Source: Erysipelotrichaceae bacterium (GTDB lineage Bacteria > Bacillota_I > Bacilli_A > Erysipelotrichales > Erysipelotrichaceae). From it: 64,000 nucleotides of DNA. The notes beneath the pieces were generated by a model. The model was not told where the DNA came from. It did not search any database and saw only the letters and a program-made list of their open reading frames with translations. Both the position numbers and the translations under genes were made by a program. The first letter of the stretch is position 1. Every line of letters starts with the position of its first letter. The stretch is taken from the NCBI GenBank assembly GCA_015058955.1, contig SVBJ01000006.1, forward strand, positions 1-64,000, read 5' to 3'. This document shows, piece by piece, positions 1-64,000 of this stretch.

Positions 1-2
1 TG

Positions 3-86
3 AACATTCCATGCGTTGCCGGCGCTTCAGTATTCGGCATTCTGTTAAACGCCTTACTGTCAATCGGTGAAAAGAAACAGGACTAA
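3..86 (+). CDS. C-terminal end of probable nucleobase permease (partial)
   Basis: Only the last 27 codons are inside the window; the gene begins upstream. The visible residues end in a hydrophobic GASVFGILLNALLS segment followed by a short charged tail (GEKKQD). This resembles the last membrane helix of NCS2-type uracil/xanthine permeases, which often end in a GI.LN..L helix. The stop codon abuts the ATG of the following HAD gene with no gap, so the two are probably co-transcribed and translationally coupled. The permease assignment rests on one helix and is tentative. Confidence 0.45.
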   Translation, partial: NIPCVAGASVFGILLNALLSIGEKKQD

Positions 87-788
87 ATGAAGAACATCCT
101 GTTTGACCTCGACGGCACTCTTCTGCCAATGGACGAAGATGCCTTTACCAGAACCTACTTCGGATATCTGTGCCGGAAGATGGCTCCCTATGGTTTTGAA
201 CCGCAGAGACTGGTTAAAACGATCTGGAAGGGAACGGAAGCCATGTATGGCAATGACGGGCACTGCAGCAATGAGGATGCCTTCTGGAAGGTATATGAGC
301 AGGAATATGGAGAACCGAAGGAAAAACACCACCGTCATTTCACGGAATTCTATGACAAGGAGTTCAACCGGGCTATATCGACTACATCTCCAACGCCTCT
401 GGCCAGAGAGATAATTGATGTGTGCCACCGGAAGGGACTTAATGTCATCCTGGCAACAAACCCGTTGTTTCCCCGTGAAGCAACATTCAACAGAATAAGG
501 TGGGCAGGCTTAAGCACTGATGATTTCACGGATATTACCACCTATGAGAACAGCACTTACTGCAAGCCAAACCTCATGTATTACCAGGAGATAATTGACC
601 GCAACGGCATAGTTCCGGAAGAATCAATGATGGTAGGCAATGACATTACCGAAGATCTTTCAGCGGGTGATCTGGGCATGAAGACCTATCTGGTCACGGA
701 CTGTCTGCTGAATAAGGGAAACAGAACCGATACTTCTGATTACAGGGGTACTCTGGGCGAACTGCTACGGTTTCTGAAACAGTTATGA
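87..788 (+). CDS. HAD-superfamily hydrolase (phosphatase-like)
   Basis: This 233-aa protein has the haloacid dehalogenase layout. Motif I is FDLDGTLL at residues 5-12, with both aspartates present. An alpha-helical cap covers about residues 15-100, motif II is the ATNP stretch near 125, and motif IV is the MMVGNDITEDLSAG segment near 185-198. Such proteins are soluble Mg-dependent phosphatases of small phosphorylated metabolites, including nucleotides and sugar phosphates. The substrate cannot be read from the sequence. The start codon directly follows the stop of the upstream permease-like gene and there is no separate promoter, so it is the end of that operon. A hairpin lies downstream at 829-853. 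Confidence 0.85.
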   Translation: MKNILFDLDGTLLPMDEDAFTRTYFGYLCRKMAPYGFEPQRLVKTIWKGTEAMYGNDGHCSNEDAFWKVYEQEYGEPKEKHHRHFTEFYDKEFNRAISTTSPTPLAREIIDVCHRKGLNVILATNPLFPREATFNRIRWAGLSTDDFTDITTYENSTYCKPNLMYYQEIIDRNGIVPEESMMVGNDITEDLSAGDLGMKTYLVTDCLLNKGNRTDTSDYRGTLGELLRFLKQL

Positions 789-828
789 TAATATGGGGAT
801 AAGCAATCCCTGAAAACAAATAAAAAAG

Positions 829-856
829 ACAGGACTCGGGATTCGGGTCCTGTTTC
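829..856 (+). terminator. Hairpin after HAD gene
   Basis: ACAGGAC (829-835) pairs perfectly with GTCCTGT (847-853). The plus-strand T-run is only three bases, while the minus strand has a six-base T-run, so it would terminate better for minus-strand transcripts. It lies between the HAD gene and the esterase. Confidence 0.5.
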
Positions 857-874
857 CATAAGGAGACCACATTC

Positions 875-2467
875 ATGACAATAAGGATCAGAATCAGAAA
901 ATCATTAAAGGAAGAACTTAACGGCAGACTGCTGGTGTTTGTTGACAATCTGAAAAGCGACAGTAAGGAATACCAGCTGTACAAAAGACGTGGTCTGGAC
1001 GGTGCACCGGTATTCGGAGTGACTTTATGGGGTCTGCATGGCGGTGATGAAATAGTCTTTGATGACCATAAGGACCGGATCATGGGTTTCCCGTTTGACT
1101 TTGAGGAAATACCTCATAAACCTCTTAAGATCCAGGCCTTCTTCATTAAGTATCACAAGTATGTCAGAGGAGACGGCCATACTATCTGGGGCATGCAGGA
1201 TAACGGGGGAGGGGGTAATTATGCCGCTACGCCATATAATCTGTATTCAGCCGTAAAGACGGTTGATTACGGTAATGAAGACATAACTCTGGACATGAAG
1301 TATGAGATAAAGCCTGAAAAACCACTGAAAAGAGGACAGGTCCTCTCTCAGAACAACTATGAGAGAAAAGGGAAGATCCGCTATTTCAAGATGAAAAGCA
1401 AGCTCCTCTCTAAGTTCTGGGGTGAAGATACCTATATCGGTGCCAATGTACTCTTACCGGCCAATTACTCAAAGGACAAGAAATACCCGGTCCTTTACTG
1501 GCAGGGCCACTGGCCGGGCAACGTACCGGCACTGCGTTATGGCGTTGAATTAAGAGAAGCCGAAAAGGGCATTACGGAATACTGGGACAGCGGCAAGGCT
1601 CCGGAAATGATAGCCGTAAACATCCGCGATGCCAACATGTACTATGATGATTCGTACCGTGTCAATTCCGCCAATCTGGGTCCTTATGGGGATGCCCTGG
1701 TTCAGGAGTTCATTCCGGCCATCGAAAAGAAATACGGAGGCATCGGTACCCCGGAAAGCCGACTGTTGGCGGGGGGAAGTACCGGAGGCTGGGAATCAAT
1801 GGCCTTGCAGCTGTTTTATCCTGAGGTCTTCGGAGGCAGCTGGCCGGCTTGCTGTGACGGCATGGACTTCCACGCTTTCCAGCTGATCGACATGTACAAC
1901 GATGAAAACGTCTATGAGATAAAGCATAACTGGCGTAAGGCTGAAAGACCCGGGATGCGTGATGTAAAGGGCAACGTCATCTGGACGATGCGCGAGGAAA
2001 ACCGCTATGAACTGGCCATCGGAGGCGATCTGGCTCATGGCTTAGGACAGTTCACTGCCTTCCAGGCCTGTTATTCACCTTGCGGTGAAGACGGTTATCC
2101 GGTCTACTCCTATGATCCGCTTACCGGCAAGATCAATCCAGAGGTTGTTAAATACTGGAAAGAAAACTATGACCTGGGAGCTTACATCATCCGAAATCAG
2201 GAATGGCTGATGCCGAAGATCCGCGGCAAGATCCATCTGCGAGACGGTGATATGGATAATTTCTATCTGAATCTTGGACACTACATTCTGACGGACATTC
2301 TGGAAAAACACGACTATCAGGGCTATTCCAAGATGTTTGCGCGCATGGGTCATTCCTTCTGCATGACTATGATCGAACTGATGGAGGAAATGGGTGAATA
2401 CCTAAATAAAACACTGGAAGGATACAGTTTTACAAGCAGTCTGGATAAAACTGCTGCTGAAGAATAA
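875..2467 (+). CDS. Putative esterase (alpha/beta-hydrolase, esterase D-like)
   Basis: The 530-aa protein has a beta-rich N-terminal part of about 180 residues and a C-terminal alpha/beta-hydrolase domain. The hydrolase part opens with a typical strand-turn (ANVLLPANYSKDKKYPVLYWQGH) and carries the nucleophile elbow GGSTGGWE, a G-x-S-x-G motif, near residue 305. A late histidine (MGHSF) near residue 493 could complete the triad. There is no signal peptide, so it is probably cytoplasmic. Related esterases hydrolyse acyl esters of sugars or small molecules; the substrate is unknown. A good ribosome site (AAGGAG) precedes the ATG. A thioredoxin-fold gene follows after 17 bases and is likely co-transcribed. 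Confidence 0.75.
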   Translation: MTIRIRIRKSLKEELNGRLLVFVDNLKSDSKEYQLYKRRGLDGAPVFGVTLWGLHGGDEIVFDDHKDRIMGFPFDFEEIPHKPLKIQAFFIKYHKYVRGDGHTIWGMQDNGGGGNYAATPYNLYSAVKTVDYGNEDITLDMKYEIKPEKPLKRGQVLSQNNYERKGKIRYFKMKSKLLSKFWGEDTYIGANVLLPANYSKDKKYPVLYWQGHWPGNVPALRYGVELREAEKGITEYWDSGKAPEMIAVNIRDANMYYDDSYRVNSANLGPYGDALVQEFIPAIEKKYGGIGTPESRLLAGGSTGGWESMALQLFYPEVFGGSWPACCDGMDFHAFQLIDMYNDENVYEIKHNWRKAERPGMRDVKGNVIWTMREENRYELAIGGDLAHGLGQFTAFQACYSPCGEDGYPVYSYDPLTGKINPEVVKYWKENYDLGAYIIRNQEWLMPKIRGKIHLRDGDMDNFYLNLGHYILTDILEKHDYQGYSKMFARMGHSFCMTMIELMEEMGEYLNKTLEGYSFTSSLDKTAAEE

Positions 2468-2484
2468 ACAGGGAGGAAATACTT

Positions 2485-3024
2485 ATGAAGCTTACTGAAG
2501 GAATGAAAATGCCAGATTTTACGGTCAACACCAGCAGGTGTGACAATGTCAGCCTGAAAGAAATAATGGGAGAGAAGAACATCTTCTGGGTTATCCGCTA
2601 CATCGGCTGTACGGTCTGCCGCTATGATGTCCATCTGCTGGCCAAACAATATGAAAAGATCGCTGAAAAGGGATATACGCTGTTTGTGGTGATGCAGAGC
2701 GATACCGAACACGTCAGAAGGGAACTGAAAAATGCTGATGTACCGTTTGAAATCATCTGCGATAACGGTTTTGAAATCTACAACACCCTGGAAATTTATC
2801 CTGCTGAAAGCAGGGAACAGCTGGTTGGCGATCAGCTTGATAAGCTGAAGGCGAAGGGAGCCGCCGCCAGGGAAGCCGGCTTTGCCCATGGAGATTATGA
2901 GGGAAACGAACTGCAGCTGCCGGCTTTATTCATCACTGATAAGGATGGCACGGTAAAATATGCCCACTACGGTAAAAACATCGTGGACATGCCGACAGTT
3001 GAAGAGCTGATTGAAATGCTGTAA
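2485..3024 (+). CDS. AhpC/TSA-family thioredoxin-fold protein
   Basis: The 179-aa protein begins with the usual peroxiredoxin opening (LTEGMKMPDFTVNT), followed by a beta-strand and an active-site segment IGCTVCRYD near residues 43-51. This gives a C-x-x-C pair at the position of the peroxidatic cysteine. The C-terminal half has the strand ALFITDKDGTVKYAHYG seen in AhpC/TSA and Prx-like-2 proteins. It may reduce peroxides or act as a disulfide reductase. CxxC rather than the classical PxxxTxxC peroxidase motif leaves the reaction open. The ribosome site GGGAGG precedes the ATG. It is probably the last gene of the esterase operon and is followed by a bidirectional terminator. Confidence 0.75.
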   Translation: MKLTEGMKMPDFTVNTSRCDNVSLKEIMGEKNIFWVIRYIGCTVCRYDVHLLAKQYEKIAEKGYTLFVVMQSDTEHVRRELKNADVPFEIICDNGFEIYNTLEIYPAESREQLVGDQLDKLKAKGAAAREAGFAHGDYEGNELQLPALFITDKDGTVKYAHYGKNIVDMPTVEELIEML

Positions 3025-3030
3025 AAAGAA

Positions 3031-3055
3031 AAGTGCTGTGTGAAGCACTTTTTTA
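3031..3055 (+). terminator. Terminator between convergent genes
   Basis: AAGTGCT (3031-3037) pairs with AGCACTT (3044-3050) and is followed by a T-run. The minus strand also has a short T-rich run, so it can serve both the thioredoxin-fold gene and the converging metallophosphoesterase. Confidence 0.8.
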
Positions 3056-3892
3056 CTTGAATGTTATGTAGACTATTTCCGGATCCGAGAAGGCTCGGTA
3101 ATCCTTTACCGTTGTTCCAACACCTCTGGTAACGTACATCAGTACGTTGTTTACCTTATATCGGCCAGCCGCAAAGTCACCGGTCTGGGCAAAGGAATCA
3201 TCAACCATGAATGGCAGATTGACCTGACAGTGGTGAGTGTGTCCCGACAGGATCAGGTTGTTGACCTTGATCGGCAGGATGTTGGCAACATTGGCACCGT
3301 GGATCACTGTCATAGTGAAGTCTTCTGTCTGGACGTTGCCATAAATGCTGGAGAGATCGATGTTCTGCGGGATGTAGTCAATGCCCAGCAGATTGATGTG
3401 TTCGTTGGAATTGTTGTGCAGCCGGATCGGGTTGCCGTTGAGCATCTCAAAATTGGAATCATACAGGATCTTGGAAACCAGAGCCTTGCGCTGATCGGAG
3501 ATCAGATCGAAGTCGCCGAAGATGGCAAACTTGCCAAGTCTGGCATCCAGTGAACTGAACAGATCAGTAAGCAGGGAAACATCGGAACTGATCGGAACGA
3601 ATTCGCGATCGAACATGTCCCCACCGAAGATGATGATGTCGGCGTTGAGTCGGCTGATCTTTTTTCTGAACAGTTCCAGTCTTTTTTCCTTGAAGAAGGT
3701 TCCGTATTCCAGATCGGAGATGAAGATGACGGTCTTGTCTTTGAAACTCTCCGGAAGCTGTTCATCGGTTATGTCCAGATAGGTCACAGAAAAATCAGTA
3801 AGATTGATCTTACTGGCGTTAATGTAGCCAAACAGGGCCGATAATATCAGAAAGGTGGTAATACCCAAAATGAGAAACAGCTTCTTTTTCAT
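3053..3892 (-). CDS. Membrane-anchored calcineurin-like metallophosphoesterase, atypical metal site
   Basis: The 279-aa protein has one N-terminal membrane anchor (residues 5-24) and a calcineurin-type phosphoesterase domain similar to YkuE-like proteins. The block order is recognisable: SDLEYG at 59-64, GGDMFD at 90-95, GDFD at 126-129, IHG near 198, and GHTHHCQ at 217-223. The family consensus is D-x-H in block I and GNH(D/E) in block III. Here block I has Glu62 instead of His, and block III reads GDFD, so Asn and His are both missing. Catalysis may therefore be altered or lost. The extracytoplasmic domain would face the cell surface. The start codon lies six bases after a TGCTAAAAT box, suggesting a leaderless message. 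Confidence 0.8.
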   Translation of the reverse strand: MKKKLFLILGITTFLILSALFGYINASKINLTDFSVTYLDITDEQLPESFKDKTVIFISDLEYGTFFKEKRLELFRKKISRLNADIIIFGGDMFDREFVPISSDVSLLTDLFSSLDARLGKFAIFGDFDLISDQRKALVSKILYDSNFEMLNGNPIRLHNNSNEHINLLGIDYIPQNIDLSSIYGNVQTEDFTMTVIHGANVANILPIKVNNLILSGHTHHCQVNLPFMVDDSFAQTGDFAAGRYKVNNVLMYVTRGVGTTVKDYRAFSDPEIVYITFK

Positions 3893-3898
3893 GACTCC

Positions 3899-3907
3899 AT
3901 TTTAGCA
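3899..3907 (-). promoter_or_regulatory. Extended -10 box of metallophosphoesterase gene
   Basis: On the minus strand TGCTAAAAT ends six bases before the ATG at 3892. The only GGAG-like sequence is two bases from the ATG, too close to act as a ribosome site. No clear -35 box is visible. Confidence 0.45.
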
Positions 3908-3916
3908 TAATCTCAA

Positions 3917-3946
3917 AGAAAAACAGCAGAAACTTCAGTTCTGCTG
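3917..3946 (-). terminator. Terminator of rnjA
   Basis: On the minus strand CAGCAGAA pairs with TTCTGCTG (3939-3946 with 3924-3931), followed by TTTTTCTTT. The stem includes the end of the rnjA coding sequence and its stop codon. Confidence 0.8.
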
Positions 3947-5683
3947 TCTGTTTTTCCGTAAGGCCTGTCCGTTGATATGATTGAGAATGACCGGAATGAC
4001 GATCGGGTTACGGTGTGTCTTGCTGTAGAGGTAAGGCTCAAGAGTTTCTCTGATGCAGTTCTTGATCTCACCGAAGGTCGTCTTCTGGGCCATTTTGGCT
4101 CGCACTGCCTTATATACGATAAGTTCTGCATCCCTCAGCAGTTCCTGACCTTCCTTGATGAAGATGAAACCGCGGGAGATGATGTTAGGACGGCACAGGA
4201 TCGTATTGTTCTGTGAATTGATGGTAACGATTACGGATACCAGTCCGTTATCAGCTAAAAGCTGTCTGTCCTTGAGAACCGCTGTGGCAATGCCGCTGGA
4301 GTCATTGCCGTCAATGTAGATATCATCAGTCTGAATTCTGTTGGAATCACACAGGAAGACTTCGTGATTGCGCATGACCAAAATGTCGCCATTGGCACAG
4401 ATGAAGATGTTCTCCGGCGGTATGCCTACCTGAGTAGCGGTATCCGCATGCATTTTCAGCATCTTGTATTCACCGTGCATCGGCATGAAGAAGGCTGGCT
4501 TGACCAGCTGAAGCATCAGCTTCTGTTCATCCTGGTTGGCGTGTCCGGTAGTATGCAGGTTGGTCATGATCGAGTTGGTCATGACGATGGCACCCAGACG
4601 GGTAAGGTTATTGACAACGTCATTGACGCTGGTGGCGTTTCCCGGAATAGGATTGCTGGAGAATACCACGGTGTCACCCGGTATTACGGTGACGTATCGG
4701 TGAGTTCCGTTGGCTATTCTGCTTAAGGCAGCCATCGGTTCGCCCTGGGAGCCCGTACAGAGCACACAGAGCTTGTTTGCCGGATAGCTGTCTAACATTG
4801 TAGGTTCAATGAAATCGTCGTCTCTGGCCTTTATATGGCCCAGATCACGGGCTATCTGAACCACGTTTTCCATGGAACGTCCGATGATGCAGATCTTGCG
4901 GTTGTAGTTGATGCCCGCGGATATGATCTGCTGAATGCGGTGGACGTTGCTGGAGAAGGTGGCGATGATGATGCGCCCTCTGGTTTTTTCAATGATGTCA
5001 TCGATTGATTTTGATACGATCTTTTCGGAAATGGAGAAACCCGGGACCTCACTGTTGGTAGAGTCAGACATCAACAGGTCAATGCCGAATTCTCCCATGT
5101 AGGAAATGCGCTGATAGTCGGCATTTGTTCCGATAGGAGTCAGGTCGAACTTGTAGTCACCGGTTGACAGGATCCAGCCGTTAGGTGTCTGGACTGCCAG
5201 ACCGTAACAGTCCGGAATGGAGTGGGTGATGTCAAAGAAACCGACATGGAAATACTTCGAAGTGAAACGTGATTCCTTGTTGATGATGTGGATGACGGCA
5301 CGTGAACTCATGCGGTGTTCCTCCAGTTTCTTCTGGATTAGTGCTGCTGCAAACTTCGAGGCATAGATATCCGTTATGGCACAGACCTTCAGCAGAAAGG
5401 GAATCCCGCCGATATGGTCTTCATGACCGTGCGTGATTATTAATGCCTTGATCTTTTCCTGGTTTCTGATCAGATAGGTGTAGTCAGGAATGACATAGTC
5501 AACACCCAGCAGGGAATCATCAGGGAACATTACACCTGCATCGATGATGATGATCTCGTCATTGCATTCGATGCAGTAGGTGTTCTTGCCGACTTCTCCC
5601 AGGCCGCCTAAGGCAAAGATCTTGGTGTCGGATGGAAAATAGGTATCGATCGTACGTGAATTATACTTATTCTGTAATGCCAT
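3935..5683 (-). CDS. rnjA: Ribonuclease J
   Basis: This 582-aa protein is a metallo-beta-lactamase/beta-CASP ribonuclease with both endo- and 5'-3' exonuclease activity in mRNA turnover and rRNA maturation. The zinc motif HGHEDHIGG is at residues 85-93, with further conserved blocks STGDYKFD, SDSTN and TGSQGEPMAALSR. The C-terminal domain closes the expected length. An in-frame start 42 bases further upstream is possible, but the ATG at 5683 has AGGAGG at 5688-5693 and matches the family N-terminus, so I chose it. The ribosome site overlaps the stop of def, so def-rnjA is a coupled operon. I cannot distinguish J1 from J2 subtype by eye. Confidence 0.93.
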   Translation of the reverse strand: MALQNKYNSRTIDTYFPSDTKIFALGGLGEVGKNTYCIECNDEIIIIDAGVMFPDDSLLGVDYVIPDYTYLIRNQEKIKALIITHGHEDHIGGIPFLLKVCAITDIYASKFAAALIQKKLEEHRMSSRAVIHIINKESRFTSKYFHVGFFDITHSIPDCYGLAVQTPNGWILSTGDYKFDLTPIGTNADYQRISYMGEFGIDLLMSDSTNSEVPGFSISEKIVSKSIDDIIEKTRGRIIIATFSSNVHRIQQIISAGINYNRKICIIGRSMENVVQIARDLGHIKARDDDFIEPTMLDSYPANKLCVLCTGSQGEPMAALSRIANGTHRYVTVIPGDTVVFSSNPIPGNATSVNDVVNNLTRLGAIVMTNSIMTNLHTTGHANQDEQKLMLQLVKPAFFMPMHGEYKMLKMHADTATQVGIPPENIFICANGDILVMRNHEVFLCDSNRIQTDDIYIDGNDSSGIATAVLKDRQLLADNGLVSVIVTINSQNNTILCRPNIISRGFIFIKEGQELLRDAELIVYKAVRAKMAQKTTFGEIKNCIRETLEPYLYSKTHRNPIVIPVILNHINGQALRKNRQQN

Positions 5684-5691
5684 TGATCCTC

Positions 5692-6243
5692 CTAAATAAC
5701 TATTGCTCCCGGAACAGGGGCCCATGGATCGTTCTTATTGATATGATCATAATACAGATGTCCGTATAAATGATCTATCTCATGCTGCATGACAATGGCC
5801 GGATATCCGGTTAGACGGATATTCTCAATGCGGTCTGTCAGCAGATTATAGGCTCTGACGGTGATCTTTGCATAGCGGGGAACGATTCCCTCGACATCAG
5901 GCGAAACACTCAAACAGCTTTCTCCGTTTTCCAGATAGGCTCTCTGAGTTGAATTGGATACGATTTTCGGATTGACCAGGGCGAATTCGATACTGGTATC
6001 TTCATCCTGAATCGATACGGCCAGCATCTTCTTGGAGATGCCGATCTGCGGAGCAGCAATGCCCACGCTGGCCTTGACGTTGTATTTTTCGCGATATTCT
6101 TCATCGCGTGAGTTTCTGACGTAGGTAATCAGATCGAGCAGAGTATTTCTGTCTTTGCGGTTCAGCGGAAGTTCAACTTCAACAGCTTTTTGTCTTAATA
6201 CTTCTGCACCATCCATTACGATGTCCTTAGCTGTAATACGCAT
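5692..6243 (-). CDS. def: Peptide deformylase
   Basis: The 183-aa protein removes the formyl group from the N-terminal methionine of new proteins. All three family motifs are present: GIAAPQ at 61-66, ESCLSV around Cys110 (consensus EGCLS, here with Ser for Gly), and HEIDHLYG at 154-161, which gives the two His metal ligands and the catalytic Glu155. The extra insertions and length are typical of type 2 deformylases of Gram-positive bacteria. The ribosome site TAGGAGG precedes the ATG. It is the first gene of a def-rnjA operon driven by a strong minus-strand promoter at 6315-6343. Confidence 0.93.
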   Translation of the reverse strand: MRITAKDIVMDGAEVLRQKAVEVELPLNRKDRNTLLDLITYVRNSRDEEYREKYNVKASVGIAAPQIGISKKMLAVSIQDEDTSIEFALVNPKIVSNSTQRAYLENGESCLSVSPDVEGIVPRYAKITVRAYNLLTDRIENIRLTGYPAIVMQHEIDHLYGHLYYDHINKNDPWAPVPGAIVI

Positions 6244-6314
6244 AAAAACCTCCTAATATTCTTAGAAATCATATGAACAATATTAAAATTATTGGTCAAA
6301 TACTTTCTATTGAC

Positions 6315-6343
6315 ATTATACATAAATCAAATATGTTTATCAA
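6315..6343 (-). promoter_or_regulatory. Promoter of def-rnjA
   Basis: On the minus strand TTGATA (6338-6343), a 17-base spacer and a perfect TATAAT (6315-6320) lie about 72 bases upstream of def. Confidence 0.75.
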
Positions 6344-6360
6344 TTCGTTTCGAACTTTGT

Positions 6361-6366
6361 TATAAT
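6361..6366 (+). promoter_or_regulatory. -10 box upstream of ftsW/rodA-like gene
   Basis: A perfect TATAAT lies 20 bases before the ATG at 6387, with a weak -35 candidate (TTATCA, 18-base spacing). A TTGACA also occurs at 6310-6315, with TATGTT 16 bases on as an alternative. Confidence 0.45.
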
Positions 6367-6386
6367 ATTACAGAAAGGCACGAATT

Positions 6387-7631
6387 ATGAGTCAGAACGT
6401 ACAGAAAAAAGTAAGAAAAAGAATGCAAACCGATGTAATAATGACGCTGAGCATCATTTTTCTGGTGTTCTTCGGAACGGTAATGATCGCCTCGGCATCT
6501 ATTACTTCCCGTTCAAATGCTACTCAGGTAGTTCTGTCAACTTCCATCAGACAGCTGGTATACGTATTTATCGGACTGTTTACCTATTTCTGGATGATCC
6601 GCATGTTCTCGCTGGAAAAGTGCTCCAAGAGAATCGTATTGGAACTGATGGGATTAGGGGTGCTGTTACTGGCGACCAGACTGTTCGGTAACGTCGGCGG
6701 TGCCTATGCCTGGATCGGCTTCGGCCCGATTTCCTTCCAGCCAAGTGAAATAGCCAAGGTATTCGTAATTCTGACGGTTGCGGTATTCATGTGTGACAAA
6801 AGGGCAACCAATGTCAAAAAATCAAGTACGCTTGTCTTTTATCCGCTGTTTGTTCTGTTTGTCTTCGGCTTTATCATCATTGTAATAGAGTCAGACTTCG
6901 GTTCAGGATTTGCCTTCATGGGCATCGGCGGCATCTGCTTCCTGATACCAAACAACAAGCTGTATAAGAAATGGCAGCTGCTGATCGTCTTCTTCGTAGT
7001 GTTGATCGTGGTAATGACGTCATTACTGATGACTGATACATTCAGGGAATTTCTTACTTCCGATTCACTGGCCAGCTTCATGTCGGAAAACCGGTTCCTT
7101 GGCAAGATCTGGAACAAGGTTGCCTATCAGTTCTATCGCTTCCTCTCTGCCAGCAATCCGCTGTGGGACCGTTTCGGTTATAGCCAGGAGCTGCTTAACA
7201 GTCTTCTGGGCATGTCCAGAGGAAACATAACCGGCGTAGGCTTAGGCAACTCCATTCAGAAGTTCGGCTATCTTGCTTCAGCAACCGCTGACTACATCTT
7301 CCCGGTAATCGTTGAAGAACTGGGCATCATCGGAATTGCCTGTGTCTTTGTTCCATATTTCATCATTTACGGTGTACTGTTGAAGTATGCGCTCAGGGTC
7401 AAGACCGAAAAGGAAAAGGTCCTGCTGGTCGGAACCTTCGCATACCTGTTCATACACATGTTTCTTAATATCGGAGGCGTTACCGCCTTCATACCTCTTA
7501 CCGGCGTACCTCTGCTGCTTATTTCCAGAGGAGGCACTTCAATGGTATGTACCATGGCGATTCTGGGGATTTCCCAGAACGTCATCAGAAAATACAATGC
7601 AAGGATGGCAGATGAGAATAATAAGTGGTAA
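6387..7631 (+). CDS. FtsW/RodA/SpoVE-family peptidoglycan glycosyltransferase
   Basis: The 414-aa polytopic membrane protein belongs to the SEDS family, which polymerises lipid II into glycan strands during division or elongation. About ten hydrophobic helices can be followed. Family signatures include AWIGFGPISFQPSEIAKVF near residue 110, the acidic ESDFGSG segment near 170, the GNITGVGLGNSIQKFGYL loop with following DYIFPVIVEELG near 280-310, and the terminal PLTGVPLLLISRGGTSM. I cannot tell FtsW from RodA by eye because the diagnostic context genes are absent. Its 3' end overlaps the rsmD start by 20 bases, so it heads the operon with rsmD and coaD. Confidence 0.88.
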   Translation: MSQNVQKKVRKRMQTDVIMTLSIIFLVFFGTVMIASASITSRSNATQVVLSTSIRQLVYVFIGLFTYFWMIRMFSLEKCSKRIVLELMGLGVLLLATRLFGNVGGAYAWIGFGPISFQPSEIAKVFVILTVAVFMCDKRATNVKKSSTLVFYPLFVLFVFGFIIIVIESDFGSGFAFMGIGGICFLIPNNKLYKKWQLLIVFFVVLIVVMTSLLMTDTFREFLTSDSLASFMSENRFLGKIWNKVAYQFYRFLSASNPLWDRFGYSQELLNSLLGMSRGNITGVGLGNSIQKFGYLASATADYIFPVIVEELGIIGIACVFVPYFIIYGVLLKYALRVKTEKEKVLLVGTFAYLFIHMFLNIGGVTAFIPLTGVPLLLISRGGTSMVCTMAILGISQNVIRKYNARMADENNKW

Positions 7632-8196
7632 ATACGGCTCCAGAAAGCTGAAAACACTGACGGGTAATAATACCCGCCCGACCGAAGATCGTGTCAGGGA
7701 GGCTGTTTTCGGGCGTACAGGGCCGTATTTTGATGGAGGTATCATCCTGGATCTGTTTGCAGGCAGCGGGGCAGTATCCCTGGAAGCCATTTCCCGCGGC
7801 TTTGAATTTGCCTACATGTGTGACATCTCGAAAGATGCAATCAGGGTAATTTATGAAAATATTGATTCCCTGGGAGTCAGAGATCAGACAAAGGTATTCA
7901 ACTCCAATTACCGCTCAGTGCTGACAAAACTCATGGCTCAGGGAGTCAGATTCGACATGATCTACCTTGACCCGCCGTTTCATCACGGCACGGAAAAGGA
8001 AGCACTGAGAATGATCCTGGAGAATAATCTGCTTAAGGATGACGGCATAATCATCGTGGAAACAGACAGGAAGGATGAAGTGGATTGTGAAAGCCCGTAT
8101 TATGTGGAAAAAAGCGCAGTATACGGAATCAATAAAGTAACTTACATTAGAAAGGAACAGAAGGATGCAGAGAGCAGTTTATCCGGGATCCTTTGA
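7612..8196 (+). CDS. rsmD: 16S rRNA (guanine966-N2)-methyltransferase
   Basis: The 194-aa protein starts at ATG 7612 (MRIISGKYGSRKLKTLTG), the normal RsmD N-terminus; a longer reading frame upstream only runs through the preceding gene. It has the RPTxDRVREAVF segment near 22-33, the SAM-binding DLFAGSGAVSLEA block near 46, and the catalytic LDPPF motif near 122. RsmD methylates G966 of 16S rRNA during small-subunit assembly. The start overlaps the SEDS gene by 20 bases and the end overlaps coaD by 32 bases. The rsmD-coaD pair is a very common bacterial arrangement. Confidence 0.92.
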   Translation: MRIISGKYGSRKLKTLTGNNTRPTEDRVREAVFGRTGPYFDGGIILDLFAGSGAVSLEAISRGFEFAYMCDISKDAIRVIYENIDSLGVRDQTKVFNSNYRSVLTKLMAQGVRFDMIYLDPPFHHGTEKEALRMILENNLLKDDGIIIVETDRKDEVDCESPYYVEKSAVYGINKVTYIRKEQKDAESSLSGIL

Positions 8197-8644
8197 TCCC
8201 ATCACTTACGGACATCTGGACATAATCCGGCGCGCCAGCGAGGTATTTGACGAAGTAATCGTTCTGATCATGAACAATGATGAAAAGAAGGGTACCTTTG
8301 ACATGCAGGAAAGACTGGACATGGTTGAAAACGTCATCCGTGACTTTGACAATGTTTCCGTCACCATCGGAGACGGCCTGACGGTTGAAATGGCCAGAAA
8401 GCTGGGAGCAAACATCCTGATCAGAGGGATCAGGGCCGTTACGGACTACGAATATGAAATGCAGCTGGCTACCGCAAACATGATACTGGCAGATGAAGTT
8501 CATACCGTATTTCTGGTTGCCAAGCCGGAATACTCATTCCTGTCGAGCTCTACCGCCAAGAGCATTGCCAAGTGTCATGGCGACATCAGAGCCTTTGTTC
8601 CTGAATATGTAGAGCAGAAACTGAAGGAAAAGTACAGAGGTTAG
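8165..8644 (+). CDS. coaD: Phosphopantetheine adenylyltransferase
   Basis: The 159-aa protein performs the penultimate step of coenzyme A synthesis, transferring AMP from ATP to 4'-phosphopantetheine. It has the nucleotidyltransferase signature YPGSFDPITYGHLDII at 6-21 with the TxGH motif, the RGIRAVTDYEYE substrate-binding block near 88-99, and the SFLSSS phosphate loop near 124. The length is normal. It overlaps rsmD by 32 bases and is followed two bases later by the M24 peptidase ATG, so these genes are tightly packed. Confidence 0.95.
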   Translation: MQRAVYPGSFDPITYGHLDIIRRASEVFDEVIVLIMNNDEKKGTFDMQERLDMVENVIRDFDNVSVTIGDGLTVEMARKLGANILIRGIRAVTDYEYEMQLATANMILADEVHTVFLVAKPEYSFLSSSTAKSIAKCHGDIRAFVPEYVEQKLKEKYRG

Positions 8645-8645
8645 A

Positions 8646-9719
8646 ATGAATATGAATAACAGAATAGACAGAGTTCTCTCCAGAATGCAACAGGCCAATC
8701 TGGAGCAGATGATCGTATCAGACATAAATTCAATCAATTATCTTACCGGCATCAGGATCTATCCGGGAGAAAGGCTGTATGTCCTGCTATTGAAGAAAGA
8801 CGGACAGCATACGTTCTTTTTCAACCGACTTTTCGGTGAACAGAAGACGGATTTCAATGTCGTCTGGTATAACGACGGGGAAGATGCCATCAGCGAGATC
8901 GTAAAGCATCTTAATGTATCAAAAACTGTCGGAATTGACAAGGAATGGCCGGCAAAGTTTCTGATCCCATTGCTTGAGAGCAACTCTCATATTAAGGTTA
9001 AGCAGGCCAGCAGCTGCATTGATGACGTCAGAGCCGTCAAGGATGCAGAAGAAATCGAACTGATGAGGATCGCTTCACAGATAAATGACGAAGTAATACA
9101 GAATGCCATGAAGCATGTCAGAACAGGCATGAGCGAAAAGGAACTTGCCCGGTTCGTTGACAGTGAATATCTCAGACTGGGAGCTGACGGCAACAGCTTT
9201 TCCACCGATGTTTCATTCGGCGCCAATGCTGCGGACCCGCATCACTTTACTTCCGATTACCGTCTCCATGACAATGAGCTTGTTCTGATCGACATGGGCT
9301 GCATCAGAAAGGGCTACTGTTCAGACATGACCAGAACCTTCTTCAACAAGTCAGTTACGGATGAAGAAAGAAAAGTCTATGAAATCGTCAGAAAAGCCAA
9401 TGAGACAGCTGAAAGCATGATCCGACCAGGTGTAAAACTTTCTGACCTTGACAGGGCCGCCAGAAAAATCATTTCCGATGAAGGATACGGTGAATATTTT
9501 ACTCACCGTCTGGGTCATTTCATCGGCCAGAATGTTCATGAACAGGGAGATGTTTCCTCGTTCAATGACAATGTCTGCGTTCCGGGAATGATCTTCTCCA
9601 TTGAACCGGGCATTTATCTGCCGGGTAAATTCGGTGTCAGGATCGAAGATCTGGTACTGGTCACGGAAGAGGGCTGTGAAGTACTTAATCACGTAAGTAA
9701 GGATATAAAAATAATTTAA
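8646..9719 (+). CDS. M24-family Xaa-Pro aminopeptidase
   Basis: The 357-aa protein has a creatinase-like N-terminal domain (residues 1-125) and a pita-bread M24 catalytic domain. The five metal ligands are visible in order: Asp in LIDMGC, Asp in SDMTRTFF, His in HRLGHFIGQNVHE, Glu in SIEPGIYLPG and Glu in VRIEDLVLV. It should release N-terminal residues before proline. A second in-frame ATG follows two codons later, so the start could be at 8652. The gene begins two bases after the coaD stop and belongs to the same transcript. Symbols pepP or ypdF would both be used for such proteins, so none is given. Confidence 0.88.
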   Translation: MNMNNRIDRVLSRMQQANLEQMIVSDINSINYLTGIRIYPGERLYVLLLKKDGQHTFFFNRLFGEQKTDFNVVWYNDGEDAISEIVKHLNVSKTVGIDKEWPAKFLIPLLESNSHIKVKQASSCIDDVRAVKDAEEIELMRIASQINDEVIQNAMKHVRTGMSEKELARFVDSEYLRLGADGNSFSTDVSFGANAADPHHFTSDYRLHDNELVLIDMGCIRKGYCSDMTRTFFNKSVTDEERKVYEIVRKANETAESMIRPGVKLSDLDRAARKIISDEGYGEYFTHRLGHFIGQNVHEQGDVSSFNDNVCVPGMIFSIEPGIYLPGKFGVRIEDLVLVTEEGCEVLNHVSKDIKII

Positions 9720-9746
9720 AAGAATGACTACACAGGAGGAACAGTC

Positions 9747-11180
9747 ATGAGAAAGAATTACTGCTTGCTGTGCCATGATGCCAAATGTAACAGAGCGTGT
9801 CATAAACTTGACCCTGCGGATATTCTCAGGAGTCTTTACTTTGACAATGAAGAAGTTGTAAAGAACCGCCTGGGCAGTGATATACCGTGTCTGCATTGCG
9901 ATGCGGAATGCGAGAAAGCCTGTCCGGTCAATGTAAGTATCAGAGACATCATCCTTGATGTTTCAGGATCCGATGCGGCAACAGAGAAAATCGATTACAG
10001 TGTTCTGAAAACGGATTTCTGCGGCATACCGCTGGAAAACCCGTTTCTGCTGTCATCCTCAGTAGTGGCTTCCACATATGACATGTGTGCCAGAGCTTTT
10101 GAAGCCGGCTGGGCCGGTGCAGCTTTCAAGACCATCTGCATGATGGACATCAATGAAGCTTCGCCTCGTTTTTCCGCCATCAAGGGCGATAACCAGAGGA
10201 TCATTGGATTCAAGAACATTGAACAGCTTTCTGATCATACCGTTGTTGAAAACATTGAGATATTCAGAAGACTGAAGAAGGATTATCCGGACAAGTTTCT
10301 GCTGGTATCGATAATGGGCCGCAATGATGAGGAATGGGCTTATCTGGCTGATGTGCTCAATGACAGCGGCGCTGATGCTCTGGAACTTAACTTCTCCTGT
10401 CCCAACATGACAGAAGGGAATACCGGCAGTGATGTCGGACAGATTCCTGAACTTGTTGAACACTACACTGCCATTGTCAGACAGCATACCCGACTGCCGT
10501 TTATCGCCAAGCTGACGCCTAATGTCACTCACATCGAAGAAAGCGCTGATGCTGCGATAAGGGGAGGAGCAGACGGTGTGGCTGCCATCAATACCATCAA
10601 GAGTCTGATCGATGTTGACATCGACCCTACTGACGGCATCTTCCATGCAGCCATCGGCGGATATTCCGGCAAGGCGGTAAAACCTGTCGCCTTAAGATTC
10701 ACTGCCGAACTTGCCAAGGATCATAATCTGGATGGCAAGCACATTTCAGCCATGGGCGGAATTGAAACCTGGAGAGATGCAGCGGAGTTCTTCGTACTGG
10801 GTGCTGATACCGTGCAGATAACCACGGCAGTAATGCAGTACGGTTACAGGATAATCGATGATCTCAAGGACGGCCTGGCTCTTTATCTTATGAAGCATGG
10901 ATTCAAAAACATCAGGGATATTGAGAGATCAACGATTGAAGGCATCGTTCAGGTCGAGGAACTTGACCGCTCGTATAAGATCCTGCCGAAGTTCATCAGA
11001 AAAAAATGCGTGGGATGTCAGAGATGCTTTGTTTCCTGCAATGACGGGGGTCACCAGGCCATTACGATCGTTGAGGGACGACCAGTGCTGAACCCGGAAA
11101 AGTGTGTCGGCTGTCATCTATGCGTGCTGGTATGTCCGCAGCAGGCCATAGTATCTTCAGAAGTACGCGTACCTAAATAA
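9747..11180 (+). CDS. PreA-like dihydroorotate/dihydropyrimidine dehydrogenase with extra N-terminal Fe-S motifs
   Basis: The 477-aa protein is built of three parts. Residues 1-65 carry two cysteine clusters: C6-x2-C9-x4-C14-x3-C18 and C48-x2-C51-x3-C55-x3-C59. The middle (about 85-395) is an FMN-binding TIM barrel with LENPFLLSSS, the catalytic-cysteine segment NFSCPNM and the GADTVQITTAVM end. Residues 410-470 hold a double [4Fe-4S] ferredoxin with CVGCQRC and CVGCHLC. The barrel plus ferredoxin matches PreA of NAD-dependent dihydropyrimidine dehydrogenase. The N-terminal cysteines recall the Fe-S head of mammalian DPYD, but without its flavin/NAD domains. It probably reduces or oxidises a pyrimidine with an external electron partner. 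An AGGAGG-like ribosome site precedes the ATG. Confidence 0.8.
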   Translation: MRKNYCLLCHDAKCNRACHKLDPADILRSLYFDNEEVVKNRLGSDIPCLHCDAECEKACPVNVSIRDIILDVSGSDAATEKIDYSVLKTDFCGIPLENPFLLSSSVVASTYDMCARAFEAGWAGAAFKTICMMDINEASPRFSAIKGDNQRIIGFKNIEQLSDHTVVENIEIFRRLKKDYPDKFLLVSIMGRNDEEWAYLADVLNDSGADALELNFSCPNMTEGNTGSDVGQIPELVEHYTAIVRQHTRLPFIAKLTPNVTHIEESADAAIRGGADGVAAINTIKSLIDVDIDPTDGIFHAAIGGYSGKAVKPVALRFTAELAKDHNLDGKHISAMGGIETWRDAAEFFVLGADTVQITTAVMQYGYRIIDDLKDGLALYLMKHGFKNIRDIERSTIEGIVQVEELDRSYKILPKFIRKKCVGCQRCFVSCNDGGHQAITIVEGRPVLNPEKCVGCHLCVLVCPQQAIVSSEVRVPK

Positions 11181-11203
11181 AGTATATTGAATAACAGAAA
11201 AAG

Positions 11204-11227
11204 CACAGACTGCGGTCTGTGTTTTTT
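11204..11227 (+). terminator. Terminator of PreA-like gene
   Basis: CACAGAC (11204-11210), loop TGCG, GTCTGTG (11215-11221), then six T. A strong intrinsic terminator. Confidence 0.92.
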
Positions 11228-11235
11228 AGTGTAAC

Positions 11236-11262
11236 GAAAAAGAGGCCCGTATGGACCTCTTT
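11236..11262 (-). terminator. Terminator of fba
   Basis: On the minus strand AAAGAGGTCC pairs with GGGCCTCTTT around a short loop (one wobble pair) and ends in a T-run, just after the fba stop. Confidence 0.85.
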
Positions 11263-11278
11263 CGAAATCGGTTAGAAA

Positions 11279-12244
11279 TTAAATCTTATTATCTGAGCCG
11301 AGAACATCAACGATCTTATGCTTTACTAACTGCTTGATGTTTTCTCTGGCAGGCTTAAGATACTGACGTGGGTCGAAGTGAGAAGGGTAGTCATTGAAGT
11401 ACTTACGAATTGTACCGGTCATGGCCAGACGTAAGTCAGAGTCAATATTGATCTTGCAGACAGCCATGGAAGCAGCCTTACGTAACTGTTCTTCAGGTAC
11501 ACCAACTGCATCAGGCATGTTGCCGCCGTTTTCGTTGATCATCTTGACATATTCCTGTGGAACTGAGCTTGAACCGTGTAATACGATTGGGAAGCCAGGC
11601 AGTCTCTTGGAAACTTCTTCCAGAATGTCGAAACGCAGCGGAGGTGGAACAAGGATTCCCTCTTCATTGCGTGTGCACTGTTCTGGTTTGAACTTGTAAG
11701 CACCATGGCTTGTGCCGATGGCGATGGCCAGTGAGTCACAGCCTGTTCTTCTTACGAATTCTTCTACGTCTTCAGGTCTTGTGTATGATGAATCCTCTGC
11801 AGAAACAGATACTTCATCTTCAACACCTGCGAGTGTTCCTAATTCAGCTTCAACTACGACACCGTGTGCATGTGCATATTCAACAACCTTTCTGGTGATT
11901 TCGATGTTTTCTTCAAATGGCTTGCTGGAAGCATCGATCATGACAGAAGTGAAGCCGTCGTCAATGCAGGACTTGCATGTTTCGAATGAATCACCATGGT
12001 CCAGGTGTAATACGATTGGTAAACCGGTTTCAATTACTGCTGCTTCAACTAACTTGACCAGGTAAGTTCTGTTAGCGTAAGCTCTTGCACCCTTTGATAC
12101 CTGTAAGATAACAGGAGAGTTGCATTCCTTGGCTGCTTCGGTAATACCCTGAATGATTTCCATGTTGTTAACATTGAAAGCACCGATAGCGTATCCGCCT
12201 TCATAAGCCTTTTTAAACATTTCTGTAGATGTTACTAATGGCAT
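11279..12244 (-). CDS. fba: Class II fructose-bisphosphate aldolase
   Basis: The 321-aa zinc-dependent aldolase interconverts fructose-1,6-bisphosphate with glyceraldehyde-3-phosphate and dihydroxyacetone phosphate in glycolysis. It shows the N-terminal GAFNVNNMEIIQGI segment, the zinc-site motif LHLDHGDSFE near residue 80, EAELGTLAGVED near 133, the GTSHGAYK loop near 178, LHGSSSVP near 208 and KINIDSDLR near 252. Tagatose-bisphosphate aldolases are close relatives, but length and motifs fit FbaA-type enzymes. A GGGAGGA ribosome site precedes the ATG. Codons are more restricted than in neighbours (for example frequent GGT, GTT and GAA), as expected of a highly expressed gene. It is monocistronic with its own terminator. 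Confidence 0.93.
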   Translation of the reverse strand: MPLVTSTEMFKKAYEGGYAIGAFNVNNMEIIQGITEAAKECNSPVILQVSKGARAYANRTYLVKLVEAAVIETGLPIVLHLDHGDSFETCKSCIDDGFTSVMIDASSKPFEENIEITRKVVEYAHAHGVVVEAELGTLAGVEDEVSVSAEDSSYTRPEDVEEFVRRTGCDSLAIAIGTSHGAYKFKPEQCTRNEEGILVPPPLRFDILEEVSKRLPGFPIVLHGSSSVPQEYVKMINENGGNMPDAVGVPEEQLRKAASMAVCKINIDSDLRLAMTGTIRKYFNDYPSHFDPRQYLKPARENIKQLVKHKIVDVLGSDNKI

Positions 12245-12342
12245 AAAATTATTTTTCCTCCCTATAATTTCAATACATATTTTAACATATTCGATTCTAA
12301 AAGAACACTATTTTAAACAAACATTGCTTCACAACAATGAAA

Positions 12343-12378
12343 GAAAAAAGGAACAATGCCTAACGGCACAGTTCCTTT
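12343..12378 (-). terminator. Terminator of proS
   Basis: On the minus strand AAAGGAAC pairs with GTTCCTTT, with an inner TGCC/GGCA stem, and a T-run follows. The upstream arm lies within the last codons of proS. Confidence 0.88.
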
Positions 12379-14045
12379 ACTGTCGCAATTGCTTCCTCTA
12401 CGCTCATTACGGTGTTTTCACTGTCAGTGCGCTTACGGAATTCAACCTTGTTTTCCCCGGCCAGCTTACCGACGGTTATTCTCATCGGTACACCGATCAG
12501 TTCCATGTCCTTGAACTTGACGCCGGCACGTTCATCTCTGTCGTCATACAGCGGTTCTATTCCGGCTTCGCTCAGTTCAGCATAGATCTTTTCAGCCAGT
12601 TCGCTCTGAACAGGATCAGAAGCCTTGATGACTACCAGACCCACCTTGTAAGGAGCTACGTTGATAGGCCAGATGATTCCGTTATCATCGTGGTTCTGTT
12701 CAACCAGGGCGGCCATGGTACGGCCGATGCCGATTCCATATGAACCCATAACGACTGGCTGCTGAACGCCATTGGAATCCTGATAGTACAGGTTCATGGC
12801 CTTTGAATACTTGGTTCCCAGCTTGAAGGTATTGCCGACTTCGATGCCTTTCTTGAAATGAATGCGTCCGCCGCAGACAGGGCAGATGTCACCTTCAACG
12901 ACATTGGAGATGTCTCCAACGAGGTCGTAATTAATATCAGATACATTTGCGTTGATGTAGTGATAGCCTTCCTTATTGGCACCGATGACAAAGTTCTTCA
13001 TGTGCAGAACTTCCTCATCTACGATAACCTGACAGCCGGTCAGATTGATCGGACCGGTAAAGCCGGCTACGGCATTGGAAGTGGCAATCAGTTCATCGTT
13101 GGCAAAGCTGAGCTCTCTGCCGCCGGTAAGCTTGAGTACCTTGGTTTCGTTAAGATCACGGTCGCCTCTGATGAAGAAGATGGTAAGCTTGCCGTCAACG
13201 TTCATCAACAGGGCCTTGACGGTCTTTCTGGTGTCAAGATTAAGGAACCTGGCCACATCAGAGATGGAAGAACAGTTCGGAGTGGCTGTCAGAGTCATTT
13301 CCTTTTCTTCTTCCTGGTCATCCTGGTAAAGGTGAGTGCTTACTTCCATATTGCTGGAATAATTACAGCTGTCACAGAGAACAAGCGTGTCTTCACCGAT
13401 AGGAGCTACGGCCTGGAATTCTTCAGATAATAAGCCGCCCATGACGCCGGTATCAGCCTTGACGATCTTGTAGTCGACATGCAGCCTGTCAAATATGTTC
13501 TTATATGCCTGGAAGATCTTGCCGTAAGCCACGTCCAGACCCTCAAGATCCTTGTCAAAGGTGTAGGCATCCTTCATGATGAATTCTCTGACTCTGATCA
13601 GACCGAATCGAGGTCTTGGCTCGTCTCTGAACTTGGTCTGCATCTGATAGAGGGAAACAGGAAGGTCCTTGTATGAATGGATCTTCATTCCGGCTGCTAC
13701 GGCAAACAGTTCCTCATGAGTAGGTCCTAAGACCATGGTCTTGTTGAATCTGTCTTTTAAGGCAAACATTGAAGAGCCGAAATGGTCTCTTCTGCCGCTG
13801 GATATGTAATAATCCTCAGGGAGCAGGCAAGGCATTAAAAGTTCCTGACAGCCGGCTTTTTCCATTTCTTCACGGATGATGGTCTCAATATTGTTGAGAA
13901 CCTTCAGACCGTGAGGAAGAAACATGTAGATGCCGGAGGAACTCTTCTTGATGTAGCCGCCTCTGATCAGCAACTGACCGCTGACGGACTCTTCATCGTT
14001 AGGATTTTCTCTTAATGTGTAGAAATAACTTGAATTAAGTCTCAT
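12360..14045 (-). CDS. proS: Prolyl-tRNA synthetase (bacterial type with editing domain)
   Basis: The 561-aa class II synthetase charges tRNA-Pro. The N-terminal catalytic part has RGGYIKKSSSGIYMFLPHG (motif 1 region), GPTHEELF and FRDEPRPRFGLIRVREFIMKDAYTF (motif 2). A roughly 180-residue insertion (about 225-390) is the YbaK-like editing domain that removes mischarged Ala or Cys. Motif 3 appears as GSYGIGIGRTMAALVEQ near 430, and an anticodon-binding domain ends the protein. The length is typical of ProS type 1. A GAGGTGA ribosome site lies before the ATG. No T-box leader is visible in the short 5' region. Confidence 0.95.
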   Translation of the reverse strand: MRLNSSYFYTLRENPNDEESVSGQLLIRGGYIKKSSSGIYMFLPHGLKVLNNIETIIREEMEKAGCQELLMPCLLPEDYYISSGRRDHFGSSMFALKDRFNKTMVLGPTHEELFAVAAGMKIHSYKDLPVSLYQMQTKFRDEPRPRFGLIRVREFIMKDAYTFDKDLEGLDVAYGKIFQAYKNIFDRLHVDYKIVKADTGVMGGLLSEEFQAVAPIGEDTLVLCDSCNYSSNMEVSTHLYQDDQEEEKEMTLTATPNCSSISDVARFLNLDTRKTVKALLMNVDGKLTIFFIRGDRDLNETKVLKLTGGRELSFANDELIATSNAVAGFTGPINLTGCQVIVDEEVLHMKNFVIGANKEGYHYINANVSDINYDLVGDISNVVEGDICPVCGGRIHFKKGIEVGNTFKLGTKYSKAMNLYYQDSNGVQQPVVMGSYGIGIGRTMAALVEQNHDDNGIIWPINVAPYKVGLVVIKASDPVQSELAEKIYAELSEAGIEPLYDDRDERAGVKFKDMELIGVPMRITVGKLAGENKVEFRKRTDSENTVMSVEEAIATVKELCR

Positions 14046-14112
14046 AATAACTCACCTCAACTATAATATAGTATCACATTTTTAGTTAAGGGATACAGGA
14101 AAAACGGGCAGG

Positions 14113-14141
14113 TTGAAAAATGGCGGTAATTAAAATATACT
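14113..14141 (+). promoter_or_regulatory. Promoter of solute-binding lipoprotein gene
   Basis: TTGAAA (14113-14118), a 17-base spacer and TATACT (14136-14141) lie 31 bases before the ATG. The ribosome site AAAGGA follows. Confidence 0.75.
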
Positions 14142-14172
14142 TTCAGTGTAGAGCGAAAGGACAGGGACAGTT

Positions 14173-15270
14173 ATGAAAAGAACACTCAGGGCAGTAATGT
14201 CAGTACTATTGATGCTTTCTTTTCTTTTTGGCTGCCGCAATCCTGAGGCTCCGATTGAAGATGAAGTGATAACCGGTGAGGTTACCATCTATACATCACA
14301 TTCTGCTTCCGAGCAGCAGCTGTTCACCAGAAAATTCCATGAACTGTATCCGGAAGTAACGATCAACTGGGTATCAGGTTCCCTGGCTCAGTCAATTGAA
14401 AGACTGGAACGGGAAAAGAATGATCCGCAGTGTGATGTATTGATGGGCGGTCTGATGCAGTCAGATGGAACCGTATACCGTCATCTGTTTCAGCCTTATG
14501 TTCCATACCGCATCGAAGAACAGTCTGTCATTGATGAGGAACACTATTATCAGTACTATATAACTCAGGTCATGGCCTTTCTGGTCAATACCGCCAGGCT
14601 GGAAGAACTGGGACTGACTCTAGATGACATTCACAAGTATACCGATTTGTTAAAGCCTCAGCTGAAAGGCCAGATACTGTTCGGTGACCCGGCTGCTTCG
14701 TCAGGCGGCTTCAGATCTCTGACGACCATCCTGGCTGTCTTTGGTGACGGCGAGGTATCTGCCAACAGTCCGGGCTGGTTCTACATGAGGAACCTGATGG
14801 AAAACCTGGACGGTGTTTATGCTGCCAAGGCTTCAGATGTAACTCAGTTTGTTGACAGCGGTGACTATGCCATTGGCCTGTCGTTTGAATCTTCCTGCAT
14901 TCAGAGACTGGTCAACAAGGTGCCGGACATTGCGGTAGTTTATCCGGAAGAAGGAAATACCCAGGTGCGGTTTGCGGCTGCCATGGTGAAAAACTGCAAG
15001 AACCCGGAGATTGCCGGCAAGGTCATTGATTATCTGCTTTCCAGGGAATATGCCGAGGAAAGAACAAAGCTGCTGGGAGCATCGCGTTCCACCAACATGA
15101 CGGCTAAGATCTCGGAAATGATTCCTGAGGTATCTGCCCTTAAGCTTGTTGATCTCAACTTTGAAAAGATCACCAATAACAGGGAAGGCGTTCTGTTCAA
15201 ATACGGCGAACTGTGGGATTATCTGGGCGGTGCCAAAACCATAGTAGGTAACGAAAACACAGGTGACTGA
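14173..15270 (+). CDS. ABC-transporter solute-binding lipoprotein (iron/phosphonate-type fold)
   Basis: The 365-aa protein has a lipoprotein signal ending in LFGC (Cys21 would be lipidated) and is therefore predicted to sit on the outer face of the membrane. The mature part begins with VTIYTSHSASEQQLFTRKFHELYPEV, the pattern of family 1/8 binding proteins of the Fe(III)/2-aminoethylphosphonate group (AfuA/FbpA-like). Later segments such as GDPAASSGGF, YAIGLSFES and RFAAAMVKNCKNPEIAGKVIDYLLS fit the same fold. No permease or ATPase gene is adjacent, so it is an orphan binding protein or uses a distant transporter. It has its own promoter and a terminator overlapping its stop codon. Confidence 0.8.
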   Translation: MKRTLRAVMSVLLMLSFLFGCRNPEAPIEDEVITGEVTIYTSHSASEQQLFTRKFHELYPEVTINWVSGSLAQSIERLEREKNDPQCDVLMGGLMQSDGTVYRHLFQPYVPYRIEEQSVIDEEHYYQYYITQVMAFLVNTARLEELGLTLDDIHKYTDLLKPQLKGQILFGDPAASSGGFRSLTTILAVFGDGEVSANSPGWFYMRNLMENLDGVYAAKASDVTQFVDSGDYAIGLSFESSCIQRLVNKVPDIAVVYPEEGNTQVRFAAAMVKNCKNPEIAGKVIDYLLSREYAEERTKLLGASRSTNMTAKISEMIPEVSALKLVDLNFEKITNNREGVLFKYGELWDYLGGAKTIVGNENTGD

Positions 15271-15291
15271 TCATTATCGGTCACTTTTTAT
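15263..15291 (+). terminator. Terminator of solute-binding gene
   Basis: GTGACTGAT pairs with ATCGGTCAC (one wobble) around loop CATT, followed by a T-run. The stop codon lies in the left arm of the stem. Confidence 0.85.
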
Positions 15292-15347
15292 TAAGCTGAT
15301 AAGGTTATGAGATATAATGAATTCAGAAACGGAAAAGGAAATACAAT

Positions 15348-16490
15348 ATGAAGATCATCAATGCAAAGGTATTCATTGACGGCAGGTTCAATGATGTGGA
15401 AGTGCAGTTTGACAATCAAAAGATCCTGAAGATAGGTAAGGATCTGGGTGATGATGAAGTAATTGATGCCAGAGGCGATTATCTATATGCCGGTCTGATC
15501 GACTGTCATAACCATGGCGGCTGGTTGAGAAGCTTTACCTATGACGACAGCTTCGAGGACTGGAGTTATGAAGAAGGAATAGAATATCTGGCGGGGAAGC
15601 TTCCTTCCTGCGGGGTAACGACCGTTTTCCCAACTCTGGCAGGTACTCAGTATGAAAGAATTGCAGAAAGCGTCAGAAGGATAAGAAAGCTGAGAGGCAG
15701 ATTTGCGGGCACCAGAATAGGGAATTTCCAGTTTGAGGGTGTCTATCCTTCACTGAAGAGATACATGACGGCTGAAGCGGTAAATCCAAGTCCTGAGCAT
15801 ACGGATCAGCTGCTGGATGATGATTACAGTGACGTATCGCTGTTTCATGTTTCCCCGGATCTGCCGGGCAGCATTGAATGGTGCGACTACATGGTATCTA
15901 AGGGAGTAATGCCGACAGTTGGCAATACCGAAGCTTCGGCCTACGATGTCTTCAGGGCTGCTGATCACGGATTATGCCAGGCTGACCACATGTTTAACGG
16001 TTTTAAGGCCATGCATCACCGTGAACCGGGAGCTGCAGCTGCCGTAATGTATGATGACAGGATCAAGGCTCAGCTGACCTGTGACGGCTACCATGTTGAT
16101 CCGGTCTGGGTGAAGATCCTGCTGAAGATAAAGGGAATAAACAATGTATACGGAGTGTCCGACATGTCTGATGCTTCAGGTCTGCCGGAAGGAGTACACG
16201 TCGTCAACGGCAAGACCATCACAGCTAAGGACGGCTTCATCTTCTCTCCGGATGGATACATTACATCCGGAAACATGACCCTTAATCAGATAATGAAGGC
16301 AGCCCGTGACAGATGCGGACTGACGATGGAAGAGGTGGCAACGCTCTACCGGGAAAACGTGGCCGGATGTCTTAACATAAAAGACCGCGGCAAGATCGAG
16401 GCAGGACGCTTAAGTGATCTGGTTATCATGGATAAGGACTATGATGTGATCCGGACCATCATTGGTGGAAAGATTGTTTATCATAAGTAA
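15348..16490 (+). CDS. nagA: N-acetylglucosamine-6-phosphate deacetylase-like amidohydrolase
   Basis: The 380-aa protein aligns by eye along the whole NagA family. It has AGLIDCHNHGG with HNH at 54-56, QFEGVYPS with Glu130, DHMFNGFKAMHHREPG with His214, CDGYHVDP with His249 and the catalytic-Asp region GVSDMSDASG at 269-277. NagA removes acetate from GlcNAc-6-phosphate for amino-sugar use and wall recycling. The conserved GHT/S motif, whose His is a metal ligand, reads VGNTEAS here, with Asn193 in place of His. Activity or metal content may therefore differ. No nagB or PTS gene is adjacent. The ribosome site AAAAGGA and a TATAAT box (15313-15318) precede it. Confidence 0.8.
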   Translation: MKIINAKVFIDGRFNDVEVQFDNQKILKIGKDLGDDEVIDARGDYLYAGLIDCHNHGGWLRSFTYDDSFEDWSYEEGIEYLAGKLPSCGVTTVFPTLAGTQYERIAESVRRIRKLRGRFAGTRIGNFQFEGVYPSLKRYMTAEAVNPSPEHTDQLLDDDYSDVSLFHVSPDLPGSIEWCDYMVSKGVMPTVGNTEASAYDVFRAADHGLCQADHMFNGFKAMHHREPGAAAAVMYDDRIKAQLTCDGYHVDPVWVKILLKIKGINNVYGVSDMSDASGLPEGVHVVNGKTITAKDGFIFSPDGYITSGNMTLNQIMKAARDRCGLTMEEVATLYRENVAGCLNIKDRGKIEAGRLSDLVIMDKDYDVIRTIIGGKIVYHK

Positions 16491-16495
16491 AAAAA

Positions 16496-16524
16496 GAGCC
16501 TGACGGAAAAGCCGCCAGGCTTTT
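16496..16524 (+). terminator. Bidirectional terminator between nagA and gtrA
   Basis: AGCCTG...CAGGCT with inner CGG/CCG pairs and loop AAAA; T-rich on the plus strand and A-rich before it, so it works for both converging genes. Confidence 0.8.
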
Positions 16525-16531
16525 ATCATGC

Positions 16532-16918
16532 TCAGTTTTCCCTGAATACCACGTACTTCTGGAACAGAAACTCCGTTACGAAGTTGACAAGCATCGTTCC
16601 GGCCAGAACAATGAAGTCCTTGCCGCCTAATAAGGCTGTCAGCTTGTCTCCGGCAATGGTAGACAGGGGAGTGAAGATGAGATAGTACAGGAAGACCAGA
16701 AACATGGCCTTGGGAATGTTGTTGCTGGAATGGAAGGTATACTTGCGGTTAAAGGTGAAGTTCCATAAGACGCTCAATACCAGGGCGATCAGATAGCTTG
16801 GCCAGTATTTCATGTGCAGCACCTTTTCAAATATGGTAAAGCTGGCGACCTGAATGATTCCGGCACTGGCAGCTATTAATGTATATTTAATGACCTGTAA
16901 GAAGTTCTGATTTTTCAT
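16532..16918 (-). CDS. GtrA-like membrane protein
   Basis: The 128-aa protein is predicted to have four membrane helices with short loops. It carries the family pattern: VIKYTLIAASAGIIQVASFTIF at the N-terminus, VLSVLWNFTFNRKYTF in the middle (the conserved N-F-x-x-x-R/K-x-[WY]-x-F block) and an NFVTEFLFQKYVVF end. GtrA-type proteins are linked to flipping of undecaprenyl-linked sugars or to decoration of surface glycans, but the target here is unknown and no glycosyltransferase adjoins it. It has its own extended -10 promoter and is divergent from the hrcA operon. Confidence 0.85.
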   Translation of the reverse strand: MKNQNFLQVIKYTLIAASAGIIQVASFTIFEKVLHMKYWPSYLIALVLSVLWNFTFNRKYTFHSSNNIPKAMFLVFLYYLIFTPLSTIAGDKLTALLGGKDFIVLAGTMLVNFVTEFLFQKYVVFREN

Positions 16919-16944
16919 AAGTAATACCTCGCTTTAATGAAAAA

Positions 16945-16973
16945 AGTATAACACATGAAACAAATGAAAACAA
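16945..16973 (-). promoter_or_regulatory. Promoter of gtrA-like gene
   Basis: On the minus strand TTGTTT (16968-16973), 17-base spacer, TGTTATACT extended -10 with TATACT at 16945-16950. Confidence 0.6.
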
Positions 16974-16974
16974 A

Positions 16975-17001
16975 TTAGCACTCAGGTATTGACAGTGCTA
17001 A
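16975..17001 (+). promoter_or_regulatory. CIRCE operator (HrcA binding site)
   Basis: TTAGCACTC, nine bases, CAGTGCTAA. This matches the CIRCE consensus with one mismatch (first base of the right arm). It overlaps the -35 region of the hrcA promoter, so HrcA would repress its own operon. Confidence 0.95.
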
Positions 17002-17016
17002 ATAGCGTGGTATACT
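16989..17016 (+). promoter_or_regulatory. Promoter of the hrcA-grpE-dnaK-dnaJ operon
   Basis: TTGACA (16989-16994), 16-base spacer, TATACT (17011-17016). The -35 box sits across the spacer and right arm of CIRCE, as expected for repression by HrcA. Confidence 0.85.
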
Positions 17017-17059
17017 ATTAGCAGTAATGGATTATGAGTGCCAGAAGGAAGTGATAGAA

Positions 17060-18073
17060 ATGTTGACACCTAGACAGGAACTTATTCTCAAAGCTATTGT
17101 TGAGGAATTCATCAAGACAGCTGAACCGGTAGGATCAAAACTGCTGGTTGAGAAATACAATCTGGATTATTCATCAGCTACCATCCGTAACGAAATGAAC
17201 TATCTGGAATCAGTCGATCTTCTGGAAAAGACACACACTTCCAGCGGAAGAGTTCCGTCAACGCAGGGATACAGATACTATGTTGAACATCTGATGGAAC
17301 CAGCCGAGATACCGGAGGAACGCTATGAAATGCAGGCTCATCTGGACAACAGCGTGCCGATTGAAGATGTCATCCAGAAGAGCTGTGAGATCCTGTCAAA
17401 CATGACCAATCTGACCTCAGTAGTACTGGGACCGGATGCCAACAAGCAGACTCTGGCTCATATCAGACTGTTCCCGTTGGATTCAAATTCAGCAGTGGCA
17501 GTATTCATTACCGACCGGGGACATACCGAAAACAAGACTTTCAGATTTGAGGATCAGATCACTGTGGAAGACATCCAGACCTGTACCAACATTCTGAATG
17601 ACCGTCTGGTAGGAACTCCGATCAGCGACATTGTTGAAAAGATGAATGAACTGAAGCCGATTCTGGCTCACTCGGTCAAGAAGCATGAAGCACTGTTCAA
17701 TGCCTTCATGCAGGCCTTCGTCAAGTTTGCTTCGGATAACGTCTATTACAGCGGTGCATCCAACATGCTGTATCAGCCGGAATTCGCCGACATTGAAAAG
17801 ATGAGAACCATCATGAAGATGCTGGAAGATTCCAAGCTGTGGCGTTCTCTTGGCAACAATGACAACCGTCTCAAGCTGACGACATCCAATGATAAGAACC
17901 AGCTGGTCTGGTTCGATGACATGGCTGTTGTTTCCAGCAAGTTCTACATGGGAGATGAGGAAGGCCGACTGATGATCGTCGGTCCGAGCAGAATGGACTA
18001 TAACCGTATCGTAAACGCACTTGATTTTGCGGCCGAATTCATCGAACAGCAGTTCAAGAAAAGAATCAAGTAG
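17060..18073 (+). CDS. hrcA: Heat-inducible transcription repressor HrcA
   Basis: The 337-aa repressor binds CIRCE and is released on heat stress when GroEL is titrated. The N-terminal winged helix (MLTPRQELILKAIVEEFIKTAEPVGS) and the DNA-recognition segment YSSATIRNEMNYLE are clear, followed by the GRVPSTQGYRYYV loop and the GAF-like and dimerisation region. An earlier ATG at 17027 lies only ten bases after the -10 box and adds 11 non-family residues. The ATG at 17060 has an AGGAAG ribosome site and fits the family, so I use it. It is the first gene of the four-gene heat-shock operon; grpE follows after eight bases. Confidence 0.95.
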   Translation: MLTPRQELILKAIVEEFIKTAEPVGSKLLVEKYNLDYSSATIRNEMNYLESVDLLEKTHTSSGRVPSTQGYRYYVEHLMEPAEIPEERYEMQAHLDNSVPIEDVIQKSCEILSNMTNLTSVVLGPDANKQTLAHIRLFPLDSNSAVAVFITDRGHTENKTFRFEDQITVEDIQTCTNILNDRLVGTPISDIVEKMNELKPILAHSVKKHEALFNAFMQAFVKFASDNVYYSGASNMLYQPEFADIEKMRTIMKMLEDSKLWRSLGNNDNRLKLTTSNDKNQLVWFDDMAVVSSKFYMGDEEGRLMIVGPSRMDYNRIVNALDFAAEFIEQQFKKRIK

Positions 18074-18081
18074 GAGGTCGT

Positions 18082-20464
<2,383 letters not shown>

Positions 20465-20488
20465 AATCATTATTTGAATTACCTCCAT

Positions 20489-20511
20489 GACCCGGCCGGT
20501 AAGACCGGGTC
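20489..20511 (+). other. Hairpin in the dnaK-dnaJ spacer
   Basis: GACCCGG (20489-20495) pairs perfectly with CCGGGTC (20505-20511). No T-run follows, so it is not a standard terminator. It could act as a partial terminator, a processing boundary or a 3' stabiliser separating dnaK from dnaJ expression. Confidence 0.6.
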
Positions 20512-20535
20512 GTGGTGTTATGAAAGGAGAGCGTA

Positions 20536-21681
20536 ATGGCTGATAAGAGAGATTACTATGAGGTGCTTGAACTGTCCAAGGGCGCAAGCGATGAGGACAT
20601 CAAGAAAGCATACCGTAAATTAGCCAAGAAATATCATCCGGACCTTAATAAAGCCCCTGATGCTGCCGATAAGTTCAAGGAAGTGCAGGAGGCTTATGAA
20701 GTGCTCTCTGATCCTCAGAAAAAGGCCGCTTACGATGCCTATGGCTTTGCGGGCGTAGATCCGCAACAGGGCTTCGGTCAGGGCGGTTTCGGTGATTTCT
20801 CCAGCTTCTCCGGATTTTCCGGATTTGGCGGAGGCATGGGTTTTGATGACATACTGAACAGTTTTGCCGGTTTCGGCAGAAGTTCACACACCACTTCCAA
20901 TGGACCGCGCAAGGGTCAGGACCGTTTCATGTCCATGAACATTGACTTCATGGAAGCAATTAACGGAACCAGGAAGACGATCAAGCTTGACGTCGATGAA
21001 GTCTGCCCGGAGTGTCTGGGTTCAGGCGCCCGCAGCAAGGAAGACATCAAGGTATGTCCTACCTGTAAGGGTTCAGGCCGTGTCATGAGGACTACGACCA
21101 TGATGGGCATGAGAATGCAGTCAGAATCCGTCTGTCCGGACTGTAATGGCAGCGGTAAGAAGATCGAACATGCCTGCCATAAGTGCAAGGGTCAGGGTTA
21201 TCTGACCAAGAAGATCGAAGTGGAAGTCAATGTTCCGGCCGGCATACAGAGCGGCCAGCAGTTAAGGATTCCGGAAAAAGGATACCGCGGGGCCAATGGA
21301 GGAAGTAACGGTGATCTCTACATTGAATTCAATGTCAGAGAGCACAAGTATTTCATCCGTGACGGCAAGAACATCCTGATCAACGTGCCGATCTCTGCCA
21401 TTGATGCAACCTTAGGCTGTAAAGTCGATGTACCGACAGTCTATGGCGATGTGGAACTGACGATACCTGCCGGTACTCAGCCAAACCAGAAGTTCAGACT
21501 GAGAGGCAAGGGCGTCAAGGATCCTTATGGCGGTGTTCAGGGTGACCAGTACGTTGAAGTCGAGGTCGTCATCCCAAGCAACATGACCCGTGAGGAAAAG
21601 GAGCATTACACCAAACTGAAAGATCTCGAAAATAGACAGAAAAAGTCTGTTTTCGAACGTTTCAAGGATGCGTTTAAGTAA
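20536..21681 (+). CDS. dnaJ: Chaperone protein DnaJ (Hsp40)
   Basis: The 381-aa type I Hsp40 has a J-domain (residues 5-70) with the HPD motif in KKYHPDLN, a Gly/Phe-rich linker (75-125), four zinc-binding CxxCxGxG repeats ([32 protein letters not shown]) and a C-terminal substrate-binding and dimerisation region. It stimulates the DnaK ATPase and delivers clients. The ribosome site AAAGGAG precedes the ATG. It is the last gene of the CIRCE operon, and clpB follows after 71 bases with a CIRCE-like element between them. Confidence 0.97.
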
Positions 21682-21712
21682 CATTTACTGTTACTTTTTC
21701 TAAGAATTACAG

Positions 21713-21739
21713 TTAGCACTCTTCACTCGAAAGTGCCAG
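21713..21739 (+). promoter_or_regulatory. Degenerate CIRCE-like element upstream of clpB
   Basis: The left arm TTAGCACTC is perfect. After nine bases the right arm is AAGTGCCAG against GAGTGCTAA, three mismatches. It sits immediately before the clpB ribosome site. No convincing promoter boxes are visible between dnaJ and clpB. Confidence 0.6.
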
Positions 21740-21752
21740 AAAGGAGATAATT

Positions 21753-24335
21753 ATGGATATTAATTCATTCTCTGAAAGTTTAAGAACAATAATCATGAAG
21801 AGCCTGGAAATGGCTACTACCAATCACAATACAGAAATTACAACTGTACATCTGCTTTATCAGATCTTTGCGGATGAGACCATTGACGGTCTGTTAAAGA
21901 AACTTGGAATCGACAAGCAGAAGGGCATGGAGATCTGCAACAGCAGGCTTAAAAACGTCGCTGCCGTTGATTATACCCCTCAGCCGGTATTCAATCGCAA
22001 GGTTACCGAATCCTTCTCAGATGCCCTCAATTGGGCCCGTAACCACGATGAAACCTATCTGACAGTTGCCACCTGCTTCATCTTCCTGCTGTTCAACAAG
22101 TCAAATGTTTCCAATGAGATATTAAGAACGGTTCCGGGTCTGACTTTTGACAAGGCTGTTGAAACCGAACTGATCAGAAGAGGGTCCAAGAAGATGGATG
22201 AACCTACCAGCGAACAGAATCTGGAAGCTCTGGAAAAGTACGGACACGATCTGGTGCAGGATGTCATCAACGGCAAGATAGATCCGGTCATCGGCCGTGA
22301 TGAGGAAATCAGAAGAGTAATTGAAATACTGTCCCGCAAGACCAAGAACAATCCAGTACTTATCGGTGAACCTGGTGTCGGTAAGACTGCCGTCGTTGAG
22401 GGACTGGCATGGAGGATCATGAAGAAGGATGTTCCTCTGAATCTTAAGAACAAGAAGATAATTGAACTGGACATGGGCGCTCTGATCGCCGGGGCCAAAT
22501 ACCGCGGTGAATTTGAGGAAAGACTGAAGGCCGTTCTTGAAGAGATCAAGCAGGCTAACGGTGACATCATCCTGTTCATTGATGAAATACATAACCTGGT
22601 TGGTGCCGGCAAGACAGAAGGCAGCATGGATGCCGCCAATCTGTTGAAGCCGATGCTGGCCAGAGGCGAACTGAAGTGCATCGGTGCCACTACATTCAAT
22701 GAGTACCGCAAGTACTTCGAGACTGACAAGGCTCTGGAAAGAAGATTCCAGCAGGTCCAGATCGATGAGCCTTCCGTAGAAGATACCATTTCAATTCTGA
22801 GAGGCTTAAAGGACCGCTTTGAAGCTCACCATGGTGTTCAGATACTGGATGAAGCCATCATAGCCGCTGCGACCCTTTCCAACCGTTACATTACGGAAAG
22901 ATTCCTTCCAGATAAGGCCATTGACCTTATTGATGAAGCCTGCGCTTCCATCCGTGTGGAAATGGATTCCATGCCGTATGAACTTGATGAACTGAACCGT
23001 AAGATCATGCAGCTGGAGATCGAAGAAAAGGCCCTGCAGAAGGAAGAGGATGAAAAAGCAAAGGAAAGACTGCATGACATCAGAGAAGAGGCTGACCGTC
23101 TGAAGCAGGAAAAGAGCAAGCTCTACTCACAATGGCAGGATGAAAAGCGGAAGCTTGACGCCAGCAAGAAGAACCGTGAACAGCTGGAAAAGGCCAAGCT
23201 GGATCTGGAACAGGCTCAGAATGAGGCCAGATATGAAGATGCTGCCAAGCTGCAGTACGGCATCATTCCTGAACTGGAAAAGAAGATCGCAGAGGCCAAG
23301 AACGTCAATCATTCCGAAACGCTGATTCAGGAAACCGTTGATGAGGAACTGATCGCCAAGATCGTTTCAAGATGGACTCACATTGACGTGGCCAAGCTGA
23401 TGGCTACCCAGAGACAGAAGATCCTGGGTCTGAAAGACACTCTGAAAAAGAGAGTCATGGGACAGGATGAAGCCATTGAACTGGTATCAAATGCCGTTCT
23501 CAGAAGCAAGGCTCACATTCAGGATGCCAACCGTCCGATCGGCTCATTCATGTTCTTGGGACCTACCGGTGTCGGCAAGACTGAAGTTGCCAGAGCCCTG
23601 GCTCAGCAGCTCTTCGATGACGAAAACAAGATCGTCAGAATCGACATGAGTGAATACATGGAGAAATTCTCCACTTCCAGACTGATCGGTGCTCCTCCGG
23701 GATATGTCGGCTATGATGAAGGCGGACAGCTTACCGAAGCAGTAAGAAGAAAGCCTTATTCAATCGTTCTGCTCGATGAAATCGAAAAGGCTCATCCGGA
23801 TGTCTTCAACATCCTGCTGCAGATCCTGGACGACGGCAGAATAACTGACTCCAAGGGTGTCACGGTTGACTTCAAGAACACGATCATCATCATGACCAGC
23901 AACCTTGGCTCACGGTATGCCTTTGAAAAGGATCCGGATGTCAAGCGTGAAAAGTACATGGAAGTTGTCAAGCAGTCCTTCAAGCCGGAATTCGTAAACA
24001 GAATTGATGACATTATCATCTTCAATCCGCTGACTCAGGACGTCGTCGGACAGATCACTGACAAGTTCATCAGTCAGCTGGCTGACCGTCTGAAGGATCA
24101 GAACATCTCTCTTGAACTGACCACGGCTGCCAGAAATCAGATCATCAATGACGGTTCTGACATTGAATACGGTGCCAGACCGCTGAAGAGATACATTCAG
24201 CAGAACATTGAGACCATTCTGGCCTATAAGATAATCAAGGACAACATTGAAGGAAATACCACTCTGGTAATTGACTACAACGGTACGGAATTTGAGGTAA
24301 ATGAAAAACAGTATTCAAAGGAAGTACTGTCATAA
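21753..24335 (+). CDS. clpB: ATP-dependent disaggregase ClpB
   Basis: The 860-aa Hsp100 protein rescues aggregated proteins with DnaK/DnaJ. The N-terminal repeat domain (1-145) is followed by AAA domain 1 with Walker [14 protein letters not shown] and Walker [20 protein letters not shown]. The long coiled-coil middle domain (about 400-530) is what separates ClpB from ClpC/ClpE. AAA domain 2 has [14 protein letters not shown] and [17 protein letters not shown]. Length equals that of classical ClpB. Placement right after dnaJ plus a CIRCE-like site suggests joint control by HrcA, which is less common than CtsR control in Firmicutes. A strong terminator follows. Confidence 0.96.
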
Positions 24336-24344
24336 CGGAAGCAG

Positions 24345-24370
24345 GTCCGCCTGATGGCGGACTTTTTTCT
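24345..24370 (+). terminator. Terminator of clpB
   Basis: GTCCGCC (24345-24351), loop TGAT, GGCGGAC (24356-24362), then a long T-rich run. Confidence 0.93.
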
Positions 24371-24435
24371 TTTTTTTGTTCTGTCTTTTAAACATTATCT
24401 ATAGTAGAATCATAGGGTAGAATTGAAAGTTGCGG

Positions 24436-24452
24436 CAATGCCTGAGGCATTG
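24436..24452 (+). promoter_or_regulatory. Perfect palindrome in the asnA leader
   Basis: CAATGCC-TGA-GGCATTG is a perfect 7-bp inverted repeat 22 bases before the asnA start. It could be a repressor operator or an RNA hairpin in the leader. The binding factor is unknown. Confidence 0.5.
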
Positions 24453-24474
24453 TACTAGATACAGAGGGGTAAGA

Positions 24475-25476
24475 ATGTACATACCTGAAAACTATTACAG
24501 CAGTCTTGATCTGCTGCATACTGAATATGCCATTAAGCTGGTTAAGGATACCTTTGAAAGACGGCTGGCCCGTCATCTCAATCTGACCCGTGTCTCAGCT
24601 CCCCTGATGGTCCGTCAGGACAGCGGTCTTAACGATAACCTCAACGGTTATGAAAGACCAATCACTTTCGGTGCTAAGGATATCAAAGGAGACATGGAGA
24701 TAATCCATTCCCTGGCCAAGTGGAAGAGAATGGCTCTGAAGAACTATGGCATAAAGCGCTTCAAGGGCATCTATACCGACATGAATGCCATCAGAAGAGA
24801 TGAAAAGCTGGATAATCTGCACTCGATATACGTTGACCAGTGGGACTGGGAGAAAGTAATCGAAAAGGAAGACCGTACCATAGATTTTCTGGAAGGTACG
24901 GTTGACCGTATCATGATGGCGATCATCGACACCGAGGAAGCCATCAGGAAAAGCTATCCGGAACTGGATATTATCGTGGAAAGTCCGGATGTCTTCTTCA
25001 TCACTTCCAGGGAACTGTATGATCTGTATCCTCATCTGAGCGCCAGGGAAAGGGAACAGAAGATCGTCAGGGATAAGAAGACGGTCTTCATCATGCAGAT
25101 AGGAGATACTCTGCCGGATGGTCTGCCGCATGACGGCAGAGCACCGGATTATGATGACTGGGCACTTAACGGCGACCTGCTGTTCTGGTATGATATACTT
25201 GATACAGCAGTGGAAATCTCCTCAATGGGGATCCGCGTTGATGCAGATTCATTAATATATCAGCTGGAAAAGAGCGGAAACATGGACAGAGTAAGACTGC
25301 CTTTCCATCAGGCTCTGCTAAAGGGTGAACTTCCTTTGACAATGGGCGGGGGAATCGGACAGTCAAGGCTGTGCATGCTGCTGCTGAATAAGGCCCATGT
25401 GGGCGAGGTACAGGCTTCGGTATGGCCGGATGAAATGATCGAAACATGCCGCAGGAACAATATAGAACTGCTATAG
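24475..25476 (+). CDS. asnA: Aspartate-ammonia ligase
   Basis: The 333-aa enzyme makes asparagine from aspartate and ammonia with ATP. It is a class II synthetase-like protein. Family features include the N-terminal YAIKLVKDTFERRLARHLNLTRVSAPL, GLNDNLNGYERPITF, SLAKWKRMAL, GIYTDMNAIRRDE.LDNLHSIYVDQWDWE, and the ending LPLTMGGGIGQSRLCMLLL, close to motif 3 of synthetases. The frame is open 15 codons upstream, but ATG 24475 has an AGAGGGG ribosome site and gives the normal AsnA start. The enzyme fits an ammonia-assimilating lifestyle, like the ammonia-dependent GuaA and GdhA elsewhere in the window. Confidence 0.94.
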   Translation: MYIPENYYSSLDLLHTEYAIKLVKDTFERRLARHLNLTRVSAPLMVRQDSGLNDNLNGYERPITFGAKDIKGDMEIIHSLAKWKRMALKNYGIKRFKGIYTDMNAIRRDEKLDNLHSIYVDQWDWEKVIEKEDRTIDFLEGTVDRIMMAIIDTEEAIRKSYPELDIIVESPDVFFITSRELYDLYPHLSAREREQKIVRDKKTVFIMQIGDTLPDGLPHDGRAPDYDDWALNGDLLFWYDILDTAVEISSMGIRVDADSLIYQLEKSGNMDRVRLPFHQALLKGELPLTMGGGIGQSRLCMLLLNKAHVGEVQASVWPDEMIETCRRNNIELL

Positions 25477-25489
25477 GAGGAAAGAATAT

Positions 25490-26473
25490 ATGAAAGTCGG
25501 AATTTTTGGAACCGGTGATATCTCCCATGCCTTCATGGAGGCTGCCGGAATAGCCGGTGTTGAAGTAATTGCCGTATATAACCGCAATTATGAAAAGGCC
25601 CGGGCCTTCTGTGAAAAGTACGGCCTGAAAGCCTGTTATGACGATCCTGATCAGCTGGCTGGCAACCGGGAAATCGATACTGTCTATGTAGGCATGCCAA
25701 ACGGTCTGCATTACAGCTGCGCTATGAAAGCTTTGGAAGCCGGCAAGAACGTAATCATTGAAAAGCCGTTCTGTGCCAATCTGCGTGAATTCAATGAACT
25801 CTGCAGCAAGGCTGATGAAAAGAAGAGATTCATCATTGAAATGGACCGCATTCAGTCACTTCCTAACTTCAAGGCCATGAAGGAACATCTGGATGATGTC
25901 GGTTTTGTATCAGCGGTATCTGCCAACTACAGCCAGTATTCCCGCAAATATGATGCATATCTGCAGGGTAACGTTTCCAATGTCTTTACCACGGAATTTG
26001 CCGGGGGTGCCTTAATGGATCTGGGCGTTTATCCTGTCAATGCCATCATTGCCTTATTCGGCATGCCGACCAAGGTAATATACCGTGTCAACAAGCTGGG
26101 AACCGGTGTTGACATTGCCGGTGACCTGTTGATGGAATATCCGGGATTCCACGCCAATGTGATCTGTGCCAAGAACTCCATCGGAAACAAGCACATCATG
26201 ATCCAGGGCACCGAAGGTTCAATCATTACGGAAGATGCACCAAGCACCATTAACAATCTGACTTTGCTGACCAGATGGGGAAACAAGGACATTTCAGCCG
26301 ATCAGCCATATGACGGGTTTGCCTATACACTGATTGACATCAAGAACATCATAGAAAACAAAGACATGGTTGCCTACAGTGCCAGAAGGACACAGTCAAG
26401 ACGTGTCATGACCATTCTGGACGCTGCCAGAAAAAGTGCCGACATCGTTTTCAGTGCTGACTGGCAAGATTAG
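25490..26473 (+). CDS. Gfo/Idh/MocA-family oxidoreductase
   Basis: The 327-aa protein has an N-terminal Rossmann fold (KVGIFGTGDISHAF, residues 2-15) and the family segment VIIEKPFCANLREF near 88-101 with the EKP motif that contacts the nicotinamide. A C-terminal alpha/beta domain includes GGALMDLGVYPVNAI near 165-179. Such enzymes oxidise or reduce sugars, inositols and related compounds with NAD(P). The substrate is not predictable here. The ribosome site AGGAGG follows the asnA stop by only a few bases (13-base gap), so it is probably the second gene of an asnA operon. Confidence 0.85.
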   Translation: MKVGIFGTGDISHAFMEAAGIAGVEVIAVYNRNYEKARAFCEKYGLKACYDDPDQLAGNREIDTVYVGMPNGLHYSCAMKALEAGKNVIIEKPFCANLREFNELCSKADEKKRFIIEMDRIQSLPNFKAMKEHLDDVGFVSAVSANYSQYSRKYDAYLQGNVSNVFTTEFAGGALMDLGVYPVNAIIALFGMPTKVIYRVNKLGTGVDIAGDLLMEYPGFHANVICAKNSIGNKHIMIQGTEGSIITEDAPSTINNLTLLTRWGNKDISADQPYDGFAYTLIDIKNIIENKDMVAYSARRTQSRRVMTILDAARKSADIVFSADWQD

Positions 26474-26516
26474 AGTAACTCTCAGATTAATTCCTGTGTG
26501 AAATTGTGGGAATCTA

Positions 26517-26545
26517 TTGAAAGGCCTGATTCAAATATCTAAAAT
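26517..26545 (+). promoter_or_regulatory. Promoter of small membrane protein gene
   Basis: TTGAAA (26517-26522), 17-base spacer, TAAAAT (26540-26545). The predicted transcript start is about 10 bases before the ATG at 26564. Confidence 0.65.
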
Positions 26546-26563
26546 GAGATTAGGTTGAAAAAG

Positions 26564-27010
26564 ATGACAGAACATAAATCACATAAGGTAAGAATCGAAA
26601 ACATTCCTGAAGGAAAGATAATTTGTCATGTATCGAACCGTTCGTTTGACGTAAAGGTTTTTCTGTTGGTCATTGAGCTTATGCTGCTTGTTTCGGGAAG
26701 CCGCATCATTGCAGCAATTCTGGGATTCTACAGCCTGGTATATCTGTTTTCTGAAGAGAAGAAGTATTATGACGGTTATGACCGATATTTGGTCAGATAC
26801 AATAATCCCAATGACGGATACTGCGACCTGATATACCTCTCTGAAATAGAAGGATGGGAATACCGCATAACCAATTCCGGTGACAAGATAATTCTTTATC
26901 TCAGGGAGAATGAACGATACCGTCTGGAGGAAAATGTCAGCCGTAAATTATACAATTATTTCACGACGATGATCCCGGAGAGGGAAATAAGAAAAAAGAA
27001 GGAGCAGTAA
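26564..27010 (+). CDS. Uncharacterised small membrane protein
   Basis: I do not recognise this 148-aa protein. It has a short polar N-terminus, one or two hydrophobic helices around residues 30-62 (VFLLVIELMLLVSGSRIIAAILGFYSLVYLF), and a soluble, tyrosine- and charge-rich C-terminal part ending in a basic tail. An in-frame TTG nine bases upstream (26555) is an alternative start. The ATG is preferred because TTAGG sits nine bases before it. It is a single gene with its own promoter and terminator. The layout resembles small PH-like membrane proteins of Firmicutes, but that is only a suggestion. Confidence 0.6.
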   Translation: MTEHKSHKVRIENIPEGKIICHVSNRSFDVKVFLLVIELMLLVSGSRIIAAILGFYSLVYLFSEEKKYYDGYDRYLVRYNNPNDGYCDLIYLSEIEGWEYRITNSGDKIILYLRENERYRLEENVSRKLYNYFTTMIPEREIRKKKEQ

Positions 27011-27021
27011 GCTCCTTTTTC
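26999..27021 (+). terminator. Terminator of small membrane protein gene
   Basis: AAGGAGC and GCTCCTT pair around AGTAA, which contains the stop codon; a T-run follows. Confidence 0.82.
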
Positions 27022-27023
27022 TG

Positions 27024-27051
27024 TTGAAACTGATGGAGAAATGTTTATAAT
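27024..27051 (+). promoter_or_regulatory. Promoter of guaB
   Basis: TTGAAA (27024-27029), 16-base spacer, TATAAT (27046-27051), 27 bases before the ATG. Confidence 0.75.
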
Positions 27052-27077
27052 AAATACAAAATATCAAAGGAGGATCT

Positions 27078-28574
27078 ATGGCACACTATTACAAAGAAGA
27101 ATCTCATACCTTTAATGAATACCTTCTGATACCGGGATATACCGATGAAAACTGCATTCCGGCCAACGTCTCTCTGAAGACTCCGCTGGTTAAGTACAGA
27201 CCGGCTGAGGAAGAACCGGCCATTACCATGAACATTCCGATGGTATCTGCCATCATGCAGTCTGTATCAGGTGAAAAGATGGGCATTGCCTTAGCCAAGG
27301 AAGGCGGAATTGCCTTCATCTACGGCAATCAGCCGATCGAATCCCAGGCTGAAATGGTATCCAAGGTAAAGTCATACAAAGCCGGATTTGTCGTTTCCGA
27401 TTCCAACATCAAACCGGACGCAACTCTGAAGGATGTCGTCGCCAAGCTGAAGGAAACCGGTCACTCAACCATGGCCGTTACCGATGACGGCAGTGCCCAT
27501 GGAAAGCTTCTGGGTGTTGTCACCAGCCGTGACTACCGACTTTCCAAGCTGTCAATGGATACAAAGGTAGAAGAGTTCATGACACCGTTTGAATCACTGG
27601 TTTACGGTGAAGAGGGCATAACCCTGTCAGAAGCCAATGATATCATCTGGGATCACAAGTTAAATACTCTGCCGGTTATCGACAAGGATCAGAGACTCTG
27701 TTACTTCATCTTCCGCAAGGACTATGATTCCCATAAGGAAAACCCAAATGAACTTCTGGACCACAACAAGAGATATGTAGTAGGTGCCGGTATCAATACC
27801 AGAGACTACGAACAGAGAGTTCCGGCTCTGATCGAAGCCGGGGCCGATGTTTTATGCATTGATTCTTCTGAAGGTTTTACCGTCTGGCAGCAGAGAACCA
27901 TCAAGTGGATCAGAGACAACTATGGCGATACCGTTAAGGTCGGCGCCGGCAATGTTGTCGATGAGGAAGGATTCCGCTTCCTGGTAAATGCCGGGGCTGA
28001 CTTTGTCAAGATCGGCATCGGCGGCGGTTCCATTTGCATTACCAGAGAAACCAAGGGCATAGGCCGCGGCCAGGCCACAGCCGTAATCGCCGTGGAAAAG
28101 GCCCGCAGAAAGTACTTTGAGGAAACCGGAATCTATGTTCCAATATGTTCAGACGGCGGCATCGTATATGACTACCACATTGCCCTGGCCTTAGCCATGG
28201 GTGCAGACTTCGTCATGCTGGGCCGTTACTTTGCCCGCTTTGATGAATCACCGACCAACAAGCTGATGATCAACGGCAACTATGTCAAGGAATACTGGGG
28301 TGAGGGCAGCAACCGTGCCCGCAACTGGCAGAGATACGAAGCAGAAGGAAATCTGTCCTTTGAAGAAGGAGTAGACTCCTATGTACCTTATGCCGGTGCC
28401 CTGAAAGATAATGTAGTAGTTACCACAAATAAAATAAAGAGCACAATGTGCAACTGCGGAGCCATTACGATAAAGGACTTCCAGGAAAAAGCCAAACTGA
28501 CGCTGGTATCCGCTACATCAATCGTAGAGGGCGGTGCCCACGACGTCATCGTCAAAAACAAGGATAACCACTAA
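27078..28574 (+). CDS. guaB: IMP dehydrogenase
   Basis: The 498-aa enzyme oxidises IMP to XMP with NAD, the committed step to GMP. It has the TIM barrel interrupted by a pair of CBS domains (about residues 95-220, with [10 protein letters not shown] and [15 protein letters not shown]). The catalytic loop reads [15 protein letters not shown] with the active-site cysteine. Most bacterial GuaB proteins have GPGSICTTR, so this is the divergent subtype with GGG and CIT. The flap region ([14 protein letters not shown]) also differs from the usual MGS/ARG pattern. An AAAGGAGGA ribosome site precedes the ATG. The GMP synthase homologue lies about 2.5 kb downstream, beyond tdh-kbl. Confidence 0.92.
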
Positions 28575-28578
28575 AAAA

Positions 28579-28609
28579 AGTCTGTCAGGATCAGCTGACA
28601 GGCTTTTTC
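28579..28609 (+). terminator. Terminator between guaB and kbl
   Basis: CTGTCAG (28582-28588) pairs with CTGACAG (28595-28601), flanked by an A-run and a T-run, so it serves both convergent genes. Confidence 0.88.
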
Positions 28610-29806
28610 TTATGCAATGTTCATTTCTGCTCTGACTTCTTCAAAGCATTTTACGACGAAATCAATGTCTTCTTTAGTATGGTTGGCACAGACCTGGGTA
28701 CGGATCCTGGCTTTGCCCTTAGGAACCACAGGGTAGGAGAAGGCGACGACATAGACACCTTTTTCCACCATTCTTCTGGCAAATTCAGCGGTCAGCTTTT
28801 CGTCATAGAACATTACAGGTACACATGGATGAACTCCCGGAATGACATCGAAACCTTTTTCCACCAGAAGCTTGCGGTAATAGGAAGTGATTTCTTCCAG
28901 ATGGTCTCTTAAGGCTGTGCTTTCCTGCAGCATTCTGAACATTTCCAGGGAACCTCCGACAATGGCCGGAGCTACGGTGTTGGAGAACAGATAAGGACGG
29001 CTGCGCTGTCTTAACAGATCAATGATCTCCTTACGTCCGGAAGTATATCCCCCTGAGGCACCGCCCAGAGCTTTGCCCAAGGTTCCGGTAATGATGTCGA
29101 CACGGCCCATTACGTCACAGTATTCCTGGGTTCCCCAGCCGTGTTTTCCGACAAATCCGACGGCGTGGGAATCATCTACCATTACCAGAGCGCTGTATTT
29201 GTCAGCCAGATCGCATATTCCCTTAAGATTGGCAATTATGCCATCCATGGAGAAAACGCCGTCTGTGGCAATCAACTTGATCCTGGCACCGTTATTATCA
29301 GCTTCGATCAGCTTTGCTTCCAGATCCTCCATGTTGTTATTGAGGTAACGGTATCTCTTGGCCTTGCACAGACGGACACCGTCAATTATGGAAGCATGGT
29401 TGAGTTCGTCGGAAATGACGGCATCTTCAGCAGTAAGGATCGTTTCAAACAGACCGCCGTTGGCATCGAAACAGGATGAATAGAGGATGGTGTCATCAGT
29501 CTGCAGGAACCTGGAGATTTCCTTTTCCAGTTGCTTGTGAATGTCCTGGGTCCCGCAGATGAAACGTACGGAAGCCAGACCGTATCCTCTTTCGTCATAA
29601 GTCTTCTTGGCTGCTTCAATGATCCTTTCGTTATCACCCAGACCCAGGTAGTTGTTGGAACACATGCATAGCAGTTTCGGACCATCTTCCAGCTGAACAT
29701 GGGCGTTCTGCGGGGTATTCATGATAAGTTCGCCCTTAAACAGACCAGACTGTCTGATGTCTTCAACCTGCTGATAGTAGTGATTCAGTATTTCCTTTTT
29801 GTTCAT
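28610..29806 (-). CDS. kbl: Glycine C-acetyltransferase (2-amino-3-ketobutyrate CoA ligase)
   Basis: The 398-aa PLP enzyme cleaves 2-amino-3-ketobutyrate with CoA to glycine and acetyl-CoA. It belongs to the alpha-oxoamine synthase family. Visible blocks are CSNNYLGL near residue 49, [21 protein letters not shown] near 74-94, [10 protein letters not shown] near 210 and the PLP-lysine motif [15 protein letters not shown] near 240. The gene starts 14 bases after the tdh stop with an AGGAGAG ribosome site overlapping that stop. The tdh-kbl order is the classical threonine degradation operon, which supports Kbl over other oxoamine synthases. Confidence 0.92.
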
Positions 29807-29820
29807 CTTTTTTTACTCTC

Positions 29821-30882
29821 CTAATCATTTATGTGCGTCCAGTCCATGACAATCTTGCCGGACATTCCTGAAATCATCTTTTCAAAGCCCTGACGGTAGT
29901 CACGGACATCGATCCTGTCAGTTATGATGTCTCTGATGTTAAGCCCGGCTTCGATCATGGTGGTCATGCTGTACCAGGTATCCCAGACCTTGCGTCCATA
30001 GATTCCCTTAAGTGAAAGACCGTTGAAGATGACGGTTTCCAGATCAACTCTGGTATCGTTCTCCTGTAAGCCCAGCAGGGCGATCTTGCCGCCGTGCTTC
30101 ATGTTGCGGATCATGGAATCCAGGGCATTAGGTGAACCGGACATCTCCAGTCCGACGTCAAACCCTTCGCTCATGCCCAGCTCTTTCATGACGTCTTCCA
30201 GCTTTTCCTGCTTAAGGTTGACAGTTCTGGTGGCTCCCAGCTTTGCAGCCAGATCCAGACGGTACTGATTGAAGTCGGTAATGACCACATGTCTGGCCCC
30301 GGCAAACTTGACAATGGCTGCAGCCATGCAGCCGATTGGACCGGCACCGGTGATCAGAACGTCTTCACCCAATACGTTGTAGGAAAGGGCAGTATGAGTG
30401 GCATTGCCAAACGGGTCAAAGATCGAGTACAGTTCCTCCTCAATTGATTCCTTGCATGGCCAGACATTGACATATGGAATTACCAGATATTCGGCAAAGG
30501 CCCCGTTGCGGTTGACGCCGATGCCCTTGGCATTCCGGCAGTTTTCCCTGTGACCTTCCAGGCAGTTACGGCACTTGCCGCAGGTGATGTGGCCTTCACC
30601 GGATACCAGATCTCCCGGCTTGAAACCGCGGGCACCCGGTCCGGCTTCCACGATCTCACCGACAAATTCATGACCGATCGTCAGCCCTAAAGGAACGGTA
30701 TTCTGAGCCCATCTGTTCCATTGCCAGATATGGACATCAGTACCGCAGATGGCGGTTTTATGGATCTTGATCTTGACGTCATTGGTACCCAGCTTTGGTA
30801 TTTCCACCTGCTGCATCCACAGACCTTCTTCAGGCTTTGACTTCACCAGAGCCCACATCATTCCGTCTTTTTTCTTTTCCAT
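29821..30882 (-). CDS. tdh: L-threonine 3-dehydrogenase
   Basis: The 353-aa zinc-dependent medium-chain dehydrogenase oxidises threonine to 2-amino-3-ketobutyrate with NAD. It shows the catalytic zinc region [14 protein letters not shown] and [12 protein letters not shown], the structural-zinc cysteines [15 protein letters not shown] near residues 93-107, and the Rossmann motif [18 protein letters not shown] near 172-189. The frame is open 30 codons further upstream, but ATG 30882 has AGGAGG eight bases before it and the family N-terminus. It forms an operon with kbl. Together they convert threonine to glycine plus acetyl-CoA. Confidence 0.93.
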
Positions 30883-30930
30883 CAGAAAGACCTCCTGTAT
30901 TATGATATTTTTTGATTCTTCTGATTTTAT

Positions 30931-30939
30931 TGTATAACA
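30931..30939 (-). promoter_or_regulatory. Candidate extended -10 of tdh-kbl
   Basis: On the minus strand TGTTATACA lies about 48 bases before the tdh ATG. The -35 region is poor. Confidence 0.35.
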
Positions 30940-31025
30940 TTTCAGGATGTTTATGCTTACTAAAAACAACACTTGAACATTTAATGAGATTTTTTGAAAA
31001 ATATCTGTTATTGAAAAATCATTGG

Positions 31026-31034
31026 TGCTAAAAT
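31026..31034 (+). promoter_or_regulatory. Candidate extended -10 of guaA-like gene
   Basis: TGCTAAAAT lies about 30 bases before the ATG, with only a weak -35 (TGTTAT). No purine-riboswitch-like structure was recognised in the short leader. Confidence 0.4.
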
Positions 31035-31065
31035 TTACTTAATTATTTTTTGGGAGGAAGATCTT

Positions 31066-32043
31066 ATGTCAAATGTCAGACCGGAAAACATGGAAAGAAT
31101 CACCAATGCCCAGCTGGCCAATGCCTTCATTGAAGAACAGGTAAAGGCCCTGAAACAGCAGATCGGTGATAAGAAGGTATTACTGGCCTTATCTGGCGGT
31201 GTTGATTCATCAGTAGTAGCCGCCTTGCTGATAAAGGCTGTAGGCAATCAGCTGGTTTGTGTTCATGTAAATCATGGACTGTTAAGAAAAGGAGAACCGG
31301 AACAGGTAATCCAGGTTTTCAGAAACCAGATGTCTGCCAATCTCATCTATGTTGACGCCGTTGACCGTTTCCTGGATAAACTGGCCGGAGTTAACAATCC
31401 GGAGCAGAAGAGAAAGATCATCGGTGCTGAATTCATCAGAGTCTTTGAAGAAGAAGCCAGAAAGCTGGACGGAATTGAATTTTTGGCTCAGGGAACCATT
31501 TACCCTGATATCCTGGAAAGCGGACCGGTCAAGGCTCACCACAATGTCGGCGGTCTGCCTGATGATCTGAAGTTCGAACTGGTTGAACCGGTTAAGCTGT
31601 TGTTTAAGGATGAAGTCAGACAGGTCGGACTGGCTCTGGGCTTACCTGAAAGCATGGTATTCAGACAGCCTTTCCCAGGACCGGGATTAGGTGTAAGATG
31701 CCTGGGTGCCATCACCAGAGACAGACTGGAAGCCGTCAGAGAATCTGATGCCATTTTAAGAGAAGAATTCCACAATGCCGGACTGGAAGGAAAGGTCTGG
31801 CAGTATTTCACCATCGTTCCAGATCTGAAGTCAGTCGGAATCAGAGACAACGTCAGATGCGAACAGTGGCCTGTCATCTTAAGAGCAGTAAATACCCGTG
31901 ATGCCATGAGCGCTACCATCGAAGAGATCCCTTATTCAGTTCTCAAGAAGATCACGGAAAGGATCTTAAGTGAAGTAGATGGTGTCAACAGAGTCCTCTA
32001 TGACATCACACCAAAGCCTACCGGCACCATTGAATGGGAATAA
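31066..32043 (+). CDS. guaA: GMP synthase, ATP-pyrophosphatase domain only
   Basis: The 325-aa protein covers only the synthetase and dimerisation part of GMP synthase. It has the PP-loop LALSGGVDSSVVAAL near residues 39-53, GTIYPDILESG, HHNVGGLPDDL, RQPFPGPGLGVRCLG, and the family end YDITPKPTGTIEWE. Bacterial GuaA is normally about 510 aa, with an N-terminal class I glutamine amidotransferase domain of about 190 aa. That domain is absent here and no separate copy is nearby. The enzyme should convert XMP to GMP using free ammonia or a distant glutaminase subunit, as in archaea. The ribosome site GGGAGGA precedes the ATG. A strong terminator follows. Confidence 0.92.
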   Translation: MSNVRPENMERITNAQLANAFIEEQVKALKQQIGDKKVLLALSGGVDSSVVAALLIKAVGNQLVCVHVNHGLLRKGEPEQVIQVFRNQMSANLIYVDAVDRFLDKLAGVNNPEQKRKIIGAEFIRVFEEEARKLDGIEFLAQGTIYPDILESGPVKAHHNVGGLPDDLKFELVEPVKLLFKDEVRQVGLALGLPESMVFRQPFPGPGLGVRCLGAITRDRLEAVRESDAILREEFHNAGLEGKVWQYFTIVPDLKSVGIRDNVRCEQWPVILRAVNTRDAMSATIEEIPYSVLKKITERILSEVDGVNRVLYDITPKPTGTIEWE

Positions 32044-32055
32044 TTATGAGATTTT

Positions 32056-32078
32056 AAGCCACTTCGGTGGCTTTTTTG
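32056..32078 (+). terminator. Terminator of guaA-like gene
   Basis: AGCCAC, tetraloop TTCG, GTGGCT, then a six-base T-run. Confidence 0.93.
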
Positions 32079-32113
32079 TATTATTATGGAAATATAGAAC
32101 ATGAGGTATCAAT

Positions 32114-35100
32114 ATGGGAAAAGCACCGGTCAGGAAAGTACTGGCAGTCAGAAAGTTTACGGACAGAGACGAACCGAGAGCCGCCTTCAACAGGATATTT
32201 GAAGATGCCCAGAGGCATACAGATGAGTTCAACGTGCTGATGTTTTACGGTATCGGTGGTTTTGGAAAAACCAGATTGATCAATGAACTGTCAAAGCAGC
32301 TAGATAAATATAATTCAGATAATGAAGATCTTAATAAGATCGCACATGTTACCTATGACTTTTCCCGCGGTACGGAAAAGATGTTTGTTCTGGAAAAACT
32401 GAGATTCCTGTTAAAAAAGCAGGGGCTTTCATTCCCTTATTCCGATGCCCTGGAAGCTGCCTACAACATCAAGTGCGGCAATCCGGTCTACAAGACGGCC
32501 AGTGAAAAAGACCTCATTGACAATCCGATGATCTCCATCGTGGCTAAATTCATTCCAGGTGCTTCCGGACTGTTATCAACCCTGAAAACAGGTAAGACCA
32601 TAATGGAGGAAACCTCAAAGTACTATAAGAAGATTGAAAGAATGTGGAATGTTGACCAGCAGAAACTGGACAGGGAAATAAAGAACATCGGTTCACTGGA
32701 AGTCAATGAACTTGAAGAAAAGGCATCATATTATTTTGCTCAGGATCTGATCAGCAATACTGAATCGGTAGCAGATGATTTCCGTCTGCCGGTCGTCATA
32801 TTCCTGGATACCTATGAGGAACTGGTAAATTCATATAAGGCCATTGACTATGCCGGGGCTTATGATGTCTGGTTAAGAGATGACATCATCAAGACCGTTC
32901 CCGGTGTCATGTGGGTAATCGGCGGCAGGGAAAGACTGAAATGGGAAGAGGAAGACAGCTTCTGGGTCGGGGCCATTGAACAGCATGAACTGGGCGATCT
33001 ATCCCGAGATGATTCCTTTGACTTTCTCAGAACAGCCGGTATTCCGGAAGAACTGCTGGAAGATATTTACAGCGTAACCGGCGGTACGCCTCTTTTCCTT
33101 GACCTCAATGTCACTACCTACTATGAGCTTCTGGCTGCCGGAAAGGAAATAACCAGGAAATCGTTCGGTACTTCCAAGGAGCAGGTAATAGAGAGATTTT
33201 TAAGATACATGAACCCTGATGATCAGTACATTGCCAAACTGCTGGCGGTATTGGAAAACTGGAGCGATGAGGAAGCCGAGACGATCGGAATGGAAACTCT
33301 ACCGGTATTTTACAGGGAAAACTACAATGCCTTTATTGAGCATACCATCATAATCAAGGACAATGATCAGCGCTACTACATGCACCAGCAGGTCAGAAAG
33401 GTTATTCTTGATGCTGCCAGAAACAGCAATTCGGAAATGGTAAACAACATATTCGTTGAAAAGATAAAGTATCTGTGCAAGCAGGATTATAAGAACATGG
33501 ATCCTAACCGGAAGTTTGCGCTTGCTAAGGATGTAGTTTCAGTATTCAGCCAGGCCGGTTTTGATAACAGTACTTTCAGTATGATGTTCAGGGAATTCTA
33601 TGACCTTTCGGCATCGTTCTTCCGGGAAAACTCATACAGTCGTCTATATGAGATCTATAAAACACTTTATCAGTGCGTAAGCAGATCCTGTACGTCCTAT
33701 TATTCAGTGTCATATAACTATGCAATGGGCTGTAAGAATTACAATACTCATCCTGACTATCAGAAACTTCTGGAAGACGGGCTTAAAGCCATCAATAACT
33801 CAATTGCCAGCATCACAAACAAGGACACTTCTGTTGCGGCTATAAAGAAACTTGTCAGAGCCAACGACGTAAAGGCCTCCATACTGCAGAAACTGAGAAG
33901 AGAAGAGGAAGCACTGACTCTGTATAAGGACAGCTATGATGCAATATACAAAACAGCCGGTGCCAACAGCTTTGAAGCAATGCGGCTGCTCAACAACATG
34001 GCCATCGTTTACCAGAAAAGAGGGGAATACGGGAAAGCCAGTGAATTATTCATTGAGGTATACCAAAGAGCTGCTGAAACACTTGGCCCGGAAAACCGCT
34101 ATACGTTAAAGAGCATGTACGGTGTAGCCAGCAGTTATACAGACACCGGGGATTATGAAAATGCCCTGAAATGGCACCGTGACTGTTACCGGCTCAGGGA
34201 GAAAAACTTCGGTCGCAGCGACGGGGACACATTGCTGTCGCTTAAGGCCTGTGCCAGTACATACTACAATCTGGAAATGTATGACAAAGCCATTGAATGC
34301 TACCAGCAGCTGCTTGAGGACTGTGACGGTAAATATGAAGGAAATGATTACGTCTTTATGTACAGATATGGGATGGCCTGCCTGAAAACCGGTGATCACT
34401 TCAAAGCACAGAATGTCTTCCAGCTGTACTACGATAAATATGCTGAATACTATGGCGAGAGTGGTGAAAGAACTCTTTATGCAATTGATGATATTCTGTA
34501 CGCATACCGTGATGACAATCCGGAAAAGGCGCTCAATGAGGGTTTGAAACGTCTTCAGCAGTGGAAGGAAAGGTATGGAGCTGACAGTGAAATGTATGAA
34601 AGAGCTCTGTATAATTCGGCGCTTGATCATGCAGCCATGAGAGATCACGAAACTGCGGTTAACTATCTGAAGCTTGCCCGTGAAAAGAGTGATGTTCTTT
34701 ACGGAACAGATTCAAGACACTCCATGAGCATTGCTTTTGCCATGGGTGTATGCTACTTCTGGCTTGAGGAATTCAGAAAGGCTCTGGAAGTAAATACTGA
34801 ATACTGGACATACAGTCTGAACAATGATGGTACACTGTCTCTGAAATCACTTGATGTACTGGAAAACATGTGTGATGATCTGGTCTTCATGGGTAATTAC
34901 AGGCAGCGGAGCCTGTGTCAGAAAAACCTGCTGAATAATTACCGTTATAAAAACAGTACTTATTACCATCTGCAGTTTGCCCTGGCTTATTCATACCTCA
35001 AAACAGAAAGATACAGTGATTGTCTTGAATGTCTGAAAAATGTTTATGAGAATAAAGACAGATTACTGACAGAATATGAAGTAATGAATCATTATGAAGA

Positions 35101-35263
35101 ACTTGGACAGCAACACGGTAAGCTTTCAATGATAACTGACTGTGAGCTGACAATGCTGTGGGAAATATCCCAGTTCCTTGAAGGAATGGATGAAGAACTG
35201 TACAGGTTCTATCATGATGCTCTTACCGTACGTGAGAAAGTAATCTCCGCTTTTCCACAGTAA
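32114..35263 (+). CDS. STAND-type P-loop NTPase with C-terminal TPR-like repeats
   Basis: This 1,049-aa protein begins almost directly with a signal-transduction NTPase. It has a sensor-like opening (KFTDRDEPRAAF, 14-25), Walker A GIGGFGKT at 46-53 and a hydrophobic Walker B ending in Asp at about 225-232 (LPVVIFLD). A GGRE segment near 270, LGDLSRDDSFDFL near 295 and the TGGTPLFLDL proline motif near 321 complete the NB-ARC/AP-ATPase-like pattern. From about residue 540 to the end, helical pairs recur (for example ALKWHRDCYRLREKNFG, AIECYQQLLEDCDG), typical of TPR repeats. There is no N-terminal effector domain, no membrane segment and no partner gene. It stands alone between terminators. 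A regulatory or immune-like sensor role is possible but not shown. The ribosome site GAGGT precedes the ATG. Confidence 0.75.
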   Translation: MGKAPVRKVLAVRKFTDRDEPRAAFNRIFEDAQRHTDEFNVLMFYGIGGFGKTRLINELSKQLDKYNSDNEDLNKIAHVTYDFSRGTEKMFVLEKLRFLLKKQGLSFPYSDALEAAYNIKCGNPVYKTASEKDLIDNPMISIVAKFIPGASGLLSTLKTGKTIMEETSKYYKKIERMWNVDQQKLDREIKNIGSLEVNELEEKASYYFAQDLISNTESVADDFRLPVVIFLDTYEELVNSYKAIDYAGAYDVWLRDDIIKTVPGVMWVIGGRERLKWEEEDSFWVGAIEQHELGDLSRDDSFDFLRTAGIPEELLEDIYSVTGGTPLFLDLNVTTYYELLAAGKEITRKSFGTSKEQVIERFLRYMNPDDQYIAKLLAVLENWSDEEAETIGMETLPVFYRENYNAFIEHTIIIKDNDQRYYMHQQVRKVILDAARNSNSEMVNNIFVEKIKYLCKQDYKNMDPNRKFALAKDVVSVFSQAGFDNSTFSMMFREFYDLSASFFRENSYSRLYEIYKTLYQCVSRSCTSYYSVSYNYAMGCKNYNTHPDYQKLLEDGLKAINNSIASITNKDTSVAAIKKLVRANDVKASILQKLRREEEALTLYKDSYDAIYKTAGANSFEAMRLLNNMAIVYQKRGEYGKASELFIEVYQRAAETLGPENRYTLKSMYGVASSYTDTGDYENALKWHRDCYRLREKNFGRSDGDTLLSLKACASTYYNLEMYDKAIECYQQLLEDCDGKYEGNDYVFMYRYGMACLKTGDHFKAQNVFQLYYDKYAEYYGESGERTLYAIDDILYAYRDDNPEKALNEGLKRLQQWKERYGADSEMYERALYNSALDHAAMRDHETAVNYLKLAREKSDVLYGTDSRHSMSIAFAMGVCYFWLEEFRKALEVNTEYWTYSLNNDGTLSLKSLDVLENMCDDLVFMGNYRQRSLCQKNLLNNYRYKNSTYYHLQFALAYSYLKTERYSDCLECLKNVYENKDRLLTEYEVMNHYEELGQQHGKLSMITDCELTMLWEISQFLEGMDEELYRFYHDALTVREKVISAFPQ

Positions 35264-35338
35264 TTAAAGTGTTTTTAAGAAGTTTTTAAAGACCTGGAAG
35301 CGTGATTATTGTAGAATGATAACACGAGGTATTAAAAA

Positions 35339-35788
35339 ATGAAGAAATTGGTTATTATGGTCATACTGCTGCTGACGGTTCTGACAGGATGCGGTCAGAT
35401 TGTTGTGGCCAATGATAATGAGATAAAAATAGCAGTAAAGAACAGTACCGACGCTGACATCAGAACCATGGTAATGTGCTATTGCGTTAATGAGGAACCT
35501 TTAGGTGTCATGCGGTTTAATGCGATTGATGAAAGTGTTCTGAAGGGAATTCACAGTTTCATGTTTGATGAAAATAGTTTTCCGGAAGGATGTGAAAGAG
35601 AAAATCTTTCGTTTAACATCCTGTTGCTGGATTATGTCGGGTTTGACATCTATGAATCCGTTGATCCTCAGCATGCCAGGGAAACCAATGACATATACAT
35701 TGACAAGCGGGAATACGGTAAAGTCTATTATTATGAACTGACCGGCAGTTTTGAGGAAGGATTTCAGCTGACGGAGATGAAAAAGTAA
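35339..35788 (+). CDS. Small uncharacterised lipoprotein
   Basis: The 149-aa protein has a classical lipoprotein signal: MKK, a hydrophobic core (LVIMVILLLTVL) and lipobox LTGC with Cys18. The mature part is about 130 residues, acidic, with alternating short strands (NEIKIAVKNSTDADIRTMVMCY) suggesting a beta-sandwich. I do not recognise a family. It follows the STAND protein by 75 bases with a CGAGG ribosome site; a TAGAAT box near 35,310 suggests its own promoter. It is a surface-anchored protein of unknown role. Confidence 0.65.
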   Translation: MKKLVIMVILLLTVLTGCGQIVVANDNEIKIAVKNSTDADIRTMVMCYCVNEEPLGVMRFNAIDESVLKGIHSFMFDENSFPEGCERENLSFNILLLDYVGFDIYESVDPQHARETNDIYIDKREYGKVYYYELTGSFEEGFQLTEMKK

Positions 35789-35803
35789 AAAAACAACATA
35801 ATT

Positions 35804-35832
35804 GACTCCTTTGGGGGTCTTTTATTTTTTTA
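35804..35832 (+). terminator. Terminator of lipoprotein gene
   Basis: GACTCC pairs with GGGGTC (one wobble) and a long T-rich run follows. Confidence 0.75.
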
Positions 35833-35835
35833 ATG

Positions 35836-35844
35836 TGCTAGAAT
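35836..35844 (+). promoter_or_regulatory. Extended -10 of gdhA
   Basis: TGCTAGAAT, 32 bases before the gdhA ATG; the -35 region lies in the T-run of the preceding terminator. Confidence 0.5.
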
Positions 35845-35876
35845 GAAATTGAACAATTAATGTCAAGAGGTATTAA

Positions 35877-37229
35877 ATGAACAGTTACGTACAGCAAGTC
35901 ATTAATGACGTAAAAGAAAAAAACTCTAATGAACCAGAATTCATCCAGGCTGTTGAAGAACTGCTGACATCGCTTTCACCGGTAGTTGACCAGCATCCTG
36001 AATATGAAAAAGCCGATCTGCTGCACAGAATGGTTGAACCTGAAAGAATGTTTACCTTCCGTGTTGTCTGGACAGATGATGAGGGCAGGGTTCATACCAA
36101 TAAAGGATGGAGATGTCAGTTTAACGGAGCCATCGGTCCTTATAAGGGCGGCTTGAGATTCCAGCCGAATGTCTGTGACAGCATCATCAAATTCCTGGCC
36201 TTTGAACAGACCTTTAAAAACAGTCTGACCGGTCTGCCGATCGGAGGAGGAAAGGGCGGTTCTGACTTTGATCCAAGCGGCAAGTCAGATGCTGAAATCA
36301 TGAGATTCTGTCAGAGCTACATGACAGCCTTATACCGTTTCATCGGACCAGATGTAGACGTACCAGCTGGTGATATGGGTGTAGGTGCCAGAGAGATCGG
36401 TTATCTGTTTGGCCAGTACAGAAGGATTAAGCAGAATTTTGAAAACGGCGTACTTACCGGCAAAGGATTAAGCTATGGCGGTTCTCTGATCCGTCCGGAA
36501 GCAACCGGTTACGGTGCCATCTATTACCTGTGTGAAGTATTGCGACACGAGCATGACACTATCAAGGGTAAGAGAATCGGTGTTTCAGGGTACGGTAACG
36601 TTGCCTGGGGCATCATGAAGAAAGCTGCTCAGTTAGGAGCAAAGGTCACATATTTCTCCGGACCGGATGGCTACATTCATGACGAAGACGGTGTCATTAC
36701 TGAAGAAAAGCTCAACTACATTCTGGAAATGAGACAGAATGACCCGATGCACTGCCGCAGCTATGCGGAAAAGTTCAACTGTGAATTCGTTGAAGGCGAA
36801 AAATTCTGGGGTATCAGTGATGTCGACATCTACATGCCGGCAGCAACCCAGAATGATGTAGACATCAACAGCGCCAGAAAGATTGCCCAGTCAGGTGTCA
36901 GGTATTACATTGAGGTAGCCAACATGCCTACCACCAATGAAGCACTGAATTTCCTGGCCAATCAGTCCCACATCATTGTCGCTCCTAGCAAGGCTGTCAA
37001 TGCCGGTGGTGTCGGAGTTTCTGCCCTGGAAATGTCGCAGAACTCTGAAAGACTGCAGTGGACCAAGGAAGACGTTGACGATCAGTTAAGAAGAATGATG
37101 GTCAACATTCATGAAACATCAGTAAATGCTGCCAGACAGTATGGCCTAGGCTATAATCTGATTGCCGGAGCCAATATCGCCGGGTTCATGAAGGTCGCTG
37201 ATGCCATGCTGGCTCAGGGCATATTCTAA
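35877..37229 (+). CDS. gdhA: Glutamate dehydrogenase (NADP-type, hexameric)
   Basis: The 450-aa enzyme makes glutamate from 2-oxoglutarate and ammonia. The family I signature is clear: GWRCQFNGAIGPYKGGLRFQPNV near residues 77-99, the catalytic lysine region LPIGGGKGGSDFDP near 120-133, PAGDMGVGAREIGYL near 160-174, and the nucleotide-binding GVSGYGNVAWGIMKKAAQLGAKV near 235-257. The length of 450 is typical of the small hexameric biosynthetic NADP type. The AGAGG ribosome site precedes the ATG. It is monocistronic, with its own promoter and terminator. With AsnA and the short GuaA it points to strong reliance on free ammonia. Confidence 0.94.
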   Translation: MNSYVQQVINDVKEKNSNEPEFIQAVEELLTSLSPVVDQHPEYEKADLLHRMVEPERMFTFRVVWTDDEGRVHTNKGWRCQFNGAIGPYKGGLRFQPNVCDSIIKFLAFEQTFKNSLTGLPIGGGKGGSDFDPSGKSDAEIMRFCQSYMTALYRFIGPDVDVPAGDMGVGAREIGYLFGQYRRIKQNFENGVLTGKGLSYGGSLIRPEATGYGAIYYLCEVLRHEHDTIKGKRIGVSGYGNVAWGIMKKAAQLGAKVTYFSGPDGYIHDEDGVITEEKLNYILEMRQNDPMHCRSYAEKFNCEFVEGEKFWGISDVDIYMPAATQNDVDINSARKIAQSGVRYYIEVANMPTTNEALNFLANQSHIIVAPSKAVNAGGVGVSALEMSQNSERLQWTKEDVDDQLRRMMVNIHETSVNAARQYGLGYNLIAGANIAGFMKVADAMLAQGIF

Positions 37230-37237
37230 AGAAATAA

Positions 37238-37264
37238 AGTTTTCCTTATCGGAAAACTTTTTTT
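37238..37264 (+). terminator. Terminator between gdhA and cardiolipin synthase
   Basis: AAGTTTTCC pairs with GGAAAACTT around TTATC, followed by seven T; both strands are suitable for the convergent genes. Confidence 0.88.
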
Positions 37265-37268
37265 GTGA

Positions 37269-38795
37269 TTACATTAATGAAGCAAACAGTTTTAGAACTG
37301 AAACCAGGAAGGTTCGGATAATGCCGTGACGGGTGTCTTCCAGTTTAATTTCACGGCTTTCCGCAAAGGCATCAATGAAATCCTGCTTTATATCCTTAAT
37401 TACGGAGCAGTCATAAAAGCAGGTCCCGTTTTCAAAGTGCAGATACAGTGAACGGTAATCCAGGTTAACGGTACCCACCGTTGAGATTTTGTCGTCGGAA
37501 ACAAAGACCTTGGAATGAACAAATCCCGGAGTATATTCAAAGATGCGAACACCACCTTCGATCAAAGGGGCATAGAATGACTGGGTGATCATGTATATGA
37601 TTTTCTTGTCAGGAATACCCGGAGTAATCAGTCTGACATCAACACCACGCTTGGCAGCAAGTACCAGAGTGTTAATGAAATCAGTATCAATGATCAGATA
37701 CGGTGTATAGATATAACAGTAATCATTTGCCTTGTCCAGAATGTTGAAATAGATGTTCTGGGCAGTTCTTTCATTTCCCAGCGGAGTTTCGGCATACGGA
37801 GCAATGTATCCGTCAGTTTCCCTGATTTCAGGATCAACGTATTTATAAACGGAAAAGTCCGGGTCATCTTTCCTGAAGGCGTTCCAGTGCGTCAGGAACA
37901 TGACGGTATAGGACCAGACGGCTTCACCGCTGATCTTGATGATATTGTCTTTCCAGCGTCCATATGGATGTTTTACGTTGATGTATTCATCAGCCATATT
38001 TACGCCGCCCGAGAAGGCGATTTTACCGTCAATGACCATGATCTTGCGGTGGTCACGGTGGTTGATGATGATGTTGAGGATCGGGTTAATGCGGTTGAAA
38101 GGAATGCATTTGATCCCTTTTTCCTCAAGCTCTCGGGCATACTTGCCGGAAAGGGTAAAGAATGAACCCAGATCGTCATACATTACTCTGACATCTACAC
38201 CCTGACGGGCCTTTTCTTCCAGTATTTCCAGAATGCCGTTCCACATCCGGCCTTCTTCAATAATGAAGTATTCAATGAAGATGAATCTTTCAGCTTTTCT
38301 CAGTTCTTCCAGCATGATCGGATATCCGTAATCACCAAAAGAGTAGTAGCTGGCTTTCTCATTGCGGTACCATGGGAATCCGGCACTTTTCTGCATGTAA
38401 TGGAAAACACCTTTGTCTGCCGGATACTTTTCATTGAGTTCTTCCAGCAGTGCTTCATTTCTGGAATAGTATTTCAGATTCTGCAAAGTTGAATTAAGCA
38501 AATTGAAGAATGTTTTGCTGGTGAAAAGATTGGCACCTAACAGAAGATAAAGCGCTGTTCCAAAGACCGGGGATATCATTATTACCAGAATGTATAGCAT
38601 GTCATTGGAAAGATGCTTGCTGTTATTGATGATCGACATAACGATGAAGATGCTCAATACTCTCAAAACTATTCCGATCCAGGCTGCTTGATTGCGGAAC
38701 CATTTGAAAAGTGATATTACAAACAGCACTTCCAGAACGATCATTATCAGCATGAAAAACGTTCTGCTGAAATGCTTTCTCAGAAAATTCATCAT
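37269..38795 (-). CDS. cls: Cardiolipin synthase (phospholipase D family)
   Basis: The 508-aa membrane protein condenses phosphatidylglycerols into cardiolipin. Two or three N-terminal hydrophobic helices (residues 10-85) precede two phospholipase-D domains. The first HKD motif is HRDHRKIMVIDGKIAFSGG near 245-263. The second is HSKVFVSDDKISTVGTVNLD near 425-444. Length and layout match the Gram-positive ClsA type. The ribosome site GGAGGA lies before the ATG; a second ATG follows immediately, so the true start may be one codon later. It converges on gdhA and shares its terminator. Confidence 0.92.
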   Translation of the reverse strand: MMNFLRKHFSRTFFMLIMIVLEVLFVISLFKWFRNQAAWIGIVLRVLSIFIVMSIINNSKHLSNDMLYILVIMISPVFGTALYLLLGANLFTSKTFFNLLNSTLQNLKYYSRNEALLEELNEKYPADKGVFHYMQKSAGFPWYRNEKASYYSFGDYGYPIMLEELRKAERFIFIEYFIIEEGRMWNGILEILEEKARQGVDVRVMYDDLGSFFTLSGKYARELEEKGIKCIPFNRINPILNIIINHRDHRKIMVIDGKIAFSGGVNMADEYINVKHPYGRWKDNIIKISGEAVWSYTVMFLTHWNAFRKDDPDFSVYKYVDPEIRETDGYIAPYAETPLGNERTAQNIYFNILDKANDYCYIYTPYLIIDTDFINTLVLAAKRGVDVRLITPGIPDKKIIYMITQSFYAPLIEGGVRIFEYTPGFVHSKVFVSDDKISTVGTVNLDYRSLYLHFENGTCFYDCSVIKDIKQDFIDAFAESREIKLEDTRHGIIRTFLVSVLKLFASLM

Positions 38796-38869
38796 AGACT
38801 GTCCTCCAGTTATCCGTACATTCTTATTTAAGCAGAAGATTAAGGTTTTTTAAAGATTGCTCTGTGTAA

Positions 38870-38898
38870 TTGAAGTAATATTTGTTTTAAAGTAATAT
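38870..38898 (+). promoter_or_regulatory. Promoter of DUF4003-CPBP pair
   Basis: TTGAAG (38870-38875), 17-base spacer, TAATAT (38893-38898), 30 bases before the ATG. Confidence 0.6.
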
Positions 38899-38928
38899 AT
38901 GGTTAAGCGAAAGAACAGGTGAATTATT

Positions 38929-39879
38929 ATGAACGATAACCTTGTGACCTTATGTGAGAGATTTGTTGACAGCCGAGCCCTGCTGGCCGGATGTTTCAAG
39001 TGGTCATCCACTACCGATCAGTGTCTGCGGGCTTCCTTCATGCTGAAGGATGACACATACATTACCGAAAGCAGAATACTTGCAATAAAGGATTTTCTGA
39101 AAAAGAGGGAAGGCATATTTTCATCACTACGTTCTCATATTGAAATAACATTGATAGTCAAGATGTGCCAGAGTCCTGATTATGAAGAATACTACATGAA
39201 GCTTAAAACCGTCATGGAAGAATTCAAGATGGGCTGGCTGTTTTCTGATTCATACAGAGTTGTAACATCAATGATAATCATTGAGAATGTTGAACCGAAG
39301 GATTATCGTCATTACATCGATAAGACCAGAGTAATATATGAGCAGATGAAGAGAGATCATTCCTGGCTGACCCGGGATTATGATCTGATCTTTGCAGCCT
39401 TACTGGCTGTATCTGATATTGAATTTAATGACATACTTCTGGAAATGGATGAATCTTTCCGGATCCTCAAGCAGGAATTCCGCAGTTCCCGGAATCAGGA
39501 GTTAAGCCATATTCTTTCACTTAACCTTAATTCACCGGGAGAAAAGACTCAGCGTTTCCTGGAGATTCATGATCTTTTGAAGCGTAACAAGATCAAGGTA
39601 TCAAGGAGTTATCATCTTGAAGTTCTGGCAGTTCTGTCGTTACTGGACATGGATGACTTAAACATCATTGACGAGGTAACTCAGGCTGAAATGTATCTGA
39701 ATACTTATAAGGAATTCAGAGGATGGACGATGTTCCAGGATGAAAGGATCCTTTATGCCATCATGCTGGTCATAAAGGCCAACAGCCATGACAGCATTCT
39801 GATTGATAATGTACTGCTGTATGTCATTCTCAGAATGCAGCGGTCAAGAGATGCCGCTGCTGCCGCTGCCGCCGCCTGA
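38929..39879 (+). CDS. DUF4003-like protein with C-terminal poly-alanine tail
   Basis: The 316-aa protein is all-helical by its residue pattern, has no membrane segment and no catalytic motif I recognise. It resembles the DUF4003 proteins of Firmicutes, in which I recall an alanine-rich end as common. Here the C-terminus is eight consecutive alanines (39852-39876), encoded by GCC/GCT codons. The function of the family is unknown. The stop codon lies two bases before the ATG of the CPBP membrane protease, and that ATG has no ribosome site, so the two proteins are translationally coupled and may work together. Confidence 0.65.
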   Translation: MNDNLVTLCERFVDSRALLAGCFKWSSTTDQCLRASFMLKDDTYITESRILAIKDFLKKREGIFSSLRSHIEITLIVKMCQSPDYEEYYMKLKTVMEEFKMGWLFSDSYRVVTSMIIIENVEPKDYRHYIDKTRVIYEQMKRDHSWLTRDYDLIFAALLAVSDIEFNDILLEMDESFRILKQEFRSSRNQELSHILSLNLNSPGEKTQRFLEIHDLLKRNKIKVSRSYHLEVLAVLSLLDMDDLNIIDEVTQAEMYLNTYKEFRGWTMFQDERILYAIMLVIKANSHDSILIDNVLLYVILRMQRSRDAAAAAAAA

Positions 39880-39881
39880 TA

Positions 39882-40553
39882 ATGAAAAAGTCTTCGTTAA
39901 CAGCTTTATTTGCTGCAGTTGTTTCGCTGGCTTTACTGACCTGTATTGAACAGTTCTTAAAACCTGATTACCTGTTCAAAAGTATCTGCAAGCTTATTCT
40001 GCTGTCTGTTCCGATAATCCTGTATTCAAAGATTTCTCATCAGGACATTAAGGAAATAATCAACTTCAGAAAACTGAAGTCAGCTAAAAACCTGTATATC
40101 GGCATGGTACTTGCCTATGTCGGGATCATCATCGCATTCATGCTTTTCCGCAAAAGCATAGATCTTAATCAGATCAGGGAAAACCTAATGAATAAGGAAA
40201 AACTGACCAGGGAAAACTGTCTGTTTGTCTTTGCCTACATCATATTGGTGAATTCCTTTCTGGAAGAAGCGTTCTTCCGTGGCTTTCTCTCCCATCTGTT
40301 TACGGTTGAGGGGAAGGAGAGAATCGGAATCATTTTTTCGGCAGTATGCTTTGCACTGTATCACATTGGGATGGTGTCAAACTGGTTTTATCCTCTGATA
40401 TTTGTCATCTGCATTGCCGGACTGGCGGGATGTGGAATACTGCTGCAGCTGGTTGAACGACATTTCGGCACATTAAAAGCCAGTTGGCTCATCCATGGAT
40501 GTGCCAATCTGGCCATTAATACCATTGGTGTTATCGCAATGTTTCAGCTTTAG
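39882..40553 (+). CDS. CPBP-family intramembrane metalloprotease
   Basis: The 223-aa protein has about seven hydrophobic helices. The Abi/CPBP catalytic motifs are visible: EEAFFRGF near residues 127-134 (E-E-x-x-x-R), FALYHIG near 156 and HGCANLAIN near 203-211. Family members are prenyl-endopeptidase-like membrane proteases involved in processing peptides or anti-sigma factors and in bacteriocin immunity. The target here is unknown. The start codon follows the DUF4003 stop by two bases. The preceding 27 bases are GC-rich alanine codons with no Shine-Dalgarno, so translation must depend on reinitiation. A terminator follows directly after the stop. Confidence 0.82.
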   Translation: MKKSSLTALFAAVVSLALLTCIEQFLKPDYLFKSICKLILLSVPIILYSKISHQDIKEIINFRKLKSAKNLYIGMVLAYVGIIIAFMLFRKSIDLNQIRENLMNKEKLTRENCLFVFAYIILVNSFLEEAFFRGFLSHLFTVEGKERIGIIFSAVCFALYHIGMVSNWFYPLIFVICIAGLAGCGILLQLVERHFGTLKASWLIHGCANLAINTIGVIAMFQL

Positions 40554-40581
40554 GAATCATAAGTGATTATGATTCTTTTTT
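40554..40581 (+). terminator. Terminator of CPBP gene, overlapping galM 3' end
   Basis: GAATCATAA, loop GTGA, TTATGATTC, then six T. The right arm and T-run lie within the last codons of the convergent galM. Confidence 0.9.
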
Positions 40582-41574
40582 ATACAGTCTGTACTCTGTA
40601 ATGTGTACGGCCGGCTTGCCGGCTTTTATTATCGGCTTGACCATATTGTCGAGGTTGATGGCATCTGGTGTAAACTGAGTTTCCAGACAAACGGCATCAC
40701 GAGGATGGTACTTGTCATTGTCGAGATAGTTAGCAGTATATACCTGAATGCCGGGCATTGTGGTATATGTCTGCAGGGCTATTCCTGTTTCCGGACTGTA
40801 CAGTTCGCCAGCCAGGATCAGTGATCCGTCAAAGTCGTCAATCAGCCAGTTATGATCGTATCCCTTGCCATAAGCCAGCTGTTGATTTTCTTCGTCAATA
40901 TCACGTCCGATGGCCTTTGGATATCTGAAGTCAAATGGAGTGCCTTCAACTTCCACAATATTACCGACAGGGCAGCTGTTTTCATCATTTGGAGTCGTAT
41001 GACTGCAGTTAAGCTGCAGGATGTGATTTAAGACCGTGCCGTGTCCATTCAGATTGAAATATGAATGGTTGGTCGGGTTGAAGACGGTATCCTGATCGGA
41101 TATCCGGCAATATGTTATTGAAAGTCTGTCGCCCTTAACAGCGTAGGTAACCTTAAATGATCTGTTGCCCGGAAATCCCAGTTCGCCATCCTTATAGTCA
41201 AGCTGAAGAGTCAGTTCTGTTTCGCTGTAATTAACGACTTTCCAGATGCTCTGAGCTGATCCGCCAGGCAGGGATGAATGGAGGTTATTAGGACCGTTAT
41301 TGACCCGCAGATTGTATTGCTGACCGTTAAGTGTGAAACGGGCGTCTCTGATGCGGTTGGCATTTGGCAGAACGATGGCACCCATGTAGCTGTCGTTAAG
41401 AATGTATCTGTCGACACTGTCGTATCCGCAGACCACATTGACACCGTCAAAATGAAGTCTGATCAAGGTGGCACCGAAATCACAGATCTCGGCTGTCAGG
41501 ATGTCATTGGAAATGGTATAGAGGTAGGTTTCCTGACCGTTTGCCTTACCGAACGGTTTTACTGTGGCGATCAT
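40567..41574 (-). CDS. galM: Aldose 1-epimerase (galactose mutarotase)
   Basis: The 335-aa enzyme interconverts alpha and beta anomers of galactose or glucose. Family blocks are visible: the N-terminal beta-rich segment with FGATLIRL, the substrate-binding LPNANRIRDARF near residues 69-80, the catalytic-His region NPTNHSYFNL near 165-174, GYDHNWLID near 232, and the catalytic-Glu region CLETQFTPDAIN near 295. It overlaps galK by four bases (ATGA), so galK-galM is a coupled operon. Together with the divergent glycosidases it handles galactose freed from galactosides. Confidence 0.92.
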   Translation of the reverse strand: MIATVKPFGKANGQETYLYTISNDILTAEICDFGATLIRLHFDGVNVVCGYDSVDRYILNDSYMGAIVLPNANRIRDARFTLNGQQYNLRVNNGPNNLHSSLPGGSAQSIWKVVNYSETELTLQLDYKDGELGFPGNRSFKVTYAVKGDRLSITYCRISDQDTVFNPTNHSYFNLNGHGTVLNHILQLNCSHTTPNDENSCPVGNIVEVEGTPFDFRYPKAIGRDIDEENQQLAYGKGYDHNWLIDDFDGSLILAGELYSPETGIALQTYTTMPGIQVYTANYLDNDKYHPRDAVCLETQFTPDAINLDNMVKPIIKAGKPAVHITEYRLYKKES

Positions 41575-42842
41575 ATTACTCTGTCACTTCCATGGCTGTT
41601 GACCTGCAGGACAATGCAGCTGTCCTTGCCGAAGACCTTATCCATAAGTTCCTTATAGCCATTGACATGTTCGTTTTTGACAAAAGCCTGAATTGTTCCG
41701 GCAAAACCCCCGCCGTGAACACGGCTTGCTTCATCTTCATCCAGGTAATTATCTGAAAGCAATAATGCCAGGGAAAGAGGCTGGTAAGCGAGATCAGCAT
41801 TGGTATAGACGTTCTGGAGATACTTGAAGGAACTGTTGCCTGAAGCCTTTATGACATCCAGGAATCCCTTGATGTTGCCTTCACGGGTATTGATCAGCTG
41901 CTTTTCAACTCTGTCATTCTCATTGATCATGTGAATTGAACGCAGGATAGCACGGTCGCCATAGTTGTCACGCAGCAGTTTCATGTTATTGGTAATCTGT
42001 CTGACTGTTACATCTCTTAAGACATCTTCGTTGAAGAAGTGGGCGATTTCTCCCATTTCTTCGGTAATGGCAGCATATTCACCGGTCAGCTTTGAATGTG
42101 AACCGCCGGTATTGACAATGCACAGAGAATAGCCGAATTCATTGAGCTTGAAATCAACGGTTTCAATGATAGGTTCAGCCGGATTGCGGAAGTCGATGTA
42201 GGCAATACCGCCTAAGGCACAGGCACACTGATCCATTAAGCCGCATGGCTTGCCGAAGTATTTGTTTTCAGCATACTGTGAATACTTGGCGATCTCTACC
42301 TTTGGAACCTTGCCGTCATTGAACAGATAGGAAGCAATCGTTCCGATCATTACCTCAAAGGCAGCTGAACTGGATAAGCCTGATCCTACCAGTACATTTG
42401 AACGCATGACAGCATGGAAATTGCCGATCCTGTATCCGTTGGTTTCAATGCGGTTGAGAACACCGCGGACTAAGGCGGCAGAAGTATGCTGCTGGGCAGG
42501 GTCATAGGAAGTATTCTGAGCGGAAACGCCGCTAATGAACTGACCGTTGGAATATATTTCCATCTTATCGGCCGGGGCAGCCACGCAGATGATGTCCAGG
42601 TTGATGGAGCAGGCCAGTACACAGCCGTGCTGATGGTCGGTATGATTTCCGGTAAGCTCGCTTCTGCCCGGAACGGAAAGAACGATGACATCATCATCAC
42701 CGAACTTGGTGAGATATTCATTCAGCAGAGAAACGTATCTTTTTCTCTGAGACTCGATCATGCTTTCATCAACATAAAAATCAAGCAGAAGGGAGTCATT
42801 TTTACCGCTTTTAAAATCATTAATAAGCGCAGTGACTTTCAT
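41571..42842 (-). CDS. galK: Galactokinase
   Basis: The 423-aa GHMP kinase phosphorylates galactose at C1. Motif 1 is PGRSELTGNHTDHQHG near residues 58-73 (the usual GR.nliGeHtDy sequence slightly altered to SELTGNHTDH). The ATP loop is VGSGLSSSAAFEV near 150-162. Motif 3 is VHGGGFAGTIQAFV near 380. It is slightly longer than typical GalK (about 390), with the additional residues in the N-terminal region. The ribosome site GGAGGAT precedes the ATG. No galT or galE is in the window, so galactose-1-phosphate must be processed by genes elsewhere. Confidence 0.92.
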   Translation of the reverse strand: MKVTALINDFKSGKNDSLLLDFYVDESMIESQRKRYVSLLNEYLTKFGDDDVIVLSVPGRSELTGNHTDHQHGCVLACSINLDIICVAAPADKMEIYSNGQFISGVSAQNTSYDPAQQHTSAALVRGVLNRIETNGYRIGNFHAVMRSNVLVGSGLSSSAAFEVMIGTIASYLFNDGKVPKVEIAKYSQYAENKYFGKPCGLMDQCACALGGIAYIDFRNPAEPIIETVDFKLNEFGYSLCIVNTGGSHSKLTGEYAAITEEMGEIAHFFNEDVLRDVTVRQITNNMKLLRDNYGDRAILRSIHMINENDRVEKQLINTREGNIKGFLDVIKASGNSSFKYLQNVYTNADLAYQPLSLALLLSDNYLDEDEASRVHGGGFAGTIQAFVKNEHVNGYKELMDKVFGKDSCIVLQVNSHGSDRVI

Positions 42843-42867
42843 ATTGTATTTAATCCTCCACAGATTT

Positions 42868-42896
42868 ACTATATCACACTTTCATGGGTTTTTGAA
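42868..42896 (-). promoter_or_regulatory. Promoter of galK-galM
   Basis: On the minus strand TTCAAA (42891-42896), 17-base spacer, TATAGT (42868-42873). Its -35 overlaps the upstream region of the divergent glycosidase promoter. Confidence 0.6.
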
Positions 42897-42909
42897 AAGG
42901 TTGCTGATA

Positions 42910-42918
42910 TGTTATAAT
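42910..42918 (+). promoter_or_regulatory. Extended -10 of glycosidase operon
   Basis: TGTTATAAT, 38 bases before the ATG of the GH2 gene. TTGAAA (42892-42897) lies 15 bases upstream of the box and overlaps the -35 box of galK. Confidence 0.6.
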
Positions 42919-42956
42919 CCTTTTGAAAGGCAGTGACAATAATAAGGTAGGAAATA

Positions 42957-45281
42957 ATGATTTCATTAAACAATAACTGGACATTTAATGAGAACTGGCA
43001 GGATGATTTCAGATACGGTGTAACCGGTGAACCGGTCAGATTACCGCATACCTGCAGAATGCTGAACTATCATTACATCAATGAAAAAGACTATCAGATG
43101 ATCTGCGGCTACAGTACGGTAATTGAAATGCCGGACAATCTGGAGCACAAAAAGGTCTTTCTGCAATTTGATGGAGCTGGGCACATTGCCACGGTGTATG
43201 TTGACGGTGTAAAACGGGGAGTACATAAAGGCGGATATACTGCCTTCAGAGTTGACATTACTTCTCTGGTAAGACCGGCAGGAAAACATGTTGTTTCTGT
43301 TTGTCTGGACACAACCGAAAACCCGGAAATACCGCCGTTCGGCTATGTCATTGACTATCTGACATATGGAGGGCTTTACCGTGAAGCCTGGCTTGACATA
43401 GTCGATGAAGAATATGTCAGTGACGTCTTTGTTTATACTCCGGAACTGAACAGGGCTGTTATCCAGATAGAATCTGAATCATCAGCGACCCGAATTGTCA
43501 GGATCAAGACCATGGAAAACGAGATAATCCGGGAAGCAAAGACTCCGGATAATAACCTGGAAGTTACTCTCAAGAATGTAAAACCGTGGGAACTGGATGA
43601 TCCGGTACTGTATAAATGTGAAGTTTCTCTGGAAAATCACGAAGGAAGCAGGGAAGTAACCTTTGGTTTCCGTACCGTGACCTTCGATAACAACGATTTC
43701 TATCTCAACGGCAGGAAAGTCTTCCTGAGAGGTCTCAACAGACATCAGAATTACCCTTATATCGGATATGCCGCTACCGCTTCATTACAGTATGAAGATG
43801 CCAGGATACTGAAGGAAGAACTTGGCTGCAACGCGGTCAGGACTTCCCATTATCCGCAGTCTCAGCATTTCATTGATGCCTGCGACCGTCTGGGTCTGCT
43901 GGTATTTACCGAAATACCGGGCTGGCAGCATATCGGTGATCAGAAGTGGAAGAAGCATGCCATCAAGAATGTCAGAGAAATGATCATCCAGTACCGCAAT
44001 CATCCTTCGATCTTCTTATGGGGCGTAAGAATCAACGAAAGTCAGGATGATGATATTCTCTATACCGTTACCAATAAAGTTGCTCACCAGCTTGATCCTT
44101 CCAGATGCACGTCTGGTGTCAGATATCTGCAGAACAGCAGTCTTCTGGAAGACGTCTATGCTTACAATGATTTCTCTCATAACGGACTGACACCTGGTGC
44201 CAGAGCCAAGAAACGGGTCACCAAGCATGACAGACCTTTGATCATTACCGAAGCCAACGGGCACATGTTCCCGACCAAGGCCTTCGATAACTGGGAGAAA
44301 CGTCAGGCTCATGCCATCAGACATGCCACGGTGCTTAATCAGGCCATGGCTGACGGTGATCATGCCGGCTGTTTCCAGTGGTGCATGTTTGACTATCCGA
44401 CTCACAAGGATTTCGGTTCCGGGGACAGAATATGCTACCATGGCGTAATGGACGGCTTCCGTAATCCAAAGCTGGCAGCTGCTTTATATGCCAGCCAGCA
44501 GGATCAGACACCGGTACTGGAAGTAGGCAGTTCCATGGACATCGGTGACTATCCGGGTGGTTTCATCGGCAATGTCTACGTTTTCAGCAACATGGATACG
44601 GTAAAGCTTTATAAGAACGATGTTTATGTGGCTGATCTTGGACTTACTGATCTGACAAGTCTGCCGCATCCGGTAATGATTGTAAACGACACCATCGGCA
44701 AACTGCTGGAAACAAATGAAGGCTTTACCGGCAAAAAGGAACAGCTGTTCCATGATGGCTTACTGTCTGCTGCCAGAAACGGTTTTGACAAGATGCCGGT
44801 ATCTGATAAGCTCAAGATCGGTTACGGCATGGTCAGATACGGCATGAAATACAGTGATGCCGTCCAGCTGTATGGCAAGTATGTCGGTAACTGGGGCGGT
44901 GAATCAACAATATGGCGCTTTGATGGTATCAAGGATGGCAAAACAGTAATAAGCAGAACACTGGCACAGTCCTGTCGCCTGCATCTGGATGTAACGGTTT
45001 CCCGGACACATCTTGCTGAAAAGGATACCTATGACATGGCCATGGTCAGAGTCAGAGTACTGGATGAATATTGCAATCCGGCACCGTATTATCAGCTGCC
45101 GGTAAGCTTTAATGCTTCCGGTACCGTTGAAGTCAGGGGACTTTCCAATGCTGCTCTGGAAGGAGGCTGCTCAGGCTGTTATGTTGCCACGACAGGTTTG
45201 GAAGGAAAGGGTACTCTTCAGATTAGAGCTGAAGGGTTGGATCCGGTAAATGTTGAATTTGAAACAGAGGTTATAAAATGA
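42957..45281 (+). CDS. Glycoside hydrolase family 2 (beta-galactosidase type)
   Basis: The 774-aa enzyme has the GH2 layout: a jelly-roll sugar-binding domain (residues 1-165), an Ig-like domain (165-255), a TIM barrel (about 255-510) and C-terminal beta-domains. Barrel signatures include NGRKVFLRGLNRHQNYPYIG, GCNAVRTSHYPQS, the acid/base region LWGVRINES near 358 with the Asn-Glu pair, and the nucleophile region LIITEANGHM near 430. There is no signal peptide, so it acts on imported substrates. Beta-galactosidase is favoured by the galK-galM and alpha-galactosidase neighbours; beta-glucuronidase or mannosidase cannot be excluded. Its last four bases overlap the next gene. Confidence 0.85.
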   Translation: MISLNNNWTFNENWQDDFRYGVTGEPVRLPHTCRMLNYHYINEKDYQMICGYSTVIEMPDNLEHKKVFLQFDGAGHIATVYVDGVKRGVHKGGYTAFRVDITSLVRPAGKHVVSVCLDTTENPEIPPFGYVIDYLTYGGLYREAWLDIVDEEYVSDVFVYTPELNRAVIQIESESSATRIVRIKTMENEIIREAKTPDNNLEVTLKNVKPWELDDPVLYKCEVSLENHEGSREVTFGFRTVTFDNNDFYLNGRKVFLRGLNRHQNYPYIGYAATASLQYEDARILKEELGCNAVRTSHYPQSQHFIDACDRLGLLVFTEIPGWQHIGDQKWKKHAIKNVREMIIQYRNHPSIFLWGVRINESQDDDILYTVTNKVAHQLDPSRCTSGVRYLQNSSLLEDVYAYNDFSHNGLTPGARAKKRVTKHDRPLIITEANGHMFPTKAFDNWEKRQAHAIRHATVLNQAMADGDHAGCFQWCMFDYPTHKDFGSGDRICYHGVMDGFRNPKLAAALYASQQDQTPVLEVGSSMDIGDYPGGFIGNVYVFSNMDTVKLYKNDVYVADLGLTDLTSLPHPVMIVNDTIGKLLETNEGFTGKKEQLFHDGLLSAARNGFDKMPVSDKLKIGYGMVRYGMKYSDAVQLYGKYVGNWGGESTIWRFDGIKDGKTVISRTLAQSCRLHLDVTVSRTHLAEKDTYDMAMVRVRVLDEYCNPAPYYQLPVSFNASGTVEVRGLSNAALEGGCSGCYVATTGLEGKGTLQIRAEGLDPVNVEFETEVIK

Positions 45282-46837
45282 CACAGAATTATGGAAAGAT
45301 AATGAAATGGCAGGTCAATTCCCAGTGTGGGGAAGCAGAACTGCAGGGAATTAACATCATCAGCGTTGAACTTAACGGCAAGGTGGAGAAAGCTGAAGCC
45401 ATATTGAACATCGCACCATCGGAAAAGATGTTCTTCAATGGATATCAGACCTGGACCTGGTGTCCGGAATATACCGTAAAGGACTGGATCAGGGGACTGA
45501 AATATACTCCAAAAAAGGGCATTGAGCGTTTCGGCCTGGACCGCTACGGTGATTACCACTTTATTGAATACAGTGCTCAGAGAGGTAAGTTCCACGGTTT
45601 CTCATACTGCTATTTCCGTGATGGTGATCAGTATAGGCTGTTTGGATCTCTGGATGAGTATCCGGGATATACCGTCTTCTATTATGACAGTGCCAGGGAA
45701 GAACTGAAGATCACCAGAGATGCCATAGGGGTTACTTTCAACGGTGAATTCAAGGCATTCAGCTTTGTCTATCTGGAAGGAAATGAAGAAGAAGTCTTTG
45801 ACAGATGGTTCCAGCTGATGGATGTCAAGCCGATCAGAAATGAAAAGCTGTTTGGCTATTCCAGCTGGTATAACCGCTATGAAGACATCTCAATTGCTTC
45901 AATTGAAGAAGATCTGGAAAGCTGCGAAGGACTGCTGAAACCAGGTGATCTGTTCCAGATCGATGACGGCTGGGAACCGACAGTCGGTGACTGGCTGGAA
46001 CCTGATCCAATCAAGTTCCCGGATGGCATGAAGGCCATCTGTGACAAGATCCATGCCAAAGGATATAAGAGCGGCTTATGGCTGGCACCATTTGTCGCAA
46101 CTGAAAAAAGTAAGATCTGGCAGGAACATCAGGACTGGTTCCTGAAGCATGACGGCGAAAACTGGAAGGATGGCGCAAACTGGGGCGGCTTCTATTCGTT
46201 AGACCTTGATAATCAGGAAGTAATGGATTACATCGAGAAATGCTTTGACCGTGTTTTCAATGAATGGGGCTTTGATCTGGTCAAACTCGATTTCCTGTAT
46301 GCCCGGGCACCGTTCCCTGATGAATACAGGACCCGTGCAGCCAAGATGATCGATTCCATGAAGTGGTTAAGATATCTGTGCAGGGACAAGCTGATATTGG
46401 GTTGTGGGGTACCTTTAATGCCGGCATTCGGTCTGGTTGATTACTGCCGCATCGGCTGTGACGTTGGTCTGGATTGGGATGATAAGGCCTACATGCGCAT
46501 CATTCACCGTGAAAGAGTATCAACCAAACATGCCATTGACAATACCTTCTTCAGACGTCAGCTCAATCACCGCGCCTTCCTCAATGACCCGGATGTTTTC
46601 TTCCTAAGAACGGAAAACATTTCCCTGAGTGAAATCGACAAGAAGTATCTGGCTACCATGAACGGTCTGTTCTCCGGCATTCTGCTGACCAGTGACAATT
46701 TCAGTCACTACAATGAAGAACAGAAGAAGACTCTGCAGGAAGTAAGAGATCTGATGGATGCTGAGATAATATCCATTGACGATAACGTCATAAAGTTCCG
46801 CACTAACGGCAAAACCAAGCTCATTAAGAAAGTATAG
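45278..46837 (+). CDS. Alpha-galactosidase (GH36-type)
   Basis: The 519-aa protein is a clan D glycosidase. After a beta-domain, the catalytic barrel carries YSSWYNRYEDIS, FQIDDGWEPTVGDWLEPDPIKFPDGM, WLAPF, the nucleophile motif DLVKLDFLYA near residue 335, and the acid/base region CRIGCDVGLDWDD near 392. These match GH36/GH27 alpha-galactosidases. It is shorter than typical GH36 enzymes (about 720 aa) because the N-terminal domain is reduced. It is cytoplasmic, with no signal peptide. The ATGA overlap with the GH2 gene shows a coupled operon. The pair would strip both alpha- and beta-linked galactose from imported oligosaccharides. Confidence 0.85.
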   Translation: MTQNYGKIMKWQVNSQCGEAELQGINIISVELNGKVEKAEAILNIAPSEKMFFNGYQTWTWCPEYTVKDWIRGLKYTPKKGIERFGLDRYGDYHFIEYSAQRGKFHGFSYCYFRDGDQYRLFGSLDEYPGYTVFYYDSAREELKITRDAIGVTFNGEFKAFSFVYLEGNEEEVFDRWFQLMDVKPIRNEKLFGYSSWYNRYEDISIASIEEDLESCEGLLKPGDLFQIDDGWEPTVGDWLEPDPIKFPDGMKAICDKIHAKGYKSGLWLAPFVATEKSKIWQEHQDWFLKHDGENWKDGANWGGFYSLDLDNQEVMDYIEKCFDRVFNEWGFDLVKLDFLYARAPFPDEYRTRAAKMIDSMKWLRYLCRDKLILGCGVPLMPAFGLVDYCRIGCDVGLDWDDKAYMRIIHRERVSTKHAIDNTFFRRQLNHRAFLNDPDVFFLRTENISLSEIDKKYLATMNGLFSGILLTSDNFSHYNEEQKKTLQEVRDLMDAEIISIDDNVIKFRTNGKTKLIKKV

Positions 46838-46860
46838 AATCCGGGAAACCGGATTTTATT
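46838..46860 (+). terminator. Terminator of glycosidase operon
   Basis: AATCCGG, GAAA tetraloop, CCGGATT, then a T-rich run, immediately after the stop codon. Confidence 0.88.
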
Positions 46861-46872
46861 GTTGCCTCCTTT

Positions 46873-46901
46873 TTTACAATTGAAGTGGATTGTTGTAATA
46901 T
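46873..46901 (+). promoter_or_regulatory. Promoter of dapL, positioned for a leaderless transcript
   Basis: TTTACA (46873-46878), 17-base spacer, TAATAT (46896-46901). Only six bases separate the -10 box from the ATG at 46908. Confidence 0.55.
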
Positions 46902-46907
46902 TTAGGT

Positions 46908-48065
46908 ATGCTTAACAGAAACATTCTGAAAATCGACAAGATCAATGCTTTCTCCAGCGCCACTGCCTATGTGGCTCGATATAAAAAGGAACATCCTCAG
47001 CGGGATGTAATTTCGCTTGGCATCGGCGATGTTTCCAAGCCGATCGTAAAGCCGATCATTGAAGCCATGCATAAGGCTGTTGATGATCTGGCTGACATGT
47101 CCAGCTTTCATGGTTATGGCGGATATTATGGTCTTCCGGAATTAAGACAGGCCATAATTGACAATGACTATCCGCAGTTTGGCTTTACCATTGATGAAGT
47201 ATATGTGTCTGACGGCACAAAGTCAGACTGCACCAACATTCTGGAACTGTTTGACATTAACAGCCGCATCCTGATGGCTGATCCGACTTATCCGATCTAC
47301 CGTAACCGGTGCTATGCTCTCTCCCGTGAAGTTTATTTCACGCCGCTTGATGAAAACTATCAGATGGTAATACCGGAAGAGCATTATGATGTCATCTTCA
47401 TCTGCTCACCAAGCAATCCGGTCGGCAATGCCATGACTTATGATGTACTGGAAAAATGGGTCAGCTATGCCGTCAGAGAGAATGCCTACATAATCTATGA
47501 CAATGTCTATGAAGCGTTTATTTCCTCACCGGATGTACCAAAGAGCATTTACGAGATCCCTGAAGCCAGAAAATGTGCAATTGAGTTAAGAAGCTTTTCC
47601 AAGAGAGCTTCATTTACCGGCTTGAGATGTTCATATTTCATTCTTCCTAAAGAGATCGATACTGTTCTGTTTAAGGAAAGAACGATAAACCGTTTCAATG
47701 GTGCTTCCTATGTTGCCCAGGTCGGTGCCCTGGCCAGTTTCCTGCCTGAAAGCAGGGAACTGCTGCAGAAAAACATTGAAATCTATAAGGAAAACATTAC
47801 CTTCCTGAAGAAGAGCTTTGAAAAGATGGGCTTTGAGGTGACCGGAGGCGTGGACAGTCCATACATCTGGGTAAAAAACAAAGAAAACATCAGCAGTTTT
47901 GAATATTTCCATAAGATCCTCAACGAAATCAATGTGATTATTGTACCAGGTGCCATTTTCGGTCCTCATGGAGAAGGGTACTTCCGTGTTTCAGGACTGG
48001 GTACGATAGAAAACAGCCGCAGGGCTGTTGAAAGGTTCCAGAGATACTATGAAGAAAGCCATTAG
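46908..48065 (+). CDS. dapL: LL-diaminopimelate aminotransferase (DapL-type class I aminotransferase)
   Basis: The 385-aa PLP enzyme matches the DapL pattern: SLGIGDVSKPI near residue 37, HGYGGYYGLPELRQAI near 67, VSDGTKSDCTNI near 101, DPTYPIYRNR near 125, SPSNPVGNAM near 166, the PLP lysine in ELRSFSKRASFTGLRCSYF near 220-238, and the INRFNGASYVAQVGA segment. DapL makes LL-diaminopimelate from tetrahydrodipicolinate in one step for lysine and peptidoglycan. It is somewhat shorter than the usual 410 aa, and a related aminotransferase role is possible. There is no usable ribosome site; AGG lies one base before the ATG. The end overlaps the transporter gene by 17 bases. Confidence 0.85.
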   Translation: MLNRNILKIDKINAFSSATAYVARYKKEHPQRDVISLGIGDVSKPIVKPIIEAMHKAVDDLADMSSFHGYGGYYGLPELRQAIIDNDYPQFGFTIDEVYVSDGTKSDCTNILELFDINSRILMADPTYPIYRNRCYALSREVYFTPLDENYQMVIPEEHYDVIFICSPSNPVGNAMTYDVLEKWVSYAVRENAYIIYDNVYEAFISSPDVPKSIYEIPEARKCAIELRSFSKRASFTGLRCSYFILPKEIDTVLFKERTINRFNGASYVAQVGALASFLPESRELLQKNIEIYKENITFLKKSFEKMGFEVTGGVDSPYIWVKNKENISSFEYFHKILNEINVIIVPGAIFGPHGEGYFRVSGLGTIENSRRAVERFQRYYEESH

Positions 48066-49224
48066 CGTCATCACCCTGATATCACTGATCCTGGGCATAT
48101 TCTTCGGTTTCTATGGCAGGGATCTTGTCGGTAAGATTGAATTTGTCGGCAGTACCTATATTACCGTTCTGAAATATCTGATTCTGCCGGTCATCTTTAC
48201 TTCGATATCAGTATCGATATATCAGTCAGCTGGTAACAGGGAATTTCTGGTCTTGAGAGCTGTTGTACTGTTTCTGGGAATGTTCGTAATATCGTTTCTG
48301 CTTTCCAGCGTGATAGTACTGCTGATTGATCCGGCTAAGGGAGCTGAATTTCTCTCCAGTGAGACGGCTGTCAGTACTCTTGACATAAGGATAGGTGATT
48401 TCTTCATCAATCTGCTGCCAAAGGATATTGCCGGACTGTTTACCGGCAAGTATCTGTTCTTCATCATTGTACTGTCATATCTTTTTGGATTAATTTCACA
48501 CCGGACGAAAGCAGAGAAGGTCATAAATGTAATAATAAAAATCAGGGACTTCTGTTACCGGATCCTTAATTATCTGCAGTATGTGACGCCTATGGCGGTA
48601 TTTTCTCTGATTGCCACAGCCATCAACCGCTTTGGCATGGATACGATAATGGCCGGCCTGAAGTACATCCTGACGGCATATGTCTGCGGTATAGCGGTAT
48701 TGGTTATCGTTATGATCCTGCCTCTGAAGTACTACTGCAGACTCCCGTTAAGGGAACTGTTACGCAAGATCTCACCGATCTGGCTGATTACCCTGTCAAC
48801 GTGTTCTTCGGCAGCAACACTGCCTTATACGATAAAACTGTGCAGGGAAGACCTGAAGATCGATCCGGACATCACGGACATAGTAGTTCCGTTAGGCTGC
48901 ACGATCCACATGTGCGGTGGAGCGGTATCATTCTCCCTGCTGGGACTGTTCTGTGCCAGAGCCTTTGGACTGAACCTGGATCTGGGAGCTTATCTGTACA
49001 TGCTGATGATTGCCGTAATACTTAACATGTCGGCACCTGGCATTCCTTCCGGCGGTGTGGTCATAGGGGCAACGTATCTGGAAATGATGGGGCTGCCGCT
49101 GACCTTCATCGGACTGTATACCGGAATATACAAGATCCTGGACATGCTGTATACAACCCTGAATGTCACCGGTGACATCAGCGCCAATGTCATCCTGGAT
49201 CACATAATAAAAAAAGAAAAATGA
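48049..49224 (+). CDS. Dicarboxylate/amino acid:cation symporter (DAACS family)
   Basis: The 391-aa polytopic protein belongs to the sodium/proton-glutamate/dicarboxylate family. Helical segments follow the GltP/GltT pattern, with a TLSTCSSAATLPYTIKLC serine-rich hairpin near residue 247-264, PLGCTIHMCGGAVSF near 282, and ILNMSAPGIPSGGVVIGATYL near 322-342. An upstream TTG at 48028 is possible; ATG 48049 has AAAGG upstream and a better N-terminus. The overlap with dapL suggests co-expression. Uptake of aspartate or glutamate would feed the diaminopimelate route, but this is inference. Confidence 0.88.
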   Translation: MKKAISVITLISLILGIFFGFYGRDLVGKIEFVGSTYITVLKYLILPVIFTSISVSIYQSAGNREFLVLRAVVLFLGMFVISFLLSSVIVLLIDPAKGAEFLSSETAVSTLDIRIGDFFINLLPKDIAGLFTGKYLFFIIVLSYLFGLISHRTKAEKVINVIIKIRDFCYRILNYLQYVTPMAVFSLIATAINRFGMDTIMAGLKYILTAYVCGIAVLVIVMILPLKYYCRLPLRELLRKISPIWLITLSTCSSAATLPYTIKLCREDLKIDPDITDIVVPLGCTIHMCGGAVSFSLLGLFCARAFGLNLDLGAYLYMLMIAVILNMSAPGIPSGGVVIGATYLEMMGLPLTFIGLYTGIYKILDMLYTTLNVTGDISANVILDHIIKKEK

Positions 49225-49243
49225 GTGTGAAACTCATTTTTTT
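49220..49243 (+). terminator. Terminator between symporter and murI
   Basis: AATGAGT pairs with ACTCATT around GTGAA, followed by a T-run; the stop codon is inside the stem. It also lies at the end of the convergent murI. Confidence 0.85.
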
Positions 49244-49941
49244 GTGAAGTGAAATTCCAGGGTACCCGGCTTATCTGATTCGTGATACTCATTCATCAGC
49301 TGCAGCTGTCTTCTGGTTTCGCGGGCCACACCGTTTGATCCGTCAATGATATCGGCATCCGGAAATCTTTTCTGAATGTCTTCCTTAATGAAAGGATAGT
49401 GGGTGCAGCCTAATACGATGCAGTCGATGTTTTTGTCACCATATTGTTCCTTAATGGAATCCAGTATGATGTCAACTGCTTCCGGTACATGGTTTTCAAT
49501 GGCATCAGCCAGACCATAGCAGGCTAAAGGATAGATCTTCTGATTGGGACGGATGTTGTCATTGACCAGCTGACTCATTCTTTCTGAAGCAATCGTACCC
49601 GGTGTCGCCAGAACAAGTATGTTGGAATAGTTGCTGTCACAGGCGAGCTTGACAGCCGGTACGGTTCCTATGAAAGTAATATCCGGGTATTTTCTCATTA
49701 AGGCATGACGGCATCTGGTGGTTGCGGTATTGCAGGCGATCACGATCAGTCTGCAGTCTCTTTCCTTAAGGTATTCGACGATGTTGCTGGTGATTTCCAG
49801 CAGCTGTTCGTCGGTTTTTTCTCCATAAGGATTATTGGCAGAGTCACCGTAAAAAATGTAGTCATAGCCCGGTAAAAGTCTGACTACTTCTTCCAAAACT
49901 GTTAATCCGCCGATTCCTGAATCAAATACACCGATATTCAT
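49234..49941 (-). CDS. murI: Glutamate racemase
   Basis: The 235-aa enzyme makes D-glutamate for peptidoglycan. It begins IGVFDSGIGGLTVLEEV with the first catalytic region, then FYGDSANNPYGEKT, the catalytic cysteine in VIACNTATTRCRH near residue 70, and the second cysteine in VLGCTHYPFI near 180. The frame runs six codons further upstream to a TTG, but that region is the promoter itself. ATG 49941 gives the family start. It has no ribosome site, and the -10 box ends six to eight bases before the ATG, which points to a leaderless mRNA. Confidence 0.93.
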   Translation of the reverse strand: MNIGVFDSGIGGLTVLEEVVRLLPGYDYIFYGDSANNPYGEKTDEQLLEITSNIVEYLKERDCRLIVIACNTATTRCRHALMRKYPDITFIGTVPAVKLACDSNYSNILVLATPGTIASERMSQLVNDNIRPNQKIYPLACYGLADAIENHVPEAVDIILDSIKEQYGDKNIDCIVLGCTHYPFIKEDIQKRFPDADIIDGSNGVARETRRQLQLMNEYHESDKPGTLEFHFTKK

Positions 49942-49947
49942 GAAACT

Positions 49948-49978
49948 ATTATATAACAATCGCGATAATAAATGTCAA
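49948..49978 (-). promoter_or_regulatory. Promoter of murI, positioned for a leaderless transcript
   Basis: On the minus strand TTGACA (49973-49978), 17-base spacer, TATATA (49950-49955) in a TGTTATATAAT context; TATAAT is in register two bases later. The ATG follows after six to eight bases. Confidence 0.75.
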
Positions 49979-49981
49979 AAA

Positions 49982-49990
49982 TGGTATGAT
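49982..49990 (+). promoter_or_regulatory. Extended -10 of TPR-DUF4037 operon
   Basis: TGGTATGAT lies 35 bases before the ATG at 50026. It is back-to-back with the murI promoter. Confidence 0.45.
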
Positions 49991-50025
49991 ATAGTCAGAT
50001 AAGGAAAACATGGAAGGTAAGAAAG

Positions 50026-50868
50026 ATGAGCAGTGACAGGATCCTGAAACCGGAAGATTATCTGGAACCGGAATGTGTGATATGTGACAAGCCGGTTGGA
50101 ACAAAGCAGAAGATACAGCGCATTCCGCAGGGACGTATTTCACAGCGCCTTGATGAACTGATGGGCAAGGGAGAATATGGTCAGGCGGAGAATCTGCTGA
50201 AGTACTGGGTTGCAGAAGCAAAGGCAAACGGGGATCAGCAGGGTGAATTCATGGTATATAACGAAATGATGGGTTATTACCGTAAAATGGGACTGAAAGA
50301 ACAGGCTTATGAAGCGATAAATAAAGCTTTAGAGTTACTGCCAACCCTGGAATATGAACATACCGTGTCCGGTGCAACCTGCTATACCAACGCAGCAACT
50401 GTCTATACAGCTTTTAATGAGCCTGAAAAGGCACTTGAACTGTTCAGAATGGCTGAAGAAATCTATCTTGCCAATATGCAGAACAATGAATACAAGTATG
50501 CTTCGCTTTGTAATAACATGGCTCTGGCCATGGTACAGCTGAAGCAGTTTGATGAAGCTGACAGATCATATCGCCGATCACTGGAAGTTCTGCAGCAGTG
50601 CCCTCAGAGTGAACTGGAGAAGGCAATGGCCTGGCTTAATATCGCTGATGCCATAATTGCTAAAAAAGGTGTCAGTGAGGAAAGTGAGAATGAGATTGTT
50701 GAATATCTTTACAATGCTCAGCTGTGTCTGGATGATGACTCTGTTGAACGTGATTCGTACTATGCTTTTGTACGGGACAAGTGTTACCCGATATATGAGT
50801 ATTTCCAGTGGTACAGCTATGCTGAGGAACTGAAGGAAAGGATCAGAGAGATCAATGAAAGGGCTTGA
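50026..50868 (+). CDS. TPR-repeat protein partnered with DUF4037 protein
   Basis: The 280-aa soluble protein has a short N-terminus with a C-x-x-C pair (CVICDKPVG, residues 17-25) and then about five helical TPR-like repeats (for example AYEAINKALELLPTLE, ALELFRMAEEIYLAN, ADRSYRRSLEVLQQC). TPRs bind other proteins. The gene overlaps the following DUF4037 gene by 14 bases, so the products are made together and probably interact. A GGAAGGTAAG ribosome site is present. No enzymatic motif is visible. Confidence 0.72.
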   Translation: MSSDRILKPEDYLEPECVICDKPVGTKQKIQRIPQGRISQRLDELMGKGEYGQAENLLKYWVAEAKANGDQQGEFMVYNEMMGYYRKMGLKEQAYEAINKALELLPTLEYEHTVSGATCYTNAATVYTAFNEPEKALELFRMAEEIYLANMQNNEYKYASLCNNMALAMVQLKQFDEADRSYRRSLEVLQQCPQSELEKAMAWLNIADAIIAKKGVSEESENEIVEYLYNAQLCLDDDSVERDSYYAFVRDKCYPIYEYFQWYSYAEELKERIREINERA

Positions 50869-51796
50869 ACTGTCACGTCTGTATTACCGGCAGGAAGGTG
50901 TCAGAATGCTGGATGAGCAGTTTCCGGGTCTGAGAAGTAAAATTGCTGCAGGGCTGATAGGCTCAGGTTCGGAGTGTTATGGCTATGATGACGAGATATC
51001 ACAGGACCATGACTTTGAACCTGGATTCTGTCTGTTTCTGCCTGGTGAAGATATCGTGGATGATAAGACAGCATTCCTGCTGGAAAAAGCCTATAATAAA
51101 CTTCCTAAAACGTTTATGGGATACAGCCGACCGCGGCTGTCACCGGTAGGAGGAAACAGACATGGTGTCTTCAGAGTAAGTGAATACTTTGAAAACCGCA
51201 TCGGCAGCAGGGATGGCAGCATATCAGTATATCAGTGGCTGAATCTGCCGGAATATGTGCTGCTGGAATGCATCAACGGCGATATTTTTGAAGATGAAGG
51301 CAATGTCATTACTTCAATCAGACAGAAACTGGAGTATTACCCGGAAGACATCCGCAAGAAAAAAATAGCCGGATATCTGATCATGATGAATCAGTCCGGA
51401 CAGTATAATTATGAAAGATGCCTGCAGAGAAATGATCATGGTGCTGCTGCATTATGTCTCAATGAGTTTGTCAATGCTGCCATTCATGTAACATACCGGC
51501 TTAACCGCAGATATACACCATATTACAAATGGATGTTTACCGGATTACGCCAGCTGGAAAAACTGTCAGTCATCGCCGAGTTCTGTGAATATCTGCTTAA
51601 TTCCGGTTCTTCTGAAACGGAAATTGACGCAAAGAAGGAAATGATCAGAAATGTCAGTGCTCTGATCATTGATGAACTGCAGAATCAAAAGCTTACTGAA
51701 TCAGACAGTGATGATCTGGAAAAGCAGGCTGAAAATGTCAACCGCAGAATAACGGATAACAATATCCGTAATATGAATATCCTGGTCGGAGTATGA
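50855..51796 (+). CDS. DUF4037 protein (nucleotidyltransferase-like)
   Basis: The 313-aa protein has a nucleotidyltransferase-like opening: GLIGSGSECYGYDDEISQDHDFEPGF near residues 34-59, which provides a GS motif followed by an acidic D-x-D-like pair (QDHDF). The rest is helical, with conserved-looking VYQWLNLPEYVLLECINGDIFED and CLNEFVNAAIHVTYRLNRRYTPYYKWMF segments. The latter recalls the substrate-binding helices of HEPN/NTase-like folds. DUF4037 proteins have no established function known to me. Overlap with the TPR gene defines a two-gene operon. Nucleotide transfer onto a protein, tRNA or small molecule is a hypothesis only. Confidence 0.68.
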   Translation: MKGLELSRLYYRQEGVRMLDEQFPGLRSKIAAGLIGSGSECYGYDDEISQDHDFEPGFCLFLPGEDIVDDKTAFLLEKAYNKLPKTFMGYSRPRLSPVGGNRHGVFRVSEYFENRIGSRDGSISVYQWLNLPEYVLLECINGDIFEDEGNVITSIRQKLEYYPEDIRKKKIAGYLIMMNQSGQYNYERCLQRNDHGAAALCLNEFVNAAIHVTYRLNRRYTPYYKWMFTGLRQLEKLSVIAEFCEYLLNSGSSETEIDAKKEMIRNVSALIIDELQNQKLTESDSDDLEKQAENVNRRITDNNIRNMNILVGV

Positions 51797-51831
51797 CTCT
51801 GACCCCCATAAGAAAGGAAAGGAGATAGAAG

Positions 51832-52014
51832 ATGGAACCAAAGGATTTAGTATTGGAAGCAATGAAGAAGTTCGGTGCTCCGGTAGCTGCCGGAAAGATC
51901 GCTGAACTGACCGGACTGGACCGCAAGGTCGTTGACAAGGCATTCGCTGCCCTCAAGAAGGAAGGTCTGATCGTTTCACCGGTTCGCTGCAAGTGGGAAC
52001 CTGCTGAAAAGTAA
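51832..52014 (+). CDS. 60-aa winged-helix DNA-binding protein
   Basis: The 60-aa protein is a compact winged helix: VLEAMKKFGAPVAAGKIAELTGLDRKVVDKAFAALKKEGLIVSP, in which helix 2-turn-helix 3 would read DNA and the end SPVRCKWEP forms the wing. Similar stand-alone mini-regulators occur in many Firmicutes. The target is unknown. It has a strong AAAGGAGA ribosome site and a terminator immediately downstream. Codons are biased towards preferred ones, suggesting high expression despite the small size. Confidence 0.78.
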   Translation: MEPKDLVLEAMKKFGAPVAAGKIAELTGLDRKVVDKAFAALKKEGLIVSPVRCKWEPAEK

Positions 52015-52043
52015 AAATGGGATCATGTTAATCCCATTTTTTT
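52015..52043 (+). terminator. Terminator between winged-helix gene and RluA-family gene
   Basis: AAATGGGAT pairs with ATCCCATTT around CATGTTA and is followed by T-run; usable on both strands. Confidence 0.87.
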
Positions 52044-52907
52044 CATGTCTAAAGGCAAATCTGATTCAAACAGCATCATTTCACCCGTGATCGGATGAGG
52101 AAAACTGAGTCTGTTCACGTGAAGACACTGTCTGGACATCGAATCAGGTATCCGGTTATAGAGCTTGTCTCCCAACAGTGGATGTCCAATGTATGCCATG
52201 TGTACTCTGATCTGATGAGTACGTCCGGTCTGAGTTTCTATTTTCAGCAATGAGGCACCGGGTATCTGCTTTTCAACGTGGTAGAGTGTGACTGCTTCGT
52301 GACCTTTGCCGTTTTCACAGACTGCTCGCTCAATGCGGTCTGGTGAAGGTCGGTATATTGGTCTGTCAATTATCCCGTCTGTTTCCGTAAAGTTGCCTGA
52401 AACAATAGCAGTATACTGCTTTCTTATCTGATGATCTCTCATCATCCCTGATAACAGGGCACCGCTGTAAAGATTACGGGCCAGAAGAACAAAACCTGAA
52501 GTGTCACCATCCAGACGGGTAATGCAGCGGTTGGTATAGGTTTCGCCTTTACTGTGATAATAGTGGGAAAGGGCATTTGCCAGTGTCCTGTCATAGTTTT
52601 CATAGGAAGGATGGACCGGCATGAAGGCAGGCTTATTGACGACAATTATATCCTGATCTTCATAAACTATGTCCAGTGGAATGTCAGTATCGACAACCAT
52701 TTCGTTATCATCGTGTTCATCAAAGACGACTCTGATCAAATCGTTAAGTTTAAGCCTGGTTGTTAGTTTAGTTTTTAAACCGTTGAGAAAAACTCCATCG
52801 GTTTCCTTGAGAAAGGAGAGACACTTCTTGGAGTAATTGCGCTTAAGCAAAAATTCCTTAATACTGGTTGTCTCAGTATCACTGACATATTCAAAAATTC
52901 TGATCAT
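52023..52907 (-). CDS. RluA-family pseudouridine synthase
   Basis: The 294-aa protein isomerises uridine to pseudouridine in rRNA or tRNA. An S4-like N-terminal domain (residues 10-65) is followed by the catalytic domain with IVYEDQDIIVVNKPAFMPVHPS near 80-101. The catalytic-Asp motif is TRLDGDTSGFVLLA near 130-143 (usual HRLDxxTSG, here Thr for His). GRTHQIRVHMAYIGHPLLGDKLY near 229-251 completes the fold. RluC, RluD and RluA paralogues cannot be told apart here. Its message probably starts at TTCAAT-17-TATGAT inside the divergent Nudix gene. It shares the downstream terminator with the winged-helix gene. Confidence 0.88.
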   Translation of the reverse strand: MIRIFEYVSDTETTSIKEFLLKRNYSKKCLSFLKETDGVFLNGLKTKLTTRLKLNDLIRVVFDEHDDNEMVVDTDIPLDIVYEDQDIIVVNKPAFMPVHPSYENYDRTLANALSHYYHSKGETYTNRCITRLDGDTSGFVLLARNLYSGALLSGMMRDHQIRKQYTAIVSGNFTETDGIIDRPIYRPSPDRIERAVCENGKGHEAVTLYHVEKQIPGASLLKIETQTGRTHQIRVHMAYIGHPLLGDKLYNRIPDSMSRQCLHVNRLSFPHPITGEMMLFESDLPLDMKKMGLT

Positions 52908-52914
52908 GTTTGAG

Positions 52915-52943
52915 TTTACCCGTTTACCTTAATAGTCTATCAT
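52915..52943 (+). promoter_or_regulatory. Promoter of Nudix gene, positioned for a leaderless transcript
   Basis: TTTACC (52915-52920), 17-base spacer, TATCAT (52938-52943). Only six bases lie between the -10 box and the ATG at 52950. Confidence 0.5.
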
Positions 52944-52949
52944 AATGTT

Positions 52950-53513
52950 ATGAAATCCATTATTGAAAATTACATTCCCGTTAACCGGCAGGAAGAAAAA
53001 GACAGAGAATTAATGCTGCAGATCATTGAGCATGAAGGCATTCCTTTAGGCAGGGAGCCTGAAGCTCATTTTACGGTTTCAGCAATTGTACTAAATCATC
53101 AGAGAGACCAGTTCCTTTTTGTCTATCATAATCTTTACGACAGCTGGAGTTGGATGGGCGGACACATGGATGGTGATCCTGATCCGAAAAGAGTGATCCT
53201 GAAGGAAGTAGGGGAAGAGTCCGGTCTTACAGATGTCAGCTTCATTTCAGACGACATCATTTCCCTGGAAGTACTGACAGTTGAAGGGCACGTTAAAAGA
53301 GGTCAGTATGTTTCCAGCCATCTTCATCTCAATGTGACATATCTGCTGGAAGCTGACAGTAATGCACCTCTTAGGATCAAGCCGGATGAGAACAGGGGAG
53401 TCAGGTGGTTTCCGCTGGATCAGTTCACCTCGGTATCAAATGAAAAATGGTTCAATGAACACATATACAACAAACTATACCGGAGAATATTATCAATTAT
53501 GAACAATGACTGA
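52950..53513 (+). CDS. Nudix-domain hydrolase with altered Nudix box
   Basis: The 187-aa protein has the Nudix fold: a beta-strand HFTVSAIVLNHQRDQFLFVYH, then WSWMGGHMDGDPDPKRVILKEVGEESGL at 66-93. Against the consensus G-x5-E-x7-REUxEExGU, the first Glu is Pro77 and the RE pair is Lys85-Glu86; Glu89 and Glu90 are kept. A related set of Firmicutes Nudix proteins also has this N-terminal VNRQEEKDRELM segment. The substrate is unknown. The ATG has no ribosome site and follows the -10 box by six bases. A terminator starts within the last codons. Confidence 0.82.
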   Translation: MKSIIENYIPVNRQEEKDRELMLQIIEHEGIPLGREPEAHFTVSAIVLNHQRDQFLFVYHNLYDSWSWMGGHMDGDPDPKRVILKEVGEESGLTDVSFISDDIISLEVLTVEGHVKRGQYVSSHLHLNVTYLLEADSNAPLRIKPDENRGVRWFPLDQFTSVSNEKWFNEHIYNKLYRRILSIMNND

Positions 53514-53528
53514 AAGGTCATTTTTCTT
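53505..53528 (+). terminator. Terminator of Nudix gene
   Basis: AATGAC pairs with GTCATT around TGAAAG, which contains the stop codon; T-run follows. Confidence 0.75.
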
Positions 53529-53560
53529 TTGAAAAAAATATCTGTGACATATCAACTTTG

Positions 53561-53589
53561 TTGAATATGAACATGAATTGTAATAAAAT
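53561..53589 (+). promoter_or_regulatory. Promoter of CofE-like gene
   Basis: TTGAAT (53561-53566), 17-base spacer, TAAAAT (53584-53589), 36 bases before the ATG. Confidence 0.65.
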
Positions 53590-53625
53590 TTTAAGTGTGT
53601 TTTTTCACAGAGAGGTGACCATATT

Positions 53626-54816
53626 ATGTCAAGAAAAGTTGGAACTGTATCAATGGGCATCAGATGTCCTATCATCAGAGAAGGCGACAATCTCGCTGAA
53701 ATCGTAGTAAACAGCGTACTTGAAGCTGCACAGTCAGAAGGCTTCAGCTTAAGAGACAGAGACGTTATTTCCATCACGGAATCAATCGTTGCCAGAAGTC
53801 AGGGCAACTACATATCCGTCAATGACATTGCCCGGGATGTTAAGGCAAAACTGGGCGGTGAAACCGTTGGCGTTATCTTCCCGATTCTTTCCCGTAACAG
53901 ATTTGCCATCTGCCTGAAGGGAATTGCCATGGGAAGCAAGAAAATCGTTCTGATGCTGTCTTATCCACGTGATGAAGTCGGCAACCAGTTATTAACGGAA
54001 GACCAGCTTGATGAAGCAGGTATTAATCCTTATTCAACTGTTCTGACCTTAAAGCAGTACAGAGATCTGTTTGGAGAAAACAGACATCCGTTTACCGGTG
54101 TGGACTATGTTCAGTACTATTCTGACTTGATCAGGGAAACTGGCTGTGATGTCGAAGTTGTCTTCGCCAATCATGCCACAGACATTCTTTCTTATACAAA
54201 AAATGTCATCAACTGTGACATTCATACCAGAAAGAGAACCAAGAGGATCCTGCAGCGGGCCGGTGCGAAAGTCTGCTCAATGGATGATCTCAACACTTCT
54301 TCAATTGACGGATCAGGCTATAACGCCAGATATGGTCTGTTAGGTTCAAACAAGGCTACAGAAGATACCGTTAAGCTGTTCCCGAGAGACTGCCAGGATC
54401 TGGTAGAAGACATTCAGAAGATGATTCTGGAAAAGACCGGAAAGCATGTCGAAGTCATGGTATACGGTGACGGCGCCTTCAAGGACCCGGTTGGAAAGAT
54501 CTGGGAACTTGCTGACCCGGTTGTATCACCAGCTTCAACTGCAGGCTTACAGGGCACTCCAAATGAACTGAAACTGAAATATCTGGCAGACAACGACTTT
54601 GCTGAACTGTCAGGTGAAGAACTCAAGAAGGCTATAGAAGCCAGAATCAGAGCAAAGGATCAAAACCTGGTTGGCCGCATGGAATCTGAAGGAACCACTC
54701 CAAGACAGCTGACTGACCTGATTGGTTCACTCTGTGACCTGACCAGCGGTTCAGGCGATAAGGGAACGCCGGTTGTTCTGGTTCAGGGTTATTTCGATAA
54801 CTATACCGCAGAATAA
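53626..54816 (+). CDS. CofE-like protein (coenzyme F420:L-glutamate ligase family)
   Basis: The 396-aa protein matches the F420 ligase family from the start. It has TVSMGIRCPIIREGDNLAEIVVNS, then the SLRDRDVISITESIVARSQGNYI block that corresponds to the GDVLVVTQKIVSKAEGR region of CofE, and a C-terminal glutamate-rich part (VMVYGDGAFKDPVGKIWELADPVVSPA). CofE adds glutamates to coenzyme F420 in archaea and actinobacteria. No F420 biosynthesis gene is seen here, and Firmicutes of this type are not known to make F420. It may ligate glutamate to another molecule. It has a good AGAGGTG ribosome site and is monocistronic. Preferred codons suggest robust expression. Confidence 0.8.
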   Translation: MSRKVGTVSMGIRCPIIREGDNLAEIVVNSVLEAAQSEGFSLRDRDVISITESIVARSQGNYISVNDIARDVKAKLGGETVGVIFPILSRNRFAICLKGIAMGSKKIVLMLSYPRDEVGNQLLTEDQLDEAGINPYSTVLTLKQYRDLFGENRHPFTGVDYVQYYSDLIRETGCDVEVVFANHATDILSYTKNVINCDIHTRKRTKRILQRAGAKVCSMDDLNTSSIDGSGYNARYGLLGSNKATEDTVKLFPRDCQDLVEDIQKMILEKTGKHVEVMVYGDGAFKDPVGKIWELADPVVSPASTAGLQGTPNELKLKYLADNDFAELSGEELKKAIEARIRAKDQNLVGRMESEGTTPRQLTDLIGSLCDLTSGSGDKGTPVVLVQGYFDNYTAE

Positions 54817-54840
54817 GGGAATCACACGATTCCCTTTATT
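54817..54840 (+). terminator. Terminator of CofE-like gene
   Basis: GGGAATC, loop ACAC, GATTCCC, then TTTATTTT, directly after the stop. Confidence 0.85.
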
Positions 54841-54882
54841 TTCAGGGTTAACCCGGTTGAGCTCAAAGAGCGAAACGAACAA

Positions 54883-54901
54883 CTACCCGCTATGCGGGTA
54901 G
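54883..54901 (+). repeat. Left-end hairpin of the IS element
   Basis: CTACCCGC (54883-54890), TAT, GCGGGTAG (54894-54901): a perfect 8-bp stem, the expected TnpA recognition structure. Confidence 0.8.
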
Positions 54902-54911
54902 AGAAAGCAAA

Positions 54912-54996
54912 AGGTGATCTTATAGAAAGATCACCTCAACTAACATAAACTAGAAGATGTTCAAGTCATTCTAGCAGAAAAGAAAGTTGAGGTGAT
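54912..54996 (+). promoter_or_regulatory. tnpA leader with mutually exclusive hairpins that can hide the ribosome site
   Basis: AGGTGATCTT (54912-54921) pairs with AAGATCACCT (54927-54936). The overlapping segment ATCACCTCAAC (54930-54940) is instead fully complementary to GTTGAGGTGAT (54986-54996), which contains the tnpA Shine-Dalgarno. A CTAGAA/TTCTAG stem (54950-54955 with 54969-54974) nests inside. The two folds cannot form together. IS200 of Salmonella also sequesters its tnpA ribosome site, so the logic is shared with the family. Confidence 0.65.
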
Positions 54997-54999
54997 AAA

Positions 55000-55482
55000 G
55001 TGGCCAAGAAATATGATTCCTTAGCACATACGAAGTACTACTGTAAGTATCACATAGTCTTCACTCCAAAGTATAGGCGAAAAGTAATATACAATCAACT
55101 TAGGGGAGCGATAAGAGACATAATAAAGGATCTGTGCAGGTATAAGGGAATAGAGATAGTGGAAGGACATATGATGCCGGACCACATACATCTGTTATTG
55201 TCGATACCACCGAAGTATTCGGTATCAGAGATCATGGGATATCTGAAGGGAAAGAGTTCGTTGATGATATTCGATAAGTATGCCAATCTGAAGTACAAAT
55301 TTGGCAACAGGAGATTCTGGGCTGAAGGATACTATGTAAGCACAGTAGGGCTCAACGAGGCCACTGTGCGTAAATACATCCAGGAGCAGGAGAAAGCAGA
55401 CATAGCGAAAGATAAGCTGAGTGTCAAAGAGTACGAAGACCCATTTGGGGAAGACAAGGAAATAAAAAAGCCAAACAAGTAG
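55000..55482 (+). CDS. tnpA: IS200-type Y1 transposase TnpA
   Basis: The 160-aa protein is a single-strand DNA transposase with an HUH fold. The metal-binding motif is in MMPDHIHLLL, with His62 and His64, and the catalytic tyrosine is Tyr126 in TVRKYIQEQEKA. The N-terminus (HTKYYCKYHIVFTPKYRRKVI) is typical of the family. The start is GTG, with GAGGTGAT seven bases before it; that site can be sequestered by the leader. Length is normal and there are no disruptions, so it may be active. Confidence 0.95.
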   Translation: MAKKYDSLAHTKYYCKYHIVFTPKYRRKVIYNQLRGAIRDIIKDLCRYKGIEIVEGHMMPDHIHLLLSIPPKYSVSEIMGYLKGKSSLMIFDKYANLKYKFGNRRFWAEGYYVSTVGLNEATVRKYIQEQEKADIAKDKLSVKEYEDPFGEDKEIKKPNK

Positions 55483-55584
55483 TCCGTTCACGGACAGGCC
55501 AAGTAACGAACTGCGGGATGGCTTGAACACAAGCCAGCGCCTTAAGACGCAGGCTGGCACTCCTAGGGTTATACCCTAAGTGCA
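55483..55584 (+). ncRNA. Structured region between tnpA and the right end; possible omega-RNA-like remnant
   Basis: Four hairpins follow one another. They are GTCCG/CGGAC (55482-55495), GGCTTG/CAAGCC with loop AACA (55520-55535), GCCAGC/GCTGGC (55533-55538 with 55553-55558, competing with the previous one), and TAGGGT/ACCCTA (55564-55578). They lead into the right-end hairpin. In IS605-type elements this position holds the 3' end of tnpB and its guide RNA scaffold, but no tnpB exists here. It could be a scaffold relic, a regulatory RNA or simply an extended right end. Confidence 0.35.
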
Positions 55585-55608
55585 AACCACCCGTTTTCAC
55601 GGGTGGTT
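55585..55608 (+). repeat. Right-end hairpin of the IS element
   Basis: AACCACCCGT, TTTC, ACGGGTGGTT: a perfect 10-bp stem near the right boundary. Confidence 0.8.
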
Positions 55609-55651
55609 ATGATTAACTGAAAATAGGCGGTATATTCATTTTGCAGCAATA

Positions 55652-55660
55652 TGCTATAAT
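55652..55660 (+). promoter_or_regulatory. Extended -10 of large membrane protein gene
   Basis: TGCTATAAT lies 23 bases before the ATG at 55684 and about 36 bases beyond the IS right end, so the -35 region lies close to the IS boundary. Confidence 0.5.
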
Positions 55661-55683
55661 ATTAAGCGAACGGAGTGATGCAT

Positions 55684-57420
55684 ATGTTTAAGAAATTATC
55701 TGTTGTCACCTGTGTCTTATGGATACTGGGCTGGGCAATAGCTTATCTGATTATATTACCGCCAATTAACATCAGTTCACTGTCTTTCTGGATCTTTTTC
55801 GGACCGGCAGTTCTTCTGCCGTTGTATTTCCTGATTCAGAAAGCAGCATTGAAGAACGGATTCAACAAGGGCAAAAGCCTGTGGCCGTTGCTGATAGTGA
55901 TTTTCGGGGCTGCGGTTTTCTTTGGAGGAATGGTTCTGGTATCCCCGGTTACTTCCTCAAAGGCTTATGCCAGCCGCATAGCTGTTTATGAATCATCCTT
56001 TGATCAGGATATCAGTGAAGTTGACTTTGATAACCTGCCGTTACTCGACAAGGCTTCTTCCCAGAAGGTCGGTGACCGTGTTGTCGGCCAGATCCCTGAT
56101 CTGGTTTCACAGTTTTCCATTAATCCGGAATACTCCCTGATCAACTACAAGGGACAGATCGTCCGTGTGACACCGCTGGAGCACAATGACTTCTATAAGT
56201 ATTTATCCAACCGTTCCGGTACTGCCGGCTATGTGATCGTTGATTCTACGACGGGGGACGCTGAAGTAGTAAGGACCGCCAAAGGTCTTAAGTACCTGCC
56301 AAGTTCCTATCTGCTGGATAATCTGCACCGTCATGTTCAGCTTCATAATCCGTTCTCCATTCTGGGAGATACTTCATTTGAACTTGATGAGCAGGGCAAT
56401 CCATACTGGGTAATACAGACACTTACCTATAAGTGGGTCAACATCATGCCTAGAGTATCCGGTGTCATTGTCTGCAATGCCATAACCGGAGAAATGCAGC
56501 ATTACAAGACAAGTGAGGTTCCGACCTGGGTCGATAACGTCTATGATGCCCATCTTGTCATCAGCGAAATAAATGACTGGGGCATGTACCAGGGTGGTTA
56601 TGTCAACTCCCAGTTTGCTCAGAAGGGCGTAGTTCAGGCAACTGACGGATATACCTACATTACCAACGATGACGATGTTTATCTGTATACAGGCATCACA
56701 TCAATTGCTTCCGATGAAAGCAACATCGGATTTGTAATGGTCAACTTGAGAACTCATAAGGCTTCATATTATGCCGTTCCGGGTGCCGAAGAATACGGTG
56801 CCATGGATTCAGCCAATGGCCAGGTTCAGGAAAAGAACTATACGCCAACATTCCCGTTATTAATCAATCTGGAAGGCAGACCGACTTATCTGCTTTCATT
56901 GAAGGATGCTGGCGGTCTGGTCAAGATGTACGCCTTCGTAGACGTGGAAAACTACCAGAAGGTTTCCGTTACCGATGCTTCATTCGGCATCAAGTATGCT
57001 GCTGATGAATACATTAAGATGATAAACGGCGGTGTTTCGCCGACACCTAAGCCTGATGATCCTCAACCGGATGTTGACAGCAAGACGGCCATCATTGTCG
57101 TCAAGTCAATTACCAAGGATACCGGAGTCATCTATGTGGTATCCAGCTACGATGAGAAGTTCAAGATTGAATTCAATGTCGATGAAAGCATAGTTCCATT
57201 CATCAAGGAAGGGGATACCTATGAGGTAACCTATCATAATTCCGGCAGTTCTCTCAATATTGTTACGGCAATCAGAGATCTGACGCCGACCGTACCGGAT
57301 AATCCGGGAACTGATACGGAAAACCAGCAGCAATCCGAACAGACTGAAGAACAGAATGATTCGGGAAGCTGGGAAAATGTTTCCAACAACGAAGGTAATT
57401 CTGAAGAAACCCAGGGTTAA
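55684..57420 (+). CDS. Membrane-anchored exported protein of unknown function
   Basis: The 578-aa protein has three hydrophobic helices in its first 100 residues (VVTCVLWILGWAIAYLIIL, LSFWIFFGPAVLLPLYFLI, LLIVIFGAAVFFGGMVLV) and then a large extracellular part. That part has repeated beta-rich modules of PepSY-like character (for example GYVIVDSTTGDAEVVRTAKG and GVIVCNAITGEMQHYKTSEVP). A Pro-rich linker (SPTPKPDDPQPD) at about 447-458 is followed by a small beta-domain and a Gln/Glu/Asn/Ser-rich tail. I do not recognise the family. The GTG at 55675 and ATG at 55678 are alternatives, but only ATG 55684 has GGAG at good spacing. The IS element sits directly upstream. Confidence 0.7.
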   Translation: MFKKLSVVTCVLWILGWAIAYLIILPPINISSLSFWIFFGPAVLLPLYFLIQKAALKNGFNKGKSLWPLLIVIFGAAVFFGGMVLVSPVTSSKAYASRIAVYESSFDQDISEVDFDNLPLLDKASSQKVGDRVVGQIPDLVSQFSINPEYSLINYKGQIVRVTPLEHNDFYKYLSNRSGTAGYVIVDSTTGDAEVVRTAKGLKYLPSSYLLDNLHRHVQLHNPFSILGDTSFELDEQGNPYWVIQTLTYKWVNIMPRVSGVIVCNAITGEMQHYKTSEVPTWVDNVYDAHLVISEINDWGMYQGGYVNSQFAQKGVVQATDGYTYITNDDDVYLYTGITSIASDESNIGFVMVNLRTHKASYYAVPGAEEYGAMDSANGQVQEKNYTPTFPLLINLEGRPTYLLSLKDAGGLVKMYAFVDVENYQKVSVTDASFGIKYAADEYIKMINGGVSPTPKPDDPQPDVDSKTAIIVVKSITKDTGVIYVVSSYDEKFKIEFNVDESIVPFIKEGDTYEVTYHNSGSSLNIVTAIRDLTPTVPDNPGTDTENQQQSEQTEEQNDSGSWENVSNNEGNSEETQG

Positions 57421-57432
57421 GCAAATTTAAAG

Positions 57433-57504
57433 GGATCTCTTAAATTAAACGTGGATTAGCGTGGATGATAAGAGAAAAATCAAAAGCTTTTAAATTAAAC
57501 GTGG
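57433..57504 (+). repeat. Palindromic repeat copy A, left part
   Basis: This 72-bp stretch matches the first 74 bp of copy B (59403-59476) almost base for base. It contains TTAAATTAAACGTGG twice in direct orientation (57440-57454 and 57490-57504) and the CGTGGAT-TAG-CGTGGAT doublet. TCTCTTA and TAAGAGA inside it can pair. After 57504 the match to copy B stops and resumes at 57878. Confidence 0.85.
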
Positions 57505-57506
57505 AT

Positions 57507-57536
57507 AATCCAGGTAGGTAACTACCTGGATTTCTT
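57507..57536 (+). terminator. Hairpin downstream of the large membrane protein gene
   Basis: AATCCAGGTAG (57507-57517), loop GTAA, CTACCTGGATT (57522-57532): perfect 11-bp stem followed by TCTTGT. It could end the transcript of the 578-aa gene, but the T-run is poor. Confidence 0.5.
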
Positions 57537-57560
57537 GTATGTGATAATGGTCAAAAATGG

Positions 57561-57812
57561 TCAAAACACGCTTTCTGAAACGTTCAAAATTATATAACCA
57601 TAAACAGCTTTATTGATAGTTTTCAGCTGGATGTTAAGGCCTTTGACTATGACATTAGTGTAAAAATCTGATTTTATCAGCGCCGGAATCCATATATTTT
57701 TAGGATATTTATTCAATAAATTGATTCTGATCTCAGTAGTATCAGTAACAATAAAATGACGCGAGATGATACATGTCTTGCATAGTATTATGCTAAAAAT
57801 CACTTGAGTCAT
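57561..57812 (-). CDS. Small ORF, possibly a NIL-domain-like fragment
   Basis: The 83-aa frame has an AAGGA-type ribosome site four to five bases before its ATG. The C-terminal half (EIRINLLNKYPKNIWIP and FYTNVIVKGLNIQLKTINKAVYGYIILNV) has the strand-helix-strand rhythm of the NIL domain found at the end of methionine-transport ATPases, but this is a by-eye impression. It may be a real small protein, a relic of a larger gene, or chance. It lies wholly inside the segment that splits repeat copy A. Coding bias is weak. Confidence 0.3.
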   Translation of the reverse strand: MTQVIFSIILCKTCIISRHFIVTDTTEIRINLLNKYPKNIWIPALIKSDFYTNVIVKGLNIQLKTINKAVYGYIILNVSESVF

Positions 57813-57839
57813 CTCATCCTTTTTTGTTCAATTCACAGT

Positions 57840-57860
57840 ATAAGGCAAGCCTTATTTTTT
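57840..57860 (+). terminator. Orphan plus-strand terminator
   Basis: ATAAGG, loop CAAG, CCTTAT, then six T. No plus-strand coding region ends nearby; the closest stop is 420 bases upstream. It could end an unannotated RNA or a long 3' UTR. Confidence 0.7.
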
Positions 57861-57877
57861 ATCCTTTTTATAAACTA

Positions 57878-57924
57878 TTAAATTAAACGTGGTTTTTACC
57901 TTTCTTCGTCCACGTTTAATTTAA
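57878..57924 (+). repeat. Palindromic repeat copy A, right part
   Basis: TTAAATTAAACGTGG (57878-57892), a 17-base spacer identical to that of copy B, and CCACGTTTAATTTAA (57910-57924): a perfect 15-bp inverted repeat. It is the terminal half of the element seen complete at 59403-59516 and lies 48 bases before the next lipoprotein gene. Confidence 0.9.
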
Positions 57925-57971
57925 AGTACCCAGTATTAGTGGTATTATGTATTTAGATGGGAGGTTAAGAA

Positions 57972-58397
57972 ATGAAAAAGATTTCATTAATCATATTAAC
58001 ATTGCTAATTCTTCTGGGCTGTTCACCAAAAGTAAATGTGGATTATGGAAACTCAGAAATATATACCAGAAATGATATTGATGAGGCAATTAAGGCGATC
58101 AATGCTCTTAATCCTGGTGCTTATGATGTTACACTGGACAATTTTGTTTACATGGGTGATGACAGGGCAACAGACGAATCGATTATAGAATATGCTAACA
58201 ATCTGGGACATGCGAATAATCTGATTGGAGACCATGAAAGCTTTACGCAGGTTCTGGTTTTAACGTGTACATTTAAAACAGGGAAAAAGGGAAATGAGGG
58301 ACAGCCTCCAAATAAGACATATGATGACTGGCAGATATATCTGGCCAGAGTATCCCCGGACAGTAAATGGATTTTCCTTACCTGGGGATTAGGTTAA
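57972..58397 (+). CDS. Small uncharacterised lipoprotein
   Basis: The 141-aa protein has a typical lipoprotein signal (MKKISLIILTLLILLGC, lipobox LLGC, Cys17). The mature part is acidic, about 125 residues, with a helix DIDEAIKAINAL and a strand-rich end (TQVLVLTCTFKTGKK and WIFLTWGLG). No family is recognised. Similar small lipoproteins are frequent near mobile regions. The ribosome site GGGAGG precedes the ATG. It lies between two copies of the palindromic repeat, and base composition is more AT-rich than that of the housekeeping genes. Confidence 0.65.
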   Translation: MKKISLIILTLLILLGCSPKVNVDYGNSEIYTRNDIDEAIKAINALNPGAYDVTLDNFVYMGDDRATDESIIEYANNLGHANNLIGDHESFTQVLVLTCTFKTGKKGNEGQPPNKTYDDWQIYLARVSPDSKWIFLTWGLG

Positions 58398-58424
58398 GAT
58401 AACGATTTCATGGTTTAACGCATA

Positions 58425-58446
58425 AGAGGCCCAGGCCTCTTTTTTT
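58425..58446 (+). terminator. Terminator of lipoprotein gene
   Basis: AGAGGC, CCAG, GCCTCT, then six T. Confidence 0.88.
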
Positions 58447-58543
58447 ACAGAAGGCAAAGAGATAATTAAAACAGGATAATAGTTTTTTCATTCCTGCAGC
58501 CCTGATCAATGATTTAGAATAATCATATAAAAGGATAAAACAT

Positions 58544-59356
58544 ATGACTATTCAAGAAATCATTGATAAGATCCTGGCTTATCATCCAAATATCGGCGAC
58601 CGCCGTACCTGTGACGTTATCGTAGGGGCTGATCCGAACCGTGAATGCACAGGTATTCTGATCTCCATTGCTCCAACTGTTCCAATCATCCGCAAGGCCA
58701 TTGAGATCGGCGCGAACTTCGTGTTTGTTCATGAGCCTACTTTCTTCAGCGGTTATGATGATGAATGTGAGTGGCTGGAAGGGAATGAAGTATACGAAGA
58801 AAAACTAGCTCTGCTTTTGGATAACGGAATCACTGTATACCGTGACCATGACCACATTCATGCACACCGTCCTGACGGCATCTTCCATTACATGATGAAG
58901 CATATGGGCTGGCTGGAGTATCTGAATACACGGGAGAGAGGCTGGGAAGTCGTTCTTCCGCCGACCCGTCTTGGTGATCTGATTGCTCACGTAAAAGAGA
59001 GAATGGGACTCGAACACATCCGCTACATCGGTGATCCGGATGCCATCGTTTCCACGATCGGTTTCTGCGGACACCTGCTTCCGGGGGCTGACAGCAACTG
59101 GAGCAACAATGCTCAGGTAGCCGCCAGCTGGAAGTATGATGTGGTAATACCGGGAGAAACCGTTGACTGGACACTGCCTTTATACATCCGTGATGCTGTT
59201 GATCTGGGTAAGGCCAAAGCCATGATCGTACCTGGTCACTTTGTTCAGGAAGAAGCCGGCATGCGTCTGGCTGAAGAATGGTTAAGACCGGTCGTAGGTG
59301 ATGACAGTTTGCCTATTTCCTTCTTCCCGGCAGGGGACATGTGGAAATACGACTGA
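58544..59356 (+). CDS. Nif3-like dinuclear metal-centre protein
   Basis: The 270-aa protein belongs to the NIF3/YbgI family, hexameric proteins with a two-metal site. Expected ligand regions are visible: FVFVHEPTFFS near residue 63, VYRDHDHIHAHRPDGIFHYM near 98-117, and the C-terminal PGHFVQEEAGM near 227-237 (His and Glu). Family members have been linked to GTP cyclohydrolase I type 2 annotation and to RNA or nucleotide metabolism, but the function is not settled. An AAAAGGA ribosome site precedes the ATG. The gene lies between the two repeat copies. Confidence 0.82.
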   Translation: MTIQEIIDKILAYHPNIGDRRTCDVIVGADPNRECTGILISIAPTVPIIRKAIEIGANFVFVHEPTFFSGYDDECEWLEGNEVYEEKLALLLDNGITVYRDHDHIHAHRPDGIFHYMMKHMGWLEYLNTRERGWEVVLPPTRLGDLIAHVKERMGLEHIRYIGDPDAIVSTIGFCGHLLPGADSNWSNNAQVAASWKYDVVIPGETVDWTLPLYIRDAVDLGKAKAMIVPGHFVQEEAGMRLAEEWLRPVVGDDSLPISFFPAGDMWKYD

Positions 59357-59377
59357 TTCATACTGAATAAAAAATGA

Positions 59378-59402
59378 AGCCATCGTCAAGATGGCTTTTT
59401 GT
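59378..59402 (+). terminator. Terminator of Nif3-like gene
   Basis: AGCCATC, GTCAA, GATGGCT, then five T. Confidence 0.87.
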
Positions 59403-59516
59403 GGATCTCTTAAATTAAATGTGGATTAGCGTGGATGATAAGAGAAAAATCCAAAATGCTTTTAAATTAAACGTGGTTTTTACCTTTCTTCGTCCACGTT
59501 TAATTTAAAAGAACCT
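59403..59516 (+). repeat. Palindromic repeat copy B (complete)
   Basis: This 114-bp element contains TTAAATTAAATGTGG (59410-59424), the CGTGGAT-type doublet, and then a perfect 18-bp inverted repeat CTTTTAAATTAAACGTGG (59459-59476) / CCACGTTTAATTTAAAAG (59494-59511) with a 17-base loop. It follows the Nif3 terminator directly and precedes the 3' end of cca. It is nearly identical to the two parts of copy A. It encodes no protein. It is a candidate non-autonomous mobile repeat or a regulatory RNA or DNA element. Confidence 0.88.
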
Positions 59517-59525
59517 AAAACATTT

Positions 59526-59556
59526 TAAAAGACATATTGATCAATCTGTCTTTTTT
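59526..59556. terminator. Weak hairpin at the 3' end of cca
   Basis: AGACA (59530-59534) and TGTCT (59547-59551) with a palindromic ATTGATCAAT loop; six T follow on the plus strand, four on the minus strand. Confidence 0.4.
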
Positions 59557-60863
59557 AGTGTTCTGATGTATTTCAGCAAATCTTCCTTATTATTATCGAG
59601 TTTCTCTTCCAGAACCATTTTAAGGGCTCTGCCAAGTGCTTTTCCCACATCTGGTCCGGTAATACCAATCTTTATCAAGTCGTCTCCATTGACCCGTAAA
59701 TCACTTAAGTGCAGGGCTGATGAACTGAATTCTTCGGCCTTGTTGAGAAGTTCATCATAATATGAAGAATCATTGACGAATTCAGGATAATGGGCTTTGT
59801 TGTCAGCCTTCTGCAGAATGATGAGTTCTCTGAAGAAATCCATATCAGACTTTGACAGCATCATCTTGATGTCTATGTCCTTAATCATCTTGTTATCATG
59901 ATATCTGACCAGACTTACGATGTGCTTAAGATTCTTGTTGTCAAAATGAAGTCTTTTCAGAATGGTTTCCGTCATCCGGGCGGAAACATTCCGGTGGTTG
60001 ATGAAATGCCATCTTCCGTCCTTTCCTTCGGTTTTGACAGCAGGCTTGCCTATGTCGTGAAGCAGGGCAGCCCAGCGTAATGAAAGCTGAGGAGGGACTT
60101 CTTCAAGTACTTTCAGCGTATGATGCCAGAGATCGTAATTGTGGTATCTGCTGTGCTGATCGTAATCAAACATCACCTTGATTTCCGGTAAAAAGACAGC
60201 AATTACTTCTCGGTATTCATCAAGATATTCCCGCGCATTGTCATTACAGAGTATTTCGTTGAATTCCAGGGCGATCCTTTCCACGGATACATATCTGAGA
60301 AGTTCCTTTTTATTCAGCAGGGCAGCATGAGTTTCCGGTTCAATCGTCAGATGAAAACGGCTGGCAAAGCGCAGTGCTCTTAAGATGCGTAAGGCGTCTT
60401 CTTCAAAGCGTTCCCCTGGATTACCGACACAGCGTAATACTCTGTTATTGAGATCTTCAGTTCCGTTGAAATAGTCAATTAATCCCTTATCCGGATTATA
60501 CGCAAAGGCATTGATGGTAAAGTCTCTTCTGACCAGATCTTCGTAAAGGGAATCAGAATAGGATACACTGTTGGGATGACGGTGGTCATCATATTCGGTT
60601 TCCTTACGGAAAGTGGTAATTTCGTAAGGTTCACCATTAAGCAGTAGTGTTACGGTACCGTGCTTTATGCCGGTATCAATGATGCGGCAGTCGCTGAAGA
60701 GATCGTGAACCTGTGAGGGACGGGCATTGGTCGTAATGTCATAGTCATGAGGCTGTAAGCCCATTATGGCATCTCTGACGCAGCCCCCAACAAGAAAAGC
60801 CTCATAACCTGATGAGGAAAATCTTTCCAGGATGAACTTAAGATCTTCATTCAGTGTGATCAT
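59541..60863 (-). CDS. cca: CCA tRNA nucleotidyltransferase with HD domain
   Basis: The 440-aa enzyme adds or repairs the CCA end of tRNAs. The nucleotidyltransferase core has FLVGGCVRDAIMG near residues 23-35 and HDYDITTNA near 39-47 with the catalytic acidic pair. These are followed by RRDFTINAFAYNP and GERFEEDALRILRALRFASRF, the template-like binding region. A C-terminal HD domain (LWHHTLKVLEEVP and LLHDIGKPAVKTEG) follows. Gram-positive CCA enzymes often carry this domain. The ATG lies four bases after the stop of the zinc-ribbon gene and has no clear ribosome site, so it is translated by coupling as the last gene of the minus-strand operon. Confidence 0.92.
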   Translation of the reverse strand: MITLNEDLKFILERFSSSGYEAFLVGGCVRDAIMGLQPHDYDITTNARPSQVHDLFSDCRIIDTGIKHGTVTLLLNGEPYEITTFRKETEYDDHRHPNSVSYSDSLYEDLVRRDFTINAFAYNPDKGLIDYFNGTEDLNNRVLRCVGNPGERFEEDALRILRALRFASRFHLTIEPETHAALLNKKELLRYVSVERIALEFNEILCNDNAREYLDEYREVIAVFLPEIKVMFDYDQHSRYHNYDLWHHTLKVLEEVPPQLSLRWAALLHDIGKPAVKTEGKDGRWHFINHRNVSARMTETILKRLHFDNKNLKHIVSLVRYHDNKMIKDIDIKMMLSKSDMDFFRELIILQKADNKAHYPEFVNDSSYYDELLNKAEEFSSSALHLSDLRVNGDDLIKIGITGPDVGKALGRALKMVLEEKLDNNKEDLLKYIRTLKKTD

Positions 60864-60867
60864 ATGA

Positions 60868-61278
60868 CTAGAAACGGATGTTTACTTCAAATTCATGTTT
60901 GCAGGTAGGGCAGACAACGGTATGCTTGCCTTTGTTTACTGGCAGACGCAGCTGCTGATGACACTTGGGACATCTGCGGTAGCGGTATGTCTTGATGTTT
61001 CTAATACGGGTGAAAAGAAATCTGAATTCCTTCTTTACCGGTCTGAAGAACTTCATGAACCGTGCGTTTTCCCTGCTTCTGGCGGGGAAATTTCTGGACA
61101 GGTAGCGGAATATGCCTAAACCGAAAAGAGTCCACCTGATCAGCCCCAGACCGTTTCTGAGCAGGAAATTCGGGAACAGACCCAGTATCAGTACTGAGAT
61201 CATCAGGAAATAGAAAAGATCATCGACGCCATAGCGTCCTGACATGAAATCAGAATACTTCTGCAGAAATTTCTTCAT
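60868..61278 (-). CDS. Membrane protein with C-terminal zinc ribbon
   Basis: The 136-aa protein has two hydrophobic segments (LFYFLMISVLILGLFPNFLL and LIRWTLFGLGIFRYL), a strongly basic stretch (residues 65-100) and a zinc ribbon made of CPKCHQQLRLP and CPTCKHEFEV. Zinc ribbons of this kind bind nucleic acid or partner proteins. The function is unknown. It follows the J-domain gene by 17 bases with GGAGG and precedes cca by four bases. The conserved-looking order suggests a membrane-bound chaperone-like module. Confidence 0.72.
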   Translation of the reverse strand: MKKFLQKYSDFMSGRYGVDDLFYFLMISVLILGLFPNFLLRNGLGLIRWTLFGLGIFRYLSRNFPARSRENARFMKFFRPVKKEFRFLFTRIRNIKTYRYRRCPKCHQQLRLPVNKGKHTVVCPTCKHEFEVNIRF

Positions 61279-61295
61279 TTACAAATACCTCCATA

Positions 61296-61985
61296 CTACC
61301 AGAAGAAGCACCACGGCAGATACCAGCAGACTCTTCCGGAGAAAAGTGAAAACAGCAGATTCAGGATGAAGTAGGCCAGACACAGTCTGCTTGCCACGGT
61401 AGGGGTGCCATAGGTGCGGCGGCGGTTCTGATAGGCTGTACGTCCGCTTCTGATGGTTTCAAGCAGCTGCCGGTAGTTGTAGTTCTCAGGCTCCAGTCGC
61501 ACTGCCTGCTGAGCATGCTCAAGAGCTGTAACACGGTTATTGATCATGTAGTTCGCATAGGCACTGAGATAGTACCATTCAGCGTTTCTGTTACTGATTC
61601 CTTCCAGAATGCTGATGGCTTCGCGATATGCTCCACGGTTGATGAACCGTCTGACATTCTGATAGTCGGTAAAGCCGTTATAGGCATTTTGCTGACGCTG
61701 ATAGAAACCGGTAAAGTCATAGAAAGTGAACGGTCCGTAACTGTAACTGTACCCAGGGTTGCCGCTGGACTGCTGCTGAGTCTGCTGCTGGGTCTGATAG
61801 TAGTCGTAATTGCCGGCTTTTATCATGTCGTAGGCAGCATTAACCTCTGCCATCTTGCGGGCAGCCTCTTCGTTATTCGGATTGAGGTCAGGGTGATACT
61901 GCTTGGCCAGCTTACGGTAGGCACGGGTAATGTCTTCTTCGCTGGCGTCACGGGTCACACCCAGTACTTCATAGGGATCTCTCAT
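61296..61985 (-). CDS. J-domain protein with TPR-like C-terminal part and membrane tail
   Basis: The 229-aa protein starts with a J-domain (residues 1-60: [36 protein letters not shown] motif present). A Gln/Tyr-rich linker (60-95) is followed by a short TPR-like region ([52 protein letters not shown]) and a hydrophobic, tryptophan-rich end ([27 protein letters not shown]). It should recruit DnaK to a specific task at the membrane. It lacks the zinc repeats of DnaJ. Its ATG overlaps the stop of the DUF5685 gene by four bases, and it has a good GGAAAGGA ribosome site. Confidence 0.82.
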
Positions 61986-62785
61986 TTTTTATCCTTTCCA
62001 GTGTTGTACCGGGTCCATACCCCGGAATACAGGACATTGTCTAATATGGTCTTGTAATCAGTTACCGGCAGACATTCATAGGCCAGGGTACACTGGGCCA
62101 TGATGTTTTCCAGTATGTCGGGAACATCTTCACGTCTTAACAGTAATAAAGGGTTATAGCGCTCTTTCTTAAGGTCATCCTTAAAGTCCATGTAGGCATC
62201 CATCAGATAGATGAAGCGTCCCAGATGGTAACCTGTTTCCTGCAGGGACTTGCTGAAGGAAGCTTCTCTGTAGTCCAGCAGTGATGTCATCAGCTGACCG
62301 AATTGGTTGGCCGGGAGATCAGGATTAAGAACGTTATGCTTTTCCATCTCGGAGATTGATTCCAGGCATTCAGCAATGAATGCGGTTTTTTCAAGATATC
62401 TGGCGCAGATCTTTTCAAATTCCGGTTTCAGTTTTCCGGAAATTCTGAGTGCTGTTCGATTATCATCGTCATGATAATCATCAAGAAAATGATAGTAGGA
62501 CAGCAGTATGTTCATATCGGCACAGTAATCAGTGATCTCACTGTATGTATAATCGTGGAGCTTCAGAGGGTGGATCAGACATCTTTCCTTACCGCTTTTA
62601 ATTTCAGGCTTATAGACTGAAGAGAGCAGCAGGGTAATGAAAGTCAGATCGTAGGAAAGGGTATTACGGCCCAGATTGCCATAGTTAACATGCAGTCTGT
62701 TGCATAAGCCGCAATAGGCATCCTGATAGATCTTTCTGTCTGTTTCACTCATTTGTGAGTCATTGTATACAAGATATCCGAACAT
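61982..62785 (-). CDS. DUF5685-like protein
   Basis: The 267-aa helical protein starts [31 protein letters not shown]. The C-G-L-C motif near residues 25-28 after a tyrosine-rich helix is characteristic of the DUF5685 family as I recall it. A later [11 protein letters not shown] acidic stretch and [24 protein letters not shown] resemble the metal- or substrate-binding helices of prenyltransferase-like all-alpha folds. The function is unknown. The J-domain gene overlaps its end by four bases, so DnaK-dependent folding of, or by, this protein is a plausible link. No clear ribosome site precedes the ATG. Confidence 0.7.
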
Positions 62786-62819
62786 GTTTTAAAAAAGAAA
62801 GCCCATCATCAGACAGGCA

Positions 62820-63125
62820 TCAGAAACTGTAAAGGCTTGAATTATCCATTACATCCTGTACCATGACGACATCCTTGACTGACGGAACTTCTTCCATGAT
62901 CCAGTTTTTGATGCCGTTGTTCAGGGTAACGTCGATCATTGAACACCCTACACAGGCTCCCAAGAGTCTGATGTAGACGATGTCATCTTCCAGAGAAACA
63001 AACTCGATGTCACCGCCATCTCCCATGATATATGGTCTTAAGTGGCTGATGATCTTCTTGATTAGTCCTTCTCTTTCATCAGTTTCAGTAATTTTGTTTT
63101 CAGTGTTTTCGCTCAATTGAATCAT
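62820..63125 (-). CDS. NifU C-terminal-domain (NfuA-like) Fe-S protein
   Basis: The 101-aa protein is a stand-alone Nfu domain: KIISHLRPYIMGDGGDIEFVSLEDDIVYIRLLGACVGCSMIDVTLNNGIKNWIMEEVPSV. The C-x-x-C in ACVGCSM (residues 58-61) coordinates a transient [4Fe-4S] cluster for delivery to apoproteins. The first 20 residues are polar and variable. It overlaps the divergent PAP2 gene by four bases (ATGA). Its role as an Fe-S carrier would suit the cluster-rich PreA-like enzyme and other client proteins. Confidence 0.88.
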   Translation of the reverse strand: MIQLSENTENKITETDEREGLIKKIISHLRPYIMGDGGDIEFVSLEDDIVYIRLLGACVGCSMIDVTLNNGIKNWIMEEVPSVKDVVMVQDVMDNSSLYSF

Positions 63126-63586
63126 CTCCCAACCAGAAAATAGTGATATAAGAACGAAGTTGCCAGCCCGGTAATGATACCGCCGAGAACTTCCAGATAG
63201 GTATGTCCCAAAACTTCCTTCATCTTTTTGTTGTAAATAGGATCAGAAGGTTCCAGCTGACCCAGTTCAGTCAGATCGTCAATCAGCTTCTTGGTGAGCT
63301 GAATGTTCTGCCCGGCATAGTATCTGACATTGGCCGCATCATAGGCAATTATGACGGATATGGCCAGGGTAACCGCAAACAGGGTACTTGAGAAACCGTC
63401 AACGTATCCTACGGAGAGACACAGTGCTGAAATCAGGGAGGCATGAGAACTAGGCATGGAACCGGATGATATGAACAGTTCAGGATGCCATTCATGTGTC
63501 AACCGCAGTCTCAGGAAAGGCTTGAGCAGCTGTGCCATGATGCAGGCAAGAGCAGCTGAATAGAAAGGATACATCTTATCTAACAT
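63122..63586 (-). CDS. Divergent PAP2-family membrane protein (DUF212)
   Basis: The 154-aa protein has four or so hydrophobic helices. It carries the DUF212 pattern: SGSMPSSHASLISALCLSVGYVDGFSS near residues 41-67, AYDAANVRYYAGQNIQLTKKLIDDL near 81-105, and KEVLGHTYLEVLGGIITG near 122-139. The sequence SMPSSHAS corresponds to PAP2 motif II and GHTYLEV to part of motif III. It may be a lipid phosphatase of the membrane, but no substrate has been established. It is the first gene of the minus-strand operon; the ribosome site AGAGGTG and promoter at 63608-63636 precede it. Confidence 0.83.
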   Translation of the reverse strand: MLDKMYPFYSAALACIMAQLLKPFLRLRLTHEWHPELFISSGSMPSSHASLISALCLSVGYVDGFSSTLFAVTLAISVIIAYDAANVRYYAGQNIQLTKKLIDDLTELGQLEPSDPIYNKKMKEVLGHTYLEVLGGIITGLATSFLYHYFLVGR

Positions 63587-63607
63587 ATTAACACCTCTCG
63601 CTAAAAT

Positions 63608-63636
63608 ATTATAATTGAACTGCCCTTAATATTCAA
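63608..63636 (-). promoter_or_regulatory. Promoter of the PAP2-nfu-DUF5685-J-zinc ribbon-cca operon
   Basis: On the minus strand TTGAAT (63631-63636), 17-base spacer, TATAAT (63608-63613), 21 bases before the ATG. Confidence 0.78.
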
Positions 63637-63642
63637 TTGTTG

Positions 63643-63651
63643 TGTTATAAT
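63643..63651 (+). promoter_or_regulatory. Extended -10 of S1-domain gene, positioned for a leaderless transcript
   Basis: TGTTATAAT ends seven bases before the ATG at 63659. There is no ribosome site between. Confidence 0.6.
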
Positions 63652-63658
63652 ACATTTG

Positions 63659-64000
63659 ATGAATAAAATGGAATACAGAGTCGGGCAAGTTGTCCAGGGA
63701 ATTGTAACCGGCATCAAGCCTTATGGAGCCTTCGTAAAGATCGACGACAGGTATGACGGCATGATACACATCTCAGAGATCAGCAGTGATTTCGTCAGAG
63801 ATGTGCATTATTTTGTCAAGCTCGGTGAGAAGATCGTTGTCAAAATAATCGATATCAATCCGGAAAACAACCATCTGACGCTGTCACTGAAGGCAGTGCA
63901 GCCTTCAAGAAGAACACGCAAGGTTTCCTTCCGCTCCAGATGGCAGAAGGATGAGGAAGGATTTGCGGTTCTGGAAGAAGCTTTACCAAAATGGATAGAG
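63659..64000 (+). CDS. S1-domain RNA-binding regulator (CvfD/YugI-like), partial
   Basis: The first 114 codons are present and the gene runs off the window. Residues 5-75 form an S1 RNA-binding domain: YRVGQVVQGIVTGIKPYGAFVKIDDRYDGMIHISEIS, then VKLGEKIVVKIIDINPENNHLTLSLKAV. After a basic stretch (PSRRTRKVSFRSRWQ) comes EEGFAVLEEALPKWIE, like the C-terminal tail of YugI/GSP13 and CvfD proteins. Those proteins bind RNA or ribosomes and act in stress and post-transcriptional control. The start follows the -10 box by seven bases with no ribosome site; a second ATG at 63668 is an alternative but also lacks one. Confidence 0.82.
   Translation, partial: MNKMEYRVGQVVQGIVTGIKPYGAFVKIDDRYDGMIHISEISSDFVRDVHYFVKLGEKIVVKIIDINPENNHLTLSLKAVQPSRRTRKVSFRSRWQKDEEGFAVLEEALPKWIE

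Follow-up and report, generated by a model that had tools for sequence, protein, structure and literature searches.

Our data indicate that the window, the whole 64,000-nucleotide stretch of Erysipelotrichaceae DNA analyzed here, encodes what is probably a PydAc-type dihydropyrimidine dehydrogenase that depends on ferredoxin, an assignment made by analogy to which we give a probability of about 0.8. A single open reading frame joins an N-terminal Fe-S head, an FMN barrel and a C-terminal double ferredoxin (Fdx1, FMN and Fdx2; Table 1), and Pfam found no FAD or NADPH domain in the 477-residue chain. Both features had been proposed from the DNA alone, and they are borne out by the reading frame, the domain search, a comparison of head profiles and the whole-length superposition on dihydropyrimidine dehydrogenase (DPD). 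The original prediction also held the architecture to be unusual and uncharacterized. On this point it was mistaken, since the same architecture is that of PydAc from Clostridium chromiireducens (UniProt A0A399ILH0), which was purified and assayed (Wang et al. 2020, PMC7332683). The architecture is already known, and the observation, although real, is largely ordinary and defines no new enzyme class.

According to that report, PydAc is one chain with an eight-cysteine N-terminal Fdx domain, an FMN domain and an eight-cysteine C-terminal Fdx domain; it was identified through its PydB neighbor, supports growth on uracil, reduces uracil with reduced ferredoxin or methyl viologen and has a Km for uracil of 0.13 mM (PMC7332683). 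Compared by this published description, PydAc and the window protein share the one-chain Fdx-FMN-Fdx layout, the lack of an FAD/NADPH domain and a strict anaerobe setting, and we infer by analogy that they share electron donor and substrate. Ferredoxin had been guessed as a possible electron source, and the guess appears right given that PydAc, of the same layout, is described as ferredoxin-driven (PMC7332683). We found no support for the accompanying idea of a quinone-like dehydrogenase.

Table 1. Features of the enzyme gene and its flanking signals (positions within the window)
Feature	Position	Strand	Basis
Gene for PydAc-type dihydropyrimidine dehydrogenase, 477 aa, ATG start	9747..11180	+	ORF, Pfam, NCBIfam, fold
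Ribosome-binding-like AGGAGG, ends 7 bases before start codon	9734..9739	+	read in sequence
Head motif 1, residues 6-18, C-x2-C-x4-C-x3-C	9762..9800	+	sequence; conserved in relatives
Head motif 2, residues 48-59, C-x2-C-x3-C-x3-C	9888..9923	+	sequence; weak Fer4_20 match, residues 48-76
FMN barrel (DHO_dh), residues 87-378	10005..10880	+	Pfam
C-terminal double [4Fe-4S] ferredoxin domain, residues 419-468	11001..11150	+	Pfam; conserved cysteines
Terminator-like hairpin CACAGAC-TGCG-GTCTGTG, then six T	11204..11227	+	read in sequence

Domain architecture and predicted fold

The head of the window protein contains two four-cysteine motifs (C6-x2-C9-x4-C14-x3-C18 and C48-x2-C51-x3-C55-x3-C59) and the tail contains two more, giving eight head and eight tail cysteines in all. 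Pfam assigned the barrel to DHO_dh (7e-35, residues 87-378) and the tail to Fer4_21 (1.6e-12, residues 419-468); the head scored 16.8 bits against Fer4_20, 'Dihydropyrimidine dehydrogenase domain II', below the cut-off of 25.8. Residues 87-471 matched the NCBIfam PreA equivalog with 508.2 bits against a cut-off of 335. Assignment to class 1 dihydroorotate dehydrogenase (PyrD) was rejected, as TIGR01037 (183.6 against 270) and NF005574 (193.5 against 269) both fell short.

We compared a head profile of 89 relatives with a profile of 23 PreT heads, comprising 22 heads from headless-PreA loci and that of E. coli PreT. The two matched with 99.3% probability (E 1.7e-20), while the maximum over 30 column shuffles was 1.73%. 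Judged by these profiles, the match exceeds chance and the head of the window protein is homologous to the PreT head.

An AlphaFold model of the protein (pLDDT 84.9, pTM 0.84) superimposed on pig DPD (1gt8) with a Z-score of 41.8 and an rmsd of 5.2 over 464 aligned residues, so that residues 1-477 correspond to 72-1013. The second family in the fold search, dihydroorotate dehydrogenase B, covered the barrel only (Z 35.6, 303 aligned). DPD domains I, IV and V are present in the window protein in the same order, whereas domains II and III, which carry FAD and NADPH, are absent. The DPD head uses a glutamine ligand where the head of the window protein has its eighth cysteine. In the alignment, N157, E159, N215, S217, C218, N282 and T283 are equivalent to pig N609, E611, N668, S670, C671, N736 and T737, which are presumably pyrimidine ligands in pig DPD; C671 mutants are named in the titles of structures matched by the fold search. 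All 89 relatives (80 of them being the best 80 of 130 matches) share all seven residues.

By analogy with these enzymes, reduced ferredoxin would dock at or near the N-terminal head, and electrons would pass from the head through the C-terminal [4Fe-4S] clusters to FMN. Uracil (or thymine) would then be reduced by the flavin at its 5,6 double bond, C218 acting as general acid, to give dihydrouracil.

Relatives and conservation of the head cysteines

After removal of five duplicates from 94 rows, and with the window gene itself (L001, L032) left out, we retained 89 distinct relatives. Since 80 of these are the best 80 of 130 matches to a headed query, the remainder coming from a family sample, the set favors headed proteins. 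The family sample is less biased; it contained a full-length relative in 15 of 145 genomes, and all 15 matches start at query residue 1-5. A phylum sample of 392 genomes gave 27 that passed 1e-60, namely the host genome, two others with headed proteins and 24 with headless ones. Carriers among the best 80 of 130 matches belong to Erysipelotrichaceae, Lachnospiraceae, Selenomonadaceae, Treponema and Prevotellaceae.

We found all eight head cysteines in 64 of the 89 relatives (80 being the best 80 of 130). Another 21 lack C51 and C55, and one lacks C18 in addition to these two. Three rows lack a complete start, L081 because it lies at a contig edge, and L101 and L112 because their reading frames begin internally; L112 likewise lacks C51 and C55, bringing the total without both to 23 of 89. 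All 23 are Bacteroidota, judged by record title (L087-L100, L102-L106 and L108-L112, except L092 and L107) and represent 23 of the 25 Bacteroidota rows among the best 80 of 130; the two that kept both cysteines, L092 and L107, are Bacteroidales from horse feces. Conservation of the head cysteines among orthologues, on which the original prediction leaned, therefore holds for the Bacillota and Spirochaetota rows and fails for these 23 Bacteroidota. The absence of C51 and C55 suggests that the Bacteroidota copies may have one head cluster fewer. Of the 89 relatives (80 being the best 80 of 130), 87 have the full set of eight C-terminal cysteines, and the other two, L084 and L101, are incomplete.

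A midpoint-rooted tree of 99 rows, from which L084, L101, L112 and 14 of the 24 headless loci were left out, placed the window protein inside a 23-row clade composed mainly of Erysipelotrichaceae (support 100/99). Ten PreT-paired PreA rows and E. coli PreA formed their own 11-row clade (100/100) apart from it. The rows with Pyd neighbors (L080-L083 and L085) were deep branches outside the window's clade. Support for deep forks is weak in this tree, and the fork uniting the headed Bacteroidota rows with PreT-paired PreA had support of 86/69.

Pyrimidine metabolism of the carriers

The host genome, that of an Erysipelotrichaceae relative, is 95% complete. The 15 enzyme-holding genomes of the family sample served as the carrier set, and 17 genomes, including two without the enzyme, were searched for PyrB, PyrD and PydB. 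Dihydropyrimidinase PydB (TIGR02033) was over the cut-off in none of the 17 (best in the host, 34.3 bits), and the TIGR01879 type of ureidopropionase PydC, of the hydantoinase family, in none of the 15 carriers (best in the host, 26.8 bits). Since neither model exceeds its cut-off in the host, which differs from C. chromiireducens in this respect, the role of PydAc in that pathway is not transferable to the window protein. E. coli preTA is also described as lying outside a Pyd pathway (PMC7332683).

Across the relatives, four or five of 89 headed proteins (L080, L081, L082, L083 and L085; 80 of the 89 being the best 80 of 130) adjoin dihydropyrimidinase and/or ureidopropionase-like genes. Within the flanks of the same 89 (again, 80 from the best 80 of 130), four contain a dihydropyrimidinase close to that of L085, and five a ureidopropionase-like protein close to that of L082. 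Clustering of neighboring reading frames across 80 loci gave no conserved operon partner, the commonest cluster besides the enzyme being ABC ATPase-like (10 of 80). An M24 peptidase gene lies 5' of the enzyme gene with a gap of 27 bases, and it is no recurrent neighbor across the 80 loci. In its host the enzyme might act as an outlet for reduced ferredoxin or remove uracil analogues, and dihydrouracil would be the end product.

The host genome has no PyrB over the cut-off and no DHO_dh protein besides the window protein. PyrB and PyrD were both over the cut-off in 8 of 15 carriers and neither was found in the other 7, the host included, a gene content that suggests pyrimidine auxotrophy of the host and six related genomes. 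Uracil phosphoribosyltransferase (upp) is present in all 15 carriers (269.5 bits in the host). We considered the window protein as a stand-in for the missing dihydroorotate dehydrogenase and rejected it, because PyrB is missing too and the two genes are either both present (8) or both absent (7) among the 15 carriers.

The same gene content bears on the direction of the reaction. The enzyme could run in reverse, oxidizing dietary or microbial dihydrouracil or dihydrothymine to uracil or thymine that an auxotroph would salvage through uracil phosphoribosyltransferase, and the lack of PyrB over the cut-off and of another DHO_dh in the host, together with its upp, fits such a role. We regard it as improbable, however, because the enzyme is not tied to auxotrophy: it occurs with PyrB and PyrD in 8 of the carriers and with neither in 7, and upp is in every carrier. 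Redox potentials also make ferredoxin a poor acceptor for dihydropyrimidine oxidation, which counts against this direction.

Electron donor

In E. coli PreTA the FAD/NAD(H) domain belongs to a second chain, PreT, whereas the window enzyme is one chain without that domain, its FMN/ferredoxin part being PreA-like (508.2 bits) and its head PreT-like. We searched for the FAD/NAD(P) part of PreT with the E. coli query. It matched 24 of 24 headless PreA loci of the phylum sample, and in all 24 the reading-frame lists place a PreT-like frame directly beside PreA. The same query matched 3 of 89 headed loci (80 being the best 80 of 130), namely L045, L079 and L106, each time 3.8 kb or more away from the gene; the reading frames in L045 and L106 are GltD-like. 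Flank length varies, 85 of the 89 loci having at least 4000 bases, so the comparison is weaker for short loci.

A PreT-like partner had been suggested as something to look for. None adjoins the window gene, whose own locus (L001) gave no PreT-FAD match, and the only other PreT-type head over the cut-off in the host genome lies in an unlinked GltD-like reading frame of 930 aa on another contig. This frame (L031:106-2898, contig C14) has ferredoxin-like motifs, a head of the PreT/GltD type and an FAD/NAD(P) region resembling that of GltD, and its NCBIfam scores all stay below the cut-offs. Such an Fe-S protein could be an unrecognized reductase partner, and NAD(P)H electrons would then reach the window protein through a separate flavoprotein, as in a PreTA system with a displaced partner. 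We consider this very unlikely: although the frame has a Fer4_20 head over the cut-off and a suitable FAD/NAD(P) region, that head would be redundant with the one already in the PreA chain, the frame is on another contig and below every NCBIfam cut-off, and the sampled PreTA loci have PreT next to PreA in 24 of 24 cases.

In favor of ferredoxin-dependent reduction, a [FeFe] hydrogenase domain, which uses ferredoxin, was found in all 15 carrier genomes, with three matches in the host. Against it, a full pyruvate:ferredoxin oxidoreductase is over the cut-off in 13 of 15 carriers but not in the host, where the search gave no full-length match over the cut-off and two weak, short ones of 40.7 and 34.4 bits.

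Purine connections and possible physiological role

A third alternative is that the substrate is a purine-derived ring. UacX, an enzyme that belongs to the reductive uric acid pathway, is described as a PydA homologue that resembles PydAc, with a PydAc-like layout lacking an FAD domain as in the window protein, and it acts on a uric-acid intermediate (PMC12507026). Also in favor of a purine substrate, 11 of 89 relatives (80 being the best 80 of 130), all Prevotella-type, carry a xanthine phosphoribosyltransferase as an in-frame N-terminal fusion to the enzyme (L088, L091, L093, L094, L097, L098, L100, L103, L104, L108 and L109). The fusion at L093:7395-9434 scores 260.7 bits against the TIGR01744 cut-off of 164.45, and there is no methionine near the fusion junction. 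No such domain lies within the flanks of the other 78 loci (of 89, 80 being the best 80 of 130). UacX, however, is described as acting on a purine intermediate from a cluster with XdhD and UacY, whereas the host genome lacks such a context and has no MoCoBD_1 (xanthine dehydrogenase-type) match; 3 of 15 carriers have one. Moreover, all seven pyrimidine-site residues match those of pig DPD, UacX being compared by description, and we therefore hold a purine substrate to be highly doubtful. A literature search by title returned no paper on the xanthine phosphoribosyltransferase fusion; the one paper that contains both names, PMC9603854, has each of them once, and its subject is a Rhodobacter regulator.

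Returning to the ferredoxin-dependent dihydropyrimidine dehydrogenase, the missing Pyd steps, the fusions and the lost head cysteines are leads on its physiological role. We tentatively propose that in most gut and rumen carriers the protein acts as a stand-alone ferredoxin:nucleobase reductase outside the hydrolytic pathway, in which RNA nucleobases serve as a sink for reduced ferredoxin, and that the Prevotella-type form is a bifunctional fusion with xanthine phosphoribosyltransferase whose head has lost one of two clusters; we give this broader picture rather less than even odds. The literature search returned no paper whose title concerns the use of uracil by fermenters as an electron sink.

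Our data add many gut and rumen bacteria to the range of an enzyme type that is known from experiment and has been little studied; in these bacteria most copies lack the dihydropyrimidinase or ureidopropionase-like neighbors of a pathway. PreTA and human DPYD inactivate 5-fluorouracil, so the headed proteins are candidates for the same activity, and searches that require a PreT partner would miss these one-chain proteins.

One headed relative (L133:345-1841) comes from a genome of about 0.6 Mb and contains three in-frame TGA codons, read as Trp under code 4, at positions where Trp appears conserved in relatives. From these codons, its host is probably an organism in which TGA encodes Trp.

Follow-up and report, generated by a model that had tools for sequence, protein, structure and literature searches.

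The locus and its two repeat copies

The stretch of DNA analysed here, 64,000 nucleotides from an Erysipelotrichaceae bacterium (hereafter the window), contains two copies of a palindromic repeat, denoted copy A and copy B, which flank two genes, one for a lipoprotein and one of the Nif3 type. The block that they form with these genes comprises:

57433–59515, no strand assigned: whole block (copy A, lipoprotein gene, Nif3 gene and copy B), missing between the flanking genes in the related genomes G003 and G008
57972–58397, forward strand: small lipoprotein gene, predicted, inside the block; a 74% identical gene lies at an unrelated place in G008
58544–59356, forward strand: Nif3/DUF34 gene inside the block

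Pairwise comparison of the left parts of the two copies (57433–57485 in copy A; 59403–59455 in copy B) gave 96% identity, and that of the right parts (57875–57925; 59459–59509) gave 98%; the two-copy repeat flanking both genes, first described in a sequence-only reading of the window, is thus real. The same reading had described a core in direct and inverted orientation, and a hairpin in copy B with an 18-bp stem and a 17-base loop, both of which are confirmed: the stem is perfect over 18 bp and the loop is 17 nt (59459–59476 / 59494–59511), whilst the 15-bp core TTAAATTAAACGTGG has six exact occurrences, and one with a single mismatch, at the copy A and copy B sites. When up to three mismatches were allowed the window held eight matches to this core, compared with 1.7 expected, and none of 100 shuffles gave as many. 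No further copy of the repeat is present in the window's own 1.78-Mb genome assembly beyond copies A and B. A complete IS200/IS605-type Y1 transposase gene (55000–55482, forward strand; PF01797, E = 9.6e-41) is located approximately 2 kb to the left of copy A.

The repeat halves match the ends of an ISL3-family insertion sequence

Copy B was searched against 98 genomes, i.e. the window's own and those of relatives. On contig C215 of G003, which belongs to the same genus, the two halves of copy B are separated (left, positions 5–41; right, positions 1404–1466), and a single 442-residue transposase gene lies on the reverse strand between the left-end and right-end sequences. The encoded protein matches PF01610 (E = 5.2e-45) and the ISL3 model NF033550 (score 225 bits, cut-off 180; E = 1.4e-66), which identifies it as an ISL3-type DDE transposase; the window retains only relics of such a gene. 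The location of the copy B halves on either side of an ISL3 transposase gene in G003 implies that the repeat is a pair of ISL3-family insertion sequence (IS) ends, and the view that it represents a new kind of repeat has to be given up. Terminal inverted repeats starting with GG, 22 bp long and of the form GGNNCT...GTGG, are common to the window copies and the relatives. On the evidence of these sequence comparisons, copies A and B are very probably decayed descendants of one ISL3-family IS of approximately 1.48–1.5 kb. The sequence-only reading had held that a mobile-element interpretation would fail if neither the genome nor relatives contained further copies and the two copies were a recent local duplication; relatives contain the parent IS.

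The G003 IS is almost complete, its left terminal repeat falling beyond the contig start; as this copy runs off its contig, no single complete, near-identical IS was seen. Only fragments, and no complete IS of this ISL3 type, are present in the window's own assembly. Two ISL3 transposase fragments from that genome (G000:C25:90985–91242, locus L087, and G000:C22:13–243) lie near contig edges, the distance to the contig end being approximately 190 bp for one, whilst the other is at the start of its contig; assembly may thus have lost related IS copies. A relic of the same IS type in G002 (L060 5699–5935; G002:C14) consists of a left end and approximately 150 bp from the 3′ portion of the transposase gene; no right end was seen in its vicinity.

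Other sources for the repeat were considered and rejected. The IS200-type transposase gene at 55000–55482 belongs to an unrelated family, and the repeat ends match ISL3. With respect to a viral origin, 37 viral contigs each contain one single core and none contains the full palindrome, which is consistent with chance. A plasmid origin gave no match to plasmid DNA, and the best-ranked of the listed plasmid ISL3 transposases are approximately 31% identical.

Copy A retains part of the insertion sequence interior

The following features were assigned to copy A:

57433–57931, reverse strand: copy A, internally deleted ISL3-family IS with approximately 500 bp of approximately 1.5 kb left (aligned stepwise with the G003 IS across a gap of approximately 1 kb; ends aligned with relatives)
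57433–57454, forward strand: left terminal inverted repeat, GGATCTCTTAAATTAAACGTGG (sequence, and end alignment with relatives)
57490–57504, forward strand: left-end inner core, a direct copy of the terminal core (repeat comparison)
57507–57532, forward strand: terminator-like hairpin CCAGGTAG-GTAA-CTACCTGG, belonging to the IS at the transposase 3′ end and also found in the G003 IS
57525–57665, reverse strand: transposase C-terminal relic, 64% identical to G003 residues 399–442, with one in-frame stop (tblastn, E = 9.7e-6)
57878–57924, no strand assigned: palindrome of the right end, made up of inner core, 17-nt loop and terminal core, with the terminal repeat extending to 57931

Because the transposase of copy A is on the reverse strand, the left end holds the 3′ end of the gene. 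Copy A can be chained to the G003 IS through the left inner core, the 3′ part of the transposase, then the 5′ part with the leader, and finally the right end, the alignment jumping from G003 position 319 to 1249. Blocks of 68–98% identity to the G003 IS account for nearly all 373 bp of the copy A interior; at its inner left end a 65-base block is 98% identical, and the innermost blocks are 68–79% identical. This alignment, together with the tblastn match to the transposase C-terminus, indicates that the 373 bp, at first taken for an insert, are IS interior and that the gene lacks approximately 1 kb. Copy A is indeed split, but the extra bases within it are not an insertion. Since they are what remains of the parent interior, the longer copy A is the more ancestral form, which would have arisen when approximately 1 kb of the transposase gene was lost from the parent IS.

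An alternative is that a new 114-bp non-autonomous repeat was hit, in copy A, by an unrelated 373-bp insertion that duplicated the 15-bp core, as might be concluded from the presence of the core on both sides of the segment. We consider this explanation almost certainly wrong, since the segment shows homology to the coding sequence of an ISL3 transposase and to its flanks, arranged as they are in an IS that has these ends, complete relatives have the core at both of these inner positions, and the model is already contradicted by the arrangement at G003:C215. Thus, of the proposal that the locus holds a non-autonomous mobile repeat that had itself been targeted, the first part stands, as the DNA is that of a mobile element and copy B is non-autonomous; the second does not, the repeat not having been an insertion target itself.

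Copy B is a 113-bp solo derivative

One further feature was assigned by comparison with copy A and the relatives:

59403–59515, no strand assigned: copy B, solo (MITE-like) derivative, GGAT...AACC, its ends fused at one shared 15-bp core (59462–59476)

The element had earlier been placed at 59403–59516 (114 bp); it is real, but complete relatives put its end at 59515, giving 113 bp. To the right of the shared core, 17 of 17 bases are those of the copy A right end, compared with 4 of 17 for the copy A left end; to the left of the core, copy B tracks the IS left end, with a small indel. Judged by these alignments, copy B is the same IS minus everything between the two inner 15-bp cores, with one core kept. 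The exact single-core junction is itself seen in the sequence, and the deletion from core to core probably occurred by slippage or recombination between the 15-bp direct repeats. Such a loss would leave both terminal inverted repeats on a solo element of 113 bp. The junction agrees with the earlier suggestion that the cores of the element recombine, since copy B resulted from a deletion that joined the two inner direct cores.

MITEs are thought to derive from ISs by internal deletion, and in Methanosarcina acetivorans a 179-bp, ISL3-derived MITE is linked to ISMac21 (PMC3852290). Copy B is like the ISMac21 MITE in being short and gene-free, in having both ISL3 terminal repeats and in being explicable by internal deletion; it differs in that it is a single 113-bp copy instead of a multi-copy family, and in that its deletion falls exactly at subterminal direct repeats. 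No other solo-form copy was found in the window's genome or in the 97 other genomes searched. Copy B has the short, gene-free form and both parental terminal repeats of a MITE, but is not dispersed in several copies; as it is a single copy and its mobility is putative, 'MITE-like' is the accurate term for it, and not MITE family.

Layout of the ends in related elements

A scan of genome contigs gave ISL3 relatives, mostly labelled Erysipelotrichaceae, with transposases 50–56% identical; end layouts were compared for those relatives whose ends are present in the sequence. Their transposase-3′ ends carry the 22-bp GG-starting terminal repeat together with a further half-site of the GTGG type and an inner core in direct orientation; in their transposase-5′ ends the inner core is inverted, making the palindrome. 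The direct inner core is positioned at +56/58 in all left ends, and the inverted one at +39/40 in all right ends (L140–L146 and G002). In nearly all ends the inner-core match was at least as good as the best of 2,000 shuffles; in the left end of L140, however, the core match of 11/17 is no higher than the 95% shuffle level. The core sequence varies by element (TTAAATTAAACGTGG, TAAATTCTAGCGTGG and others), with the outer and inner sites tending to co-vary. Some more distant ISL3 elements have iterated subterminal repeats in other arrangements (six in L072 and five in L151, counted over both ends; at most two in shuffles), and many others of the distant elements are without any.

Perfect 8-bp target duplications (ATCATTTC in L141; TAAAAAAA in L143) fix the ends; L142 has no 8-bp duplication, and no exact one surrounds either copy A or copy B. 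The duplications in L141 and L143 agree with that of Tn7546, a transposon with an ISL3 transposase, for which an 8-bp duplication and the 11-bp repeat GGGTCTTCGGA are reported (PMC9782665). The elements described here are ISL3-like in their transposase domain, their GG-starting terminal repeats, their length of approximately 1.5 kb and, in two relatives, their 8-bp duplication; they are unlike the family in that the window copies are defective and in that the subgroup has inner cores at fixed distances from both ends.

The palindrome could also have been kept as a functional RNA, or as a terminator hairpin serving the neighbouring genes. The predicted fold of copy B is very stable (−33 kcal/mol, z −5.0) and the palindrome sits between convergent genes, both as would be expected of such an element. 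However, the core is about equally well kept as the direct repeat of the left end, which is unable to form this hairpin; no terminator-like call falls on the palindrome, separate hairpins following nif3 and the lipoprotein gene; and common descent from an IS accounts for the likeness of the window copies. A known structured RNA was rejected, there being no Rfam match at the gathering threshold. We regard retention as an RNA or terminator as very unlikely. The left-end inner core, being direct, matches approximately as well as that of the right end, which favours transposase-binding sites over a selected hairpin, and the best reading of the repeated cores, as of the palindrome at the right end, is that they are putative subterminal binding sites for the transposase. 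Transposition would, on this reading, keep cores and palindrome conserved.

The two direct repeats of approximately 15 bp just inside the ends might allow an IS of this kind to collapse precisely to a solo element of 113 bp in which both termini are retained. It is conceivable, though we hold it only tentatively, that the subgroup with inner copies of the terminal site (direct at +56/58 from the transposase-3′ end, inverted at +39/40 from the transposase-5′ end) possesses an inbuilt means of turning an IS into a MITE, as well as an asymmetric end complex with multiple sites that is, as far as we know, undescribed for ISL3; the open-access literature searched yielded no description of a fixed inner-core layout for this family.

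The block between the copies and its flanking genes

On contig C152 of G003, a gene 92% identical to ORF581 (the gene left of copy A) is followed by a short terminator and a convergent cca gene, with no block; ORF581 and cca likewise adjoin on contig C17 of G008. The comparison with empty sites proposed in the sequence-only reading is thus available, the flanking genes adjoining without the block in both genomes. Because these genes are neighbours in G003 and G008, an assembly chimera between two Nif3 copies is unlikely. In G002, other genes lie between ORF581 and cca (L135 4855–6865; G002:C3), one of them apparently a galactokinase gene as judged by eye, and this interval may gain genes repeatedly.

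The genome from which the window derives also has a Nif3 paralogue, split over the contig ends C27/C28, with 94% amino acid identity over 169 residues on C27. Compared with window positions 58433–59400, this second copy breaks at the end of G000:C27 (L125) and the start of G000:C28 (L124); at both breaks, runs of 75–77 bp show no difference from the window copy, which suggests that the assembly broke at a tract shared by the two.

Relatives of the lipoprotein and Nif3 genes are found in G008, at unlinked places. Most simply, the window gained both copies together with the lipoprotein and Nif3 genes between them, with borders at the outer IS ends. Extending the reading of both copies as IS descendants, the block 57433–59515 may be a degraded composite transposon in which two ISL3 copies in direct orientation moved both genes as a single unit, a proposal to which we give about even chances. 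It would account for the coincidence of the block borders with the outer IS ends, for the absence of the block from G003 and G008, and for the occurrence of relatives of both genes elsewhere in the genus, unlinked. Against this, the sequences flanking the block (ATTTAAAG / TAAAACAT) are identical at only 2 of 8 positions, a loose AT-rich similarity and no exact 8-bp duplication; a second example of the block was not found; and two separate IS insertions, with the genes gained otherwise, could give the same arrangement. As in composite transposons, two copies of one IS surround two genes at a site that is block-free in relatives; unlike in composite transposons, both IS copies are defective, and the exact target duplication around the whole unit is gone.

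Implications

What looked like a new repeat class is ordinary decay of an IS, neat in its anatomy. A full IS, an internally deleted copy and a solo form can here be aligned side by side, which makes the locus a clear example of such decay. The fixed multi-site layout of the ends in the Erysipelotrichaceae ISL3 group is a candidate for transposase-binding tests.
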